A stretch of DNA of 56,170 nucleotides, taken from Terriglobia bacterium (GTDB lineage Bacteria; Acidobacteriota; Terriglobia; JAJPHL01). Below, one piece after another: positions 1-56,170 of the stretch; the stretch's first letter is position 1, and each line of letters opens with the position of its first letter. The notes beneath the pieces are model-generated. The model was given only the letters and a program-made list of their open reading frames with translations. It was not told the origin of the DNA and made no database searches. The DNA lies in contig JAJPHL010000032.1 in assembly GCA_021325275.1 (NCBI GenBank), forward strand, positions 229,082 to 285,251, written 5' to 3'. Made by a program: the position numbers and the translations under genes.

Positions 1-44
1 CGCGAAGAAGTCGCTGGTACGGGCGCATCAAGCCAAACGTTAGG

Positions 45-1340
45 CTATTTCGCGCCGAAAGCGTAGAGCGCGCTATCGGTGCGCACGTAAATCTTTCCGT
101 CGACGATCGCCGGTGTCGCCATGATGCCGCCGTCGAGGCGGTTTTGCGCGAGTACTTTCAATTCCGGGCTGCCGTCGAGCACGGCGATCACGCCGCCTTC
201 CGACGCGATGTAGATCTTGTTGTCTGCGGCGATAGGCGACGAGTAGAAATATCCGCCCGGGCCGACCCGTCCCGAGTACACCAGCTCGCCGGTCTGCGCG
301 TTGCGCGCGAAAACAATGCCGCCGTTTTGAAACGTGTAGAGACGTCCGTTGTAGTACAGCGGCGACGACACGCCGAGCGCTCCTTTGTGTTCCGACCACG
401 CCACGTTCGTGTCGTTCACCGCCGCTTTACCGCCGGGACGCACTGCCACAAGCCGCGATTGATTGTTCGCGTACAGATTCGCCGCGCGATCGGGATTCTG
501 TTGTTCGGCTTGGCGCTCCAGGATAATGTCGGGCGCGTTAAAGTAGATCATTCCGCCGCCGATCACCGGCGTGCTCTTACCGCACGGCGGAAGTCCGGCG
601 ATCCACCAGCGCTCCGCGCCGTCGGCGAGATTGTAGACCATCAGTCGCTGATCCGGCTGAAAGTCGCCCCCAAGCACCGCGACTTCGTCCAAGCCGTCGT
701 GCTTCCAGTAGACCGGCGTCGACCATCCGTATTGAAACGCCGAGCGGTCGGTCTTCCAAACGGTTTTGCCGTCGCGGGGATTTACGGCGAGAAGATACGC
801 TTCCTTGCCTTGATGATTCAACAGCAGCAGGTTGTTAGCGATAATCGGCGAGGCGACCGCGCCGTAAATGTTTTCCGCCACCGGAAAACGGCGTTCCCAC
901 TGCTGCTTGCCGTCGAGATCGTAAGCGATCAGTCCATACGATCCGAAATAAACGTAGACGCGCTCGCCGTCCGTCACCGGTGTCGGCGCCGCGGGACTGC
1001 TGATATCGTGGACCTTCTCGATCGATTCGGGCGTTACGCTACGCCGCCAAAGAATCTTGCCGTTTCGTTGATCGATCGCGACAGTGGAGAGCTGCTTCGC
1101 GTCGCGGTTGTACTCGGTGACAAAGATTCGTCCCTTGGCGACCACCGGCGACGACAATCCCGCGCCGATTTCCACTTTCCACAGCACGTTTTTCTCGGGA
1201 CCAAACTCGACCGTCGGTTTCCCGGCGCCGATCCCAGAGGAATTGGGTCCACGGAATTGCGGCCAAGCGAGTTTAGAGGAATCGTCCGCGGGTGGTGCGG
1301 GCGCCAACATCGCGATGAGCAGAAGGATTGCGGAAACCAT
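45..1340 (-). CDS. PQQ-like beta-propeller (BamB-type repeat) secreted protein
   Basis: 431 residues. A hydrophobic N-terminus (MVSAILLLIAMLAPAPP) reads as a signal peptide, so the protein is probably periplasmic or exported. The body has repeated blade motifs of the quinoprotein/BamB type (Trp-rich strands such as WPQFRGPNSSG, GKILWRR, GKTVWKT and 'YALGAK'-like ends), expected to form a seven- or eight-bladed propeller. Family members are PQQ-like repeat proteins of unknown substrate and usually lack dehydrogenase residues. The gene stands alone behind the 1394-1417 hairpin, which should isolate it from the upstream methyltransferase. Family is clear; exact role is not. Confidence 0.85.
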   Translation of the reverse strand: MVSAILLLIAMLAPAPPADDSSKLAWPQFRGPNSSGIGAGKPTVEFGPEKNVLWKVEIGAGLSSPVVAKGRIFVTEYNRDAKQLSTVAIDQRNGKILWRRSVTPESIEKVHDISSPAAPTPVTDGERVYVYFGSYGLIAYDLDGKQQWERRFPVAENIYGAVASPIIANNLLLLNHQGKEAYLLAVNPRDGKTVWKTDRSAFQYGWSTPVYWKHDGLDEVAVLGGDFQPDQRLMVYNLADGAERWWIAGLPPCGKSTPVIGGGMIYFNAPDIILERQAEQQNPDRAANLYANNQSRLVAVRPGGKAAVNDTNVAWSEHKGALGVSSPLYYNGRLYTFQNGGIVFARNAQTGELVYSGRVGPGGYFYSSPIAADNKIYIASEGGVIAVLDGSPELKVLAQNRLDGGIMATPAIVDGKIYVRTDSALYAFGAK

Positions 1341-1393
1341 GACCGTTTAGACGATCACGGCGGCGTGTTGTTTTGTTGCACCAAAAAGAAAAC

Positions 1394-1417
1394 AGGCCGC
1401 ATCTTTCGATGCGGCCT
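1394..1417 (-). terminator. Rho-independent terminator
   Basis: Perfect 10-bp stem (AGGCCGCATC paired with GATGCGGCCT) with a 4-nt loop. On the minus strand it is followed by a T-rich tract (TGTTTTCTTTTT), so it terminates minus-strand transcription arriving from the methyltransferase side. The plus-strand 3' flank is not T-rich. Confidence 0.8.
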
Positions 1418-1664
1418 GCCTTCTCCAAACCCACCCACCAGTGCCCATTTTTCCGGGCTTGGTAACATCCACCAGTCGGGAGGACTATCTCGCGACCACC
1501 CTAGCTTGCCTTTATCTAAAGCAATCGGTATGCCATGGCTATCTTGCTGAAAAATTAGAAGTACTACCCTGCCTTAATCCAACTTTACGGAGAATCCCGG
1601 GCTCCGGGATTCCGAAAACCCATAGGTTCAGTAAGGACTACCACTAGGACCAAACCGAGAAGGC
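1418..1664 (-). other. Structured intergenic region, possible ncRNA or long 3'UTR
   Basis: About 250 nt between the methyltransferase stop and the terminator with no convincing ORF. It holds a second strong hairpin at 1592-1612 (9-bp perfect stem GAATCCCGG, 3-nt loop). AT content is higher than in the neighbouring genes. It could be a 3'UTR or an independent small RNA sharing the terminator. I compared it by eye with 6S, tmRNA, RNase P, SRP and common riboswitch consensus motifs and found no match. Confidence 0.3.
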
Positions 1665-2579
1665 TCAAGCGGTGTGGTAATTTGTCCACAGCACCTCGAC
1701 GCGCCGGCTCTTCGTGGAATGGATCGTTCGCGAAGGTCCCGCGATCTTGTGCCAGCGCGGCGCGGGGTACAATCGGTTCATGAGCGGGCAATCGTAATTC
1801 GAGATCGCGACTTTTCCCGCCACCGAGTTCAGCACGCCGGCGAGTTCGATGTGGTCGCGATCGGTCATTTCCGTCGAGTACGCACGTGCGTCGCCGCGCG
1901 TGGAGTGCACGTACGGCGGATCGCAATAGAACAACGTGCGCGGCGAATCGTACAGACGAATCACCTCGATCGCCGGGCGATTTTCGATTTGCACGCGCAG
2001 CAGGCGTTCGGCGATCTCAGGCAGTCCCGCGACGCCGCCCAGCCAGCGGCTCACCACGCCCGACATGGCCGCGCGGCTGGTTTGCTTGCAATTCGCCCAT
2101 CGGCCTAGCGTCGCCGATTGCGCGAGTCCGGTGCGGACTTGCCGCGCGCGCACGAAGAAGCGTCGCGCGCGTTCGAGCGGCGGCTGGGCGGGATCGAGCA
2201 CGCAAGCGGCGGCAAATTCCTCGCGCGAAAACGGAGTCAGGGCGATCGCGCGAACCAAGCGGCGTTCGTGATCGCGCAGGACGCGGAAGAAATTGGCGGC
2301 CTCGCCGTCGAGATCGTTGTAGGTTTCAACAGGCGACGGCGCGCGATTCAGCAACACCGCGGCTGATCCCGCAAACGGCTCGCAATAGTGATGACACTCC
2401 GGCAAGAGCGGCATCAACCACTCGAGATGCGAGAATTTTCCGCCGTACCAACCGAAGGCAATGCGCCGCCGCGCGGCGAGCCGCGCAACCAGCGACGGAG
2501 CTTTTCCGCGGGCCACTTCAGAGTTATACACCCAAGAGTCACGATTGCGGCGCGGAGTCAACTCTCTGGTTCGACTCAA
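1665..2579 (-). CDS. D12-class DNA adenine N6-methyltransferase (Dam-like), orphan
   Basis: 304 residues. Shows the D12 class order: FGWYGGKFSHLEWL near the N-terminus, motif I CEPFAGSAAVLLNR (AdoMet binding), the NDLDGEAANFFRVLRD segment typical of Dam-type enzymes, and the catalytic DPPY motif (FYCDPPYVHSTR). It methylates adenine N6 in DNA. No restriction endonuclease is adjacent, so it is an orphan (regulatory or phage-derived) enzyme. The start is uncertain: the longest frame begins with TTG inside a 16-bp tandem repeat, and GTG codons about 18 and 25 residues in are alternatives. It follows SulP by about 12 bp and may be co-transcribed. Confidence 0.9.
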   Translation of the reverse strand: MSRTRELTPRRNRDSWVYNSEVARGKAPSLVARLAARRRIAFGWYGGKFSHLEWLMPLLPECHHYCEPFAGSAAVLLNRAPSPVETYNDLDGEAANFFRVLRDHERRLVRAIALTPFSREEFAAACVLDPAQPPLERARRFFVRARQVRTGLAQSATLGRWANCKQTSRAAMSGVVSRWLGGVAGLPEIAERLLRVQIENRPAIEVIRLYDSPRTLFYCDPPYVHSTRGDARAYSTEMTDRDHIELAGVLNSVAGKVAISNYDCPLMNRLYPAPRWHKIAGPSRTIHSTKSRRVEVLWTNYHTA

Positions 2580-2598
2580 TTCAAGTTCGACTCAATTC
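2569..2598. repeat. 16-bp-period tandem duplication at the SulP/methyltransferase junction
   Basis: The 14-mer GTTCGACTCAATTC occurs at 2569-2582 and 2585-2598. One copy carries the SulP stop codon; the other carries the TTG used as the longest methyltransferase start. It looks like a small local duplication. Confidence 0.7.
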
Positions 2599-4259
2599 GA
2601 GATCGACAACGTCTTACCCTCGGCAACTTCCGACGCCCGGCTTAGCGCGGCTTGAACGTGAGGCAAGATATTCCCCACCCCAATATGTTCGACGAACTCG
2701 GCCCGGTGAAGCAGATTCGCAGGTTGATCGCGCGCACCGCAGAGCAGCAAGGTTCGTCCCGATTTTTTCAATCGGTCCGACAGTCCTTCGAACGCTTTCA
2801 GGCCGGTGGCGTCGAGTGCCGTCATGTTCCGCAACCGCACGACGACGACGGAACCGAAATGCGAAAGATCCGTCGTGACGGTCGCAAGCTGATCCGTCGT
2901 TCCGACTAAGAAGGGTCCGTGGATCCGCAGGATTGTCACGTATTCCGGGATGCTCTTACCTTGAAGAACGTGCGGTTCACCGGCCTTAACGTACTCGGGT
3001 GTCACGACCGACACGGTGGTCGTCTCCGATACTCGCTGAATGTAGAGAAGCGCGGCCAGCGCCATGCCGACCTCGACCGCCACCGTGAGATCGGCCATCA
3101 CCGTGAGCGAAAAAGTGATGAACCATACGATCCTGGGCGCCCAGTCGAGCTTGAGAATCGCTGGAATCTCGCGCCACTCGCCCATGTTGTACGCCACCAC
3201 GAATAAGACTGCGGCGAGCGTGGCCAAGGGAATGAACTTGGCGAGCGGCGAAAGCAGCAAGACGATGGAGAGAAGAGTGAGGGCGTGGACGATTCCGGCG
3301 ATCGGCGTGCGTGCTCCAGAGCGAAAGTTCGTGGCTGTTCTGGCAATCGCTCCCGTCACCGGAATTCCGCCGACGAGAGGAGAAGCGATGTTGGCAATCC
3401 CCTGCGCGATCAACTCGACGTTCGAGTCATGCCGGTCGCCGTTCATTGAGTCGGCCACCACGGCGGAAAGGAGGCTCTCGACCGCAGCCAAGATCGCGAC
3501 CGTCAACGCGGAGGGCAATAGGGGGAGCAAGAGATCCGCGCGAAATCGAGGAATCGCGAAAGCCGGCAATCCGCTGGGAATGCCGCCGAACTTCGTGCCA
3601 ATCGTTTCCACCGGAAGGTGAAACAGAGCCACCGCGCTGGTTCCAACAAAGAGCGCGACAACGGATCCCGGCACGCGCGGCCAGAAACGCGGGACAACCA
3701 GGATGAGGCCAAGCGAAAGAACGCCCAACGAGATCGCAAACGGATCGGTTGTGTCGATGCAGCGGGCCAGCGCCCGGAGCCGCGCAAAGAATTCACTGGG
3801 GTTTTCTCGCATGCGCAGTCCCAAGAAGTCCTTGATCTGCGTAGAAGCAATCAATAGCGCGATGCCGTTCGTGAATCCCACAACGATGGGTCGCGGAATG
3901 AAACGAACGGCTGTACCGAGGCCGGTGATTCCCAAGAGCAACAGGATGACGCCTGCCATCATCGTCACCATCAGCAGGCCGGGTAAGCCGAGTTTCGCGA
4001 TGATTCCAGCTACGATCACAACGAACGCCCCAGTCGGCCCGCTGACTTGGATTTTCGATCCGCCGAGGGCTGCGACGATGAAGCCGCCGACGATCGCGGT
4101 GTAAATACCGGCTTGGGGCGTGACTCCAGACGCGATGCCGAACGCCATGGCGAGCGGCAGCGCGACAAGTCCCACGGTGACTCCCGCGATGAGGTCGGCC
4201 GTGAAGTCTTCACGCCGGTAGTCGCGCAGGCAGTCCTTGAGCTTGGGCCGCCACGTCAT
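2592..4259 (-). CDS. SulP-family anion (sulfate/bicarbonate) transporter with STAS domain
   Basis: 555 residues. Begins with the typical SulP N-terminus (DYRREDFTADLIAGVTVG, then LVALPLAMAFGIASG), followed by about ten to twelve hydrophobic segments to about residue 420. A C-terminal STAS domain covers roughly residues 440-545 (LRIHGPFLVGTTDQL, LRNMTALDATGL). It acts in the inner membrane as an anion symporter or exchanger; sulfate, bicarbonate or another oxyanion cannot be told apart here. Its ATG overlaps the TGA of the ArsR gene (ATGA), implying translational coupling and control by that repressor. Confidence 0.92.
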   Translation of the reverse strand: MTWRPKLKDCLRDYRREDFTADLIAGVTVGLVALPLAMAFGIASGVTPQAGIYTAIVGGFIVAALGGSKIQVSGPTGAFVVIVAGIIAKLGLPGLLMVTMMAGVILLLLGITGLGTAVRFIPRPIVVGFTNGIALLIASTQIKDFLGLRMRENPSEFFARLRALARCIDTTDPFAISLGVLSLGLILVVPRFWPRVPGSVVALFVGTSAVALFHLPVETIGTKFGGIPSGLPAFAIPRFRADLLLPLLPSALTVAILAAVESLLSAVVADSMNGDRHDSNVELIAQGIANIASPLVGGIPVTGAIARTATNFRSGARTPIAGIVHALTLLSIVLLLSPLAKFIPLATLAAVLFVVAYNMGEWREIPAILKLDWAPRIVWFITFSLTVMADLTVAVEVGMALAALLYIQRVSETTTVSVVTPEYVKAGEPHVLQGKSIPEYVTILRIHGPFLVGTTDQLATVTTDLSHFGSVVVVRLRNMTALDATGLKAFEGLSDRLKKSGRTLLLCGARDQPANLLHRAEFVEHIGVGNILPHVQAALSRASEVAEGKTLSISN

Positions 4260-4600
4260 CTCCGTGCGCCTCCGGCGCCGGCCTTCACCTGCCGCATCAA
4301 CGACTCGGTCTCAGCCAGTTGCGCGTAGAAGTACCGTCGCAGTATTTCCAGAACCTTGATGAGCACCGGATCTCGCAAGGAATAAAACACCTGATTGCCC
4401 TGCTTCCGGCTGACGATGATCTGTTTGCTACGAAGCACGGCGAGGTGCTGCGACCCATTCGCCTGTTCGAGTCCCAAGTGCTCGGTGAGCCATCCCGCCG
4501 GGCGCTCGCCCTCGCAAAGCGCTTCGACGATCGCGATCCGCACGGGGTGGGCCAAGCCCTGAAAGATCTCGGCCTTGAAGCGGCGCAGTTGCTCAGTCAT
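4256..4600 (-). CDS. ArsR/SmtB-family winged-helix repressor
   Basis: 114 residues. Shows the ArsR fold: FQGLAHPVRIAIVEALCEGE (helices 1-2), then LGLEQANGSQHLAVLRSKQIIVSRKQG as HTH and wing. Only one Cys is seen in the alpha-3 region (ALCEG); the CxC metal motif of classical ArsR is missing, so the inducer may not be arsenite and may not be a metal at all. It is the first gene of a two-gene unit with SulP. A candidate operator lies immediately upstream. Repression of the transporter is inferred. Confidence 0.9.
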   Translation of the reverse strand: MTEQLRRFKAEIFQGLAHPVRIAIVEALCEGERPAGWLTEHLGLEQANGSQHLAVLRSKQIIVSRKQGNQVFYSLRDPVLIKVLEILRRYFYAQLAETESLMRQVKAGAGGARR

Positions 4601-4611
4601 TTAATCAGTAT

Positions 4612-4636
4612 ATTCGAAAATGCGAATTTACGAATT
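4612..4636 (-). promoter_or_regulatory. Candidate ArsR operator
   Basis: AT-rich stretch 12-36 bp before the arsR-type ATG. It contains ATTCG-N6-CGAAT as an inverted repeat (4612-4627) and a further CGAAT at 4631-4635, resembling ArsR-family 12-2-12-like operators. Probably autoregulatory; the promoter elements themselves are not clear. Confidence 0.5.
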
Positions 4637-4697
4637 TAAAAAGTGCGGCGCCACGGCGTGGAAGTCGAATGGAAGCAGATATGGGAGAACGGCGAAC

Positions 4698-4946
4698 TTA
4701 GCCGGCGACGTACGGCGCACCGCCCGGCGATCCGATCGACAACGCTCCGGGCCAGATCGCCGGGGAAGGAACGACCGGATGGTCTTCGCACTTGTGTTCC
4801 TCGAATGCGCGAACGGTGTTCGGGGTCGGGCCGATGTGTCGATTCTCGGGAACTTTGGTCCAAGCGCATGCGGAGCACGTCCAAGAGTCGATCCTATTGT
4901 TGGTGTCCAACTTCGCTTCTAGTCTGCGCGGAGATTTCCGATTCAT
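4698..4946 (-). CDS. Small zinc-ribbon-like protein
   Basis: 82 residues. The centre reads SWTCSACAWTK, and the C-terminal half has AFEEHKCEDHP, giving a C-x2-C plus H-x-C arrangement that could bind one zinc ion. Similar short Trp-Cys proteins are common hypotheticals in Acidobacteriota (from memory). The start is supported by AAAGGAG about 10 nt upstream of the ATG. Function unknown. Confidence 0.65.
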   Translation of the reverse strand: MNRKSPRRLEAKLDTNNRIDSWTCSACAWTKVPENRHIGPTPNTVRAFEEHKCEDHPVVPSPAIWPGALSIGSPGGAPYVAG

Positions 4947-5067
4947 ATTGGGCCTGCTCCTTTCCGATGGTATAACTCAAATGAATCTTACCTCAGGGAC
5001 GATAGGTTGTCGTTGCACTTCGACACAGTGAACGGTCGTCATTCGCTCAGGAATAAGGCTCACGATC

Positions 5068-5208
5068 TTAGAGCCAAGGTTTCAGGGCGGACATTTTTTT
5101 GCAGCAATCGTGACTCTTGCGGCTCTCGCCGCATGCACCTGCATCGAGCGGCACAGCCAGGATGCCGCACACCCAGGCAATCGCGATCGAAATTTGCCGC
5201 AGCTTCAT
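5068..5208 (-). CDS. Possible small secreted Cys-containing peptide
   Basis: 46 codons read by eye: a basic N-terminus and hydrophobic segment (MKLRQISIAIAWVCGILAVP), then a short tail with CGESRKSHDCCKKM. It looks like a signal peptide plus a small Cys/His-bearing mature part. The ribosome site is weak (GGAACGGA). It fills part of the 294-bp gap between the zinc-ribbon gene and the deacetylase. Could be chance; function unknown. Confidence 0.35.
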   Translation of the reverse strand: MKLRQISIAIAWVCGILAVPLDAGACGESRKSHDCCKKMSALKPWL

Positions 5209-5240
5209 TCCGTTCCGAGTGGATGATATCATCCGACCTT

Positions 5241-6146
5241 ATGAACGCGCGTCAATTCATTCCCTTGTTCTCTCTCTTGATCGTCACGTTAGCCGCGGCG
5301 CAAGAAAAACGCTTGATCCTTCATGCCGACGATCTCGGCAATGCGCACGCGACGAACGTGGCGGCGATCCAGATGCTCGATTCCGGCGCCGTTTCGAGCG
5401 CGTCGATCATGATGCCGTGCCCGTGGGTGGCGGAAATCGCCGATTACGCCCGCAAGCATCCGGAAAAAGATTTGGGATTGCACCTGACGCTCACCAGCGA
5501 ATGGAAAACGGTGCGCTGGGGGCCCGTGGCCGGTCGCGAGAGAGTGCCGGGGCTCGTCGACGCCGAAGGCTATCTGCCGAAAAGCGAATTGATGGTGGCG
5601 ATGAAAGCGACGCCGCAGGAAATCGAGACGGAATTGCGCGCGCAGATCGCCCTGGCACAGAAACTCGGGATCAAGTTCACGCATTTCGACACGCACATGG
5701 GCACGCTCTACACGCGTCTCGATTATTTTCAAGTATTCGAGAAACTCGGCAAGGAGTTCGGCGTGCCGATTCTGCGCGTCAAGCCATCGGACGCCGCGAA
5801 GAAACGTCTGGCGTCGGTGCCCGATCTCGTGAAATACGTCGACGAAAACGACGCCCGCTTCGGACGCGAAGGTTTACCGCGCCTCGACTTGCTTTTGGAA
5901 AGCGCCGCCGCCGGTACCAAGACCTTTGAGGATCGCAAAGCCGCGTATTGGAAAACGCTGCGGGAACTACCAGCCGGTCAAACGATGATGATCGTGCATC
6001 CCGCGTCGATGTCGCCCGAGTTGCAGGCGATGACCGGTTCCGCCAACGATCGCGACGGCGATTTCCGCATCTTCATGGATCCGGCCACTCGTCAAGTGAT
6101 CAAAGACTCGGGCATTCGACTGATCGGCTGGCGCGACGCCCGCTAG
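5241..6146 (+). CDS. YdjC/ChbG-family carbohydrate deacetylase, secreted
   Basis: 301 residues from ATG 5241. An upstream in-frame extension is rejected because this ATG begins a clean signal peptide (MNARQFIPLFSLLIVTLAAAQ). The mature part opens with RLILHADDLGNAHATN, the family's Asp-Asp metal motif, followed by DLGLHLTLTSEW and FTHFDTHMGTLYTR, which supply the His ligands, and a late HPASMS. Known members (ChbG) remove an acetyl group from chitooligosaccharides. A secreted acidobacterial member may act on another N-acetyl sugar. Monocistronic and convergent with the Dabb gene. Confidence 0.85.
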   Translation: MNARQFIPLFSLLIVTLAAAQEKRLILHADDLGNAHATNVAAIQMLDSGAVSSASIMMPCPWVAEIADYARKHPEKDLGLHLTLTSEWKTVRWGPVAGRERVPGLVDAEGYLPKSELMVAMKATPQEIETELRAQIALAQKLGIKFTHFDTHMGTLYTRLDYFQVFEKLGKEFGVPILRVKPSDAAKKRLASVPDLVKYVDENDARFGREGLPRLDLLLESAAAGTKTFEDRKAAYWKTLRELPAGQTMMIVHPASMSPELQAMTGSANDRDGDFRIFMDPATRQVIKDSGIRLIGWRDAR

Positions 6147-6205
6147 TAAATGGGGAGCGGGCGCGCGCACATGGCGGCATCGGCGGCCGCGCTCCACGCC
6201 TCTCC

Positions 6206-6595
6206 CTAATTTGTCGCTTGGCCGCTCAGGCTGTTGTCGCGAATGCTGATGTATTGCTTTTCCCACGCCGCGTGCGCGGGATGGTCGCGGTAATCGTCGG
6301 CGGCGTCCTGATTCACAAACTCGATCGCGAAGACCGCGTTGAAGTCCTGCGGCTGCACGCGAATCGTTTTCAGCCAAATGTTCTTGATGCCGGGAATCTG
6401 CGTCGCCATCGTCTTGATTCCGGCGATCGCTTTCTCTCTCTCCGCGTCGCTCACGCCGGAGCGGAACTTCAGCGAGACAAAATGAATGACCGTGTGCGGC
6501 TGTCCCACGACGTGGGTTTTCGACTGCTGACCGACGAGAACTCCGCCGGCGAATAAGGTCAGCGCCATGGCGGCGCTAATCAGATTGCGTTTCAT
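6206..6595 (-). CDS. Dabb-domain (stress-responsive alpha/beta barrel) secreted protein
   Basis: 129 residues from ATG 6595, chosen for its GAAGGAGAA ribosome site and a following signal peptide (MKRNLISAAMALTLFAGGVLVG). The mature domain has the Dabb pattern HTVIHFVSLKFRSGVSDAER, then AVFAIEFVNQDAADDYRDHP. Such ferredoxin-like dimeric barrels are stress- or catabolism-linked, but the reaction is unknown here. Its start lies inside the end of nusB, so it is the last gene of that transcript. Confidence 0.8.
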   Translation of the reverse strand: MKRNLISAAMALTLFAGGVLVGQQSKTHVVGQPHTVIHFVSLKFRSGVSDAEREKAIAGIKTMATQIPGIKNIWLKTIRVQPQDFNAVFAIEFVNQDAADDYRDHPAHAAWEKQYISIRDNSLSGQATN

Positions 6596-7055
6596 GATTC
6601 CGTTCTCCTTCGGGTTTATCTCCTTCGGCGGCTTCACCCGGCTTCTCCTTCGCGATGGCGTCGAGCACGCCGTTGATGAACTCGTGGGAATCGTCGCCGG
6701 AAAACATTTTGGCGATCTCGATAGCTTCGTTGATCACCACGGGACGCGGCACGTCGGGCGAATGCTTGAATTCCGCCACCGCCAAGCGCAGCACGTTGCG
6801 ATCGACCGTGGTCATGCGTTCGATCTTCCAGCGGCGCGCCGCGCGCAGGATCGTCGCGTCAAACTCGGCGGTCTCCGACGTGGCGGCGTCGAACAATTTG
6901 TCGGCGTACTCGCGCGGCTCGTGGGCGCGCACTTCGCGCCAATACAATTCCTTCACGCGATCCGGCGCGTCGCGCGCGATTTCCCACTGATACATCATTT
7001 GCAGCGCGCAGATGCGGGCCTTTCGCGCCTGACTGCCGTGATGGGTTCCGCTCAT
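6576..7055 (-). CDS. nusB: Transcription antitermination factor NusB
   Basis: 159 residues from ATG 7055 (MSGTHHGSQARKARICALQ); a longer frame upstream is out of family. Shows the NusB helical pattern: ARKARICALQMMYQWEI, WKIERMTTVDRNVLRLAVAEF, PVVINEAIEIAKMFSGDDSHEF and INGVLDAIAKE. It binds boxA RNA with NusE/S10 in rRNA antitermination. The C-terminal tail (GEAAEGDKPEGERNHETQSD) is charged and probably disordered. Its ATG overlaps the TGA of the upstream dehydrogenase (ATGA). Confidence 0.93.
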   Translation of the reverse strand: MSGTHHGSQARKARICALQMMYQWEIARDAPDRVKELYWREVRAHEPREYADKLFDAATSETAEFDATILRAARRWKIERMTTVDRNVLRLAVAEFKHSPDVPRPVVINEAIEIAKMFSGDDSHEFINGVLDAIAKEKPGEAAEGDKPEGERNHETQSD

Positions 7056-7942
7056 CGGAGGAGATCGTCCAATGGACGCGGCGCGGCCGCATCGGAATAA
7101 TCGTAAAATCCGCGGCCCGTCTTGCGGCCGTACCAACCGGCGTTCACTAAGCGCTTCAGCAACGCGGGTGACGCGAAACGCTGCTCGTGAAATTCATCGA
7201 ACATGATCCCGGCGATGTAGTGCGTGGTGTCGAGACCCACGAAATCGAGCAGCGTGAAAGGACCCATCGGGTGTCCGCAGCCGAGCTTCAAGCCGTTGTC
7301 GATGTCGGTGATGCTGCCCACGCCTTGCTCGAACGCGCGGATCGCATCGAGCATGTAGGGAACGAGCAAGCGGTTCACGATGAATCCGCCGCGATCGCTC
7401 GTACGCACGGCGGTCTTGCCGAGTTTTCCGGCGAACCCGAACGCCTCTTCGAAGACTTGCGGATCGGTCGCCACCGTTCGGACCACTTCCACCAGTTTCA
7501 TCACCGGCACAGGATTGAAAAAGTGCATGCCGATGAATTTCGACGCCCGTTTCGTCGCGGTCATCATCTCGGTGATGGAAAGCGACGACGTATTGCTGGC
7601 AAAAATCGCGTTCGGCTGCACTTCCCGGTCGAGCCGCTCGTAGACCTCGCGTTTCTTCGCGAGGTTCTCGACAATCGCTTCGATCACAATGTCGCACTCC
7701 GCGAGCGCCGCCAGTTCGGTCGACGATTTGATCAGTCCCTCGGCCGTTTCACGCTGCGCCGCCGTGATCGTGCCCTTTTCTTGCATCCGCCCGAGATTCT
7801 TGCGGATCATACCGAGTCCGCGCTCCACGAGTTTTTCGTCCACTTCCACCACCACCGTGGGAAATCCAGCTTGCGCCGAAACTTGCGCGATGCCCGATCC
7901 CAGCAGGCCCAATCCCAACACTCCTACTTTCTGAATCGCCAT
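7052..7942 (-). CDS. 3-hydroxybutyryl-CoA dehydrogenase family enzyme
   Basis: 296 residues from ATG 7942 with AAAGGAAAA just upstream; the longer open frame is a GC artefact. The N-terminal Rossmann motif is GLGLLGSG (G10-x-G-x2-G15). Then come ASNTSSLSITEMM, the catalytic His in IGMHFFNPVPVMKLVEVVR, DRGGFIVNRLLVPYMLDA and a C-terminal HPMGPFTLLDFVGLD. It oxidises 3-hydroxyacyl-CoA with NAD(P), or the reverse, in butyrate/PHB or fatty acid metabolism. It sits in a minus operon between a TPR signalling protein and nusB. Confidence 0.92.
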   Translation of the reverse strand: MAIQKVGVLGLGLLGSGIAQVSAQAGFPTVVVEVDEKLVERGLGMIRKNLGRMQEKGTITAAQRETAEGLIKSSTELAALAECDIVIEAIVENLAKKREVYERLDREVQPNAIFASNTSSLSITEMMTATKRASKFIGMHFFNPVPVMKLVEVVRTVATDPQVFEEAFGFAGKLGKTAVRTSDRGGFIVNRLLVPYMLDAIRAFEQGVGSITDIDNGLKLGCGHPMGPFTLLDFVGLDTTHYIAGIMFDEFHEQRFASPALLKRLVNAGWYGRKTGRGFYDYSDAAAPRPLDDLLR

Positions 7943-7971
7943 TTTTCCTTTCGAGTTTCTTAGCCGATGTG

Positions 7972-10608
7972 TTAAACGATCGCCGCGAGCAATTTCCCTT
8001 GATTGCCGCCGGCTTGTTGCGCGGCTTCCAACGCCATCTCCGCGCGGTTGATCAATTCCGTCACGCTGTCTACGGCGTCCGTCGCGGGATCGTGCACCGG
8101 CTCGACGACGCCCCAGGTGAACGGCGGCACGCGATCCTTCAGTTTCACGCTGCCGATGATGCGGCGCATTTTTTCCATCACCTGCAACCCGTCCGATCCT
8201 TTGGTGCCCGGCATCACGAGCGCGAGGGTTGTCGCATCGTAGCGAATCGCCATATCGTTTTGCCGCAGATGCGAGCTGATGGACAAGCCGGCCTCGTCGA
8301 CGAATTTGCGTACCGCTTCCTCGCCCGCTTCCCGCACCAGCGACGAGCCGCGGCCGAATTGCGCCAGCGCCACGCAAATCTCTCCGCCCTGCTGCTGCCA
8401 CCGCGTGACTTCCGCCAGCAAGCAATCGATGTACGCGCCGCGCATCAACATGCCGGTGCGTTCGTCGGTGACGGCGAGCGACTTCATCAAGCTGCGCAGC
8501 TTCACGTGCGACGCCGCCATCACCATTTGATCCGCGACGGCTTTCAGCACCATCACTTCGCTCGACCGCCACTTGCGCCGGCGATCGCATTGTTCAAGGA
8601 CGATCACGCCGATGTGCTGATCGCCTTCGATCAGCGGCAAGGCCAGCAGCGCTTGCACGCCCAGCGCCTTCACTACCGTTTGGTAGGGCTGCATTTTCGG
8701 CGACGACTCCGCGTCGTCGATGGCCTGCGGCGATCCGTCGGCGGAAATCTTCTGCAGCCCTTGAATCAACTTGACCAAGTTGAAGGCGTCGGATTGCTTT
8801 TGTCCCGTGGCGCAATATTCCAGCAGCACGGAAGGTGTTTTGCCCGGCACACACATCGCCGCGACGCACTTGCTCGCGTGCCACGTGCGTCCAATGTCGT
8901 TGACCGCGGCGAAGAGCACGCTTTTCACGTTGCCTTGGCGGAAAATGTTGCGCGTGATTTCGCTGGCGCGTCCGAAATCCACTTGCGAGTCGTCGCCGTC
9001 GGGCGTTTCAGCGGCGGGCGGCGCCTTCGCACCTGGCGCGGTTTTCACCACTTGAATGCCGGCGGTTTCGTAGAGCGACCGCAACTTTTCGTTGCGTTCT
9101 TCTTCGCCGGGGAAAAGTTTGTTGACGCGCTCCAGACGTTCCACCGCTTTGCTCTTCAATCCGTATTGAATGAAGATTTCCGCCTGCAGAATCAGGTCTT
9201 CCAGCACGTTGGCTTCGCGTTCCGGATCGACGGCCGCACCTTTTGCTTTCGCCGCGCCGGGGCCATCGTCGTCGCGAACCGAATCCCGCCAATCGTGTGT
9301 GGCGAGAGTAAATTCGTTGTCCGCGGCGTCGTCGCTGCCGGCGCCTGAAGCCGGGCCCGAGGATTCCGACGCCGCCGCGCGCGATGGCGCGGACCCGCCT
9401 TCACCAATCACGGCCGACAAAGCCTGATAACGCGCCGCGTCGATTTTGCCGCTCAGCGATTGCAGACGCCGGTGCGACTCGGGATCGTACGGATCGACGC
9501 GAGTCAGCCGATCGAGCGCGTCGGCGGCCGGCGCGTAGGCGCGTTCCGCAAAATACAGATCGAACAAGCGGGCGAGCGCCTTGGCCGTCTTTTGGTCTTC
9601 GCCCAGCTCGCCGTAAAACGCCACGAGAAACTCGATGTACGGCGGCCTGTTCGCCAGCGTCTCGGGAATCCTTTCGAGAAGCGGCGCGAGATCGCGCAGT
9701 TTCCCCGCGCGATACAACCCGACTTTCGCGCGCTCGAGCGCCGTGACCGCGAGATCCGCCTGGCCTGCTTCCAAATGTTTCTGCGCCACACGTACGAGCA
9801 ATCGCGCCGCCTCTGGACTTTGTTCCGCCATCGGCGCGAGCACCGCTTCCGCGGCACCCGCATCGCCCATCGCCAGGTATCCTTCGCCCAAGAGCCTCGC
9901 GGCGTCGGGCGATCCTCCAGCGTGCGGACGCAGCACGTCGACCGCGCGCTGCGGCTTGCCCGTTTCCAACAACAGTCCGGCGAGTTTGATCGCGATGGCG
10001 CGCTCGCCTCCGCTCACTTGATACGCGCGATCTACCAGCGGCAGCACGCTCTCCGCGCCGCCGCGCGATCCCGTTTGGCGGCGCTGAATATCGGCGGCGC
10101 GCAGGAACGCTTCGGCCGATTCGTCGGCGCGTCCCGCCTCGGCGGCGGTTTCTCCCAACAGACATTGCAGGTCGCCGTCGTTGAAATCGAGCGCCGCCAG
10201 CCGCTTGGTGGCTTCGTGCGCGCCGTTCAAATCTTTGGCGCGGCGAAATCCCTCGCAGGCCGCTTGATAAACCGACGCGGCTTCCTCGGGCTTCGATTTT
10301 TCGAGCAGCGCGGCAAACTCCATCATCTTCGCCGGCTCTTGCGGGCCGATCTTCAGAAGCTTGCGAAACACCAGCGTCGCTTTCGGCGCGTCGCCGCGTT
10401 CGCGCAGCCGCTCGAACAGGTAGACGTAACACTCTTGCCCTTTAGCGGCGAGTCCTTGGCGAAGATAAAGCTCCGCGACAATCTCCACCACGCTCTCGTT
10501 GTTGGGATCTTCGGCCAGCGCTAGCAGGTACTCCTGCACGGCTTCATCGAGCCGGCCGCGTTGGACCAGCTTTTCAGCCTTCTCGATGAACTTGGCGGAA
10601 TCGGGCAT
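7972..10608 (-). CDS. TPR protein with GAF and degenerate GGDEF domains
   Basis: 878 residues, no signal peptide. Residues 1-390 are TPR-type helical repeats (KAEKLVQRGRLDEAVQEYLL and later units). A Ser/Ala-rich linker follows, another TPR-like block at about 450-510, then a GAF-like domain at about 550-690, and a C-terminal GGDEF-like domain. The catalytic GGDEF loop is replaced by DATTL (residues 791-795, in the context RY-DATTL-ALVMPG), so diguanylate cyclase activity is unlikely; it may sense or scaffold. The N-terminal architecture resembles the 1000-residue protein at 27736. Confidence 0.8.
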   Translation of the reverse strand: MPDSAKFIEKAEKLVQRGRLDEAVQEYLLALAEDPNNESVVEIVAELYLRQGLAAKGQECYVYLFERLRERGDAPKATLVFRKLLKIGPQEPAKMMEFAALLEKSKPEEAASVYQAACEGFRRAKDLNGAHEATKRLAALDFNDGDLQCLLGETAAEAGRADESAEAFLRAADIQRRQTGSRGGAESVLPLVDRAYQVSGGERAIAIKLAGLLLETGKPQRAVDVLRPHAGGSPDAARLLGEGYLAMGDAGAAEAVLAPMAEQSPEAARLLVRVAQKHLEAGQADLAVTALERAKVGLYRAGKLRDLAPLLERIPETLANRPPYIEFLVAFYGELGEDQKTAKALARLFDLYFAERAYAPAADALDRLTRVDPYDPESHRRLQSLSGKIDAARYQALSAVIGEGGSAPSRAAASESSGPASGAGSDDAADNEFTLATHDWRDSVRDDDGPGAAKAKGAAVDPEREANVLEDLILQAEIFIQYGLKSKAVERLERVNKLFPGEEERNEKLRSLYETAGIQVVKTAPGAKAPPAAETPDGDDSQVDFGRASEITRNIFRQGNVKSVLFAAVNDIGRTWHASKCVAAMCVPGKTPSVLLEYCATGQKQSDAFNLVKLIQGLQKISADGSPQAIDDAESSPKMQPYQTVVKALGVQALLALPLIEGDQHIGVIVLEQCDRRRKWRSSEVMVLKAVADQMVMAASHVKLRSLMKSLAVTDERTGMLMRGAYIDCLLAEVTRWQQQGGEICVALAQFGRGSSLVREAGEEAVRKFVDEAGLSISSHLRQNDMAIRYDATTLALVMPGTKGSDGLQVMEKMRRIIGSVKLKDRVPPFTWGVVEPVHDPATDAVDSVTELINRAEMALEAAQQAGGNQGKLLAAIV

Positions 10609-10645
10609 GGCGGGAAGGAACAGTTTCCATTCTATAACGCGGCGG

Positions 10646-11557
10646 CTAGGGGCGTAGCACCACCTTCAGCATGCCGGCCTTAGCGGCTTCAGCCATCGCC
10701 TTGGGACCCTTCGATAACGGGAACTCCTCTGCCATCAGCGACGCCACTTCCACGCGACGCCGGCGCAGCAGCTCGAGCGCCGGAGCAAATCGGCCGCAGC
10801 GCGATCCAACCACTGTGATTTCGTTTACCACAAGCGGCGCGGCATCGAACTTCGCGGGTCCATGGTGCGTGGATTTCCATACGATTGTGCCGCGCGGACG
10901 CACGATGCGCACGGCGCGCGGCATACCTTCGGGGGATCCGGTCGCTTCGACTACGAGATCGAACGACGCGGACTTTACGGGATCTTTCTTGCCCTTTGGC
11001 CTGCCTATTAACTGCACGTCCGCACCCGCCGTGCGCAAGACTTGCGCCGCGAGCCGGCCGAGTTTGCCGGGACCAAGAACCGCCGCGCGTGTGCCCGCGC
11101 CTACCGGTATTTGGTCGAGAATCTCGCACGCGGCGGCTAAGGGTTCAGTGAAAAGCGCTTCCTCGTCGCTGACTTCCGGCGGCACTTCGTGCAGGTTTAC
11201 TTCCGGCAAAGAGAGCCACTCCGCGTGCGCGCCGGGATGGTTCACGATTCCCAGAACTTTGCGATTCGGACAATGGCGTCCCCAACCCTTGCGGCACCAT
11301 TCGCAATTGCGGCACGCCAAGTTGATTTCGCCGACCACGCGCTTGCCCAACCACGCGCTTCCCGTGGGACCCTCCACGCGGCCGACGAATTCGTGTCCGG
11401 GAATGCCTTTGAAATCGTAGTAGCCGCGCAGCAATTGCAAATCCGTCGAGCAGATCCCGCTGGCGATCACGCGCACGAGCGCGTATCCCTCCGCGACCGC
11501 GGGGAGGGGAACGCGCTTGAGTTTCGCGCGCTTATTTTCGAAGTGCAGCGCCTGCAT
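10646..11557 (-). CDS. Zinc-dependent alcohol dehydrogenase (MDR superfamily)
   Basis: 303 residues, short for the family. Catalytic zinc ligands C36 and H55-E56 (SGICSTDLQ, GHEFVGRV) and structural zinc cysteines C82, C85, C88 and C96 (CRNCEWCRKGWGRHC) are all present. The nucleotide fold has GPGKLG in place of the usual GxGxxG. It reduces or oxidises an alcohol/aldehyde or polyol; the substrate is unknown. It lies between a metallo-beta-lactamase-fold gene and the TPR-GAF gene with 28- and 37-bp gaps, and could be in the same transcript. Confidence 0.88.
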   Translation of the reverse strand: MQALHFENKRAKLKRVPLPAVAEGYALVRVIASGICSTDLQLLRGYYDFKGIPGHEFVGRVEGPTGSAWLGKRVVGEINLACRNCEWCRKGWGRHCPNRKVLGIVNHPGAHAEWLSLPEVNLHEVPPEVSDEEALFTEPLAAACEILDQIPVGAGTRAAVLGPGKLGRLAAQVLRTAGADVQLIGRPKGKKDPVKSASFDLVVEATGSPEGMPRAVRIVRPRGTIVWKSTHHGPAKFDAAPLVVNEITVVGSRCGRFAPALELLRRRRVEVASLMAEEFPLSKGPKAMAEAAKAGMLKVVLRP

Positions 11558-11585
11558 CGTTTAGTGTCCGCGGCCTACCCGGCCG

Positions 11586-12605
11586 CTAAGGAATCAAGCC
11601 CTTCGCTTCGTCGTAAGTCCGCTTCACGGCGACTTCATTTCCAAGCGGCGGCTGGAATCCCGCCAGGCCGTCCTTGTGTTTCGAAAGATCGAGCGACGCC
11701 TTCACTTCGTCGAACGACTTTCCTTCGTTAGCCATCTTGCGAACTTGGCCCACCATGTCGTCCATGAACGTAATCAGCCGCAACATTTGCGATTTTCCGG
11801 TTTGCACCGGGCCGTGGCCAGACACCAGCGTCTCGAAATCGAGATGCGATACGCCTTTCAGCGTGGCGGTCCACTCGGCCGGGAAGGAATCGCGATAATT
11901 CGGGATGCCGTTGGTGATCAAGTCGCCGGCGATGAGGATTTTTTCCTTCGGCAAATACGTCACGACGTCTCCCGCGGTGTGGCCGCGTCCAAAATAGAGC
12001 AATTGTATCTCGCGGTCGCCGCGATGCAGGATCATGCTGTGATCAAAGGTCAGTGTCGGCAGCGTGATCTGCATTTTCTGCAGTTCTGAAAGGTACAACT
12101 TGCGATCGGCGATTTCGGCCATGGCGCGCGTCTTCGCGGCGGCGTCGGTGAGCGCGGCGGCGGCTTGTTCGCGCCGTTGAATGTCGGCGGGCAGCGTGGC
12201 CAGCGAGTCCTTGATGCTGGGGATCGCCTTGGCGATGATGTCGCGGCGCGTGTTGACATGCGAAAGATACTCGACGTTGGGAAACGCGTTCACGTACGCT
12301 TCGTTCCCCTGCGTGTGATCGTTGTGCCAATGCGTGTTGACTACGTAGCGGATCGGTTTCGGTGTCAGTTTCTTCACTTCGGCCATCAATTCGGCGGCCA
12401 TCGACGGGCGATAATGAGTGTCGATGATCAACACGTCGTCTTTGTTGATAATCACCGCGCCGTTCGATCCCACAATATTGCCCGGTTTGACGATGACGGC
12501 GTAAACGCCGTCGCCGATCTTCTGAAGGTCGAAGTTAGTGGACGCGCAAGCGATCGCCGGCACCAGGAGTGTACCCAGCAGCACAAGCCAAGTTTGCTTT
12601 TTCAT
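11586..12605 (-). CDS. Secreted metallo-beta-lactamase-fold hydrolase
   Basis: 339 residues from ATG 12605 (MKKQTWLVLLGTLLVPAIAC), which gives a signal peptide and possibly a lipobox Cys at position 20. The zinc motif is THWHNDH (H92, H94, D96, H97), with later ligands GRGHTAGDVVTY, AGDLIT and SGHGPV. It resembles periplasmic SoxH-like or 'quinoprotein relay' MBL proteins as much as B-type lactamases, so antibiotic hydrolysis is not assumed. Divergent from the secreted gene at 12717 across 111 bp. Confidence 0.85.
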   Translation of the reverse strand: MKKQTWLVLLGTLLVPAIACASTNFDLQKIGDGVYAVIVKPGNIVGSNGAVIINKDDVLIIDTHYRPSMAAELMAEVKKLTPKPIRYVVNTHWHNDHTQGNEAYVNAFPNVEYLSHVNTRRDIIAKAIPSIKDSLATLPADIQRREQAAAALTDAAAKTRAMAEIADRKLYLSELQKMQITLPTLTFDHSMILHRGDREIQLLYFGRGHTAGDVVTYLPKEKILIAGDLITNGIPNYRDSFPAEWTATLKGVSHLDFETLVSGHGPVQTGKSQMLRLITFMDDMVGQVRKMANEGKSFDEVKASLDLSKHKDGLAGFQPPLGNEVAVKRTYDEAKGLIP

Positions 12606-12716
12606 CGAAAATGAGTAGAAAGGAAAACGGCGTCGCGTGTCAAGTAGTGAGTTTGCCGGCATTGGCGGGTACTGGGCAATTTGCAGGGATTCCCGCAACT
12701 GTGTTAGCGTCTTCCG

Positions 12717-13154
12717 ATGGTTCGATTCGTGGGGGCATTCGTGTTGATGACGCTGTCGGTGTGCACCGCGGCGGCACAAAACGCCCAACCGGTGGTGCCC
12801 GTACCGCTGCCGATACCCGCCGGTCCGCAAGTTCCATCGATGCTTTCTGCGACCGCCGCGCGCTGTCGCGTGACGCAAGCGCGCCGCGTGGGCTTGGAAG
12901 AACTCGTGAGAATGGAATGCGCGGAGAATCACCTGACCATGGAAGTGTGGATTCCTCCGCGAGAAAACGCGCCGTGGCTGGCGAAGGATTTGCCCGTTAC
13001 GGTGATTCCCATCATCATGGCGCCCGACGTTCGCGTGTCACCCGGACGCACGCCGCGCTCCGACTACAGCCGGCCCAAGCCGGTACATGTACAGGTGAGC
13101 GGCGGGAAACATCAAAAGGTCGTGGCGACGCTCGTTAGCCTGACTTTCTATTAA
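12717..13154 (+). CDS. Secreted protein of unknown function
   Basis: 145 residues with a clear signal peptide (MVRFVGAFVLMTLSVCTAAA). The mature part is Pro/Val-rich, then a strand-rich domain (NHLTMEVWIPPRENAPWL; KPVHVQVSGGKHQKVVATLV). Two Cys residues (in ARCRV and MECAE) could form a disulfide. No family recognised. It is divergently oriented to the secreted MBL protein. Confidence 0.6.
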   Translation: MVRFVGAFVLMTLSVCTAAAQNAQPVVPVPLPIPAGPQVPSMLSATAARCRVTQARRVGLEELVRMECAENHLTMEVWIPPRENAPWLAKDLPVTVIPIIMAPDVRVSPGRTPRSDYSRPKPVHVQVSGGKHQKVVATLVSLTFY

Positions 13155-13158
13155 ATTC

Positions 13159-13737
13159 TTACTCGTCGCTCTTTCGGATTCCCTCGTCGAAAACAGTTGG
13201 GCGTCCCGGCACCGTTGCAACGAGTTCGATCGTGTCACCCGCGCGCACTTCGCCCGGTTCGATCACCGCGACGTAAAATCCCCAGCAACGGCGCTCGATC
13301 ATCCAGCGAAGGGCCTGATTCGTTCCCAATTTCAGTCCGAGCTTGAAGCAGGGCAGTCGCGGCTTGGTGACTTCGAGCAGCGCGGAGCCGCAACGAAAGC
13401 GATCGCCGATGTGCACGGTTTTTTCGTTCACCGGATCGCCTGCCGTGCCGCCGATGTTTTCGATGGTGATGTTTTCTCCGAGCGTGCCCCACGGCAGAGA
13501 ATCGCGGCCGAGTTTTTCGGCCCACCACGGATAGTGTTCCGCCGGGTAAATGTAGACCGCCTTCGTCGGTCCCCCGTGCACCATCAGGTTGGCGATCGTG
13601 TCGCCGCGCACACCAAGTTGTTCCAGGTGGATCGGGCCGTCGACCGGTTCCTTGAAGATGCCGGTGCGAACAGGCTTCCCGTGATTGTCGAGATTCACGG
13701 GACGCCCGACGTTGCAGGAGATTATTTTGGCTTTCAT
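13159..13737 (-). CDS. MOSC-domain protein (YiiM-like)
   Basis: 192 residues from ATG 13737 (MKAKIISCNVGRPVN). Has the MOSC/YiiM pattern: HLEQLGVRGDTIANLMVHGG, KAVYIYPAEHYPWWAEKLG, WGTLGENITIENI and the Cys of KPRLPCFKLG, which typically contacts molybdenum or sulfur. Family members bind molybdenum cofactor, or reduce N-hydroxylated compounds such as 6-N-hydroxylaminopurine in E. coli. Its ATG overlaps the stop of a small ORF (ATGA). Convergent with 12717-13154. Confidence 0.88.
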   Translation of the reverse strand: MKAKIISCNVGRPVNLDNHGKPVRTGIFKEPVDGPIHLEQLGVRGDTIANLMVHGGPTKAVYIYPAEHYPWWAEKLGRDSLPWGTLGENITIENIGGTAGDPVNEKTVHIGDRFRCGSALLEVTKPRLPCFKLGLKLGTNQALRWMIERRCWGFYVAVIEPGEVRAGDTIELVATVPGRPTVFDEGIRKSDE

Positions 13738-13871
13738 GATGGCAGGTCGGCGAGCCAAACGTCGCCTTTCGGAAGTCCGTCGAGGGCATCCAGAACTTCC
13801 TGCTCGATTGCGCGTGACCGCAAGAGGTCTTGTGTCGTGTCTTCGAACCCAGCGGAAGATGCTCGTGCCAT
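13734..13871 (-). CDS. Small ORF upstream of the MOSC gene, doubtful
   Basis: 45 codons ending ATGA over the MOSC start; the C-terminal half reads SRAIEQEVLDALDGLPKG then DVWLADLPS, which has protein-like composition. The possible ATG at 13871 sits just outside the left arm of the inverted repeat. No family recognised. It may be a coupling leader peptide, a gene remnant, or chance. Confidence 0.25.
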   Translation of the reverse strand: MARASSAGFEDTTQDLLRSRAIEQEVLDALDGLPKGDVWLADLPS

Positions 13872-13875
13872 ATAT

Positions 13876-13975
13876 GGAGTGCGGCGGCTTGGCGCCGGCC
13901 CAGTTTCACGAAGTTTCAAACGATCGTGCGAGTCAAGCCTCGCGCGTCGAAAGCGGCGTCAAGCCGCCGCACTCC
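13876..13975. repeat. REP-like inverted repeat
   Basis: Arms 13876-13896 and 13955-13975 are 21 nt each with 20/21 complementarity (GGAGTGCGGCGGCTT...), separated by 58 nt and flanked by AT-rich bases. It resembles the dispersed palindromic elements seen in Acidobacteriota intergenic regions (from memory). Confidence 0.75.
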
Positions 13976-13978
13976 AAA

Positions 13979-15076
13979 TTATACGCTGCGGCTCGTCTCC
14001 GTCCGCCCTTTCCACTGACCTCCGCGGCCGCGCGCATGGCGGATCGCGGAATCGATTGTGGCGCCCATGTAGAATAGCGCGACCATCGGCAACAACGGCG
14101 CCCACAGAAGCGACCGCCCGTAGAATCGCAGCGCGCTCGAGTAGGCGATCGCCATCAGCGCCCACGCGATCCAGCCACCAAGGTGGCCGGTCGCCGCCAA
14201 GATGGGAGGCGCCAGATACACAAGCGCCAAGCCGGCGAGCGATCCCGCGAGGATCAGCCACGAGTAGCGAAGCTGCGTGAACGCGGTACGCGAGATCATC
14301 GCGCCGATTTCCCCGAAGGTCGCATATTCGCGGATGCTTTTGTTAGATCGCGTGGGTGCCAAAAAGATTCGTCCGCCCGATTTTCTTACTTCGCGCGCCA
14401 GGGAGCAATCGTCGATCAACTCGCCCTTGATACGCTCCAAACCTCCCGCGCGGCGAAGGGCTCCCGGGCGAATTAGCAGACATCCGCCTGCCGCGCCCGC
14501 TCCCCACGCCGGCGGATAGAGTAAGAAGAAAAAAAAGACAAACGCAGGGATCAGAGCGCGCTCGGCCCAGGAATTTTGCGCGAGCTCCACCATGAGAGAA
14601 ACAATGTCGTATCCGCCGGACTCCGCGCGCGCGACCAGTTGCGACACGCTCGACGGCGCGTGGACAATATCGGCGTCGGTGAACAGGTAGTAGTCGAACG
14701 GTCCCGCTGCCTCGGCGGCCAGGACGCCTTGTTGCATCGCCCAAACTTTGCCGGACCATCTTGACGGCAAGGCTGGCGCCGGCAAAATTGTGACGCCGTC
14801 GCGTGCAGCGATCTCGCCGGTTCCATCGGTCGAATGATCGTCAACGAGAAAAATCCGTAGTGGGCCGGGGAAATCTTGCGTTGCGAGCGAAGCGATCGCG
14901 CGACCGATCACAGCGGCTTCGTCGCGCGCCGGAATAATCACCGCCACGGATTTTTCGCGCAGACTATCTGTCGCAACGGGTTGCGGTTCGCGAAACAGCC
15001 AGAAAAATCCTCGGCCGAGGATCAAGTAAATCCAGATTCCTACGGTCAGCCAAGCGATGGAGTCCACCACGGTCAT
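13979..15076 (-). CDS. hpnB: HpnB-like glycosyltransferase family 2 membrane protein
   Basis: 365 residues from ATG 15076, which overlaps the TGA of glpD (ATGA). One N-terminal membrane segment (IAWLTVGIWIYLILG), a GT2 domain with VIIPARDEAAVIGRAI, FLVDDHSTDGTG, the DxD-type FTDADI and GELIDDCSLAREV, then several C-terminal membrane helices. This layout matches the hopene-associated glycosyltransferase HpnB. Glycosylation of a membrane lipid is inferred; no hopanoid synthesis genes are in the window, so the acceptor is unknown. Confidence 0.8.
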   Translation of the reverse strand: MTVVDSIAWLTVGIWIYLILGRGFFWLFREPQPVATDSLREKSVAVIIPARDEAAVIGRAIASLATQDFPGPLRIFLVDDHSTDGTGEIAARDGVTILPAPALPSRWSGKVWAMQQGVLAAEAAGPFDYYLFTDADIVHAPSSVSQLVARAESGGYDIVSLMVELAQNSWAERALIPAFVFFFFLLYPPAWGAGAAGGCLLIRPGALRRAGGLERIKGELIDDCSLAREVRKSGGRIFLAPTRSNKSIREYATFGEIGAMISRTAFTQLRYSWLILAGSLAGLALVYLAPPILAATGHLGGWIAWALMAIAYSSALRFYGRSLLWAPLLPMVALFYMGATIDSAIRHARGRGGQWKGRTETSRSV

Positions 15077-16557
15077 GAGAGTTGGTAGCCGCGCGCCAGT
15101 TCCGTGAACTGCGCGATCTGACCGCGCTGCCAAGTTTCGGAGCGGTTCAGTTCGCGCGCCAGAATCGCGGCGACTCTCGGGGCCATCCGCACCGCCGCTC
15201 TGGCGTTCAGGAAAAGCGCGCGCGTCCGGCGCGCCAGGCAATCTTCCACGGTGCGCGCCATTTCTTCGCGCACGGCGCGCACGATTTCGGCCTCGGTGTA
15301 AGGCAGCGCCGGATCAAGCTGCTCGCTCCACGACAAGTCGTCCCAGCGATGAATTGGCAGATCGGCTGTGACGCACGGACGCTCGTCGAGACGTCCCAAC
15401 ATCGCCGCTTGATTGACTCCGTCTTCCGCCATGCGGCGATAGGTCGTCCACTTGCCGCCGACAACGGTCAACAATCCCGATTGATCGATGTGAATAGTGT
15501 GATCGCGCGACAGCGCCGCCGTCGAGCCCGCTCCCGTCGCGACAAGTGGGCGAATTCCCGTGAACACCGCGAGCGCGTCCAAGCGGGTGGGTGCGCGGTG
15601 TAGATATTGCGCCGATGTCTCCAAGATGAATTCGATCTCCTCCTCTTGCGCGCGCGGCTCGGCCTCGGCTTCCGGCACCGGCGTGTCCGTCGTTCCCACC
15701 AGCGTGTGACCATTCCACGGGATCGCGAACATCACGCGGCCGTCGCGGGTGTGCGGAACCATGATCGCACTGTCGCCCTCGAGAAACGATCGATCGAAGA
15801 CCAGATGCACGCCTTGACTCGGGCGCATCAGCGGCGCGGCGGCGGGATCGAGCAGTCGTCGCACGCCGTCGGAAAACGCTCCGCTGCAATTCACGACGAC
15901 TCTCGCCGCGGAGCGCCATTCCGTTCTCGATTCCTCGTCGCGCACCATCACGCCGTTCACAAATCCGTCGTCGTCGCGCGTGAATCCCGTCACAGGCGCG
16001 TAATTCAACAGCGTCGCGCCTTGCGCCGCGGCTGTGAGCGCCAGATGCGTGAGCAGACGCGTGTCGTCGAACTGGCCGTCGAAGTAGACCACGCCGCCGC
16101 GCAATCCTTCGCGTTTGATCGTCGGCAGGCGCGCGACGGTTTCTTCAAGGGAGAGAAGCTGCGATGGGCCGAATCCATATTTCCCGGCGAGAAGATCGTA
16201 GAGTTTCAGCCCAAGTCCGTAGAACGGCGCTTCCCACCAATCGTAATTCGGCACGACGAACGCGAGATCGTGAACCAGGTGCGGCGCGTTTTGCCGGAGC
16301 AGACCGCGCTCACGCAGCGCTTCCATCACGAGAGAAATGTTGCCTTGTTCGAGATAACGGACGCCGCCGTGGATCAGCTTGGTGGATCGCGAGGAAGTCC
16401 CCTTGCCGAAATCGTGGCGTTCCAGGAGCAGCACTTCGTAGCCGCGCGACGCGGCGTCGAGGGCCATGCCCACGCCCGTGGCGCCTCCGCCGATAATCAC
16501 GATGTCCCAGGGAGATTCGCGCTCGACGGCGCGGCGAAGCATTTCCTCGCGATTCAC
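15073..16557 (-). CDS. glpD: FAD-dependent glycerol-3-phosphate dehydrogenase
   Basis: 494 residues with a GTG start. The FAD motif is DIVIIGGGATGVGMALDAA; then LLERHDFGKGTSSRSTKLIHGG, VRYLEQGNISLVMEAL and a C-terminal VVGGKWTTYRRMAEDGV, all diagnostic for the GlpA/GlpD family. It oxidises glycerol-3-phosphate to dihydroxyacetone phosphate at the membrane and feeds the quinone pool. No glpK or glpF is near. The GTG overlaps the PilZ TGA (GTGA), so translation is likely coupled. Confidence 0.93.
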   Translation of the reverse strand: MNREEMLRRAVERESPWDIVIIGGGATGVGMALDAASRGYEVLLLERHDFGKGTSSRSTKLIHGGVRYLEQGNISLVMEALRERGLLRQNAPHLVHDLAFVVPNYDWWEAPFYGLGLKLYDLLAGKYGFGPSQLLSLEETVARLPTIKREGLRGGVVYFDGQFDDTRLLTHLALTAAAQGATLLNYAPVTGFTRDDDGFVNGVMVRDEESRTEWRSAARVVVNCSGAFSDGVRRLLDPAAAPLMRPSQGVHLVFDRSFLEGDSAIMVPHTRDGRVMFAIPWNGHTLVGTTDTPVPEAEAEPRAQEEEIEFILETSAQYLHRAPTRLDALAVFTGIRPLVATGAGSTAALSRDHTIHIDQSGLLTVVGGKWTTYRRMAEDGVNQAAMLGRLDERPCVTADLPIHRWDDLSWSEQLDPALPYTEAEIVRAVREEMARTVEDCLARRTRALFLNARAAVRMAPRVAAILARELNRSETWQRGQIAQFTELARGYQLS

Positions 16558-16898
16558 GTGGTTACTGTAGCATCGGTTTCCGCAGCGAAGATCATCAGTT
16601 TCGGTCCGGTGAATTCCACGCCGATGTCGAAACCGCCGCTGTCGACCGCTCGCACGCGGACCACCTTGCCGGTGGTAAACAGCGGAGGAAACTCGCGTGC
16701 GGCAATGGGTGGACGCTCCACGACAATCTCGAGATCCGCGCCCATCGCCACTTCCTGGGGTGAGTGATACGCCAGGCCACCGCGGCTGACGTTCTGCGAT
16801 TCCACTTCCATGTCAAAGGGAATTCCGGACGTATCTTCGCCGCGCACGAAGACGTGCAGGCTCACTTGAAGGCGATGCGCGCGTTGTTGATGCTCCAT
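16554..16898 (-). CDS. PilZ-domain protein (putative c-di-GMP receptor)
   Basis: 114 residues, a single PilZ domain. The N-terminal arginine motif is QQRAHRLQVS and the second c-di-GMP motif is SQNVSRGGLAYH, close to the (D/N)xSxxG consensus; a strand-rich remainder ends GFDIGVEFTG. The protein probably binds c-di-GMP and acts through a partner. It is embedded between an MBL hydrolase (1-bp gap) and glpD (4-bp overlap), which is an unusual setting for a c-di-GMP receptor. Confidence 0.85.
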   Translation of the reverse strand: MEHQQRAHRLQVSLHVFVRGEDTSGIPFDMEVESQNVSRGGLAYHSPQEVAMGADLEIVVERPPIAAREFPPLFTTGKVVRVRAVDSGGFDIGVEFTGPKLMIFAAETDATVTT

Positions 16899-16899
16899 G

Positions 16900-17817
16900 C
16901 TACTGGCCTTTTTTCCAGTATCGCGCCAAACCCAACCAACTCGACACCAACATTTCCGTGCGGATCATCGGACCAAACGCGCTCGCGGGAATGCGTTCGG
17001 TCAAAATCGCCTGCTGCGTTTTTGCGAAGTCGGCGGATGCTTCGCCTTCCGGGCGGTTGGACTTGACATCAGATCCCACTTGCTCGGCCCATTTTTCCAA
17101 CCGTTCGCTCAACTCCGCGATGTGCCACTCGACGTCGGCGTTCGGACCAAAATGCGTGAGATAGATTTTTTCAGGACGCCGCGCGCGGATCGCCGCGAGA
17201 CTGGTCCGCCACGCTTCCAAGTCGATATCAGGCGGAGGCGTCACCGGCATCGGGCAAGGTACGTTGAGAGGCCGCAGGCCGGTGGTGTCGCCGGTGAACG
17301 CGATTCCATCGACTTGATCGAAGTACGTTACGTGATGCACCGCGTGACCAGGCGTGTAGATCACTTCGAGCTTGCGTCCACCCACCGTGATGGTTTCGCC
17401 GCCGGCCATGGCCGTCACGTTTTCCGCGGGCACGGCGAGGAATTCGCCCCACAGATAGTTCATGTGCTCGCCGTACAAACGTTGCGCCGAGGCGAGCAGC
17501 TTTGCGGGATCGATCATGTGGCGCGCGCCACGCTCGTGCACGAAGACGCGCATCTTCGGATGGCGCTTCACCAGCGTTCCGGTGGCGCCCGCGTGATCCA
17601 AATGAATGTGCGTGAGCAGCAGCGTGTGAATATCGGCGGTGGAGAGGCCGCGCTCGGCGAGTCCCGCTTCGAGTCCCGCGAGCGACGACGTGGGTCCCGG
17701 ATCGACCACCGCGATACCAGACGCGTCTTGCAGAATGCATGGGGCAATATACCCGGGACTTCCCAGGTAACGCACGTCGACGAGCGTGACACCCTTCGTG
17801 ACGTCGAGCGTATTCAT
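16900..17817 (-). CDS. MBL-fold metallo-hydrolase
   Basis: 305 residues, no signal peptide. The zinc motif is THIHLDH (H70, H72, D74, H75), with TPGHAVHHVTYF, FTGDTTG and a late LTHFGP. Members of this cytosolic glyoxalase-II-like group hydrolyse thioesters, lactones or phosphodiesters; the substrate is not predictable. It lies 6 bp after the epimerase gene and 1 bp before the PilZ gene, clearly in the same operon. Confidence 0.85.
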   Translation of the reverse strand: MNTLDVTKGVTLVDVRYLGSPGYIAPCILQDASGIAVVDPGPTSSLAGLEAGLAERGLSTADIHTLLLTHIHLDHAGATGTLVKRHPKMRVFVHERGARHMIDPAKLLASAQRLYGEHMNYLWGEFLAVPAENVTAMAGGETITVGGRKLEVIYTPGHAVHHVTYFDQVDGIAFTGDTTGLRPLNVPCPMPVTPPPDIDLEAWRTSLAAIRARRPEKIYLTHFGPNADVEWHIAELSERLEKWAEQVGSDVKSNRPEGEASADFAKTQQAILTERIPASAFGPMIRTEMLVSSWLGLARYWKKGQ

Positions 17818-17823
17818 TTGCGA

Positions 17824-18810
17824 TTAGTGTGCCGCGGCTGCGGGCTCGTGCTTGTGCGCTTCCACTTGCGCGGAAATCCAACGATACGTTTTTTCCAAAC
17901 CGTCGCGCAGCGGCTTGGAAGGCGCCCAGCCGAGGCGCTGCTGGATGAGTTTGTTATCGGAATTGCGGCCGCGCACGCCGGTGGGTCCCGGAATATTGCG
18001 AATCGTGACGCGCTTGTCGGCGATTTCCATGATCATGCGCGCCAGTTGATTGATCGAGACCATTTCCTCGGAGCCGATGTTGACCGGTCCCGTGAAATCG
18101 GATTCCACGAGTCGCCGCACGGCTTCCAGGCATTCGTCAATGTAGAGGAACGAGCGCGTTTGTTTGCCGTCGCCCCAAATTTCGATCGTGCCTCCTTCGG
18201 GCGCTTCCGCGACTTTGCGGCAGAGGGCCGCGGGAGCTTTTTCGCGTCCGCCGGTCCAAGTGCCTTCGATGCCGAAAATGTTATGGAAGCGCGCCACGCG
18301 CACTTGAATCCCGTAATTGCGCATGTAGGAGAGATACAAACGCTCGCTGAAGAGTTTTTCCCAACCGTATTCGCTGTCGGGCGCGGCGGGATACGCCGAT
18401 TCCTCCGAGCATTTCGGATTGTCGGGGTCCATCTGGTTGTACTCGGGATAAATGCACGCCGAGGACGAATAGAAGATGCGCTTGACTCCCGCTTTCACGG
18501 CCGATTCCAGCGTATTCAGATTAATCGTGGCGGAATTGTGCATCACCACCGCATCGTGTTCGCCGGTGAAGATGTATCCCGCGCCGCCCATGTCGGCCGC
18601 GAGTTGATAGACATCCTCCACGCCGTCGACGACGCTCTCGACGAAGCGCGGATCGCGCAAATCGCCGACGATGAACTCGTCGGCCGGAGGCGTGACGTAC
18701 TCATGGCGTTTGATGTCGACGCCGCGCACCCAGCAGCCTTCCGCTTTTAATCGCTTTACAAGATGTCCGCCGATGAATCCGCCGGCGCCGTTCACAAGGA
18801 CGCGTTTCAT
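17824..18810 (-). CDS. NAD-dependent sugar epimerase, GDP-mannose 3,5-epimerase-like
   Basis: 328 residues, extended SDR. The nucleotide motif is NGAGGFIGGHL (G8, G11, G14); the catalytic segment is YSSSACIYPEYNQ, and the Tyr-x3-Lys motif is EYGWEKLFSERL. The phrases ADMGGAGYI and NSATINLNTLESA are typical of GDP-mannose 3,5-epimerases and close relatives. It makes or interconverts a nucleotide sugar for surface polysaccharide. It is the first gene of the minus operon through hpnB, fitting an envelope role. Confidence 0.85.
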   Translation of the reverse strand: MKRVLVNGAGGFIGGHLVKRLKAEGCWVRGVDIKRHEYVTPPADEFIVGDLRDPRFVESVVDGVEDVYQLAADMGGAGYIFTGEHDAVVMHNSATINLNTLESAVKAGVKRIFYSSSACIYPEYNQMDPDNPKCSEESAYPAAPDSEYGWEKLFSERLYLSYMRNYGIQVRVARFHNIFGIEGTWTGGREKAPAALCRKVAEAPEGGTIEIWGDGKQTRSFLYIDECLEAVRRLVESDFTGPVNIGSEEMVSINQLARMIMEIADKRVTIRNIPGPTGVRGRNSDNKLIQQRLGWAPSKPLRDGLEKTYRWISAQVEAHKHEPAAAAH

Positions 18811-18924
18811 AGTGATTTTCCTGAATAACGAGGGGAGCGCTGCAAGGAAACTTTAGCACAGTGACAAGCGGCGGACAACGGAGTAGGACGAGTGTACCAA
18901 TTTGCCGCATAATGATGAGCCATC

Positions 18925-19437
18925 ATGCCTGCATCGTTTCTCCGACGCTTTTGCGGGTGGTTTGTGGACTGGGTCATCTGCTTTGTTCTGATGCTGCCTG
19001 TCGACTTCATTTTCATACGTCCGATCATCGTCGTACTCATGTTGCCGCCAGGAACGGACACGCACAATGTCGACGCGACTGCGACCTGGATGGCTGCTAG
19101 CGCCTTACAGAAGATTCTGGCAATGATCGCAATTGTTTGGGGCGGCTACGGTTTACCGTCAGCGCTTTACTACGCGTCGATGGAATCGAGCGAATGGCGA
19201 GCGACCCTCGGCAAGCGCCTATTGCATCTAACCGTCGCCCGGGTTGACGGCAAGGCGGTCTCCTTCTTTCGATCTTTCGTTCGCTTCGTAATCAAGTTCG
19301 TCGTCACCCAGATTCCGATCGGCTTCCTCTTAATCCTGCCAATCCTGGGGAAGAAGCAAGGACTGCATGACCTGCTCTGCGACGTGATTGTCTCCGAACC
19401 CCCATCCGAAAACGAATCGGGCCAGCTCCATCGTTGA
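18925..19437 (+). CDS. RDD-family membrane protein
   Basis: 170 residues with three hydrophobic segments. It shows the RDD hallmarks: RFCGWFVDWVICFVLMLP (Arg...Asp in the first helix), ATLGKRLLHLTVARVDG before the last helix region, and GLHDLLCDVIV at the end. Function of RDD proteins is mostly unknown; some are ion transporters or accessory proteins. It stands alone, divergent from the epimerase operon and convergent with the secreted gene at 19486. Confidence 0.85.
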   Translation: MPASFLRRFCGWFVDWVICFVLMLPVDFIFIRPIIVVLMLPPGTDTHNVDATATWMAASALQKILAMIAIVWGGYGLPSALYYASMESSEWRATLGKRLLHLTVARVDGKAVSFFRSFVRFVIKFVVTQIPIGFLLILPILGKKQGLHDLLCDVIVSEPPSENESGQLHR

Positions 19438-19463
19438 GGGGGGACGATGGGGCCGGCCCGATT
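19415..19463. terminator. Hairpin between convergent genes, probable bidirectional terminator
   Basis: Arms 19415-19434 and 19444-19463 pair over 20 nt with two mismatches around a 9-nt loop. The hairpin spans the RDD stop codon and lies 23 bp before the stop of the opposing gene. T-tracts are short on both sides, so strength is unsure. Confidence 0.5.
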
Positions 19464-19485
19464 TCCTGCGTCGTTGTCGATTTCA

Positions 19486-19926
19486 TTACTCGTCAGCGAC
19501 CAGGACGATCTTGAACGTTTCCGGTTTCGACTGCGAAGCGCTGGCGAGCAGTTCCTTGGCTACCGGCGTCGGGTGGAACTTGGCTTTGATTCCGCCGTCG
19601 GCCAGCTTCATGCCCGTCACCACTTCCGATCCAGCGCCGCGACTTACTTCGAGCACGTTTTCCTTCAGATACGTATCGCGGTCCGCGATCAGGGCGATCG
19701 TCGCGTTCTTCTGACCACGAATCCACAGCACCGCCGCGCCGCCGAAATTGCGCTTCATCGTGAAGCTGTAGCTGCCCGCGGGAAGAACCGCACTGCCCCA
19801 GTAAGTGGTGCAGGGCAGCGTGAAGTGTCCGCCGACTCTTTGTGCGCTCGCCACGCTCGGTGCGACCGCCGCCACCATCAACGCCAACGCCATCACCGCC
19901 AACATCGAGTTCCGTTTGCTGTTCAT
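19486..19926 (-). CDS. Small secreted beta-rich protein
   Basis: 146 residues from ATG 19926, supported by AAGGAGAAACG upstream and a signal peptide (KRNSMLAVMALALMVAAV). The mature part contains GHFTLPCTTYWGSAVLPAGS then YSFTMK, a pattern seen in many short exported acidobacterial proteins with an 'LPAG.Y.F' turn. Function unknown. Divergent from the sigma54 activator, sharing the 179-bp region that carries the tandem palindromes, so the two could be co-regulated. Confidence 0.7.
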   Translation of the reverse strand: MNSKRNSMLAVMALALMVAAVAPSVASAQRVGGHFTLPCTTYWGSAVLPAGSYSFTMKRNFGGAAVLWIRGQKNATIALIADRDTYLKENVLEVSRGAGSEVVTGMKLADGGIKAKFHPTPVAKELLASASQSKPETFKIVLVADE

Positions 19927-20055
19927 TTTCGTTTCTCCTTTTTTGATCTCGTGATCCCCGGACGGTTTTCTAAATTGCAATCGCGCAGCCAAACGCTCGG
20001 GCGTTGATTTCACGGGCTTTTCTTTGCGTAGTAGCCGGCGCGGTGCCGGGCAGTG

Positions 20056-20091
20056 CTATCCTTTCGGATAGACCACTATCCGAATGGATAG
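20056..20091. promoter_or_regulatory. Two tandem 16-bp palindromes (candidate operator/UAS)
   Basis: CTATCC-N4-GGATAG occurs at 20056-20071 and again at 20076-20091; starts are 20 bp apart, about two helical turns, so both would face the same side of DNA. The sites lie 15-50 bp before the sigma54 activator ATG. Probably binds a dimeric regulator, perhaps the activator itself. Confidence 0.6.
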
Positions 20092-20105
20092 TTGCCGCTC
20101 TCCCC

Positions 20106-21995
20106 ATGAGTCCACAGAGTCCACGCTTGATTTGTTTGGCGGGAAAGAATCAAGGATCAGTCGTTCCCATCGATCCGGCGGTGGAGTTTTCCATCGGCCG
20201 CGACGCGGGCAACCAAATCAGCGTCGCCGACTTGACGGCCTCGCGCCGCCACTGTGCGATCCGCGCCAAGGACGGTGGGTTTGTCATCGCGGATCTCGAA
20301 AGTCACAACGGGACGTTCGTCAACGGAAGCCAGATCACCGAGCGCGTACTCGAACACGGTGATCGCGTACGCGTCGGGGCTTCTACGTTTCTTTTCGCGC
20401 AGCACGCGCAGTTGGAATCGTCGCTTTCGGAAGTGGAAATCAAGGACGGCGATTGGAACGCCGCGTCGAGCATCGTGATGCCGAATGCCGCGGGACGTTT
20501 GCAGATTATGCCGTCGTCGCCTGCGGATTTGGAGTTGGTGCTGAAGATCAATACCGGCCTGGGATCGGTACGCGAACTCGAAGAGTTGGAGCGGAAACTC
20601 CTCGAGTCGATCGCGGAGGTCACGCCGGCCGATCGCGGTGCGGTCTTGATGGTCGGCAAGAATCCCGACGAGTTCACTTCGATCTTTGGATGGGACAAGC
20701 TGGCCAGCGATCTCGATACCGACGTGCAGATCGAGGCGCGTCCGGTGCACGTCAGCCGCCCGGCGATCGATCGCGCGCTTCGCGAACGCGCGGCGTTTCT
20801 CGGAAACAACGCGGCGGAAGGCATCGCGTCGCTGCTGGTCGTCCCGCTGATCGTGCTCGACCGCATTGTCGGCGTGATCTATCTCGATACCGCGAATCCG
20901 CAGACGCCGTTCGAGGAGCGCCATCTGCAATTGCTGGCGGCGGTCGGCCCGATTGCCGGCGTGGCGCTTGAGAACGCCCGCCGTTTGCAGTGGCTGCAAG
21001 AGGAAAACGATCGCTTGCAGAGTGAGGTCGCGGCGGGGTGCGATTTGATCGGCGAGAGCTCCGCCATGCAAGAGATTCATCGCTTTATCGCGAAGGTCGC
21101 GCCCAGCGATTCCACGGTTTTGATCGGCGGCGAGAGCGGTACGGGCAAGGAGATGGTGGCGCGCGCGATTCACGCGCACAGCGGGCGGGCCGAACAGCCT
21201 TTTGTGGCGATCAATTGTGCGGCGCTAACGGAATCGCTTCTGGAAGCGGAGATGTTCGGTCACGAAAAAGGCGCGTTCACCGGGGCCGTCGCGCAGCGCA
21301 AGGGCAAGCTGGAAGCCGCGAACGGCGGAACGTTCTTCCTCGACGAGGTTGGTGAATTGTCGCTGGTGTTGCAAGCGAAACTCTTGCGCGTGTTGCAGGA
21401 ACGCGAGTTCGAGCGCGTCGGTGGAACACGATCGATCAAAGTAGATCTGCGGCTGATCGCGGCGACGAATCGCGATTTGAAACAGGCGATTCAGGAAAAA
21501 ACCTTCCGTCAGGATTTGTACTATCGCTTGAACGTAGTGTCGGTGGACATGCCGCCGTTGCGCGCGCGTCGTCAGGACATTTCGCTTTTGGCGGCGCATT
21601 TCGTGGCCAAGCACGCCGGAAAATCGCCGCGGCCGGCGCCGGGAATCTCGCCCGAGGCGAGCGCGTGCCTGGCCAACTACGATTGGCCCGGCAACGTGCG
21701 CGAGTTGGAGAACGCGATGGAACGCGCGGTCGTGATGCGGTCGGGCGAATGGATTTTGCCTGAGGATCTGCCGGACGCCGTGTTGGAGTCGGGCTCGTCG
21801 ACCGGCACGTCAGCGAGTCCATTACCGAAGTATCACGCGGCGGTGCTCGAAACGAAGAAGCAGTTGATCCTCAAGGCGCTCGAAGTGACGGGTGGAAACT
21901 ACACCGAAGCCGCCAAGGCGCTTGGGGTCCAGGTGAACTATCTTCATCGCCTGATTCGCAATATGAACCTAAAGGAATTGATCGCCAAGAAATAG
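20106..21995 (+). CDS. FHA-GAF-AAA+ sigma54-dependent transcriptional activator
   Basis: 629 residues from ATG 20106 ([15 protein letters not shown]); the longer frame crosses the palindromes and is rejected. Domains: FHA at about 8-100 with ASRRHCAI and NGTFVNG (phosphothreonine binding); GAF at about 150-305; sigma54 AAA+ with Walker A GESGTGKE (K348) and GAFTGA at 389-394; Walker [11 protein letters not shown]-terminal Fis-type HTH ([15 protein letters not shown]). It remodels sigma54 RNA polymerase in response to a phosphoprotein signal, so a Ser/Thr kinase such as the one at 40684 could be upstream. Confidence 0.93.
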
Positions 21996-22001
21996 ATTCA
22001 T

Positions 22002-22030
22002 TTGACTTGTACGGCAGTTCAACGTACATT
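22002..22030 (+). promoter_or_regulatory. Sigma70-type promoter with internal operator for the toxin-antitoxin pair
   Basis: TTGACT (22002-22007), 17-bp spacer, TACATT (22025-22030). An inverted repeat TGTACG-N9-CGTACA (22008-22028) overlaps the spacer and -10. The predicted start site is at or near the antitoxin ATG at 22037, which suggests a leaderless mRNA. No Shine-Dalgarno is visible. Confidence 0.55.
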
Positions 22031-22036
22031 CAAGAC

Positions 22037-22321
22037 ATGCCCTCGCGTGCCCTCAAAAGAACTGCTCGGATCGAGGCCCGAATCGCGCCACGCGCGCTAG
22101 CGGTCGTGCGCCGCGCGGCGGAAATTCAAGGACGATCGGTGAGCGACTTCGTTGTGGCCGCCGCGCAAGAGGCCGCCCGAAAGACGGTCGCCGAAGTCGA
22201 GATCATCCAGTTATCCAGCCGGGCGCAGCAGCGGTTCGCGGAGTTGATTCTGTCCCCGCCGCCGCCAAACGCCGCTCTGTTGCGCGCTCTGAAGCGTCAC
22301 CGCGCTCTTGTGGTCAAGTAG
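22037..22321 (+). CDS. DUF1778/TacA-type antitoxin
   Basis: 94 residues from ATG 22037. The N-terminus (RALKRTARIEARIAPRALAV then VRRAAEIQG) is a ribbon-helix-helix DNA-binding segment; RSVSDFVVAAAQEAARKTVAE is the typical DUF1778 second helix. The C-terminal part would neutralise the toxin. The gene ends 2 bp before the GNAT toxin. Autorepression through the TGTACG palindrome is inferred from the family. Confidence 0.85.
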   Translation: MPSRALKRTARIEARIAPRALAVVRRAAEIQGRSVSDFVVAAAQEAARKTVAEVEIIQLSSRAQQRFAELILSPPPPNAALLRALKRHRALVVK

Positions 22322-22323
22322 CC

Positions 22324-22848
22324 GTGGCGTTTCGAATCGAGCCTTTTTCTTCAGCGCTCGACCGATCCCGATTCTCCAGCGGATCGGAACCGCTGGATCG
22401 CTACATTCGCGAGCAAGCATCTCAGGACATTCGACGGCAAGTCGCAACGTGTTTCGTTGCAACCGACGCAGACGCCGGCGAGGTTGCCGGCTACTACACG
22501 TTAGCCGCCGGGAGCGTTGCGCTAACCGCACTATCGCCAGAGATCGCGAAAAAGCTTCCGCGTTATCCTGCGGTACCGGCTGCTCTATTGGGTCGGCTGG
22601 CGGTTGCGCGCTCCTTTCAAGGCAAAGGACTCGGCGAGATCCTGTTGGCCGACGCCGTTCTACGAGTCTCGCGTGCCGAGCTCGGCGTTTTCGCAATCAT
22701 CGTCGATGCCAAGGATAGTGCCGCGCGTCGTTTCTACGAGAAGCATGGGTTCGAGCTGCTTCTAGACGAACCCCGCCGTCTTTGCCTTCCCATCCCCGCC
22801 GCGCTTCCGCGATTCGGTGGGTTAGCTGGTTCCGGCGACCCCTCGTAG
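22324..22848 (+). CDS. GNAT-type toxin (TacT-like acetyltransferase)
   Basis: 174 residues with a GTG start. Features of aminoacyl-tRNA acetylating toxins: SSGSEPLDRYIREQASQDIR near the N-terminus, RQVATCFVATD, GYYTLAAGSVAL, the acetyl-CoA loop RLAVARSFQGKGLGEILL and a late FYEKHGFELL. It would acetylate the amino group of charged tRNA and stop translation when free of its antitoxin. It forms an operon with the DUF1778 gene. A complete, apparently intact module. Confidence 0.88.
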   Translation: MAFRIEPFSSALDRSRFSSGSEPLDRYIREQASQDIRRQVATCFVATDADAGEVAGYYTLAAGSVALTALSPEIAKKLPRYPAVPAALLGRLAVARSFQGKGLGEILLADAVLRVSRAELGVFAIIVDAKDSAARRFYEKHGFELLLDEPRRLCLPIPAALPRFGGLAGSGDPS

Positions 22849-22886
22849 CGGAAGGGCTTTTCGCACACTTGAACCGGCGTGTTTTT

Positions 22887-23123
22887 TCAAAGGCCCTCAG
22901 CTCTGGCAACTAGGATCAGGTCTTCTTCATCGTCCGTCGTATTGAGAAATACGCCTCCGTATGCAGTAATCATCACTCCGCCGCCGAACTCTGTGAAGAA
23001 CCAGTCCCGTACGGGATCGCCCGTCGCTGCGTCCACCACGAACTCGACCACGCCGGGCGCTTCGCCATATGTGATCTGATCGCCGGCCAGGATTTCCTCG
23101 CCTGACGTGTACTTGAATGACAT
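22887..23123 (-). CDS. Small conserved-looking protein of unknown function
   Basis: 78 residues from ATG 23123, chosen because AAGGA lies 5 nt upstream. Sequence features: FKYTSGEEILAGDQITYGEA, PGVVEFVVDAATGDPVRDW, FGGGVMITA and an acidic end TTDDEEDLILVARAEG. It is a compact beta-rich protein of a type seen as scattered hypotheticals in several phyla (from memory); no function known. Convergent with the toxin gene and divergent from ffh. Confidence 0.7.
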   Translation of the reverse strand: MSFKYTSGEEILAGDQITYGEAPGVVEFVVDAATGDPVRDWFFTEFGGGVMITAYGGVFLNTTDDEEDLILVARAEGL

Positions 23124-23131
23124 AGCGTTCC

Positions 23132-23161
23132 TTGCCATAACAGCCCTACCTATAGTAGAAT
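23132..23161 (+). promoter_or_regulatory. Candidate ffh operon promoter
   Basis: TTGCCA (23132-23137), 18-bp spacer, TAGAAT (23156-23161), predicting a leader of about 55 nt before ffh. Confidence 0.4.
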
Positions 23162-23222
23162 CATAATCTTGGCTTGGACGGCGGATGTGTGTCTTCTGGG
23201 CTAGCGTCGACAGGCGGGCGTC

Positions 23223-24581
23223 ATGTTCGAGAACCTAACTGAAAAATTCCAAAGGGTTTACAAGAACCTCCGGGGCGAAGGCAAGCTCACTGAAGAGCAC
23301 ATCAACCTCGCCATGGGAGAGATTCGCACCGCCCTGCTCGAAGCCGACGTCAACGTAAAAGTCGCTCAGGATTTCATCGAACGCGTGCGGGCTAAGGCGC
23401 TCGGCTCCGAAGTCATGACCTCGCTTTCGCCGTCGCAGCAAGTGGTGAAAACCGTTCACGACGAGATGATCGCGCTGCTCGGCGGTCAAGCCGTGAAGCT
23501 GCGCTTCAAGTCGCAACCGCCTTCGGTAATCCTGATGGCGGGGCTCCAAGGATCAGGCAAAACCACCACGTCCGCCAAGCTCGCTTATTGGTTGTCGCGC
23601 AATGGTCACCGGCCGCAACTGGTTTCCGTCGACGTCTATCGTCCCGCGGCGCGCGAGCAACTGAAGATCATGGCGCAGAATGCCGGCATGCCGATTTTCG
23701 AAGGACCGCCCGGCGAAAACTCGCCGTACGAACTCGCCAGGCTGGCCCGGCGCGAAGCCATCATGAGCGGACGCGACACCGTAATCGTCGATACCGCCGG
23801 CCGCCTGCATATCGATCAGCAGCTCATGGAAGAAATGAAGAAGCTGCGCGAGCAACTCGAGCCGACGGAAATCTTGTTCGTCGCCGACGCCATGATCGGT
23901 CAAGACGCCGTCAATTCCGCCGCCGAATTCCACGCCAAGCTGGGACTCACCGGCATCATCCTCACGAAAATGGACGGCGATGCCCGCGGCGGCGCGGCGA
24001 TTTCCATTCGCCAAGTCACTGGGCAGCCGCTGAAGTTCATCGGACTCGGTGAAAAGTTCGACGCCTTCGAAATGTTCCATCCCGACCGCGTGGCCGGCCG
24101 CATTCTCGGCATGGGCGACGTTTTGTCGCTGGTCGAAAAGGCCGAGCAGGCGATGGATGCGAAGAAAGCGCGCGAACTCGAGAAGCGCATGTTCGCCGCC
24201 GACTTTTCGCTCGAAGATTTCCGCGAACAGTTGAAGCAAGTTCGCAAGATGGGTCCCATGGATCAGGTGCTCGGCATGCTGCCGCAAGTGGGTCCGCTGC
24301 AGGGCTTGAGCAAGGCCAAAGTGGACGAGCGCGAGCTCACCAAGACCGAAGCGATTATCAGCTCGATGACGGTAAAGGAACGCAATAATCACCAGATCAT
24401 CAACGGCAGCCGGCGCAAGCGGATCGCCGTGGGCAGCGGGACTTCTGTGCAGGAAGTGAATCGCTTGCTGAAGCAGTACGTGCAAGCGAAGAGAATGATG
24501 AAGACTTTTTCCAGCGGATTCATGGGCCGCAAGCTCGCCAAGATGAAGTTGGAGGAGATGTTCCAGGGGCAGCCTCAGTAG
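23223..24581 (+). CDS. ffh: Signal recognition particle protein Ffh
   Basis: 452 residues. N domain (MFENLTEKFQRVYKNLRGEG), G domain with Walker A GLQGSGKTTTSAKLAYWL, DVYRPAAREQLK, DTAGRLHID, TKMDGDARGGAAIS and GLGEKFD, then the Met-rich M domain from about 300 (LGMLPQVGPLQGLSKAK; RKRIAVGSGTSVQEVNRLLK). It binds 4.5S RNA and targets nascent membrane proteins to FtsY. Lead gene of the translation operon ffh-rpsP-khpA-rimM-trmD-rplS-rnhB, an arrangement common in bacteria. Confidence 0.98.
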   Translation: MFENLTEKFQRVYKNLRGEGKLTEEHINLAMGEIRTALLEADVNVKVAQDFIERVRAKALGSEVMTSLSPSQQVVKTVHDEMIALLGGQAVKLRFKSQPPSVILMAGLQGSGKTTTSAKLAYWLSRNGHRPQLVSVDVYRPAAREQLKIMAQNAGMPIFEGPPGENSPYELARLARREAIMSGRDTVIVDTAGRLHIDQQLMEEMKKLREQLEPTEILFVADAMIGQDAVNSAAEFHAKLGLTGIILTKMDGDARGGAAISIRQVTGQPLKFIGLGEKFDAFEMFHPDRVAGRILGMGDVLSLVEKAEQAMDAKKARELEKRMFAADFSLEDFREQLKQVRKMGPMDQVLGMLPQVGPLQGLSKAKVDERELTKTEAIISSMTVKERNNHQIINGSRRKRIAVGSGTSVQEVNRLLKQYVQAKRMMKTFSSGFMGRKLAKMKLEEMFQGQPQ

Positions 24582-24614
24582 CGGCCAGAATCAAAAGAAA
24601 CAAAGGAGAAACAC

Positions 24615-24881
24615 GTGCTGGTTATTCGTTTGACGAGAATTGGAGCGCGCAAGAAACCGCGCTACCGCGTGGTAGTGATGGAAAAGGAACGCGCCCGCGA
24701 TGGGCGTCCCGTGGAGACCGTGGGATATTACAATCCCATGACCAAGCCTTCCACCGTGGAATTGAAGCGCGAACGCATCGACTATTGGGTGTCGAAAGGC
24801 GCGCAACCTTCCGACACGGTACGCGGCTTGATCAAGTTCAGCGCCACGTCGGCGCCGGCTCCGGCTCCGGCTGCAGCGTAA
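24615..24881 (+). CDS. rpsP: 30S ribosomal protein S16
   Basis: 88 residues with a GTG start and AAAGGAG ribosome site. The S16 core is LVIRLTRIGARKKPRYRVVV, ARDGRPVETVGYYNP and WVSKGAQPSDTVRGLI. A short Ala/Pro tail (APAPAPAAA) extends the C-terminus. Confidence 0.97.
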   Translation: MLVIRLTRIGARKKPRYRVVVMEKERARDGRPVETVGYYNPMTKPSTVELKRERIDYWVSKGAQPSDTVRGLIKFSATSAPAPAPAAA

Positions 24882-24884
24882 CTT

Positions 24885-25115
24885 ATGAAGGAACTGACGG
24901 AGCACATCGCGAAATCGCTCGTCGACATGCCGGACCAAGTGTCGGTCACGGTCAAGGAGAACGAGCACGGCGTGGCTCTCGAGTTGCGCGTGGCGCCCGA
25001 CGACTTGGGTCGCGTGATTGGCAAGCAAGGGCGCACGGCGCGATCGTTCCGCGCGATCTTGAATGCCGCGGGAACGAAGCAGCATAAGCGCATCACGCTC
25101 GACATCGTGGAGTAG
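24885..25115 (+). CDS. khpA: KH-domain RNA-binding protein KhpA
   Basis: 76 residues, 3 bp after rpsP. A single KH domain with the GxxG loop in DDLGRVIGKQGRTARSFRAI. KhpA usually pairs with KhpB (Jag) to bind RNA and influences cell division or sRNA function. Its position between rpsP and rimM is the standard one. Confidence 0.95.
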   Translation: MKELTEHIAKSLVDMPDQVSVTVKENEHGVALELRVAPDDLGRVIGKQGRTARSFRAILNAAGTKQHKRITLDIVE

Positions 25116-25116
25116 C

Positions 25117-25689
25117 GTGGCGGAAGATTCTTTCGTCACGGTCGCGCGGATCCGGCGTCCGCAAGGGCGTCGCGGCGAAGTGGCGACGGAGTTGTTGACC
25201 GATTTTCCGGAGCGATTTTCTCCGGGATCGCGCGTCTCGCTGGTCCATGTTGTATCCGGGCGTGCCGAACGCAAAGAAGTCGAGTTGCAGGACGCCTGGC
25301 CGCATAAGGGCGGGATGATTTTGAAGTTCTCGGGCGTCGATAGCATTTCCGACGCCGAAGCGATCGCCGGATGGGAAGTGCAGATTCCGGCGGAAGAACG
25401 CGTAGCACTCGAGGGATCGGCAGTGTACGTCAGCGATCTCGCGGGATGCCAGGTGATCGAGCGCGGCGAGACGCTTGGTACGATCGAGGGCGTGGACGAT
25501 CGCGTGGGAACGCCGGTGTTAATCGTGCGAACCGAGCGCGGCGAGTTGCTGATTCCGTTTGCGGAAGAGATTTGCAAGCAGATCGACACGGAACGCAAGA
25601 TCGTGGAAGTAGAATTGCCGGAAGGATTGCGTGAACTTAACGAAGGAGGGCAAAAGCAACCGCAGATGAACGCAGATAAACGCAGATAA
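25117..25689 (+). CDS. rimM: 16S rRNA processing protein RimM with repeat-derived tail
   Basis: 190 residues from GTG 25117, 1 bp after khpA ([20 protein letters not shown]). N-terminal RimM domain, then a PRC-barrel ([31 protein letters not shown]). It assists maturation of the 30S head through S19. The last dozen residues ([12 protein letters not shown]) and the stop codon lie inside the left arm of the 25652-25756 inverted repeat, so the C-terminus appears to have been rewritten by the repeat. Confidence 0.95.
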
Positions 25690-25756
25690 GAACGAATGGA
25701 TCGTTCTTGTCTTTGTTTTCATCTGCGTTCATCTGCGTTCATCTGCGGTTGCTTTT
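25652..25756. repeat. Long inverted repeat between rimM and trmD
   Basis: Arms 25652-25677 and 25731-25756 are 26-bp perfect complements built from a CGCAGATGAA-type unit; inner segments 25679-25687/25721-25729 and 25688-25695/25701-25708 also pair. It forms a very long RNA hairpin across the rimM stop and ends 6 bp before the trmD ATG. Confidence 0.85.
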
Positions 25757-25762
25757 TGTTCC

Positions 25763-26539
25763 ATGCGTTTCGACGTCATCACGATCTTTCCGGAGTATTT
25801 CTCGGGGCCGCTCGATCACGGGATCGTGCGGCGCGCGCGTGAAGCGAAATTGCTCGACGTGCGGCTCACCGATCTGCGCGACTTTACGCCCGATCGCCAC
25901 CGCACCGTGGACGATCGGCCGTTCGGCGGCGGCGCCGGAATGGTTTTGAAGCCGGAGCCGGTATTTGCGGCGGTTGAAAAGTTGCGGGAAGACTCGGCAG
26001 CGCGTGTGATTCTGCTTTCGCCGCAAGGTCCGCTGTTCACGCAGTCCACCGCGTCCCGACTCGCGGAGCTGGATCGCGTGATTTTGATTTGCGGCCGCTA
26101 CGAAGGCGTCGACGAACGGGTCGCCGTGAATTTGGCCGACGAAGAATTGTCCGTCGGCGATTTTGTGCTGTCGGGCGGCGAGCCGGCCGCGATGTTGGTG
26201 ATCGACGCGGTGACGCGATTGCTGCCTGGCGCGCTGGGGAACGAAGAAAGCGCGGCGCAAGATTCGTTCAGCGACGGCGTTGATGGTGCGGGGGGCGTGC
26301 TGGATTACCCGCATTACACGCGGCCCGCGCAGTTTCGCGATCTTGCGGTACCGGAAGTCTTGTTGTCGGGCCATCACGAGCAAGTGCGTCGCTGGCGGCG
26401 CAAGATGGCCTTGGGAAAGACATTGCAGCACCGTCCGGAGTTGCTGGCGCGCTTTTTGGAGAGCGAGTCGCGGCAGCCGGAGGGCGCAACCGGCCGGGAG
26501 CTTCTGGCCGAACTAGTGGAAGAACGGAGAAACCAATGA
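25763..26539 (+). CDS. trmD: tRNA (guanine-37-N1)-methyltransferase
   Basis: 258 residues. Diagnostic segments: [61 protein letters not shown], and [11 protein letters not shown] with [15 protein letters not shown]. It forms the SPOUT knot and methylates G37 of tRNAs reading CNN codons, preventing frameshifts. No Shine-Dalgarno precedes the ATG (GCTTTTTGTTCC is the repeat edge), unlike its neighbours. Its stop overlaps the rplS start (ATGA). Confidence 0.97.
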
Positions 26540-26916
26540 GCAGCCTGATCGATAAAATTGCCAAGAAACAGTTCCGCAGCGACGTTCCCGAATTCCGCAC
26601 CGGCGACACGGTGCGTGTGAGCGTCTCCATCCGCGAGGGCGACAACAAGCGCGTGCAAGCCTTCGAAGGCACGGTGATCGCCCGCAAGAACACGGGCGCC
26701 GGCGAAACGTTCACGGTCCGCAAGGTCAGCTTCGGACAGGGCGTCGAGCGCATTTTCCCGGTGCACTCGAAAGTCATCGAGCGCATCGACGTGGTTCGCC
26801 ACGGCAAAACGCGCCGGTCGAAGCTGTATTACCTGCGCGATCTCAAGGGCAAGGCCGCGCGTCTGCGCGAGCGCTCCGATTCGCACGATACGAAGACCGA
26901 AGCGAAGGCGTCGTAA
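26536..26916 (+). CDS. rplS: 50S ribosomal protein L19
   Basis: 126 residues. Core L19 sequence: [59 protein letters not shown] and [18 protein letters not shown] short charged tail follows. The ATG overlaps the trmD stop. Confidence 0.97.
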
Positions 26917-26920
26917 AGCC

Positions 26921-26988
26921 AGTGCTGAGTGCCGAGTGCTGAGTCCTGAGGTTTCCCACTCAGCACTCAGGACTCAGCACTCAGCACT
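26921..26988. repeat. Inverted repeat of CTGAGT/ACTCAG type between rplS and rnhB
   Basis: Arms 26921-26950 and 26959-26988 are 30 nt with 27/30 complementarity around an 8-nt loop. It may terminate or process the operon transcript. It starts 4 bp after rplS and ends 10 bp before rnhB. Confidence 0.85.
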
Positions 26989-26998
26989 TAAGGTGTCT

Positions 26999-27661
26999 AT
27001 GCGCTGCACGGCTCGCTTGGAAAATCGCGCCCGCAGAGAAGGCTTTCGCTTGATCGCCGGCGCCGACGAGGCCGGTCGCGGCGCGTTGTTTGGTCCCGTG
27101 ATGGCGGCGGCGGTGATTCTCGATCCCGACCGGCCGATTCGGGGACTCAACGACAGCAAGCAACTTGATCCCCAGACCCGCGAGGAGCTAGCGCCGTTGA
27201 TTCGCGAGCGCGCCATTGCGTGGCATGTCGCCGCCGTCGATGCTGGACGCATCGACTGGATCAACATTTACCAAGCGTCGCGCGAGGCGATGCGCCGTGC
27301 GGTGATGGCACTCGACCCCCAGCCGGATCTGCTGCTGGTTGACGCGCTCACGCTTGACGTACCAATGGAACAGCGCGCTTTGATCCACGGCGATGCGCAA
27401 AGCGTTTCGATTGCCGCCGCGTCCATCCTGGCCAAAGTGGAGCGCGACGCGGTGATGCGTGAATGGGATGCCGTTTATCCCCAGTATGGATTTGCCGGAA
27501 ACAAAGGCTACTTCACGCCCGATCATCAGGCCGGACTCGCCGCTCATGGCGCAACGCCCTTGCACCGCTTGAGCTACTCGCCCGTGGCCGACGTTTCGAT
27601 CTTTCCGGTGGCCATGTTCGAGGAACCGGAGTCGACACAGTTGTTACTCCCCTTGGATTGA
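26999..27661 (+). CDS. rnhB: Ribonuclease HII
   Basis: 220 residues from ATG 26999, preceded by AAGGTG; the longer frame would read through the repeat. Motif I is LIAGADEAGRGALFGPV with the DE metal ligands; the second motif is NDSKQLDPQTREEL and the third VDALTLD. AAASILAKVERD and YFTPDHQAGLAAHGATPLHR complete the family pattern. It nicks RNA/DNA hybrids and removes single ribonucleotides. Confidence 0.96.
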   Translation: MRCTARLENRARREGFRLIAGADEAGRGALFGPVMAAAVILDPDRPIRGLNDSKQLDPQTREELAPLIRERAIAWHVAAVDAGRIDWINIYQASREAMRRAVMALDPQPDLLLVDALTLDVPMEQRALIHGDAQSVSIAAASILAKVERDAVMREWDAVYPQYGFAGNKGYFTPDHQAGLAAHGATPLHRLSYSPVADVSIFPVAMFEEPESTQLLLPLD

Positions 27662-27735
27662 CTCTTTAGTTAAGTTTTGAGTTATAGTGCGATTGGCGGG
27701 TTTTCCGTCCATCGTCAGAAAGTTTCGGAGCAAGC

Positions 27736-30700
27736 ATGGCCTTCGGTCTGGGCTTCAACAAAGCCAAATCGCTCGGTGCCGCCGAGAAGTATGTAATGCA
27801 GGGGAAAATCCCCGCGGCGATCCAGGAGTATCAAAAAATCCTGGAGCAGGACCCTCGCGACTTGGTGGTTTTGAACACCGTCGGCGACCTTTTGCTCCGC
27901 ATCAACAAGAATTCCGAGGCCCTCACCTACTTCTACAAGCTCGGCGAAGCGTACGTGGAAGACGGATTCGTGCGCAACGGCATCGCCGTCTACAAAAAAA
28001 TCACGCGCTCCGACGCCACCGCCATCGAAGCGGTGTGCCGCCTCGCCGATCTCTACACCGTCCAAGGACAGTTGAGCGATGCGCGAACGTACTTGAATCA
28101 GGCCGTCGAGCACTACTCGAAATCGGGCGACACGGCGAAGTGCGTGGAGCTTTTCGAGAAGCTGCTGCTGATGGATCCGGAGAACGCCGCGGCCAAGCAG
28201 AAACTCGCGACGGTCTACGAGCAGGCCGGACGCAAGGACGAAGCCGCGGCGATGTTTTTTAGTGCGGCCGAAGGTCTGGCGGATCGCGCCAATCCCGGCG
28301 AAGCGGAAAAAGTGCTGAAGCGGGCCCGCGAGCTCGGTTACGCCGGCGATCAAGTGGACGTGTTGCAGGCGCGCATTCACATCGACGCTGGGCGTGGACC
28401 GGAGGCCGTGGCCCTTCTCAGCGCCATGCCCGATCTCGAAACGAATCGCAGCGCGCTGAATTTGCTGTTTCACGCGCACATGAGCGCGGGCGAACCGGCG
28501 GCCGCCGGCAAAGTAGCGGCACAAATCTTCCAGAAGTTCGAGGATTTCGCGGGCGTCGAGCAAGTCGCGGCCACGCTCATCGAGCGCGGCGATTTCGACG
28601 ACGTGTTGTCGCTCTATGAAAGCGCCGCCGACGCGGCCATTGCGCAACACATGACCCAGCCTCTCGCCGAGGGACTGCGCAACGTTCTGGCGCAGGATTC
28701 CGACAACGAGCGCGCGCGCCAGTTGCAGCGCAAAGTTTTCAAGGCCACGGGAGAAACCGGCGAATTCACCGACGCGAGCGAACAACTAGCCGACATTCTG
28801 TCGCGCAAAGGCCGTTACACCGAAGCGCGCGACATTTATGCGGAACTCGCCAAGCTCGAGCCGGCGAATCCCATGCATCGTCAGCGGATGATGCAGATGG
28901 TGCAGAAATCCGGCGGCGAAATGCCGGCCGAAGAAGCCGCTTCCTACGAAGCGGCGCAAACAATCGAACCTGAAGGCGCCATCACGCTCCCTGCGCCTGG
29001 CGCGCCGCTCGACGCCGAAACGCAAGCGGCCGTTGACTCCGCGCTATCGGAAGCGGATCAGCAGGCCGTTTTCCTGCAAACCGACGAAGCGATCTTCACG
29101 CTGAAGAACGCGCTCGATCGAGCGCCCGGCAACATCGCGCTGAATCAAAAGCTCGTTGAAATTTGCGAACAGGCGCAGCGCTGGCCCGCGGCGATCGCGG
29201 CGTGTGAAGCGCTGAACGAAGCGTTCACACTCACCGGCGACTACGACAGCGCCGCGCGCTACGCCGAACTGCAAACCCGCTATCAAGCGATCGCCGACGG
29301 CAAGGAGCCCGGTGCAGGTGGCATTACATCCGGCATGGAGGCGCCTCCCGAATTCGACGTGTCCGCTCCATCGATGGCAGCGAGTCCTGACGCGTCGGGC
29401 GTAATGGAATTCCAGATTCCCGACGCGCCGCCGATGGGAATCGCCGAAATGGAGGTGCCGGACGCTGCGTCGCATGGGTCCGGCGCGCCACCGCCGGTGG
29501 AAACGCCCAGCATCACTCTGCCCGAATTCGGCACGGAAGAAGCTTCCGCCGCGACAGGCACTCACGAAGTCGATCTCTCTGGCGAATGGGAAAGCATGCT
29601 CAGCGTTGAAGAGCCGGCGGCCCCGTCGGGTCCCAGCGAAGCGGATCGATTGGCAGAGGAAATCACGAGTCACTTACAGAACGGCATGATCGCCGAGGCG
29701 AGCTTGGCCATCGAAACGATGCGTGCGATGGCCGGCGACGACCCGCGCTTCGCCGATCTGGAAGCGCAGGTGCAACAGGCGCAAGCCGCGGCGCCGGCCG
29801 AAGGCGCGGTCGCGGACTTTGGCGAAATCCAGATGCCGGCGGAGCCGGCGGCGGAACCCGAAACTTCTGTCGCACCGATGGAGTGGCCGAGCGAGCCACA
29901 GGCGATTCCAGAACTAGCGATCCCCGAGCCGGAGCCGGTCGCGCCTGTCGCGCCACACGAGGCTCCTCATCAAGAAGAAGAATTCTCACTCGACCTTGAT
30001 CATCACGCGACTACCGCGGCGCACGATGAATTCGAACTGGACCTCGATTTGGGAGAGCCCGCCGCGCCTGCACCGCCACCTGTCGCCACAAAACCTGCTG
30101 CTGCAGCGACGCCGCCGGCCGCGCCCGCGGTGTCCGCGGGCATGGCGGATTTGCTCGGCGCGATCGAAGATAGTCTTGGAGATTTTGCCGCGCCTGCGCC
30201 AGGAGCGCCCCAGAAACCAATGACGCCTGCGACGCCGGCACCGCCGCCCGAGAAGAAAGGCGCGCCTGCCGCGTCGAAGACTACCAGCGGCGGCGGACTC
30301 GCGGACATGTTCGCCGACTTCAAGCAGGAAATGGAGCAGGACGCCGAAGTCGACTCCGACGTGGAGAACCACTACAACATGGGCGTGGCCTTCAAGGAAA
30401 TGGGACTCTACGACGAGGCCATTGGCGAATTCCAAAAAGCGTTCCATGGCGCGGAGCATTCGCCGTCGCACCCGAATTTCATTCCGGTGTGCTCGCTGTT
30501 GGCGCATTGCTTCTTGGAGAAGAATTTGCCGGAGTTGGCTGTCACGTGGTTGCAAAACGGGTTGAAGGCGCCCGGCCTCGATCGCGAAGGAGAGATGGCG
30601 CTGCGCTATGAAATCGGATCGGCGCAGGAAGCGGCTGGACAAAGAGCCGCAGCCATGGAAAGTTTCATGCTCGTGTACGCGTTGAATATCGATTATCGAG

Positions 30701-30738
30701 ACGTCGCCGACCGCATACGTTCCCTAAAAGGCAACTAG
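27736..30738 (+). CDS. Large TPR protein with acidic Ala/Pro-rich region (FimV-like layout)
   Basis: 1000 residues, no signal peptide. The N-terminal 370 residues are TPR units (KYVMQGKIPAAIQEYQKILE, EALTYFYKLGEAYVEDG, AAAKQKLATVYEQAGRKDEA). A long acidic, Ala/Pro-rich section (about 400-860) carries repeated EFDLD/ELDLDLGE-like stretches. It closes with a C-terminal TPR block (NHYNMGVAFKEMGLYDEAIG). The layout recalls FimV/TPR scaffold proteins of pilus or polar machinery, but no LysM or peptidoglycan-binding motif is seen. GGAG precedes the ATG by 5-6 nt. It resembles the N-terminus of the 7972 protein. Confidence 0.8.
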   Translation: MAFGLGFNKAKSLGAAEKYVMQGKIPAAIQEYQKILEQDPRDLVVLNTVGDLLLRINKNSEALTYFYKLGEAYVEDGFVRNGIAVYKKITRSDATAIEAVCRLADLYTVQGQLSDARTYLNQAVEHYSKSGDTAKCVELFEKLLLMDPENAAAKQKLATVYEQAGRKDEAAAMFFSAAEGLADRANPGEAEKVLKRARELGYAGDQVDVLQARIHIDAGRGPEAVALLSAMPDLETNRSALNLLFHAHMSAGEPAAAGKVAAQIFQKFEDFAGVEQVAATLIERGDFDDVLSLYESAADAAIAQHMTQPLAEGLRNVLAQDSDNERARQLQRKVFKATGETGEFTDASEQLADILSRKGRYTEARDIYAELAKLEPANPMHRQRMMQMVQKSGGEMPAEEAASYEAAQTIEPEGAITLPAPGAPLDAETQAAVDSALSEADQQAVFLQTDEAIFTLKNALDRAPGNIALNQKLVEICEQAQRWPAAIAACEALNEAFTLTGDYDSAARYAELQTRYQAIADGKEPGAGGITSGMEAPPEFDVSAPSMAASPDASGVMEFQIPDAPPMGIAEMEVPDAASHGSGAPPPVETPSITLPEFGTEEASAATGTHEVDLSGEWESMLSVEEPAAPSGPSEADRLAEEITSHLQNGMIAEASLAIETMRAMAGDDPRFADLEAQVQQAQAAAPAEGAVADFGEIQMPAEPAAEPETSVAPMEWPSEPQAIPELAIPEPEPVAPVAPHEAPHQEEEFSLDLDHHATTAAHDEFELDLDLGEPAAPAPPPVATKPAAAATPPAAPAVSAGMADLLGAIEDSLGDFAAPAPGAPQKPMTPATPAPPPEKKGAPAASKTTSGGGLADMFADFKQEMEQDAEVDSDVENHYNMGVAFKEMGLYDEAIGEFQKAFHGAEHSPSHPNFIPVCSLLAHCFLEKNLPELAVTWLQNGLKAPGLDREGEMALRYEIGSAQEAAGQRAAAMESFMLVYALNIDYRDVADRIRSLKGN

Positions 30739-30756
30739 AAAGCTACTCATCTCACA

Positions 30757-31050
30757 ATGTGGAAGCGGCTCTTCCTGCTGATCTTCATCCTTCTGTCGTT
30801 TGAGGTGGGATTCTTCCTGATCGTAGTGCCGTGGTCGAACACGTGGGAAGACAACTTCTTCATCCGCTCGGCGCCGTTTCCGGCGTTTTGGTTTAGTCCT
30901 TTCCTGCGCGGCGCGGTCAGTGGCCTGGGATTGGTGAACATCTTCATGGGACTCGGCGAGGCGTGGCACTTTCGCGAGCGCTTGAGACAGATGAAGAACG
31001 AAGAAAACGCCACGCCACAAAATCAGGTGCAGCAAGAAGAACCCAAGTAG
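30757..31050 (+). CDS. Small membrane protein of unknown function
   Basis: 97 residues with two hydrophobic segments (LFLLIFILLSFEVGFFLIVV and FLRGAVSGLGLVNIFMGLG) and a charged, Gln/Glu-rich tail (MKNEENATPQNQVQQEEPK). Small double-spanning proteins of this kind are frequent in Acidobacteriota (from memory). It follows the TPR gene by 18 bp and abuts thiE by 1 bp, so the three may be co-transcribed. Confidence 0.75.
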   Translation: MWKRLFLLIFILLSFEVGFFLIVVPWSNTWEDNFFIRSAPFPAFWFSPFLRGAVSGLGLVNIFMGLGEAWHFRERLRQMKNEENATPQNQVQQEEPK

Positions 31051-31051
31051 T

Positions 31052-31603
31052 GTGTTGACGTATTACATCACCGGCGAGCATCCGCGTATCGCGGAAGTTT
31101 TTTCGGCGGGCGTCGATTTCGTGCAGCTTCGCGCGAAGAATTTGGAGACGCGCGAACTGCTGCGCGTTGCCGAAGATGCCGTACGCGCTGGAAGGCTTTT
31201 CGTCAACGATCGCGCGGATGTGGCGATCGCCTGCGGCGCCGCCGGCGTACATCTGCCGTCGAATCGTCCGGCAGCGTCGGAATATCGCAAGATCACGCCG
31301 CCTGGATTCCTGATTTCCGTGGCGTGTCACTCGCCTGAAGACGTGGAAAGAGCCGCCGGCGACGGCGCGGACTTCGCGATCCTCGCGCCGATCTTCGCAA
31401 CGCCCGGCAAGGGCGCGCCGATCGGTGTGCGAGCGATCGAACGCAGTACGGGCGCCGGAATTCCGGTGATCGCGCTTGGAGGAATCACGCGCGAGAACGC
31501 CCGCGAGTGCCGCGATGCGGGTGCTTCCGGTGTCGCGGCGATACGTTTGTTCGAGGAGTCGCGGGACTTGCCGGCGCTGATTTCGGAGTTGCGCCGGCAT
31601 TGA
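31052..31603 (+). CDS. thiE: Thiamine-phosphate synthase
   Basis: 183 residues with a GTG start, slightly short for the family. ThiE motifs: FVQLRAKNLETRELLRVAED, FVNDRADVAIACGAAGVHLP, GFLISVACHSPEDVERA, DFAILAPIFATPGKGAP and VIALGGITRENARECRDAG. It joins HMP-pyrophosphate with thiazole phosphate. No TPP riboswitch or other thi gene is near. Its stop sits exactly where the VapC remnant begins. Confidence 0.9.
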   Translation: MLTYYITGEHPRIAEVFSAGVDFVQLRAKNLETRELLRVAEDAVRAGRLFVNDRADVAIACGAAGVHLPSNRPAASEYRKITPPGFLISVACHSPEDVERAAGDGADFAILAPIFATPGKGAPIGVRAIERSTGAGIPVIALGGITRENARECRDAGASGVAAIRLFEESRDLPALISELRRH

Positions 31604-31703
31604 CAGTATTGCCGCCACCGCTCTTGAGCACGGTCTTCCCTTGGTGACTCGCAACTTACGCCACTTCCAGCGAGTTCCTGACCTGAGGCTGGCTCAATAC
31701 TGA
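31602..31703 (+). pseudogene. VapC (PIN-domain toxin) C-terminal remnant
   Basis: In the frame after the thiE stop the sequence reads D-S-IAATALEHGLPLVTRNLRHF and then QRVPDLRLAQY before a stop at 31701-31703. This is the conserved end of VapC PIN-domain ribonucleases (IAATA...LVTRN..HF...P.L). The first hundred or so residues and any vapB are absent, so it is a truncated relic whose 5' end is fused to thiE. Confidence 0.75.
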
Positions 31704-31714
31704 GCCTCCGCTGT

Positions 31715-32812
31715 CTACTCCTCGGACAGAATCTCCTCCACACGGCTGAGTGCTTGAAGCAACTCTCCGGTGTGACCGCCGAATCCCAAGCGTAAATATC
31801 CCGGCATTCCGAATTGTTCGCCAGGACAGAGCAACACACTTTTTTCTTCTCTAGCGCGGCGAGCCAGCGCGTCACTTTCGGGGACCGCAAACCAAGCGAT
31901 CGCACCGGCCGCCGGCGGAATGTGACGGAAGTTGTGTCGCCGGATCCATTCCGCCACCGGTTGATAGTTGCCGCGGACAATCCGTCGTGTCCGCTCGAGT
32001 ATCTCGGTGCGTTTTTCGGCGGCCATCGCCAGTGACGCGAGACGCTCGTTGATCACGCTCGGGCCAATCGTCGTGTAATCGTGATAGCCCCACAATTCTT
32101 CCGCGATCTTTTCCGGTGCGACCACCCAGCCGGTGCGCAGCCCCGGGAGTCCATACGCTTTCGACAAGCTGTTCGTGCACAGCACGCGATCGTAGCGTCC
32201 CCAAAACGACGGGGTCAGCTCGCCGTCGCGTTCAGCGCCCATGTAAATTTCGTCGGCGAGAATCCACGCGCCCACGCGCGAGGCGTGCGCCACGACGGCG
32301 TCCATCGCCTCCCGCGACATCACTGCTCCCGTGGGATTGTTGGGATTGCACACGGCGATCATTGTGGTTTTCGCTGTGACGAGTTCCGCTAACTCCGCGG
32401 GATCGCCCTGCCAGCGCAATTCTTCGCGCAGGCGCCACGGCTTGACTGTCGCGCCAAAGCTTTCCGCCAGTCCCGCGACTTGGCCGTAGTTCGGTTCCAT
32501 CACGACAACTTCGTCGCCTGGTTCGATACGCGACCAAACGCACAAGAAATTCGCTTCCGCGCCGCCACAGGTGACGAGCACGTTCGCCGCCGTCGCGCCG
32601 GAGTACGTGGCGGCGACCTTATCTCGCAACTCGACGCTGCCGTTTGTCTGCGGATATCCGAGCGGCTGCGCGAGAATGCGATCGAGTTCCGAGGGCGAAT
32701 CGGCGAGTGTCGCGGCGGCCATCGGGAGCACGCCGCTTTCCGAGATATTCAGGTCGACGTGGTGCTCCCACACCGATTGCCAGCGTTCCAGTTCAAAGGG
32801 GCGAATGCGCAT
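31715..32812 (-). CDS. PLP-dependent aminotransferase class I/II
   Basis: 365 residues from ATG 32812; a GTG two codons upstream gives 367, and both starts touch the 'CTGTGGA' repeat with no ribosome site. Fold-type I motifs: LVTCGGAEANFL, VVMEPNYGQV, AVCNPNNPTGAVMSREAM, ILADEIYMGAE and SLSKAYGLPGLRTGW with the PLP lysine, plus LRLGFGG. The reaction is amino transfer or a related lyase/racemase step; the substrate is unknown. Convergent with thiE. Confidence 0.88.
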   Translation of the reverse strand: MRIRPFELERWQSVWEHHVDLNISESGVLPMAAATLADSPSELDRILAQPLGYPQTNGSVELRDKVAATYSGATAANVLVTCGGAEANFLCVWSRIEPGDEVVVMEPNYGQVAGLAESFGATVKPWRLREELRWQGDPAELAELVTAKTTMIAVCNPNNPTGAVMSREAMDAVVAHASRVGAWILADEIYMGAERDGELTPSFWGRYDRVLCTNSLSKAYGLPGLRTGWVVAPEKIAEELWGYHDYTTIGPSVINERLASLAMAAEKRTEILERTRRIVRGNYQPVAEWIRRHNFRHIPPAAGAIAWFAVPESDALARRAREEKSVLLCPGEQFGMPGYLRLGFGGHTGELLQALSRVEEILSEE

Positions 32813-32813
32813 G

Positions 32814-32860
32814 TCCACAGATTAAAACAACCATCCACAGATTACACAGATTGCACGGAT
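32814..32860. repeat. Dispersed 'CCACAGATTACACAGATT'-type repeat
   Basis: TCCACAGATTA occurs at 32814-32824 and 32834-32844, followed by further CACAGATT/GCACGGATT units. Repeats of this type recur in many bacterial genomes (from memory). This copy overlaps the aminotransferase start region. Confidence 0.6.
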
Positions 32861-32886
32861 TAAGAACAAACGCCTTCCCCCGCCTA

Positions 32887-32912
32887 GACTCGGGCCTTGG
32901 AACTCGGGCCTT
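32887..32912. repeat. Dispersed 26-mer, copy 1
   Basis: Two ACTCGGGCCT half-units in direct order. The same 26-mer (25/26 identity) recurs at 42808-42833. The 32819-32958 interval contains this repeat and the sigma gene's upstream region; no gene is seen in it. Confidence 0.65.
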
Positions 32913-32958
32913 CGATTTTGTTGAACGTTAGCCTTCGACGGGCAGTCTTACTGTTCAT

Positions 32959-33543
32959 ATGGAGCTGGAGACCACGTTGCCCGCGCCCTTCTTTGCCACT
33001 AAGGTGCAAATTGATCCAGCTCAGGTGGTCGCCGAGCATCAGCAGATGGCGTATCGCATCGCCTACAGCGTGCTGCGCAATCACGCGGCCGCTGAAGACG
33101 CCGCGCAGGAGGCGCTTCTGCGAGTCTTTCGTGCCGCCGCGAAGCTGGGCGACGTGGCCGACGTAAAAGCGTGGGTCGCGCGGATCGCCTGGAACGCCGC
33201 ACTCGACCAAAAACGGCGGACGCGCACGGCCGCCGCGGAAGTTCCCGCGGAAGACTTGGCGCGCGGCATCGAGGCGCTACGGTGCGCGGGCCATTCGCCC
33301 GAGGAAATCGCGGCGGGCGGCGAGATGCAGCGGCTCCTCGCGCAGTTGATCGCGTCACTGCCGGAGAATTTGCGCCAGCCGCTGGAGCTGTCGACAGTCG
33401 AGGAGTTGGAGCATCGCGAAATCGCGGTCGCCTTGGGAATTACTGAGGCGGCCGTGCGCGCGCGTCTGTTTCAGGCGCGTCAAAAACTGCGCGAAAAGTT
33501 GGATCGCTTGCTGGGAACCAACATGCAGGGAGCACGATCATGA
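32959..33543 (+). CDS. ECF-type RNA polymerase sigma factor
   Basis: 194 residues. Region 2 reads HQQMAYRIAYSVLRNHAAAE then DAAQEALLRVFRAA; region 4 reads LIASLPENLRQPLELSTVEE followed by the HTH IAVALGITEAAVRARLFQAR. It directs RNA polymerase to stress-specific promoters. The stop overlaps the anti-sigma start (ATGA), matching the usual sigma/anti-sigma pair. Confidence 0.92.
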   Translation: MELETTLPAPFFATKVQIDPAQVVAEHQQMAYRIAYSVLRNHAAAEDAAQEALLRVFRAAAKLGDVADVKAWVARIAWNAALDQKRRTRTAAAEVPAEDLARGIEALRCAGHSPEEIAAGGEMQRLLAQLIASLPENLRQPLELSTVEELEHREIAVALGITEAAVRARLFQARQKLREKLDRLLGTNMQGARS

Positions 33544-33962
33544 ACCACGATTTTACCGACCGTTTATTGGACGCCGGATTGAAGCAGTACAGCCGCGTCG
33601 CGCCGCCGGAAGATTTCGCGGTGCGCATGCCGGCCGCACGACCTGCAAGATACGCCTGGTTCGGATGGCTCGCCGTGCCCGCGGCGGCGACGCTTCTCGC
33701 GACACTCGCGATGCCCCCGCTGCCGCAAGCGCCGGTAGTCTTCGCGATCGCGCATCACGCGCCTGCGGTTTCGCCCGTGTCTCGCGCGCCGCGTCCGAAA
33801 CCGCTTCCCTACAAGCCGCCGTTCCATACGCTAACCCCGCAGGAACTCGCTGCTATGGATTTGTCCGCTGCCGCGCAACCGTCGGCGGACGCGGCGCCAA
33901 TTGTCGATCTTGAAATCAAACCGCTCGTCATTACACCGCTCGAAGGAGAAGGAAAACAATGA
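33540..33962 (+). CDS. Putative single-pass anti-sigma factor
   Basis: 140 residues. Short cytoplasmic N-terminus (DRLLDAGLKQYSRVAPPEDF), one transmembrane helix (YAWFGWLAVPAAATLLATLA), then a Pro-rich periplasmic part (PRPKPLPYKPPFHTLTPQEL). The ATGA overlap with the sigma gene and the topology identify it as the likely anti-sigma. No zinc HxxxCxxC motif is seen. Its stop overlaps the next gene. Confidence 0.7.
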   Translation: MNHDFTDRLLDAGLKQYSRVAPPEDFAVRMPAARPARYAWFGWLAVPAAATLLATLAMPPLPQAPVVFAIAHHAPAVSPVSRAPRPKPLPYKPPFHTLTPQELAAMDLSAAAQPSADAAPIVDLEIKPLVITPLEGEGKQ

Positions 33963-34489
33963 AGAAGCTCGCCATCGTTCTGCTCGTCGCGGCCACGTTC
34001 GTTACAGCACCGTTTGCCGTTGCCCAAGCTCAAGACATGCCCAAGGTTTACAAGCTCGAGTACACGGTGCTGGAAACCGAAGGCGCCAAGAAAATCAGTT
34101 CGCGCACCTACACGTTGATGGTGGAAGACAACAAGCGCAGCAACCTGCGCGTGGGCTTGCGCGTACCCATCGCAACCAGCTTGCCGGCCGGTGGCGACGG
34201 GCCGACGCAATACAACTACATGGACGTGGGCGTGCAAGTGGACGCGTTGGCACACTCCCTCGACGCTTCCACGATCCGCTTGGAAACCATCTCCGACATC
34301 ACCTCCCTCGCCACCCCCGACGGGGCACCGTCAGCACGCCGGCCGCCCACGACTCGCAGTTGCCGCGAATCGATCAACACCGTGATTCCGCTAGATAAAG
34401 TTGTGACGCTATCCACGCAAGACGATCCCAGCTACAACACCACGATGACCCTGCAAGTAGTCGCGCACTTGGTGAAGTCCGAGAAGTAA
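33959..34489 (+). CDS. Secreted secretin-C-terminal-like protein of the ECF module
   Basis: 176 residues with a signal peptide (MKKLAIVLLVAATFVTAPFA). The mature part has LEYTVLETEGAKKISSRTYT, NLRVGLRVPIATS, NYMDVGVQVDALAH, IRLETISDITSL and VVTLSTQDDPSYNTTMTLQV. This strand order resembles acidobacterial exported proteins related to secretin end domains, often beside ECF sigma genes (from memory). It overlaps the anti-sigma gene by 4 bp and could be the output or sensor. Confidence 0.65.
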   Translation: MKKLAIVLLVAATFVTAPFAVAQAQDMPKVYKLEYTVLETEGAKKISSRTYTLMVEDNKRSNLRVGLRVPIATSLPAGGDGPTQYNYMDVGVQVDALAHSLDASTIRLETISDITSLATPDGAPSARRPPTTRSCRESINTVIPLDKVVTLSTQDDPSYNTTMTLQVVAHLVKSEK

Positions 34490-34498
34490 ACTGAACGA

Positions 34499-35032
34499 AT
34501 GGAAACGGCGCGCCTCCTCCTCCGCCGCTGGCGGCCTCACGATCGCGCGCCGTTCGCTGCGTTAAACGCCGATCCGCGCGTCACCGAATTCCTCGGTGGC
34601 CCGATGACGCGCGAAGCCAGCGACGCCATGGCCGAGCGCGTCGATCGCGAATTCGACCGGCTCGGCTTCGGTTTGTACGTCGCCGAGCACAAAACCACGG
34701 GCGAGACCATCGGATACATCGGACTGTCCGTTCCCACGTTCGAAGCGCACTTCACGCCGTGCGTCGAAATCGGCTGGCGGCTCGCCGCGGACTACTGGGG
34801 CCAGGGTCTCGCGACAGAAGGTGCGCGCGCCGTTCTCGAGCACGGGTTTTCCGCCTGCGGCCTTGAGGAAATCGTCTCGTTCACCGTGCCCGCCAACGTG
34901 CGTTCGCGCCGCGTGATGGAAAAGCTGGGACTCACGCACAATCCCGCTGACGATTTCGACCACCCTCGCATTCCCGAAGGGCATCCCTTGCGGCGTCACG
35001 TGCTGTATCGCATCAGTCGGCCTAAGCCATAA
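34499..35032 (+). CDS. GNAT acetyltransferase, RimJ/RimL family
   Basis: 177 residues. Starts METARLLLRRWRPHDRAPFA and continues ADPRVTEFLGG, IGYIGLSVPTFEAHF, VEIGWRLAADYWGQGLATEG (acetyl-CoA region) and VPANVRSRRVMEKLGLTHNP. Members acetylate ribosomal-protein N-termini, antibiotics or metabolites; the substrate is unknown. 9 bp after the ECF module and 7 bp before the GH2 gene. Confidence 0.88.
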   Translation: METARLLLRRWRPHDRAPFAALNADPRVTEFLGGPMTREASDAMAERVDREFDRLGFGLYVAEHKTTGETIGYIGLSVPTFEAHFTPCVEIGWRLAADYWGQGLATEGARAVLEHGFSACGLEEIVSFTVPANVRSRRVMEKLGLTHNPADDFDHPRIPEGHPLRRHVLYRISRPKP

Positions 35033-35039
35033 TGGATTC

Positions 35040-37592
35040 ATGATTCCCGTTCTCACGTGGTTGCTGACGCTTGCCGCGCTGGCGCCTGCGCCCGTTTCCG
35101 TGCCGGCCATGGCGCAGCGACGCGAGCGGTTCAACGACGGCTGGAAGTTTTTCCTGGGCGACGCGCCAGGCGCCGGGGAGCCGTCCTTTGACGATTCGCA
35201 GTGGAAGCCGCAAATGCTGCCGCACGATTGGGCCATCGAGGGACCGTTTGATCCGAAGCGAAATCCGCAAATCGGCGCGCTGCCGATTTCCGGCACCGGA
35301 TGGTATCGCAAATCGTTCACGGTCCCCGCGTCACTGAATGGCAAGCGATTTTGGATCGAGTTTGACGGCGCGATGTCCAACGCGCACGTGTGGATCAACG
35401 GCCAGGATCTCGGCGGCCGTCCTTACGGCTATATCGGATTCGGTTTCGACCTGACGCCGTACTTGCATTTCGGCCTAGCCAAAGAAGATGCAAACGTCAT
35501 CGCCGTTCGACTCATGCCCGAGGATCGCTCGTCGCGCTGGTATCCGGGCGCGGGGATTTATCGCAACGTTTGGCTTGACGTCACCGCGCCGGTGCATGTC
35601 GCGCGATGGGGAACGTACGTCACGACGAAAGATGTCACCGACGATCAAGCGTCGGTGGTGGTGAAGACGGAGATTCGCAACGATGGCGCTGCGCCCAAGA
35701 ACGTCGTTCTGCAGACATCAATTTTGGATGCCCGACGCCAGGCCATGGCCGGCACCCGAGGTCCAGCGGGCATTGATCCCGGTATTCTGCCTGGTGCATC
35801 GCAAACAGTCACGGAGACCCTGCGCCTCGACAAGCCCGAACGTTGGGATATCACGAGGCCGTACGTGTACACGGTTGTGACCGAGTTGATCGATAAAGGA
35901 ACGGTCATCGACCGCTACGAAACGCCGCTCGGTGTGCGCACGATTGCTTTCGATAAACAAAAGGGATTTCTACTGAACGGCCGTGCAATGAAGCTACACG
36001 GCGTTTGCGATCACCACGACTTGGGCGCGCTCGGCGCGGCGGTGAATTCCCGCGGCATCTTCCGGCAGCTTGAAATCCTGCAGGGCGCGGGCGTCAACGC
36101 CATTCGCACGAGTCACAATCCACCGGCGCCGGAGCTTCTCTATGCCGCCGATCACTTGGGCTTCCTCGTCATGGACGAAGCGTTCGACGTGTGGCAAGTT
36201 CCGAAAGTGCCGAACGGCTATAACAAGTACTTCGATGAATGGTCCGACCGTGACGCGCGCGACTTCATCCATCGCGACCGCAATCATCCCAGCGTGATCA
36301 TGTGGAGTATCGGCAACGAAGTGATGGAGCAGCGCCGCCCCGACGGTGCGGTGCAAGCCAAGCGCTTGAACGCGCTCTTCCACGAGGAGGATCCGAGCAG
36401 GCCCACGACGTCCGCATTCAATTCCTGGTCCGATGCCATCAAAAATGGTCTCGCGGAAAACGTGGACATCCCGGGATTCAACTATCAGCCGATGCACTAC
36501 GAGCAAATCCTCAAGGAACATCCCGATTGGATCATTGTCGGATCGGAGACGGGATCGTGCTTGAGTTCGCGCGGCGTGTACCATCTGCCGCTGGAGAAGT
36601 ACAACAAGCATCCGTCGCATGCGGTGTCGGGATACGACATCATTTCCGCGTCGTTCGGTTATTGCCCGGACGTGGAGTTCTACTATCAGGATAAATTTCC
36701 GCAGATCCTCGGCGAGTTTGTCTGGACCGGGTTCGACTACATCGGCGAGCCGACTCCCTACTTCGACTTTCATCCCGGCGCGGATCACACGGGCGATTGG
36801 CCGGCGCGCAGCTCGTATTCGGGATTCATCGATCTCGCCGGTTTTCCGAAAGACCGCTACTACCTCTATCAAAGCCAGTGGACCGACAAGCCGATGGTCC
36901 ATTTGTTGCCGCATTGGAATTGGGCCGGACACGAAGGCGAGAAGATTCCGGTAATGGCGTACTCGAACGCCGAGGAAGTGGAGTTGTTCCTGAACGGAAA
37001 ATCGCTCGGGAAGAAAAAGCGCTACGCCGAGACGTGGCAGATGCCGGTCGGCTTCAACGTGTCGCCGGAAAAGACGTTCCCGTCAAAGTATCGGCGGATC
37101 TGGGACGTGCCATACGCGCCTGGTACGCTGCGCGCTGTCGCTACGAATAACGGCAAACAAGTGGCGATCGACGAAGTCTGCACGGCGGGTCCAGCGGCGA
37201 GGATTTCATTGAAGACAGATCCCGCCTTCTTTTTGCTTGATTCGCGGAACATGGGCGGCAACCGCGACCTTGATGCTAACCTCCCTCGTGCGAATGGAGA
37301 TCTCGCATTCGTTACGGTTCGCATCGAGGACAAGAATGGCACGCTCGTGCCCGATGCCGAAAACCAGTTAACATTTGACCTCGTTGGCGGCACCATCGCG
37401 GGCGTCGACAACGGCAATGCGGCAACCGTCGAGCCGTTTCACGCGAACACGCGAAAAGCGTTCAGCGGAATGGCCTTATTGATCGTGCGGCCCGACTTGG
37501 AGCGCAAAGGGTCGATCATCATCACCGCGACATCGCCGGGCTTGGCTACCAGTAGGGTCGAGATCGGAGAATGGATCGCCGACTTCCACTAG
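35040..37592 (+). CDS. Glycoside hydrolase family 2 (beta-galactosidase-like), secreted
   Basis: 850 residues. A signal peptide (MIPVLTWLLTLAALAPAPVS) is followed by a sugar-binding beta-sandwich (about 30-190), an Ig-like domain (to about 300), and a TIM barrel with the family patterns LHGVCDHHDLGALGAAVN, IRTSHNPPAPELLYAADHLG and DEAFDVWQ. The acid/base Glu is E427 (WSIGNEV) and the nucleophile E503 (VGSETGS). A DUF4982-like domain and a C-terminal beta domain follow. It cleaves beta-galactosides or related glycans outside the cytoplasm. Confidence 0.93.
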   Translation: MIPVLTWLLTLAALAPAPVSVPAMAQRRERFNDGWKFFLGDAPGAGEPSFDDSQWKPQMLPHDWAIEGPFDPKRNPQIGALPISGTGWYRKSFTVPASLNGKRFWIEFDGAMSNAHVWINGQDLGGRPYGYIGFGFDLTPYLHFGLAKEDANVIAVRLMPEDRSSRWYPGAGIYRNVWLDVTAPVHVARWGTYVTTKDVTDDQASVVVKTEIRNDGAAPKNVVLQTSILDARRQAMAGTRGPAGIDPGILPGASQTVTETLRLDKPERWDITRPYVYTVVTELIDKGTVIDRYETPLGVRTIAFDKQKGFLLNGRAMKLHGVCDHHDLGALGAAVNSRGIFRQLEILQGAGVNAIRTSHNPPAPELLYAADHLGFLVMDEAFDVWQVPKVPNGYNKYFDEWSDRDARDFIHRDRNHPSVIMWSIGNEVMEQRRPDGAVQAKRLNALFHEEDPSRPTTSAFNSWSDAIKNGLAENVDIPGFNYQPMHYEQILKEHPDWIIVGSETGSCLSSRGVYHLPLEKYNKHPSHAVSGYDIISASFGYCPDVEFYYQDKFPQILGEFVWTGFDYIGEPTPYFDFHPGADHTGDWPARSSYSGFIDLAGFPKDRYYLYQSQWTDKPMVHLLPHWNWAGHEGEKIPVMAYSNAEEVELFLNGKSLGKKKRYAETWQMPVGFNVSPEKTFPSKYRRIWDVPYAPGTLRAVATNNGKQVAIDEVCTAGPAARISLKTDPAFFLLDSRNMGGNRDLDANLPRANGDLAFVTVRIEDKNGTLVPDAENQLTFDLVGGTIAGVDNGNAATVEPFHANTRKAFSGMALLIVRPDLERKGSIIITATSPGLATSRVEIGEWIADFH

Positions 37593-37663
37593 TGACAATC
37601 GAGGCAATCCGAGGCTTGTGTTTTTTGCCTCAAAACGTCGTAACCTATTAGGTGGACTTAAGC

Positions 37664-38551
37664 GTGGCAGACACCAAGGCCAAAGCGACAGCGAAAGACA
37701 ACGGCGACGACTCCGCGGTGGGGAATCGCCTCGGCCAAATGGTCGAGGACCTTCTCTCCTACGCCGTCAGCGAGAACCTAAAGCCCGCGCTTGATCGCCT
37801 GGGCAAAGAGTTCGAAGCGCAAGTAGCACAAGCCAAGACCGTCGCGCTGAAAGACAGTCTGGAGCAAATCGAAAATCACTTCAACGCGTTCCAGGCGCGC
37901 TTGGAAATCCGCGCGCTCGACATTTCCACCAAGACTGAGCAGGCCATCGAGAAGAAAACCAGCGAGGGCATCGAATCGGTTCGCCAATCGATCGAGATCC
38001 AGCAGCAGGAATCGGCGCAAAAGTTTCAGGACGCCATCCGCGTTCGCCTGATGCAGATGGTGGTCGGCGAGGAAGACCGCATGCGCCAGGAAGCGGCGCA
38101 GGCAGTGCAAGCGGCCATCGCCGGACTTCAAGATAACTTGATGATGGAGATGGCGCGTTTTACCGAGCGCGTCCGCGGCCGCGCCGAGGAAATGGAACAG
38201 GCGTCCTCGAGCCGCATGGCCGCGTTCGAGCTGGAACTCACGGGACGGCTGAAGCGCTTCGAGGAGATCGGCTCGCGCCTTACCACGCAACTGGAAACAC
38301 GCGCGGAGCAAGTGCTCGATCAATCGCTGGTGCGCTTGAATCAACAGATGGAAGACGCTACCACGCGCGTGCATCAAAGTTTCATGCGCCACATCGTCAC
38401 GGAGCTGAGCGGCAAGCAAACGAATTTCGTGGAAGAAGCGATGAAGCCGCTGGAAGCCGCCGCCGAGCAGAATTTGAAGCGCATGCGCAAGGAATTGACG
38501 CGCATGGTGAAAGAAGTGGGCCAGCGCTTCTCCGTCGATAGCGACGAATAA
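37664..38551 (+). CDS. Coiled-coil protein of unknown function
   Basis: 295 residues from GTG 37664, preferred because AGGTGG (37650-37655) sits 8 nt upstream; a GTG at 37652 gives four more residues. Almost entirely helical, Glu/Gln/Ala-rich (LKPALDRLGKEFEAQVAQAK; RQSIEIQQQESAQKFQDAI; MARFTERVRGRAEEMEQASS), with no signal peptide or membrane helix. Its partner gene 9 bp downstream is MXAN_5187-type, suggesting a conserved pair. Confidence 0.7.
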   Translation: MADTKAKATAKDNGDDSAVGNRLGQMVEDLLSYAVSENLKPALDRLGKEFEAQVAQAKTVALKDSLEQIENHFNAFQARLEIRALDISTKTEQAIEKKTSEGIESVRQSIEIQQQESAQKFQDAIRVRLMQMVVGEEDRMRQEAAQAVQAAIAGLQDNLMMEMARFTERVRGRAEEMEQASSSRMAAFELELTGRLKRFEEIGSRLTTQLETRAEQVLDQSLVRLNQQMEDATTRVHQSFMRHIVTELSGKQTNFVEEAMKPLEAAAEQNLKRMRKELTRMVKEVGQRFSVDSDE

Positions 38552-38560
38552 CCATCGCCA

Positions 38561-39121
38561 ATGACCATCGAAGAAGAACTCGTGCTGCTCGAAGACGGCA
38601 TGCGCCGTCTGAAAATCGAGTGGGACATGTTTTTCGGCGGCGGCGCGAAAAAACCTCCTTACGACACGCAATGGCGCATCGAGACCACCATCAAACGGCT
38701 CGACGGTACGCGCAATCTCAACTACGGCCAACGTTTTCGTTTGAACTCCATGGTTCAACGCCACGCGATGTTCTCCGACCAATGGCGGCAGCGCATGAAG
38801 CGCCGCGAGGAAGGCACTGAAAACCGTCACGGCCGCCGCGTGGATACCAGAGCCGAAGCGCCGCCGCCCGCGCCGACCAACTACAAAGTGCAGTGGAACG
38901 ACCCCGAGCACGATCAGGAAAAAGTCGCCAGTCTTTTCAACGCGCTCGTCGCCGCCAAGAAGCAGCTCGGCGAAAACGTCGACACCATCAACATCGACGG
39001 CTTCCGGCGCTTCGTGAAAAACAAAACCGAACAATTGAAGCGCGACATGCGCTGCCAAAACGTGGAATACGAAGTGGGAGTCGAAAACGGCAAAGTCAGC
39101 TTGAAAGCCAAGGGAGCCTGA
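38561..39121 (+). CDS. MXAN_5187 C-terminal-domain-like protein
   Basis: 186 residues. Starts MTIEEELVLLEDGMRRLKIE, then WDMFFGGGAKKPPYD and IKRLDGTRNLNYGQRFRLNS, characteristic (from memory) of the protein named for Myxococcus MXAN_5187. A low-complexity Pro/Ala linker (AEAPPPAPTN) separates it from a C-terminal helical domain (KVASLFNALVAAKKQLGENV; FVKNKTEQLKRDMRC). Function unknown. Its TGA directly precedes the TTG start of purH. Confidence 0.7.
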   Translation: MTIEEELVLLEDGMRRLKIEWDMFFGGGAKKPPYDTQWRIETTIKRLDGTRNLNYGQRFRLNSMVQRHAMFSDQWRQRMKRREEGTENRHGRRVDTRAEAPPPAPTNYKVQWNDPEHDQEKVASLFNALVAAKKQLGENVDTINIDGFRRFVKNKTEQLKRDMRCQNVEYEVGVENGKVSLKAKGA

Positions 39122-40687
39122 TTGCGCATCGAAAGAGCCTTACTCAGCGTCACCGATAAAACGGGTGTCGTCGAATTCGCCCGCGGACTCGCCGAACTCG
39201 GCGTGGAACTGGTTTCCACGGGCGGCACGGCGCGTTTGCTCGCGGAAAAAGGATTGAAGGTAACCGAAATCGCGGAAGTCACCGGATTTCCGGAGATGCT
39301 CGACGGCCGCGTGAAGACGCTGCACCCGGCTGTGCACGGCGGATTGCTGGCGCGACGCGACGATCCCGCGCACATGGCAGCGATCGCCGCGCATGGCATC
39401 AAACCGATTGGCCTTGCCGTCGTGAATCTCTACCGCTTCGAGGAAACGGCGGGACGTTCCGGCGTGCACATGGCGGAAATCATCGAGAACATCGATATCG
39501 GCGGACCGTCGATGATTCGCTCGGCGGCGAAGAATTATCGCGACGTCGCGGTGGTGGTTTCGCCCGGCGACTACGCCGCGATTCTCGCGGAGATGCGCGC
39601 GAACAACGCGAGTCTCTCGAACGACACACGCTGGCATTTAGCGCGGCGGGCATTTGCGGCGACGGCAGCGTACGACTCCGCGATCGCGGCGACTTTGGCG
39701 CGCGCCGATTCAGGTGCTCCCGAAGCGCCGCTGCCGGCGTCGGAAATTTTTCCGCCGCGTCTATCGCTGCATCTCGAAAAGCTCATGGGATTGCGCTACG
39801 GCGAAAATCCGCATCAGCAGGCCGCGGTGTACCGAATGGCCGGCGCGCCGCCGAGCGGTCTTGCGGGAGCGCGACAGCTTCAGGGGAAAGAACTTTCCTA
39901 CAACAATCTCGTCGACATCGACGCGGCGTGGGAATTGGTGAACGAGTTTTCGGAACCTGCCGCGGCCATCATCAAACACACCAATCCTTGCGGACTGGCG
40001 ACGGGCGCAACGCAAGCGGATGCCTACCGGCGCGCGCTAGAGTGCGATCCCGTGTCGGCGTATGGCGGAGTATTGGCGTTCAATCGTCCGCTCGAGGAAG
40101 ACACCGCCGAAGAAGTAGCAAAGTTGTTCACCGAAGCGATCGCCGCGCCGAGATTTTCCGGCGGTGCGCGTGAAAAACTGGCGTCGAAAAGAAACCTGCG
40201 ATTGCTGGAACTCGGCGCGGCGAGTGCCAGCGACTTGATGTGGAAGCAAATTTCCGGCGGCCTTCTGCTGCAAACGAAAGATATCCGTCCGTTGAGCGAA
40301 GCAGACTTGAAAGTCGTTACCGAGCGTGCGCCCACGCCCGAGGAATTGCGCGCGTTGCTGTTTGCGTGGAAGGCCGTGAAGCACGTGAAGTCGAACGCGA
40401 TTGTGTATGCGCGCGAGGGCCAATTGTTGGGCGTGGGCGCGGGACAAATGAGTCGCGTGGACTCGGTGAAGATCGGCGCGGCCAAGGCGGTGCTGCCGCT
40501 CGCCGGGTCGGTTGTAGCGTCCGACGCGTTCTTTCCGTTTCCCGACGGCATTGAGGAAGCGGTGAAGGCGGGAATCACGGCGGTGATTCAACCTGGTGGA
40601 TCCGTGCGCGACGATTTAGTGATCGCGGCCGCGAATCAACATAAGTTGGCGATGGTTTTTACGGGGATTCGCCACTTCCGGCATTAA
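39122..40687 (+). CDS. purH: Bifunctional AICAR transformylase/IMP cyclohydrolase
   Basis: 521 residues with a TTG start directly after the preceding TGA; AGGGAG 5 nt upstream supports it. N-terminal MGS-like IMP cyclohydrolase domain (RALLSVTDKTGVVEFARGLA, TEIAEVTGFPEMLDGRVKTL, HPAVHGGLLARRD), then the AICAR formyltransferase domain (LRYGENPHQQAAVY, GKELSYNNLVDIDAAW, KHTNPCGLATG, and FPFPDGIEEAVKAGITAVIQ). It performs the last two steps of purine synthesis. Stop codons of purH and the convergent kinase overlap. Confidence 0.97.
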   Translation: MRIERALLSVTDKTGVVEFARGLAELGVELVSTGGTARLLAEKGLKVTEIAEVTGFPEMLDGRVKTLHPAVHGGLLARRDDPAHMAAIAAHGIKPIGLAVVNLYRFEETAGRSGVHMAEIIENIDIGGPSMIRSAAKNYRDVAVVVSPGDYAAILAEMRANNASLSNDTRWHLARRAFAATAAYDSAIAATLARADSGAPEAPLPASEIFPPRLSLHLEKLMGLRYGENPHQQAAVYRMAGAPPSGLAGARQLQGKELSYNNLVDIDAAWELVNEFSEPAAAIIKHTNPCGLATGATQADAYRRALECDPVSAYGGVLAFNRPLEEDTAEEVAKLFTEAIAAPRFSGGAREKLASKRNLRLLELGAASASDLMWKQISGGLLLQTKDIRPLSEADLKVVTERAPTPEELRALLFAWKAVKHVKSNAIVYAREGQLLGVGAGQMSRVDSVKIGAAKAVLPLAGSVVASDAFFPFPDGIEEAVKAGITAVIQPGGSVRDDLVIAAANQHKLAMVFTGIRHFRH

Positions 40688-42357
40688 GGGAATAGCCGCC
40701 GCTTAGGCTGTGGCGCGTCTTTCGGAATCGGCCTGTCAGGATTGAACAAGTTCACGCTCAGCTCCACAATCTCGTTACCCACCACAATCATTTCCCGCGA
40801 AAAATCTGAAGTGCGCTTATGCTTCAGCGTGATCTTGTGTTTGCCCGCCGGCAGCATGATGTTCACCGGTGTGTGATACGACGCTTGGCCGTCGTCCACG
40901 CTCACCTCGGCATTCGGCGGGAACGTGATGATGCGCAAACGGCCGTCGACCGTTGGGATCGGAGCGGCGGATTTTTCGGGCGCCTTCTCGGCGGGTTTTT
41001 CCCCGGATTTCGCAGGGCCCTCGGCGGGCTTCGCCTTCGGCTTTGCCGCCGGGGGCGCGGCAGCAGATTCTGCGACAGCGGCAGGCGGTGCCGCTGGCTC
41101 TAACGGCCTTGAATCCGGTGGCGCTGCGTCGCCCGTGGGACTCGGCTTCGGCGAGTTTGCGGCCGCCGCGGCTGCCGCGGCATCGGCCTTCTGCCGCGCC
41201 GCAATTTCTTGCTGTTGTTTCGCAAGGGTCGCTTCGTCCTGCGAATGCTTCCACCACCATCCCGCACCGGCTGCAATCGCCACAACCAACCCGATCACCG
41301 CGAACGCACCAGCATTTGATTTCTTCGCGCCGGCGGGTGCTTGCGAAGTGCTTGCAGCAGCCGCGCGCGGAATCGCGACCGTATCCGGCGACGCAGCCAT
41401 AGTGGCCGGCGGCATCGCCACCGTACCGCTGACCAGCGGCGGTGCGAGCGTGCGCGCAATCTCGGGCGTACCCGCCGTCGCCCCGGCCGTTGCTGAAGTC
41501 ATCGCGGGCGCGGTCAGCGTCTGGTAGTTCTTCAGGTCGTGCACCAACTCCGAACAATGCGAGTAGCGATTCTTGGGATCTTTCGCGAGCGCCTTCGCCA
41601 ACACGATGTCCACGCCGCTATGCAGCTTGGGATTCACCGACGTCGGCGTCGCAGGATTCTCGCCGATAATTTTGTAAATCACCGAAGGAATGCTGTCGCC
41701 CGGAAACGGGCGCGTCGCCGTGATCATTTCGTAGAGCACGATACCGAGTGAGAAAATGTCGGCGCGCCCATCGACCGGCAAACCCTTGACGCCTTCCGGT
41801 GACATGTAAGACGGCGTGCCGATCACCATGCCCGTGGCGGTCGCGGTGGAAGAAATCAACTTGGCCACGCCGAAATCCATCACCTTGGCGCGGCCCTTGG
41901 TGATCATGATGTTGGCGGGCTTGATGTCGCGATGGATGATTTCCTTCAGGTGCGCGTGATCGAGCGCCGAGCCGACGTCCTCGATGATCGCGGTGACTTT
42001 GTCGAGCTCCATCGGTCCCGCGGCGATCAGTTTTTCGAGCGTCTCACCTTCCACAAACTCCATCGCGATGTAGAAAACGCCTTGATCCTCGCCCGCATCG
42101 TAAATCGTGACGATATTCGGATGCGAGAGCACGCCGGCGGCCTGCGCCTCCCGGCGGAAGCGCTTCACCAAGTCGTCGTTGACGGCCGACGTCAACACGG
42201 TTTTGATCGCGACCGTGCGCCCGATGTTGGGATCGTATCCTTTGTGCACCACGCCCATCGCGCCGCGCCCGAGTTCGCCCACGATCTCGTAGCGGCCGAT
42301 GCGCTTCTTCGGAATGAAGGCGGTGTCGGTGGTTTCCATTGCCTTGGGGTTTAGCAT
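40684..42357 (-). CDS. Membrane Ser/Thr protein kinase with PEGA domain
   Basis: 557 residues (ATG 42357, or ATG 42339 six codons in). Hanks-type kinase: GRYEIVGELGRGAMGVVHKG, VAIKTVL, HRDIKPANIMIT, MDFGVAKL, IGTPSYMSPEGVKGL. An Ala/Pro-rich linker leads to one TM helix (AFAVIGLVVAIAAGAGWWW), another Ala/Pro/Lys-rich stretch, and an extracytoplasmic PEGA-like domain (GRLRIITFPPNAEVSVDDG). It could phosphorylate FHA partners such as the sigma54 activator at 20106; that link is conjecture. Confidence 0.93.
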   Translation of the reverse strand: MLNPKAMETTDTAFIPKKRIGRYEIVGELGRGAMGVVHKGYDPNIGRTVAIKTVLTSAVNDDLVKRFRREAQAAGVLSHPNIVTIYDAGEDQGVFYIAMEFVEGETLEKLIAAGPMELDKVTAIIEDVGSALDHAHLKEIIHRDIKPANIMITKGRAKVMDFGVAKLISSTATATGMVIGTPSYMSPEGVKGLPVDGRADIFSLGIVLYEMITATRPFPGDSIPSVIYKIIGENPATPTSVNPKLHSGVDIVLAKALAKDPKNRYSHCSELVHDLKNYQTLTAPAMTSATAGATAGTPEIARTLAPPLVSGTVAMPPATMAASPDTVAIPRAAAASTSQAPAGAKKSNAGAFAVIGLVVAIAAGAGWWWKHSQDEATLAKQQQEIAARQKADAAAAAAAANSPKPSPTGDAAPPDSRPLEPAAPPAAVAESAAAPPAAKPKAKPAEGPAKSGEKPAEKAPEKSAAPIPTVDGRLRIITFPPNAEVSVDDGQASYHTPVNIMLPAGKHKITLKHKRTSDFSREMIVVGNEIVELSVNLFNPDRPIPKDAPQPKRRLFP

Positions 42358-42385
42358 AACATGGGGGCCGGAGGACGTTTCAGCT

Positions 42386-42802
42386 ATGAAAAAAGAGGCC
42401 TGCTGGTTTTTTCTCAGCGATCCGGAGACCTATCATTTCGACGAATTATTCAAGGCTAAGAGCACGATGTGGGACGGCGTGTTCGGCAGCATGGCGCAAA
42501 AATACTTGGGCGAGATTCACAAGGGCGATCGCGTGATCGGTTATCACACCGCGCCGGGAAAAGCGGCGGTGTGCGAACTGGAAGTGACTAGCGACGCGTA
42601 TCAGAATCCCGAAGTGAAGGACAAGAAAAACTGGGTGGTGGATCTTAAGGCCGTGAAGCGTTTCGCGCGTCCCGTGCCGCTGGCGGAATTGAAGGCCAAC
42701 AAGAAATTGAAGGACATGAAACTCTTCCACATGATGCGGCCGATCGCGGTGTCGCCGCTGTTAGAGGAAGAATACGAAGAAATTGTGCGAATGGGTAAAT
42801 GA
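42386..42802 (+). CDS. EVE-domain protein
   Basis: 138 residues from ATG 42386 with GGAGG upstream. EVE/PUA-like core: CWFFLSDPETYHFDEL, WDGVFGSMAQKYLGEIHKGD, VIGYHTAPGKAAVCELEV, and FARPVPLAELKANKKL. EVE domains bind modified bases in DNA or RNA. It is divergent from the Ser/Thr kinase. No restriction-modification partner is next to it, though an orphan adenine methyltransferase exists at 1665. Confidence 0.88.
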   Translation: MKKEACWFFLSDPETYHFDELFKAKSTMWDGVFGSMAQKYLGEIHKGDRVIGYHTAPGKAAVCELEVTSDAYQNPEVKDKKNWVVDLKAVKRFARPVPLAELKANKKLKDMKLFHMMRPIAVSPLLEEEYEEIVRMGK

Positions 42803-42807
42803 AGCGC

Positions 42808-42833
42808 GACTCGGGCCTCGGAACTCGGGCCTT
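42808..42833. repeat. Dispersed 26-mer, copy 2
   Basis: 25/26 match to 32887-32912, placed in the 35-bp gap between convergent EVE and trpS genes, followed by a T-rich run (TTGTTTTCATTTT). Confidence 0.65.
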
Positions 42834-42837
42834 GTTT

Positions 42838-43842
42838 TCATTTTAGGTTCGGATACAACATGCCCATGGCGTCGTGCGCCTGATCGATGGTTTCCTGACC
42901 GAGCTTGGTCGCGTACTCGCGTCCGGCGGCGAGAATCTCCTGCACGATTCTGGGACGCGCTTCGAATTTCGCGCGCCGTTCGCGCATGGGATCGAGAAAA
43001 CGGTTGATCGCCACGGCGAGTTTCTTTTTTACCTCGACGTCGCCGACGCGTCCGGCGACGTAGCGTTCCTTCAGATCCGCAACTTCGTCTTTGTTGTCGT
43101 TGAAAGCGTCGTGATACGCGAACGTGGGGTTGCCCTCTACGTGACCCGGGTCGGTGGCGCGCAAGCGCGTGGGATCGGTGTACATTCCCATCACGCGCCG
43201 CTGTACTTCCTCGGGCGGATCAGAAAGGTAGATGCAATTGTCGAGCGACTTGCTCATTTTCTCCTGGCCGTCGGTACCCACGAGCGTGGGCACTTCGCCG
43301 ATCAGCGCGGCGGCTTCCGGAAAAACTTCGCGATCGTAGAGGCCATTGAAGCGTCGGGCGATTTCGCGCGTCAGTTCGATATGCGACTCCTGATCTTTTC
43401 CCACCGGGACGAGATTCGCGCGCACGATCAAAATGTCGGCCGATTGCAACACGGGATATCCGAGTAGTCCCAGCGACGCGTCGGGAATTTTCAGCACGCG
43501 CAGTTGTTCCTTGAGCGTAGGAATGCGCTCGAGCCGCGGCACCTGCGTGAACATGGAAAAAATCAGTTGCAGCACGGCGGTCTGCGGCACTTGCGACTGA
43601 ATGTAGATATGGCTGACTTCGGGATCGATACCAACGGAAAGATAATCGAGCACGATGCTCTGAATGCGCCCTTCGATTTCGCGCGACTCTTCGGGCTTTG
43701 TGGTGAGCGTGTGGTAGTCGGCGACCAACACGCAGAGATCGTATTCGTTTTGCAGGCGGACGCGATTCGAGAGGCTGCCGAGAAAGTGTCCCAGGTGCAG
43801 CTTTCCGGTGGGGCGGTCGCCTGTGAGGATGCGTTTCTTCAT
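42838..43842 (-). CDS. trpS: Tryptophanyl-tRNA synthetase
   Basis: 334 residues. Class I signatures: ILTGDRPTGKLHLGHFLG (HIGH-like) and DGQEKMSKSLDN (KMSKS). Also VADYHTLTTKP, FSMFTQVPRLERIPTLKEQ, LGYPVLQSADILI and VGKDQESHIELTREIARRFN. It charges tRNA-Trp. It stands alone between the EVE gene and the tRNA-Leu gene. Confidence 0.96.
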   Translation of the reverse strand: MKKRILTGDRPTGKLHLGHFLGSLSNRVRLQNEYDLCVLVADYHTLTTKPEESREIEGRIQSIVLDYLSVGIDPEVSHIYIQSQVPQTAVLQLIFSMFTQVPRLERIPTLKEQLRVLKIPDASLGLLGYPVLQSADILIVRANLVPVGKDQESHIELTREIARRFNGLYDREVFPEAAALIGEVPTLVGTDGQEKMSKSLDNCIYLSDPPEEVQRRVMGMYTDPTRLRATDPGHVEGNPTFAYHDAFNDNKDEVADLKERYVAGRVGDVEVKKKLAVAINRFLDPMRERRAKFEARPRIVQEILAAGREYATKLGQETIDQAHDAMGMLYPNLK

Positions 43843-43916
43843 AGGGAAACGTTAAGTATAGCATCGCGACGCGGGCCGCTGGCGGGCCGGGCGCCATGCT
43901 AGAATGAAAAGACCAA

Positions 43917-44003
43917 GCGGAAGTGGCGGAATGGCAGACGCAGTGGACTCAAAATCCACCGTTCCGAAAGAACGTGGGGGTTCGACTCCCCCCTTCCGCA
44001 CCA
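43917..44003 (+). tRNA. tRNA-Leu (anticodon CAA)
   Basis: 87 nt including encoded CCA. Acceptor GCGGAAG/CTTCCGC, anticodon arm GTGGA-CTCAAAA-TCCAC giving anticodon CAA (reads UUG), a long variable arm (CGTTCCGAAAGAACG), and a T-arm with GGTTCGACTCC. A -10 hexamer TAGAAT at 43900-43905 fits transcription from about 43911. No att site was seen in the flanking bases. Confidence 0.95.
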
Positions 44004-44022
44004 AATTTCTCTCGCCCAGAAT

Positions 44023-44547
44023 CTAAATCTTCAAGAATTCCGCGGATGGTTCTCCGGTCTTGCGCGCCAGGAAGAAAAGACCCGACCCACTGCGCTGATG
44101 AAACCGTGCGGCTTGCTTCACCTTGCCTGCAAGAACCATTCCACTCAAGATCCAATAGAGCAAGAGCGAGTCGCGCGCACCGCATGGATCATCGATATAT
44201 ACGTCTTACGTCGAAAGGTTTACCGGTTCGAAGCCGCTCAGGCGAAGGCACTCGCGCAACTGAAAATATGAGTATTCGTAGCGATGGCCCCAGTTGCCGG
44301 CGAACGTGGGAAATCGGCCCGTCAAGAAACGGAGTGCTTCGTCGCCGCTGAAGCGGTCCAATCTTTCCGCGTTGACACGGGAGCCCATTCGACCTGCAAT
44401 ACTACCTGACGTTGCGGGTAATGTCGATGCGGCGAAAGCGAGAATGGCCTGCTTCATCTGCGACAACGGTTTGGTAGAGTGCGCTTTCATGATTCGAGCC
44501 AGCCCCTCATGGCCAAGCATCTCATCATCGACGTTGAAGGCTTTCAT
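44023..44547 (-). pseudogene. Decayed methyltransferase-like gene, possibly fused to a SpoIIE-phosphatase-like fragment
   Basis: One frame runs from ATG 44547 to TAG 44023 but is broken by TAA at 44206-44208. Before the stop: DDEMLGHEGLARIMKAHSTK (recalls the end of SpoIIE-type phosphatases), then EALRFLTGRFPTFAGNWGHR and YFQLRECLRLSGF, typical of SAM-methyltransferase C-termini. After it, in frame, are DPCGARDSLLLYWILSGM and RSGSGLFFLARKTGE. So the reading appears once continuous. It overlaps the regulator stop by 23 bp. Fusion origin is tentative. Confidence 0.55.
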
Positions 44548-45202
44548 GACGTGGCGCATTTCGAGTTACTAAGAGCTCCGAGGTCTCCGGCAGGAACTTG
44601 GTTGTTAGCCGAACGAGCGCGGCAAAGGAGTCCGCCTCAATCTTGCGCATGATGTGTGCGCGATGCACTTGCACGGTGTACTCGGCGATTCCCAACTCAA
44701 ACGCAGCTTGCTTGTTTAGCAGACCTCGAACCAACAGCGCCAGCACTTCTCGCTCGCGAGGCGTCAAAGTGTTGTATCGAGCGACGAACGCTTCCCGCTC
44801 GATCGTCTCGCGACGATTCGCGCGATCCTGCTGCAGCGCCTTTTGAACGGAGTTGATGAGTTGCGCGTCATCAATCGGTTTGGTAAGAAAATCAATGGCT
44901 CCTGCCTTCATCGCATGCACGGCCATCGGAACGTCGCCTCGGCCGGTCATAAAGATCGTTGGCATCAGGGATCGCTCGCTGCTCAGTTTCGCTTGGAGCT
45001 CAAGACCCGACATGCCCGGCATCCGAATGTCAACGATCAGGCATGACGCCTCGTACCTGGCTTGGGAGTTCAGGAATTGTTCGGCGGAACCGAAGCAAAG
45101 CGCCGCTAACCCTGTCGATTCGATCAGGTCCCGGAGCGCGTGTTGCATGGACTCGTCGTCGTCGAGGACCGCGAGAAGTGTGGAAGTTCGCTCAATGGCC
45201 AT
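44525..45202 (-). CDS. FixJ/NarL-type response regulator (second of two)
   Basis: 225 residues. Receiver domain with LAVLDDDESMQHALRDLIES, phosphoacceptor D58 (CLIVDIRMPGMSG), FMTGRGDVPMAVHAMKAGAI and FLTKPIDD. C-terminal Lux[24 protein letters not shown] then EYTVQVHRAHIMRKIEA. It is 59 bp after the first regulator and follows the pump-kinase operon. Lack of a second kinase suggests the PAS kinase serves both regulators. Confidence 0.92.
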   Translation of the reverse strand: MAIERTSTLLAVLDDDESMQHALRDLIESTGLAALCFGSAEQFLNSQARYEASCLIVDIRMPGMSGLELQAKLSSERSLMPTIFMTGRGDVPMAVHAMKAGAIDFLTKPIDDAQLINSVQKALQQDRANRRETIEREAFVARYNTLTPREREVLALLVRGLLNKQAAFELGIAEYTVQVHRAHIMRKIEADSFAALVRLTTKFLPETSELLVTRNAPRHESLQRR

Positions 45203-45257
45203 GAGGGAACGGTAACGCCTCTACCAACGCGAGCGCAATCGGGCCTTAGTGGAGAAA

Positions 45258-45277
45258 ACTACTACTTTGGTGGTAGT
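45258..45277 (-). terminator. Weak hairpin after the first response regulator, possible attenuator
   Basis: ACTACCAC-N4-GTAGTAGT on the minus strand (7 of 8 pairs), followed by TTTCTCC. It overlaps the stop of the first regulator and precedes the second, so it might partly reduce read-through. Confidence 0.3.
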
Positions 45278-45912
45278 GAGGGAAAAGCGCCCTGAGGCGT
45301 GGGTCTGAGCTTGTCGACCATCCGGACCAGTTCAACCAGCGATTCCGCTTGCATCTTCTCCATGACATGGCCGCGGTGGATTTTTACGGTTGCCTCGCTA
45401 GCCCCGATCTTAGCGGCGATGTGCTTGTTGAGCATTCCGGAAACCACGAGCGTCATGACTTCGCGTTCTCGTGGAGTCAGTGCCTGATAACGCTCCTGCA
45501 AGGCGTTGACCTCGGCTTGTTGGTCGCGTATGGCGCGGTCCCTTTGGAGGGCCTGCTGAATCGCATCCAGCAAATCCTGATCCCGAAACGGTTTCGTCAG
45601 AAATTCCACAGCGCCTGACTTCAACGCTCGAACGGACATCGGAATGTCTCCGTGTGCCGTGATAAAGATGATGGGAATCTGCACGCCGGCCTCGGCCAAT
45701 TGGCGTTGGAAATCAAGGCCGCTCATTTGCGGTAGTCTTACATCGAGAACTAGGCAACTGGGATTGGAAGTGAGTTGCTTCTTGAGGAATTCGTCGCCGG
45801 TGGAAAATGCCTCGGCGCGCAACCCCACGGACTCCACGAGGTCTTGGACCGCCTGACGCATGCCGCGATCGTCATCGATGATGAACACCGTGGGAACGCT
45901 CGTGGGTTTCAT
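45262..45912 (-). CDS. FixJ/NarL-type response regulator (first of two)
   Basis: 216 residues from ATG 45912, which overlaps the kinase TGA (ATGA). Receiver: [21 protein letters not shown]57 in [32 protein letters not shown] and FLTKPFRD. Output [23 protein letters not shown] and [19 protein letters not shown]. Coupled translation with the PAS kinase makes it that kinase's probable partner. Target DNA is not proven; the 53866-53919 palindrome is a candidate. Confidence 0.93.
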
Positions 45913-47909
45913 CTGTGACCCTCCACTTCGCGCGGAAGCGTGAAATGGAAAGTTGCGCCGTGCCCGTGATTGGCGCTGGCCCACACTCGCCCTCCGTATG
46001 CCTCCACAATCGAGCGCGTAACGGCGAGCCCCATTCCCGTTCCCTGTGGTTTCGTCGTATGAAACGGATCGAAGATTCGATCAGCGCTCTCTGCCGGCAG
46101 TCCCACGCCCGTATCGCTGATGGAGATTATTAGTTGACCCTCCGAAGTTGCGCCGGAACGAATCATCATTTCTCCTCCGGCCTCTTGCATCGCCTCGATG
46201 GCATTGAGCATGAGGTTCATCAGGACCTGTTGAAGCTGCACTCGATCGGCCAGGATCGAAGGCAAATCGCCCGCGAGCTCGGCGCGAATCGTGATGTTGT
46301 GCCGAGCGGCCTCGGTCCTAAGCAGCGCAATCATCTCTTGCGCGATTTCGTTGACGTCGATCGATTGACGCTCAGCTGACGAGCCTGTCTTATAAAAGGA
46401 TCGCAGGCTGTTGATCACATCCGCCGCGCGGTTTCCGTCTCGCTCCATCCTGGCCGCTGCGGCACGCGCTCTTTCCAGGTCCGGCGGATCGTGTGCCAGC
46501 CACCGCAAACATGCATTCGCGCTGGTGATCGAGGCGGCAATCGGTTGCTTCAGTTCGTGGGCCAACGCGGCAGCCAACTCGCCCATCATGTTGACGCGGT
46601 TGATATGAGCGAGATCAGCCTCCAACCGGCGCAACTTTTCGCGCTCCTCCTCGGCGCGCTTTCGATCGGTGATATCCATGGTGATGCCGACGTATTCACC
46701 GATTTCCTGAGAGGGGTCATGATGCCCAAACGAGCGCAGGAACCTTATCGTTCCATCTGGGCGGCAGATTCGATATTCGTGGATATCGTAATCCGTTCTG
46801 GTACGAACGGCATTTTCAAGAGTTGCCCTCACAGCCGGTTCGTCTTCCGGATGAATGGTGCTGTAAAAGCGTTCGAGTGGAATCGGCCATTGGCGGGGAT
46901 CGAAACCGTGCAGACGAATCGTCTCGTCCGAATTATGATGAATTTGCCCAGTGGCGAAGTTCGTCGCCCAACTGCCGATATGAGCAAGGCTCTGCGCCTC
47001 GTTCAGGTAGGCCTGCTCGCGCCGCAACTCTCGAGTCAATAGCTCATGCTCGGTAACGTCCATGCCCACACCGCGGAACCCCTTGAACTCGCCTTGTTCA
47101 ACGACAGGAATGCCTACGCAACGGATGTGGCGCAACTCTCCGCCGGATCGAACGATTCGCGTTGTCACATCGCAGCCACGGTTTTGCTCATGCATCATCT
47201 TCAGCGCATCCGCCACGGACGCGCGATCTTGAGGGTGGTGGATGGCCAGAAACTGTTCCGTGGTCGGAACTCCGTTACGCGGGTCGAATCCGTAAATCTC
47301 AAACAGTTCGTCAGACCAAGAGCAACTTGAGCCGTCAGACGTCCAACTCCCCATGTGAGCGAGGCGCTGGCCTTCGCGAAAATGAGCTTGGGTTCGGCGC
47401 AGCGTTTCCTCGGCACTCTTCCGCTCGGTGATGTCCTGAACGGTTCCGAACATTTGGTAGGGTTGTCCGGAGGCGTCTCTCTTCACGTCGCCTTGACTGT
47501 GGACGATGCGCACCTCGCCGCTGGGACGCACCACCCGGTGTTCGGAGTCCGGCCGCGTTCCGTTTAGAACGGCTTCTTCCGCCGTCCGAAACACCGCGTC
47601 CCGATCTTCAGGGTGGATCAGCTCGCGCACTCTCGCTAAGTCTATGGGTCCTTCCTGCGGACTCAGGCCAAAGATGCGGTAGGTTTCGTCCGACCAGATT
47701 ACGCGATCCGTCTTCAGGTCCCATACCCAGTAGCCGAGGTGGGCGATGCGCTGGGCTTCTTCCAGGCGCGCCTTGCTTTCCTGTAAGTCGCGGGTGAGAG
47801 CTTCGGATTCCACGATTGCATTCATTGTAGGCGGAAAAACTCTGTTCTGCCTGAGTTGGCGGAGCTTTGGAGAGAGGACCCGGCCGATCGCTGCGAGTCC
47901 TTCAAGCAT
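45909..47909 (-). CDS. Soluble PAS-domain sensor histidine kinase
   Basis: 666 residues, no membrane helix. Three PAS_3-type domains: about 48-165 ([20 protein letters not shown]), 175-295 ([20 protein letters not shown]) and 300-420 ([20 protein letters not shown]), each ending near 'DITE/DVTE/DITD'. The HisKA box [20 protein letters not shown] has the phosphoacceptor H451. The ATPase has [16 protein letters not shown] and ISDTGVGLP, ending [11 protein letters not shown]_3 kinases sense small molecules, redox or light inside the cell. Its ATG overlaps the outer-membrane factor stop by one base (TGATG). Confidence 0.93.
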
Positions 47910-49324
47910 CAGCTTTGCCAGCCGCCGCCCAGCGCTTTGTAGAGTTGCACGACACTGAGCAACTCGTTTAACTTGATTTGGCGAAGGTCCAGCTTGGCTT
48001 GCAGGAGATCGCGATCGGCGTCGAGTGCGTTGAGTTGCGTGTCCACGCCACCTTGATATCGCATGTATGCTAAACGCTTCCGCTCCTCCAGCGCGGCGAC
48101 AAGAGTTTCCTGCTTGATTCTGGCTTCCTGCACTCTTTGATGAGCGATCAAGGCGTTGGACACTTCAGTGAACGCGGTCTGAATTGTTTTCTCGTATTGC
48201 ACCAACGCAATCTCGCGTTGGGATTCCGACAATCTCACGTTCGATCCGATCCGGCCCGCGGTAAAGATCGGCTGGCTGAGTTGCGGAATGAAAGTCCACG
48301 TGCTGCTTGGTCCATTGAAGAGGCTCGACAGTTGCGTGCTTTGCCCACCGAGCAGGCCGCTCAAGCTCAGTTGCGGAAAGTACGCCGCCTTCGCCACGCC
48401 GATGTTGGCGTTCGCTGCAATCAGGTTCTGCTCGGCGGCATGGATATCGGGACGACGGTCCAGCAATGTGGAAGGCAAACCCGCGGGAACTTCCGGCGGC
48501 AAGATGTTTTCGTCGAAGGCTCCCTGGCGCGCGATGCCCGAGGGATTCTCGCCCAGCAGCAACGTAATCTGGTTCTCGGCCTGCTCGATCTGCTGCTGCA
48601 AATTCGCGATCGTTACGCCAGCGGTCGCAACGAGTTGTTCAGTCTGCTTCACTTCTAGTTCGGTCGCGATCCCGTGATTGCGGCGTGACGTCGTGAGATT
48701 CAGCGATTCCTGCCGAGTGGCGAGCGTCTGCCGGGCAATCTCGAGTTGACCGTCCAATTCGCGGAGCGTGAAGTATTCGGTCGCCACATTGCTGACGAGC
48801 GTGGTGATGACAGCTTTGCGGTTTTCTTCAGCGCCTAAAAGATTGGCGCGCGCGGCTTCGGTGGCCCGTCGCAGCCGGCCCCATAGGTCCACTTCAAACG
48901 ACAGTAGATTGAGTTGGGCTTGTCCCCAGTTTCTGTTCTGTGACGGAACAAGAGCGGCAGGAAGCGGAAGCGAGCCGTTTCTTGAAAGCCGCGTGACGTT
49001 CACGTCACCGCTCGCGCCGGCCTGCGGATACTGATCGGAGCGCGCGATGCCGAGACTCGCCTGCGCCGCCTCGACACGCACCGCGGCGTCTCGCAGATCG
49101 TAATTGTGCGCGAGCGCGGACTTGATGAGGTCCTGCAACTGCGTGTCGCGAAAAACGTCCCACCATTTCAGGTCCGCGAAGGACGCTGCTTGGGCGGGTG
49201 GCAACGGTTCCGGTGCACGGAAGTTTGCCGGTGCCTGCACGTCGGGACGATGGTAATTTGGCCCGACGGCGCAACCGGCGAGAAGACTCGCCGCGACGAT
49301 CATTGCGATAGCTTGCGATTTCAT
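47909..49324 (-). CDS. RND efflux outer-membrane factor (NodT/TolC family lipoprotein)
   Basis: 471 residues from ATG 49324, with GGAAGGAGATTGAG upstream. The lipoprotein signal is MIVAASLLAGCAVGPNYHRP. Duplicated helical repeats include YDLRDAAVRVEAAQASLGIA, QLEIARQTLATRQESLNLTT, RRPDIHAAEQNLIAANANIG and YEKTIQTAFTEVSNALIAHQ. It forms the trimeric outer-membrane channel. Downstream of the RND pump gene by 1 bp. Confidence 0.92.
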   Translation of the reverse strand: MKSQAIAMIVAASLLAGCAVGPNYHRPDVQAPANFRAPEPLPPAQAASFADLKWWDVFRDTQLQDLIKSALAHNYDLRDAAVRVEAAQASLGIARSDQYPQAGASGDVNVTRLSRNGSLPLPAALVPSQNRNWGQAQLNLLSFEVDLWGRLRRATEAARANLLGAEENRKAVITTLVSNVATEYFTLRELDGQLEIARQTLATRQESLNLTTSRRNHGIATELEVKQTEQLVATAGVTIANLQQQIEQAENQITLLLGENPSGIARQGAFDENILPPEVPAGLPSTLLDRRPDIHAAEQNLIAANANIGVAKAAYFPQLSLSGLLGGQSTQLSSLFNGPSSTWTFIPQLSQPIFTAGRIGSNVRLSESQREIALVQYEKTIQTAFTEVSNALIAHQRVQEARIKQETLVAALEERKRLAYMRYQGGVDTQLNALDADRDLLQAKLDLRQIKLNELLSVVQLYKALGGGWQS

Positions 49325-49325
49325 C

Positions 49326-52300
49326 TCAATCTCCTTCCTGAGGCGACGGCAGCAGGGAAGGCGCGCCTCCCTCGGCGGCTCGTGCGCTCGAAAACTTTTC
49401 GACCAGATAGTAGACCGCAGGCACAAAGAAGATTCCGATGGCGCTGGCGGCCATCATTCCGCCGATCACTGTGGTTCCCATCACCTGACGCGCGACGGAG
49501 CCGGCGCCGGACGCGGTCCACAGCGGCAGGCATCCTAAAATGAAGGCGAAAGAAGTCATCAGAATCGGCCGCAGACGAAGTCTTGCTCCTTCGAGAGCGG
49601 CCTCCATCAGCGGTTTGCCACGCTCGTATTCTTCCTTGGCGAACTCCACGATCAAAATCGCGTTCTTGGCTGCGAGGCCGATCAACATCACCAAACCGAT
49701 CTGCGAATACACATCGCTCTCGAGCTGCACCATGTAAGGGGGCAGGAAAGCCGACAGCAAGATTCGGCGCAGCCAGAGCACGGCGAATGCTCCGAAGATC
49801 GCCACCGGTGTGCTCAACAGCACGCTGAACGGCAAGGTCCAGCTCTCGTAAAGCGCCGCGAGAATCAGAAAAACGAAAGCCAGCGAGAACACAAAGATGA
49901 TCGATGCCGGCGTTCCTTCCCGGGCTTTCTGCTCCTGATACGACATACCCATATAGTCGAAGCCCATTTCGTGCGGCATGGTTTGCTTGAAAACCTCTTC
50001 CAATGCGGCCGTCGCCTGATCGGAGCTGTAGCCAGGAGCCGCACTGCCATTGATCTGCGCCGAACGGTATTCGTTGTAGCGCATCGTGAACTCGGGGCCC
50101 TCACGCGGTTTGAAGTCCGCAAGCGCCGACAGCGGCACCATGTCGCCTTCACTATTGCGCACGTGGAACTGTCCGAGATTGTCGGGCGTAGAGCGGTAAT
50201 CGGCTTCTGCCTCCACATAGACTTGCCACTGGCGGCCAAAATCGTTGAAGTAGTTGATGAACAGACCGCCCATGTAAGCTTGAATCGTTCGATAAACGTC
50301 GCTCACCGGCACGCCCTGTTTCAGCGCCTTGTCGCGATCGACGTCGACGAACCTTTGCGGGACGTTCGGAAGAAAAGTCGTCGAGACCAATCCGATTTCC
50401 GGACGCTTTCGCGTCGCCGCGAGAAACTTGTTTAGGTTGTCGGCCAGAAACTGAACGTTGCGTCCCGCGCGATCTTCGAGCACAAACTGAAATCCGCCGG
50501 CCGTACCGACTCCAGGGATCGCGGGCGGCGAGAAACTAAACACGATTCCGCCGGGAAGCGTGGTCAGTTTTCGGTTTAACCGCGCTTTGATCTCCTGAAA
50601 CTGCTCGGCGCGGGATGTCCGCTCATCCCATGGTTTCAAAGTGACGAAGAAGAATCCGTTGTAGCTGGTGCGGACGAAGCTGAGCAGGCTGAAGCCAATG
50701 ATGCTCGTGGTGTACTCGACGCCCGGCGTCTCGGCAAGGATTCTTTCAACCTGCGCCGCCGCTTCGGACGTGCGTTCCAGCGACGCGGAATTTGGCAGCT
50801 GCATATTCACGTAGAGATAGCCCTGATCTTCGTCCGGCAGGAAACTCGACGGCACGCGGCCGGCGAAGAAAAAACCGGCCGCGCCGGTGGCCGCGAGTAA
50901 CCCAAGAGCCAGCACACTCTTCCGAACCAGCACGCCGGACCACTTTACGTAGCCGTTTGTGGCGCGCTCGAAAACGCGATTGAAGGCGTCGAAGATGCGT
51001 TGCAGCAATCCATGACTCTCCGCCCTCGGTCGAAGCAGCAGCGCGGCCAACGCGGGACTCAAGGTAAGCGCGTTGAAAGCGGAGAGAAGCACGGAAATCG
51101 CGATCGTCACGGCGAATTGCTGATAAAGCCGTCCCGTGATGCCCGGAATAAAAGCCGTGGGAACGAAGACCGACGACAGAACCAGCGCGATGCCGATGAC
51201 GGGGCCGGAAAGTTCGTTCATGGCCTTGCGTGCCGCGTCCTTTGGACTTAGCCCTTCTTCGATGTGCCGTTGGACGCCCTCGACAACTACGATCGCGTCG
51301 TCCACCACAAGGCCGATGGCCAGCACCAGGCCGAACATCGACAGCGTGTTGATCGAGAAGCCGAAAAGCGGGAAGAGGATGAACGTACCGACGAGCGACA
51401 CCGGCACGGCCAGCAAAGGGATGAGCGTTGAGCGCCAGTCTTGGAGAAAAATATAGACCACAACAATCACCAGCGCGATGGCAATCAGAAGCGTTTCGAC
51501 GATCTCCTTCATGCCCTCAGTAACCGCACTCGTTTGATCGAGAGCGACGGTGAACTCCACGTCTTGCGGTAGGCGCGGCTTCATCCGCGCCATCAACGAT
51601 CTGACCGCAGCGGCGGTATCGACCGCGTTCGAGCCCGGCAACTGATAAACGGCGACCACCGCGCAGGGTTTGCCGTTCAAACGGCTGATCATGCTGTAGT
51701 CCTGAGCGCCGAGTTCGACCCGAGCGATATCCTTCACCCGAACGACTCCGCCATTCGGCGCGGCGCGAACCACGATGTTTCCAAATTGCTCGGGCGAGGT
51801 CAGCCGGCCTTGCGCGAGGACCGAATACGTGAATTTTTGATTCTTCGGCGCAGGATTGCCGCCGATCTGACCGGCCGGATTGACCGTATTCTGCGACTGG
51901 ATCGCATTGACGATGTCGGTCACGGCGATCCCCATCTGCGCCAGTCGGTCGGGTTTCACCCAGAGCCGCATCGCATACTGCGCCGCACCGAAAACTTGCG
52001 CATGACCGACGCCCGGTAATCGCCCGATGGGATCGTTCAGATTGATGTAAGCGTAATTCGCCAGAAACTCCGCGTTCCGGCTGCCCTTCGGTGAGTACAA
52101 GCCGATGAGCATGAGCGGAGCGGTCACGGACTTTTGTACGATGACGCCGTAGTTGTTTACGTCAGCGGGAAGTTGTGAAGCCGCCTGCGTCTCGCGCGAC
52201 TGCGTGAGGATGAGATCGTTATTCGGATCGGTGGCAACGTCGAAATTCACGACGAGGGTAGTCTGCGAATTCCCCGTGGCGTTCAGAGAATACATGTAAT

Positions 52301-52526
52301 TCATCTTGTCGACGCCGTTGATCTGCTGCTCGATCGGCGTAGCGACCGATTGCTCCAGCGTTTGCGCGTCAGCGCCTACGTATGTGGCCAGAACCTGGAT
52401 CTCTGGTGGAACGATGTCGGGGAACTGTGCGACAGGCAGGCGTGCGACCGACACGGCTCCCACGATCACCGTCACGATTGCGATCACTATGGCCACGATG
52501 GGCCGCCGAATGAAAAAGTTCGACAC
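49326..52526 (-). CDS. RND multidrug efflux transporter (AcrB/HAE1 family)
   Basis: 1066 residues. Starts MSNFFIRRPIVAIVIAIVTV. Contains the porter domains (TYVGADAQTLEQSVATPIEQ, LPGVGHAQVFGAAQYAMRLW), the twelve-helix layout, and the proton-relay segment FGLVLAIGLVVDDAIVVVEG. A second DN/DC region reads EDQGYLYVNMQLPNSASLE. The C-terminal half has AALYESWTLPFSVLLSTPVA and GLAAKNAILIVEFAKEEYER. It exports hydrophobic toxicants or drugs using proton motive force. Confidence 0.96.
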   Translation of the reverse strand: MSNFFIRRPIVAIVIAIVTVIVGAVSVARLPVAQFPDIVPPEIQVLATYVGADAQTLEQSVATPIEQQINGVDKMNYMYSLNATGNSQTTLVVNFDVATDPNNDLILTQSRETQAASQLPADVNNYGVIVQKSVTAPLMLIGLYSPKGSRNAEFLANYAYINLNDPIGRLPGVGHAQVFGAAQYAMRLWVKPDRLAQMGIAVTDIVNAIQSQNTVNPAGQIGGNPAPKNQKFTYSVLAQGRLTSPEQFGNIVVRAAPNGGVVRVKDIARVELGAQDYSMISRLNGKPCAVVAVYQLPGSNAVDTAAAVRSLMARMKPRLPQDVEFTVALDQTSAVTEGMKEIVETLLIAIALVIVVVYIFLQDWRSTLIPLLAVPVSLVGTFILFPLFGFSINTLSMFGLVLAIGLVVDDAIVVVEGVQRHIEEGLSPKDAARKAMNELSGPVIGIALVLSSVFVPTAFIPGITGRLYQQFAVTIAISVLLSAFNALTLSPALAALLLRPRAESHGLLQRIFDAFNRVFERATNGYVKWSGVLVRKSVLALGLLAATGAAGFFFAGRVPSSFLPDEDQGYLYVNMQLPNSASLERTSEAAAQVERILAETPGVEYTTSIIGFSLLSFVRTSYNGFFFVTLKPWDERTSRAEQFQEIKARLNRKLTTLPGGIVFSFSPPAIPGVGTAGGFQFVLEDRAGRNVQFLADNLNKFLAATRKRPEIGLVSTTFLPNVPQRFVDVDRDKALKQGVPVSDVYRTIQAYMGGLFINYFNDFGRQWQVYVEAEADYRSTPDNLGQFHVRNSEGDMVPLSALADFKPREGPEFTMRYNEYRSAQINGSAAPGYSSDQATAALEEVFKQTMPHEMGFDYMGMSYQEQKAREGTPASIIFVFSLAFVFLILAALYESWTLPFSVLLSTPVAIFGAFAVLWLRRILLSAFLPPYMVQLESDVYSQIGLVMLIGLAAKNAILIVEFAKEEYERGKPLMEAALEGARLRLRPILMTSFAFILGCLPLWTASGAGSVARQVMGTTVIGGMMAASAIGIFFVPAVYYLVEKFSSARAAEGGAPSLLPSPQEGD

Positions 52527-52556
52527 TGTGGTTTCCTCCGTGCTCGATTGGTCGCG

Positions 52557-53840
52557 TCACGCGCCTGGTTGTGACTTTTGCGATGACGGCTTGGGACGCA
52601 CATGCATGCCGGGAGCAACTTTTTGGACTCCTTCGACGATCACGCGCTCGCCGGCTTTCAAGCCGTCGCGGACGATCCAGAACGCGCCAACCTGATCGCC
52701 CACGTTGATCGTTTGAACGTTGACGGTTCCGCTTCCATCCACCGTGGCGACCTGGTAGTTGCCCTGCATCTCGGTAACTGCCTGCTGAGGAACAACCAGT
52801 GCGCCGTGCAGCGTTTCCACGGCGACGCGCACCTTGCCGTATTGTCCAGGGCGGAGAATGTCGCCTGGATTTGGAAACAACCCTGTGACCTCGATGGCGC
52901 CGGTGCTCTGGTTCACTTGGCGTCCGGTGAAAGCGAACTTCCCCTCGTGTGGATAGATCGCTCCGTCAGCTAGAATCAGTTCGAATGGCGGAGCCGGATC
53001 GTCCGGTTTGCGTTCCTTCCTGAATCTGAGATACTCCTGCTCGCTGATCGCGAACGTGACCTTGATGGGGTCAACTGTAGAGACGGTGGTGACGGCGTTG
53101 GCAGCCGGGCTCACCAGATTGCCGATCTGAATCTGCACATTGCCCGCGATGCCATCGATAGGAGAGTACAACTTGGTGAAGCCGAGGTTTACGCTGGCCG
53201 CTTCCACCGCGGCCTTCGCCGCTTCCACCGTCGCATTGGCCGCCTGGATCTGAGCCTTCGCCGCTTCCACTTGCGCGGTGGTCATTTTCACCTGCGCTTT
53301 CGCGGAGAGATTGTTCTGTACGGCGTTATCGAGATCCTGCTGGGTGACCGCTTTCTCCTTGGCGAGCGGTGTATAGCGGTCTTCGTCGAACTGCGCCTTG
53401 CGTTGATTCGCTTCGGCGCTGGCCAACTGCGCTTCCGATTGCTGATACTGCGCCTGCGCTTGCGCTAACTGGCCGGTGGCCTGGGCGAGTTGTCCTTTCG
53501 CTTGGTCGAGCGCCGCCTGCAGCGGACGCGGATCGATTTGGAAGAGGAGCTGGCCTTTCTTGACGAAAGAACCTTCCGCGTAGTCTTGGGTGAGCAAGTA
53601 GCCCGTGACTTGTGCACGGATCGCGGCGTTGACCATTCCGTCGAGCGTTCCGATCCATTCGCGATAGACCGGAATGTCCTTCTGCTCCACCGCGACCACT
53701 TCGACTTCCGGCGGCGATGCCTCGCTCGCCCGCGCCGACGTTCGGCTGCAACTCGTCAGTTGAACGCAGATGACGGCCAGCAACAGGGCTTTGCTTATTT
53801 CAACGATTCGGCAGCGGAGGTTCTTCGTCATGCAGGCCAT
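52557..53840 (-). CDS. RND efflux periplasmic adaptor (membrane fusion protein)
   Basis: 427 residues. The lipoprotein signal ends LLLAVICVQLTSCSRTSA. Then YREWIGTLDGMVNAAIRAQV (lipoyl half), GYLLTQDYAEGSFVKKGQLL, LFQIDPRPLQAALDQAKGQL, a long alpha-hairpin with repeated Gln/Ala heptads, and the beta-barrel domains (LYSPIDGIAGNVQIQIGNLV, GDILRPGQYGKVRVAVETLH, GLKAGERVIVEGVQKVAPGM). It links the pump to the outer-membrane channel. First gene of the minus operon; ATG 53831 is an alternative start. Confidence 0.95.
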   Translation of the reverse strand: MACMTKNLRCRIVEISKALLLAVICVQLTSCSRTSARASEASPPEVEVVAVEQKDIPVYREWIGTLDGMVNAAIRAQVTGYLLTQDYAEGSFVKKGQLLFQIDPRPLQAALDQAKGQLAQATGQLAQAQAQYQQSEAQLASAEANQRKAQFDEDRYTPLAKEKAVTQQDLDNAVQNNLSAKAQVKMTTAQVEAAKAQIQAANATVEAAKAAVEAASVNLGFTKLYSPIDGIAGNVQIQIGNLVSPAANAVTTVSTVDPIKVTFAISEQEYLRFRKERKPDDPAPPFELILADGAIYPHEGKFAFTGRQVNQSTGAIEVTGLFPNPGDILRPGQYGKVRVAVETLHGALVVPQQAVTEMQGNYQVATVDGSGTVNVQTINVGDQVGAFWIVRDGLKAGERVIVEGVQKVAPGMHVRPKPSSQKSQPGA

Positions 53841-53865
53841 GCTACCGAAGCATGAAGCGAAGGGA

Positions 53866-53919
53866 TATTACATGTTCTGAGTAGTACGATTTCGCTGCGT
53901 CTACTGAGAACATGTAATA
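53866..53919. promoter_or_regulatory. Long palindrome in divergent pump/dehydrogenase region (candidate operator)
   Basis: Arms 53866-53884 and 53901-53919 are 19 nt each with one mismatch (core ATTACATGTTCT and its complement), separated by 16 nt. It sits between the adaptor gene start (53840) and the aldehyde dehydrogenase start (53970), so it could control both directions. No -10/-35 pair is clear. Confidence 0.7.
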
Positions 53920-53969
53920 GACGAAGTGCGCTTACTCTCCATACGATCCTCGGTGAGGAGAGAAGCACG

Positions 53970-55385
53970 ATGAAAACAATCACACAGCACTACGTCGATG
54001 GAGCATTCGTTGAATCGCATGGCCGCGAGGTCATGGATATCGTCAATCCAAGCACCGGCAAGGTCATTGGACGCGTGACGCTCGGTGACGAAGAAGATAC
54101 GCGGCGCGCCATCGCCGCCGCTAAGCGAGCGCTCGCAACCTACGGGCGCTCGACAAAAGAAGAACGCGCCAAGATACTGCGCCGTCTCCACGAGGCTGTT
54201 GCGGCGCGCATCGACGATCTGACGGCCGCGATGGTGGAAGAATACGGCGGCACTTCCACCTTTTCTCGAATCATCATCGAGGCGGGCGCCAAGGTGTTTC
54301 TTTCGGCCGAGAAGGCGCTGCAGGAACTGCCCCTGACGAGGAATCTCGGCAAAACGACGGTCACGCTCGAACCAGCCGGCGTCTGCGGCCTGATTACTCC
54401 GTGGAACGCCAACTCGTTTTTCCTTTGCGCCAAACTCGCATCCGCCCTTGCCGCCGGTTGTACGGCGGTCCACAAGCCGAGCGAACTTAGTTCGCTACAA
54501 ACGCAAGTTTGGCTTGAGTGTATCCACGAGGCAAAACTTCCGAAGGGACTTTGCAACGTGGTGACCGGCCGCGGCAATGTGGTCGGGGCCGAACTCGTGC
54601 GCAATCCCGATGTCGCCAAGATTTCGTTTACCGGATCGGTTGCCGTCGGGAAGTCGATCATGCGTGACGGCGCGGCGACGATGAAGCGCGTCACGCTCGA
54701 ACTGGGCGGCAAGTCGCCCAACATCCTGCTCGACGATGCCGATCTGAAGACGGCCATTCCCAACGCGCTCATGATCGCTTTTCTGAACAGCGGTCAGGCA
54801 TGCGCGGCGGGGACTCGTCTTCTTGTGCCGAAGCGCCGGCTCGACGAGGTCAAGCAAGCGATCAAGGACACGATTGCCGCATTTCCCACGGGAGATCCCG
54901 CCGATTCCAAGACCGCTGTCGGCCCGATGGTGTCGCGAACGCAGTACGAACGCGTGCAATCGTACATTCGAAAAGGCATTGAAGAGGGAGCCGAAGTTCT
55001 GGCCGGCGGCGAAGGACATCCCCAAGGGCTTGAGGATGGTTTCTTCGTGAAGCCCACGGTATTTGTGAACGTGAGGAACGACATGACGATCGCCCGCGAA
55101 GAGATTTTCGGTCCCGTCTTGTGCGTCATCGCCTACGATGACGATGAAGACGCCATCCGGATCGCCAACGACACGGATTTCGGACTTCATGCGTTCGTGA
55201 GCGGCGCCGATATCCAGCGCGCTCGCCGCGTGGCGTCGCGCATCCTTGCCGGGCGCATTGCGATCAACGGAATGCTGGACGATCAACAGGCGCCGTTCGG
55301 AGGATTCAAGCACTCAGGTGTCGGCCGGGAATTCGGAACGTATGGGATTGAGGCGTTTCTCGAAGCTCGGGCGATCCTCGAATAA
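53970..55385 (+). CDS. NAD(P)-dependent aldehyde dehydrogenase
   Basis: 471 residues with GAGGAG upstream. ALDH family signatures: PAGVCGLITPWNANSF, GCTAVHKPSELSSLQTQVWL, SFTGSVAVGK, catalytic Glu E244 (RVTLELGGKSPN) and nucleophile Cys C278 (NSGQACAAGTR), then EEIFGPVLCVIAYDDDEDAI and FGGFKHSGVGREFG. It oxidises an aldehyde to an acid. Divergent from the pump operon across the palindrome and followed by an SDR gene, which suggests a linked aldehyde or alcohol detoxification pathway. Confidence 0.94.
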   Translation: MKTITQHYVDGAFVESHGREVMDIVNPSTGKVIGRVTLGDEEDTRRAIAAAKRALATYGRSTKEERAKILRRLHEAVAARIDDLTAAMVEEYGGTSTFSRIIIEAGAKVFLSAEKALQELPLTRNLGKTTVTLEPAGVCGLITPWNANSFFLCAKLASALAAGCTAVHKPSELSSLQTQVWLECIHEAKLPKGLCNVVTGRGNVVGAELVRNPDVAKISFTGSVAVGKSIMRDGAATMKRVTLELGGKSPNILLDDADLKTAIPNALMIAFLNSGQACAAGTRLLVPKRRLDEVKQAIKDTIAAFPTGDPADSKTAVGPMVSRTQYERVQSYIRKGIEEGAEVLAGGEGHPQGLEDGFFVKPTVFVNVRNDMTIAREEIFGPVLCVIAYDDDEDAIRIANDTDFGLHAFVSGADIQRARRVASRILAGRIAINGMLDDQQAPFGGFKHSGVGREFGTYGIEAFLEARAILE

Positions 55386-55434
55386 CTTGCGCTGATCGCC
55401 AGGTGTAGCGCAACCAAGTGAAAGGAGCACAGCA

Positions 55435-56170
55435 ATGCACAGACTCGAAGGAAAGATCGCCGTCATCACAGGAGGAAGCAGCGGCATCGGCCTCGCCACC
55501 GCCAAGCGCTTTGTGAAGGAGGGCGCCTATGTTTTTATCACCGGCCGCCGGCAAACCGAGCTCGACAAAGCCGCCGCTGAGATCGGCTCAAACGTGACCG
55601 CCGCAAGGGGGGACGTTGCGAACCCCAATGACCTTGACCGGCTCTATCAAACCGTCGCAGCCGAGAAGGGCAAGCTGGATATCCTGTTTGCGAACGCCGG
55701 AATTGCGGACCCGGTGCCTACTCCCGACGTTACCACCGAACACTACGACAAGACCTTCGGCGTAAATGCCCGGGGCGTTTTCTTTACCGTGCAGAAGGCC
55801 CTTCCTCTGATGAGGGCCGGCGGCTCGATCATCGTCAACGGTTCCGGCGCCTGGCAGAAGGGTATTCCAATGTATGCGACGTATAGCGCCACGAAGGCGG
55901 CCCTGCGCTCGTTTGTCCGTACGTGGACCGCTGAATTAGCGAGCAAAGGCATCCGCGCCAACCTCGTCAGCCCAGGCCCGGTCGAAACGCCCTTCTCGAA
56001 GCCCAGTTCGGCCCGAATGTCGGCGCGATGAAGGACCGGTTCATAGCCATGACGCCAATGCAACGGATTGGACGGCCCGAAGAGATTGCCTCGGCCGTTC
56101 TGTTCCTGGCGTCCGACGAAAGCAGCTTCATCACGGGCGTCGATCTGCCAGTCGACGGCGGCACCGTAGC
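55435..56170 (+). pseudogene. Short-chain dehydrogenase (SDR), frameshifted; 3' end beyond window
   Basis: Starts MHRLEGKIAVITGGSSGIGL with cofactor motif GGSSGIG, then ILFANAGIA (NAG), IVNGSGAWQKG and the catalytic YSATKAALRSF (Y-x3-K). After SPGPVETP (about 55992) the reading shifts and stops at 56031. In the +2 frame from 55995 the family ending resumes: [53 protein letters not shown], open to the window end. One missing base between 55992 and 55995 explains it. A real mutation or an assembly error cannot be told apart here. Confidence 0.8.

Follow-up and report, generated by a model that had tools for sequence, protein, structure and literature searches.

The TodS/TodT, TmoS/TmoT and StyS/StyR systems control aromatic catabolic promoters through FixJ-type regulators that bind dyads with a 4-bp spacer; the half-sites of the TodT/StyR box are ATAAAC-N4-GTTTAT. 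FixL/FixJ, which governs oxygen control in rhizobia, combines the same regulator architecture with a PAS kinase. RND efflux operons can also have two-component systems of their own, as in AdeRS, BaeSR and ParRS, where the regulators are OmpR-type. The window analysed here, a 56-kb stretch (56,170 nucleotides) from a Terriglobia bacterium, contains an efflux operon and a divergent aldehyde dehydrogenase unit composed of the following genes.

52557–53840, minus strand: RND periplasmic adaptor
49326–52526, minus strand: RND pump, AcrB family
47909–49426, minus strand: outer-membrane efflux channel
45909–47909, minus strand: histidine kinase with three PAS_3 stretches
45262–45984, minus strand: RR2, FixJ-type response regulator (receiver and LuxR-type HTH)
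44525–45202, minus strand: RR1, FixJ-type response regulator and the proposed binder
53970–55385, plus strand: aldehyde dehydrogenase, 81–82% identical to Collimonas and Bradyrhizobium proteins
55435–56031, plus strand: short-chain dehydrogenase, second gene of the rightward unit

The leftward operon runs in the order adaptor, RND pump, outer-membrane channel, PAS-domain kinase, RR2 and RR1. Both regulators possess Response_reg and GerE (LuxR-type HTH) domains, the Pfam hits of the kinase include no membrane-sensor domain, and no regulator family other than FixJ was seen beside the gap between the two units. The short-chain dehydrogenase frame encodes 198 aa, compared with about 250 aa in homologues, and looks truncated; the end of the window is also that of the contig, and a frameshift or assembly error probably explains the shortened frame.

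The type of control predicted at this locus is a familiar switch, namely a pair of operators for a FixJ-type response regulator. As in the TodT, TmoT and StyR systems, a FixJ-type regulator with a LuxR-type HTH accompanies a PAS kinase, and a dyad with a 4-bp centre lies upstream of the promoter. The proposed RR1 half-site TTACAT/ATGTAA, however, differs from the TodT-type ATAAAC/GTTTAT, so that only the 4-bp spacer type is common to both, and identity with the TodT/StyR box was rejected because the window half-site is ATGTAA. Unlike those systems, which act on aromatic catabolic promoters, the predicted RR1 targets are an RND pump and an aldehyde dehydrogenase, two sites stand back to back between divergent promoters, and a simple PAS kinase takes the place of the long double-kinase form of TodS-type systems. 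FixL/FixJ differs from the window system in its site and targets, and there is no evidence of a haem-binding PAS domain in the window kinase. The efflux genes would be under a local two-component system, as in AdeRS, BaeSR and ParRS, but the regulators are FixJ-type rather than OmpR-type, and the kinase and two regulators come last in the operon of the pump, which faces a divergent aldehyde dehydrogenase unit. A description of this operator was not found in the open-licence literature on FixJ-type operators with efflux, aldehyde or stress-protein genes, or on TodT/StyR boxes, and may be published elsewhere. On Cupriavidus necator pBB1 (locus L075), a kinase/FixJ pair is surrounded by a related AATGTGTAATAG element in three near-identical copies, CTAAACCAATGTGTAATAGCC...CACTAATCTACGGACACTG (positions 3678, 4883 and 10712, minus strand), one of which lies directly ahead of a gene resembling an aromatic monooxygenase large subunit.

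The 129-bp divergent gap, from the ATG at 53840 (minus strand) to the ATG at 53970 (plus strand), holds an inverted repeat with two arms.

53866–53884: left arm, 19 nt, TATTACATGTTCTGAGTAG
53901–53919: right arm, 19 nt, CTACTGAGAACATGTAATA

The arms are complementary at 18/19 positions around a 16-nt centre, which bears out the original prediction of an almost perfect inverted repeat with one mismatch at this place. The palindrome scored 15, whereas the maximum among 1500 dinucleotide shuffles of the gap was 11. Its length alone is not distinctive, because a few longer inverted repeats are present elsewhere in the window; judged from the sequence comparisons below, the palindrome is set apart by the conservation of its arms. 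One longer repeat, at 25652–25756, has 36-nt arms with one mismatch and a 33-nt centre, contains units of CGCAGATGAACGCAGATAAACGCAGAT, and resembles a family of intergenic repeats more than an operator. Another, at 26928–26988, has 23-nt arms (AGTGCCGAGTGCTGAGTCCTGAG) with one mismatch and a 15-nt centre.

The presence of other inverted repeats in the window would be consistent with a transposable or REP-type repeat, or with chance. The original prediction had named many unrelated genomic copies of the palindrome as evidence against itself, and had proposed a genome search for the half-site. That search matched at the gap only, with no second exact copy in the 6.86-Mb genome, and no further copy of the whole arm was found there at up to three mismatches, leaving a single locus in both searches. 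Multiple genomic copies were thus not seen and a transposable or REP repeat was rejected; with the shuffles never reaching the observed score and the arms conserved beside RR1-type regulators, this whole group of explanations is highly implausible. The spaced arm pair was found in 0/398 other genomes of the class, the window being the sole match in the 399 searched, and a DNA similarity search with the whole gap against 60 relatives and plasmids returned only the window itself.

Five loci encoding RR1 homologues (L105–L109) were chosen from the same class by similarity to RR1 and their neighbourhoods were fetched, together with four loci of RR2-type homologues (L110–L113). A matrix built from L105–L109 alone was used to scan the window and the loci, and genome-wide searches were performed with mismatch patterns. 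The two best-scoring sites in the window coincide with the arms and are followed by candidate promoter elements.

53865–53884, minus strand: left operator, minus-strand reading CTACTCAGAACATGTAATAT, directed toward the efflux operon (rank 1 in the window, 22.4 bits)
53839–53844, minus strand: -10 element TAGCAT of the efflux operon promoter, 20 bp past the left operator
53901–53920, plus strand: right operator, CTACTGAGAACATGTAATAG, directed toward the aldehyde dehydrogenase (rank 2 in the window, 22.3 bits)
53918–53923, plus strand: -35-like element TAGACG of the aldehyde dehydrogenase promoter
53942–53947, plus strand: -10 element TACGAT of the aldehyde dehydrogenase promoter, 21 bp past the right operator

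The best unrelated site in the window reached 10.5 bits with this matrix, which contains no window sequence. The palindrome is best read as two complete response-regulator sites of about 20 bp in opposite orientation, rather than as one operator, and the long palindrome would be a by-product of two complete sites standing back to back. Each site is an imperfect dyad, TAC-N7-ATGTAA, with the well-conserved half adjoining the -35 position and the distal half degenerate. A symmetric form, ATTACAT-N4-ATGTAAT, is found beside some RR1 homologues, suggesting that one regulator dimer occupies each site.

A TAnnnT hexamer starts 20–22 bp downstream in 19/28 sites, both window arms included, against a background of 1.7%. 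TACGAT and its spacing are identical to those of universal stress protein gene promoters in L106 and L108, and TAGCAT and its spacing to those of the Collimonas aldehyde dehydrogenase promoter. Since TAGCAT overlaps the listed adaptor ATG at 53840, the next in-frame ATG, at 53831, is the likelier start, and the adaptor transcript would then possibly be leaderless or nearly so. The dyad centre lies at about -43 relative to the proposed promoters, and class II type activators bind near -43.

From their position upstream of the -10 elements, the sites are predicted to serve activation rather than repression. Repression of both units from the same sites by RR1, or by RR1 and RR2, via a loop or polymerase block, is unlikely but retains some weight: the sites lie between divergent promoters with their centres 34 bp apart and could bridge, and sites without the -10 spacing exist upstream of the RR1-homologue genes in L106–L109, where repression is possible. 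In the window, however, the sites end at the -35 position, 20–21 bp from the -10 element, which is the usual activator position, and the centre distance changes from 34 bp in the window to 58 bp in Collimonas, so that the geometry between sites is not kept. A role of the repeat in RNA, as a stem-loop serving as an attenuator, terminator or leader element, is very improbable. The predicted RNA fold is strong (z = -6.3), but as strong a fold is expected of any such palindrome; no Rfam match was found. Both arms are flanked on the outside by the predicted -10 elements, and hence neither promoter would transcribe the palindrome; furthermore, no T-run follows the repeat, and in Collimonas the half-site sequence is conserved whereas the spacing is not. 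Activation from two DNA operators remains the preferred reading.

To the question of which protein binds, the original prediction had offered the FixJ regulators or a distant repressor. The comparisons support the FixJ family, as the site recurs at RR1-type loci; RR2 is less likely, as the sampled RR2-type loci lack the site, and so is a repressor, given the position that predicts activation. Window RR1 is about 50–55% identical to the best site-bearing homologues, and its HTH stretch EYTVQvHR is common to the Collimonas and L105–L109 regulators. L106–L109 carry about 4–7 core copies each (up to two mismatches), often including one directly upstream of the regulator gene, and some copies match the Collimonas site without a difference across 20 bases; L105 has weaker copies. 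The RR2-type loci contained no good sites, the single weak match being one with two mismatches in L111. Genome-wide, a 20-mer matched 6, 3, 5 and 3 times in four RR1-homologue genomes, compared with 1, 0, 1 and 1 for a reversed-pattern control; these matches fell mostly within tens of kilobases of the regulator, and the same 20-mer gave 0 matches in five comparison genomes. On a phylogenetic tree, window RR1 and the regulators of site-bearing loci lie on one side of a branch with 100/99 support and RR2 lies on the other, although RR1 sits on a long branch and its exact place within the site-bearing group is unsure. Because loci of the RR1 subfamily keep the site and RR2-type loci do not, the binder is, from these comparisons, most likely RR1 and not RR2.

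As the loci were chosen by RR1 similarity, a second regulator common to those neighbourhoods is conceivable, but among 20 scanned L106/L107 proteins no other shared regulator was seen beyond ECF sigma and two-component proteins. Several regulator families have palindromes similar to the symmetric form, which would be compatible with recognition of TTACAT-N4-ATGTAA by another binder, such as RR2 or some distant protein of CRP/FNR or TetR type. This is rather unlikely, given that good sites are missing from L110–L113 and the tree places RR2 apart from the site-bearing regulators, that no regulators other than FixJ-type ones with a PAS kinase were seen to be shared by the window operon and the Collimonas locus, and that orthologous aldehyde dehydrogenase loci without FixJ have no site.

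Close relatives of the aldehyde dehydrogenase are scattered (Bradyrhizobium 82%, Collimonas 81%, Caballeronia 76%, Janthinobacterium 73%), a distribution that suggests horizontal transfer. Upstream of the 81% identical Collimonas protein, CTAC-N4-AACATGTAATAG matched at 16/16 positions, and no other place in that genome matches with fewer than two mismatches; the full upstream sequence is CTACCAGAAACATGTAATAGACG, and its window counterpart is CTACTGAGAACATGTAATAGACG. A second Collimonas site is inverted, weaker and 58 bp away centre to centre, and the two rank 1 and 2 in their own locus, scoring 32.1 and 22.4 bits versus 7.1 with the matrix from L105–L109 only. The inverted copy (L016, position 8685, minus strand) lacks a -10 element at the usual distance, and no divergent gene is obvious there. 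A FixJ-type regulator and PAS kinase are encoded near the Collimonas aldehyde dehydrogenase. The Bradyrhizobium, Caballeronia and Janthinobacterium aldehyde dehydrogenase loci have no FixJ-type regulator among their listed reading frames and no site; the site and the regulator were both absent from L017, L031 and L071. Two paralogous efflux operons in the same genome as the window (L072 and L073) likewise have no site, and no kinase/FixJ set was seen there. A strict operator-plus-promoter pattern was found only in Collimonas among 294 genomes of its family, suggesting that the exact promoter form is rare.

The palindrome is probably two back-to-back RR1 operators in a divergent promoter region, from which phosphorylated RR1 would activate both promoters. 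The PAS-domain kinase from the efflux operon would phosphorylate RR1, a pairing suggested here, and RR1 dimers would bind both predicted sites, each bringing RNA polymerase to the promoter beside it. Multidrug export and aldehyde oxidation would then be switched on together by one signal. As the kinase and both regulators end the efflux operon, activation would also feed back positively on the kinase and regulator genes. Shared control of export and aldehyde detoxification, as originally predicted, gains support from the comparative evidence.

Beyond the window, strong sites in L106 and L107 lie ahead of a universal stress protein gene, and efflux genes come after it. Other genes with the operator upstream in L106–L109 include a cytochrome oxidase operon, FAA hydrolase, a Mla-type transporter and ECF sigma factors. 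The site-bearing genes of L106–L109 are possibly an undescribed regulon, and a role of the RR1 subfamily in export and stress beyond the window is plausible. On a broader reading, for and against which we see about equal chances, an undescribed FixJ subfamily with the HTH stretch EYTVQ-HR would control a stress and efflux regulon via (T)TACAT-N4-ATGTAAT(AG), common to this class and Burkholderiales. Its targets would include universal stress proteins, efflux genes, cytochrome oxidase and a Mla-type lipid transporter, plus, in the window and in Collimonas, an aldehyde dehydrogenase. The gene of this enzyme and its operator may have been transferred as a unit between distant bacteria. Linking a response-regulator subfamily to a specific DNA site would make regulons predictable in many uncultured genomes, and for this organism it predicts that one kinase induces multidrug export and aldehyde oxidation together.
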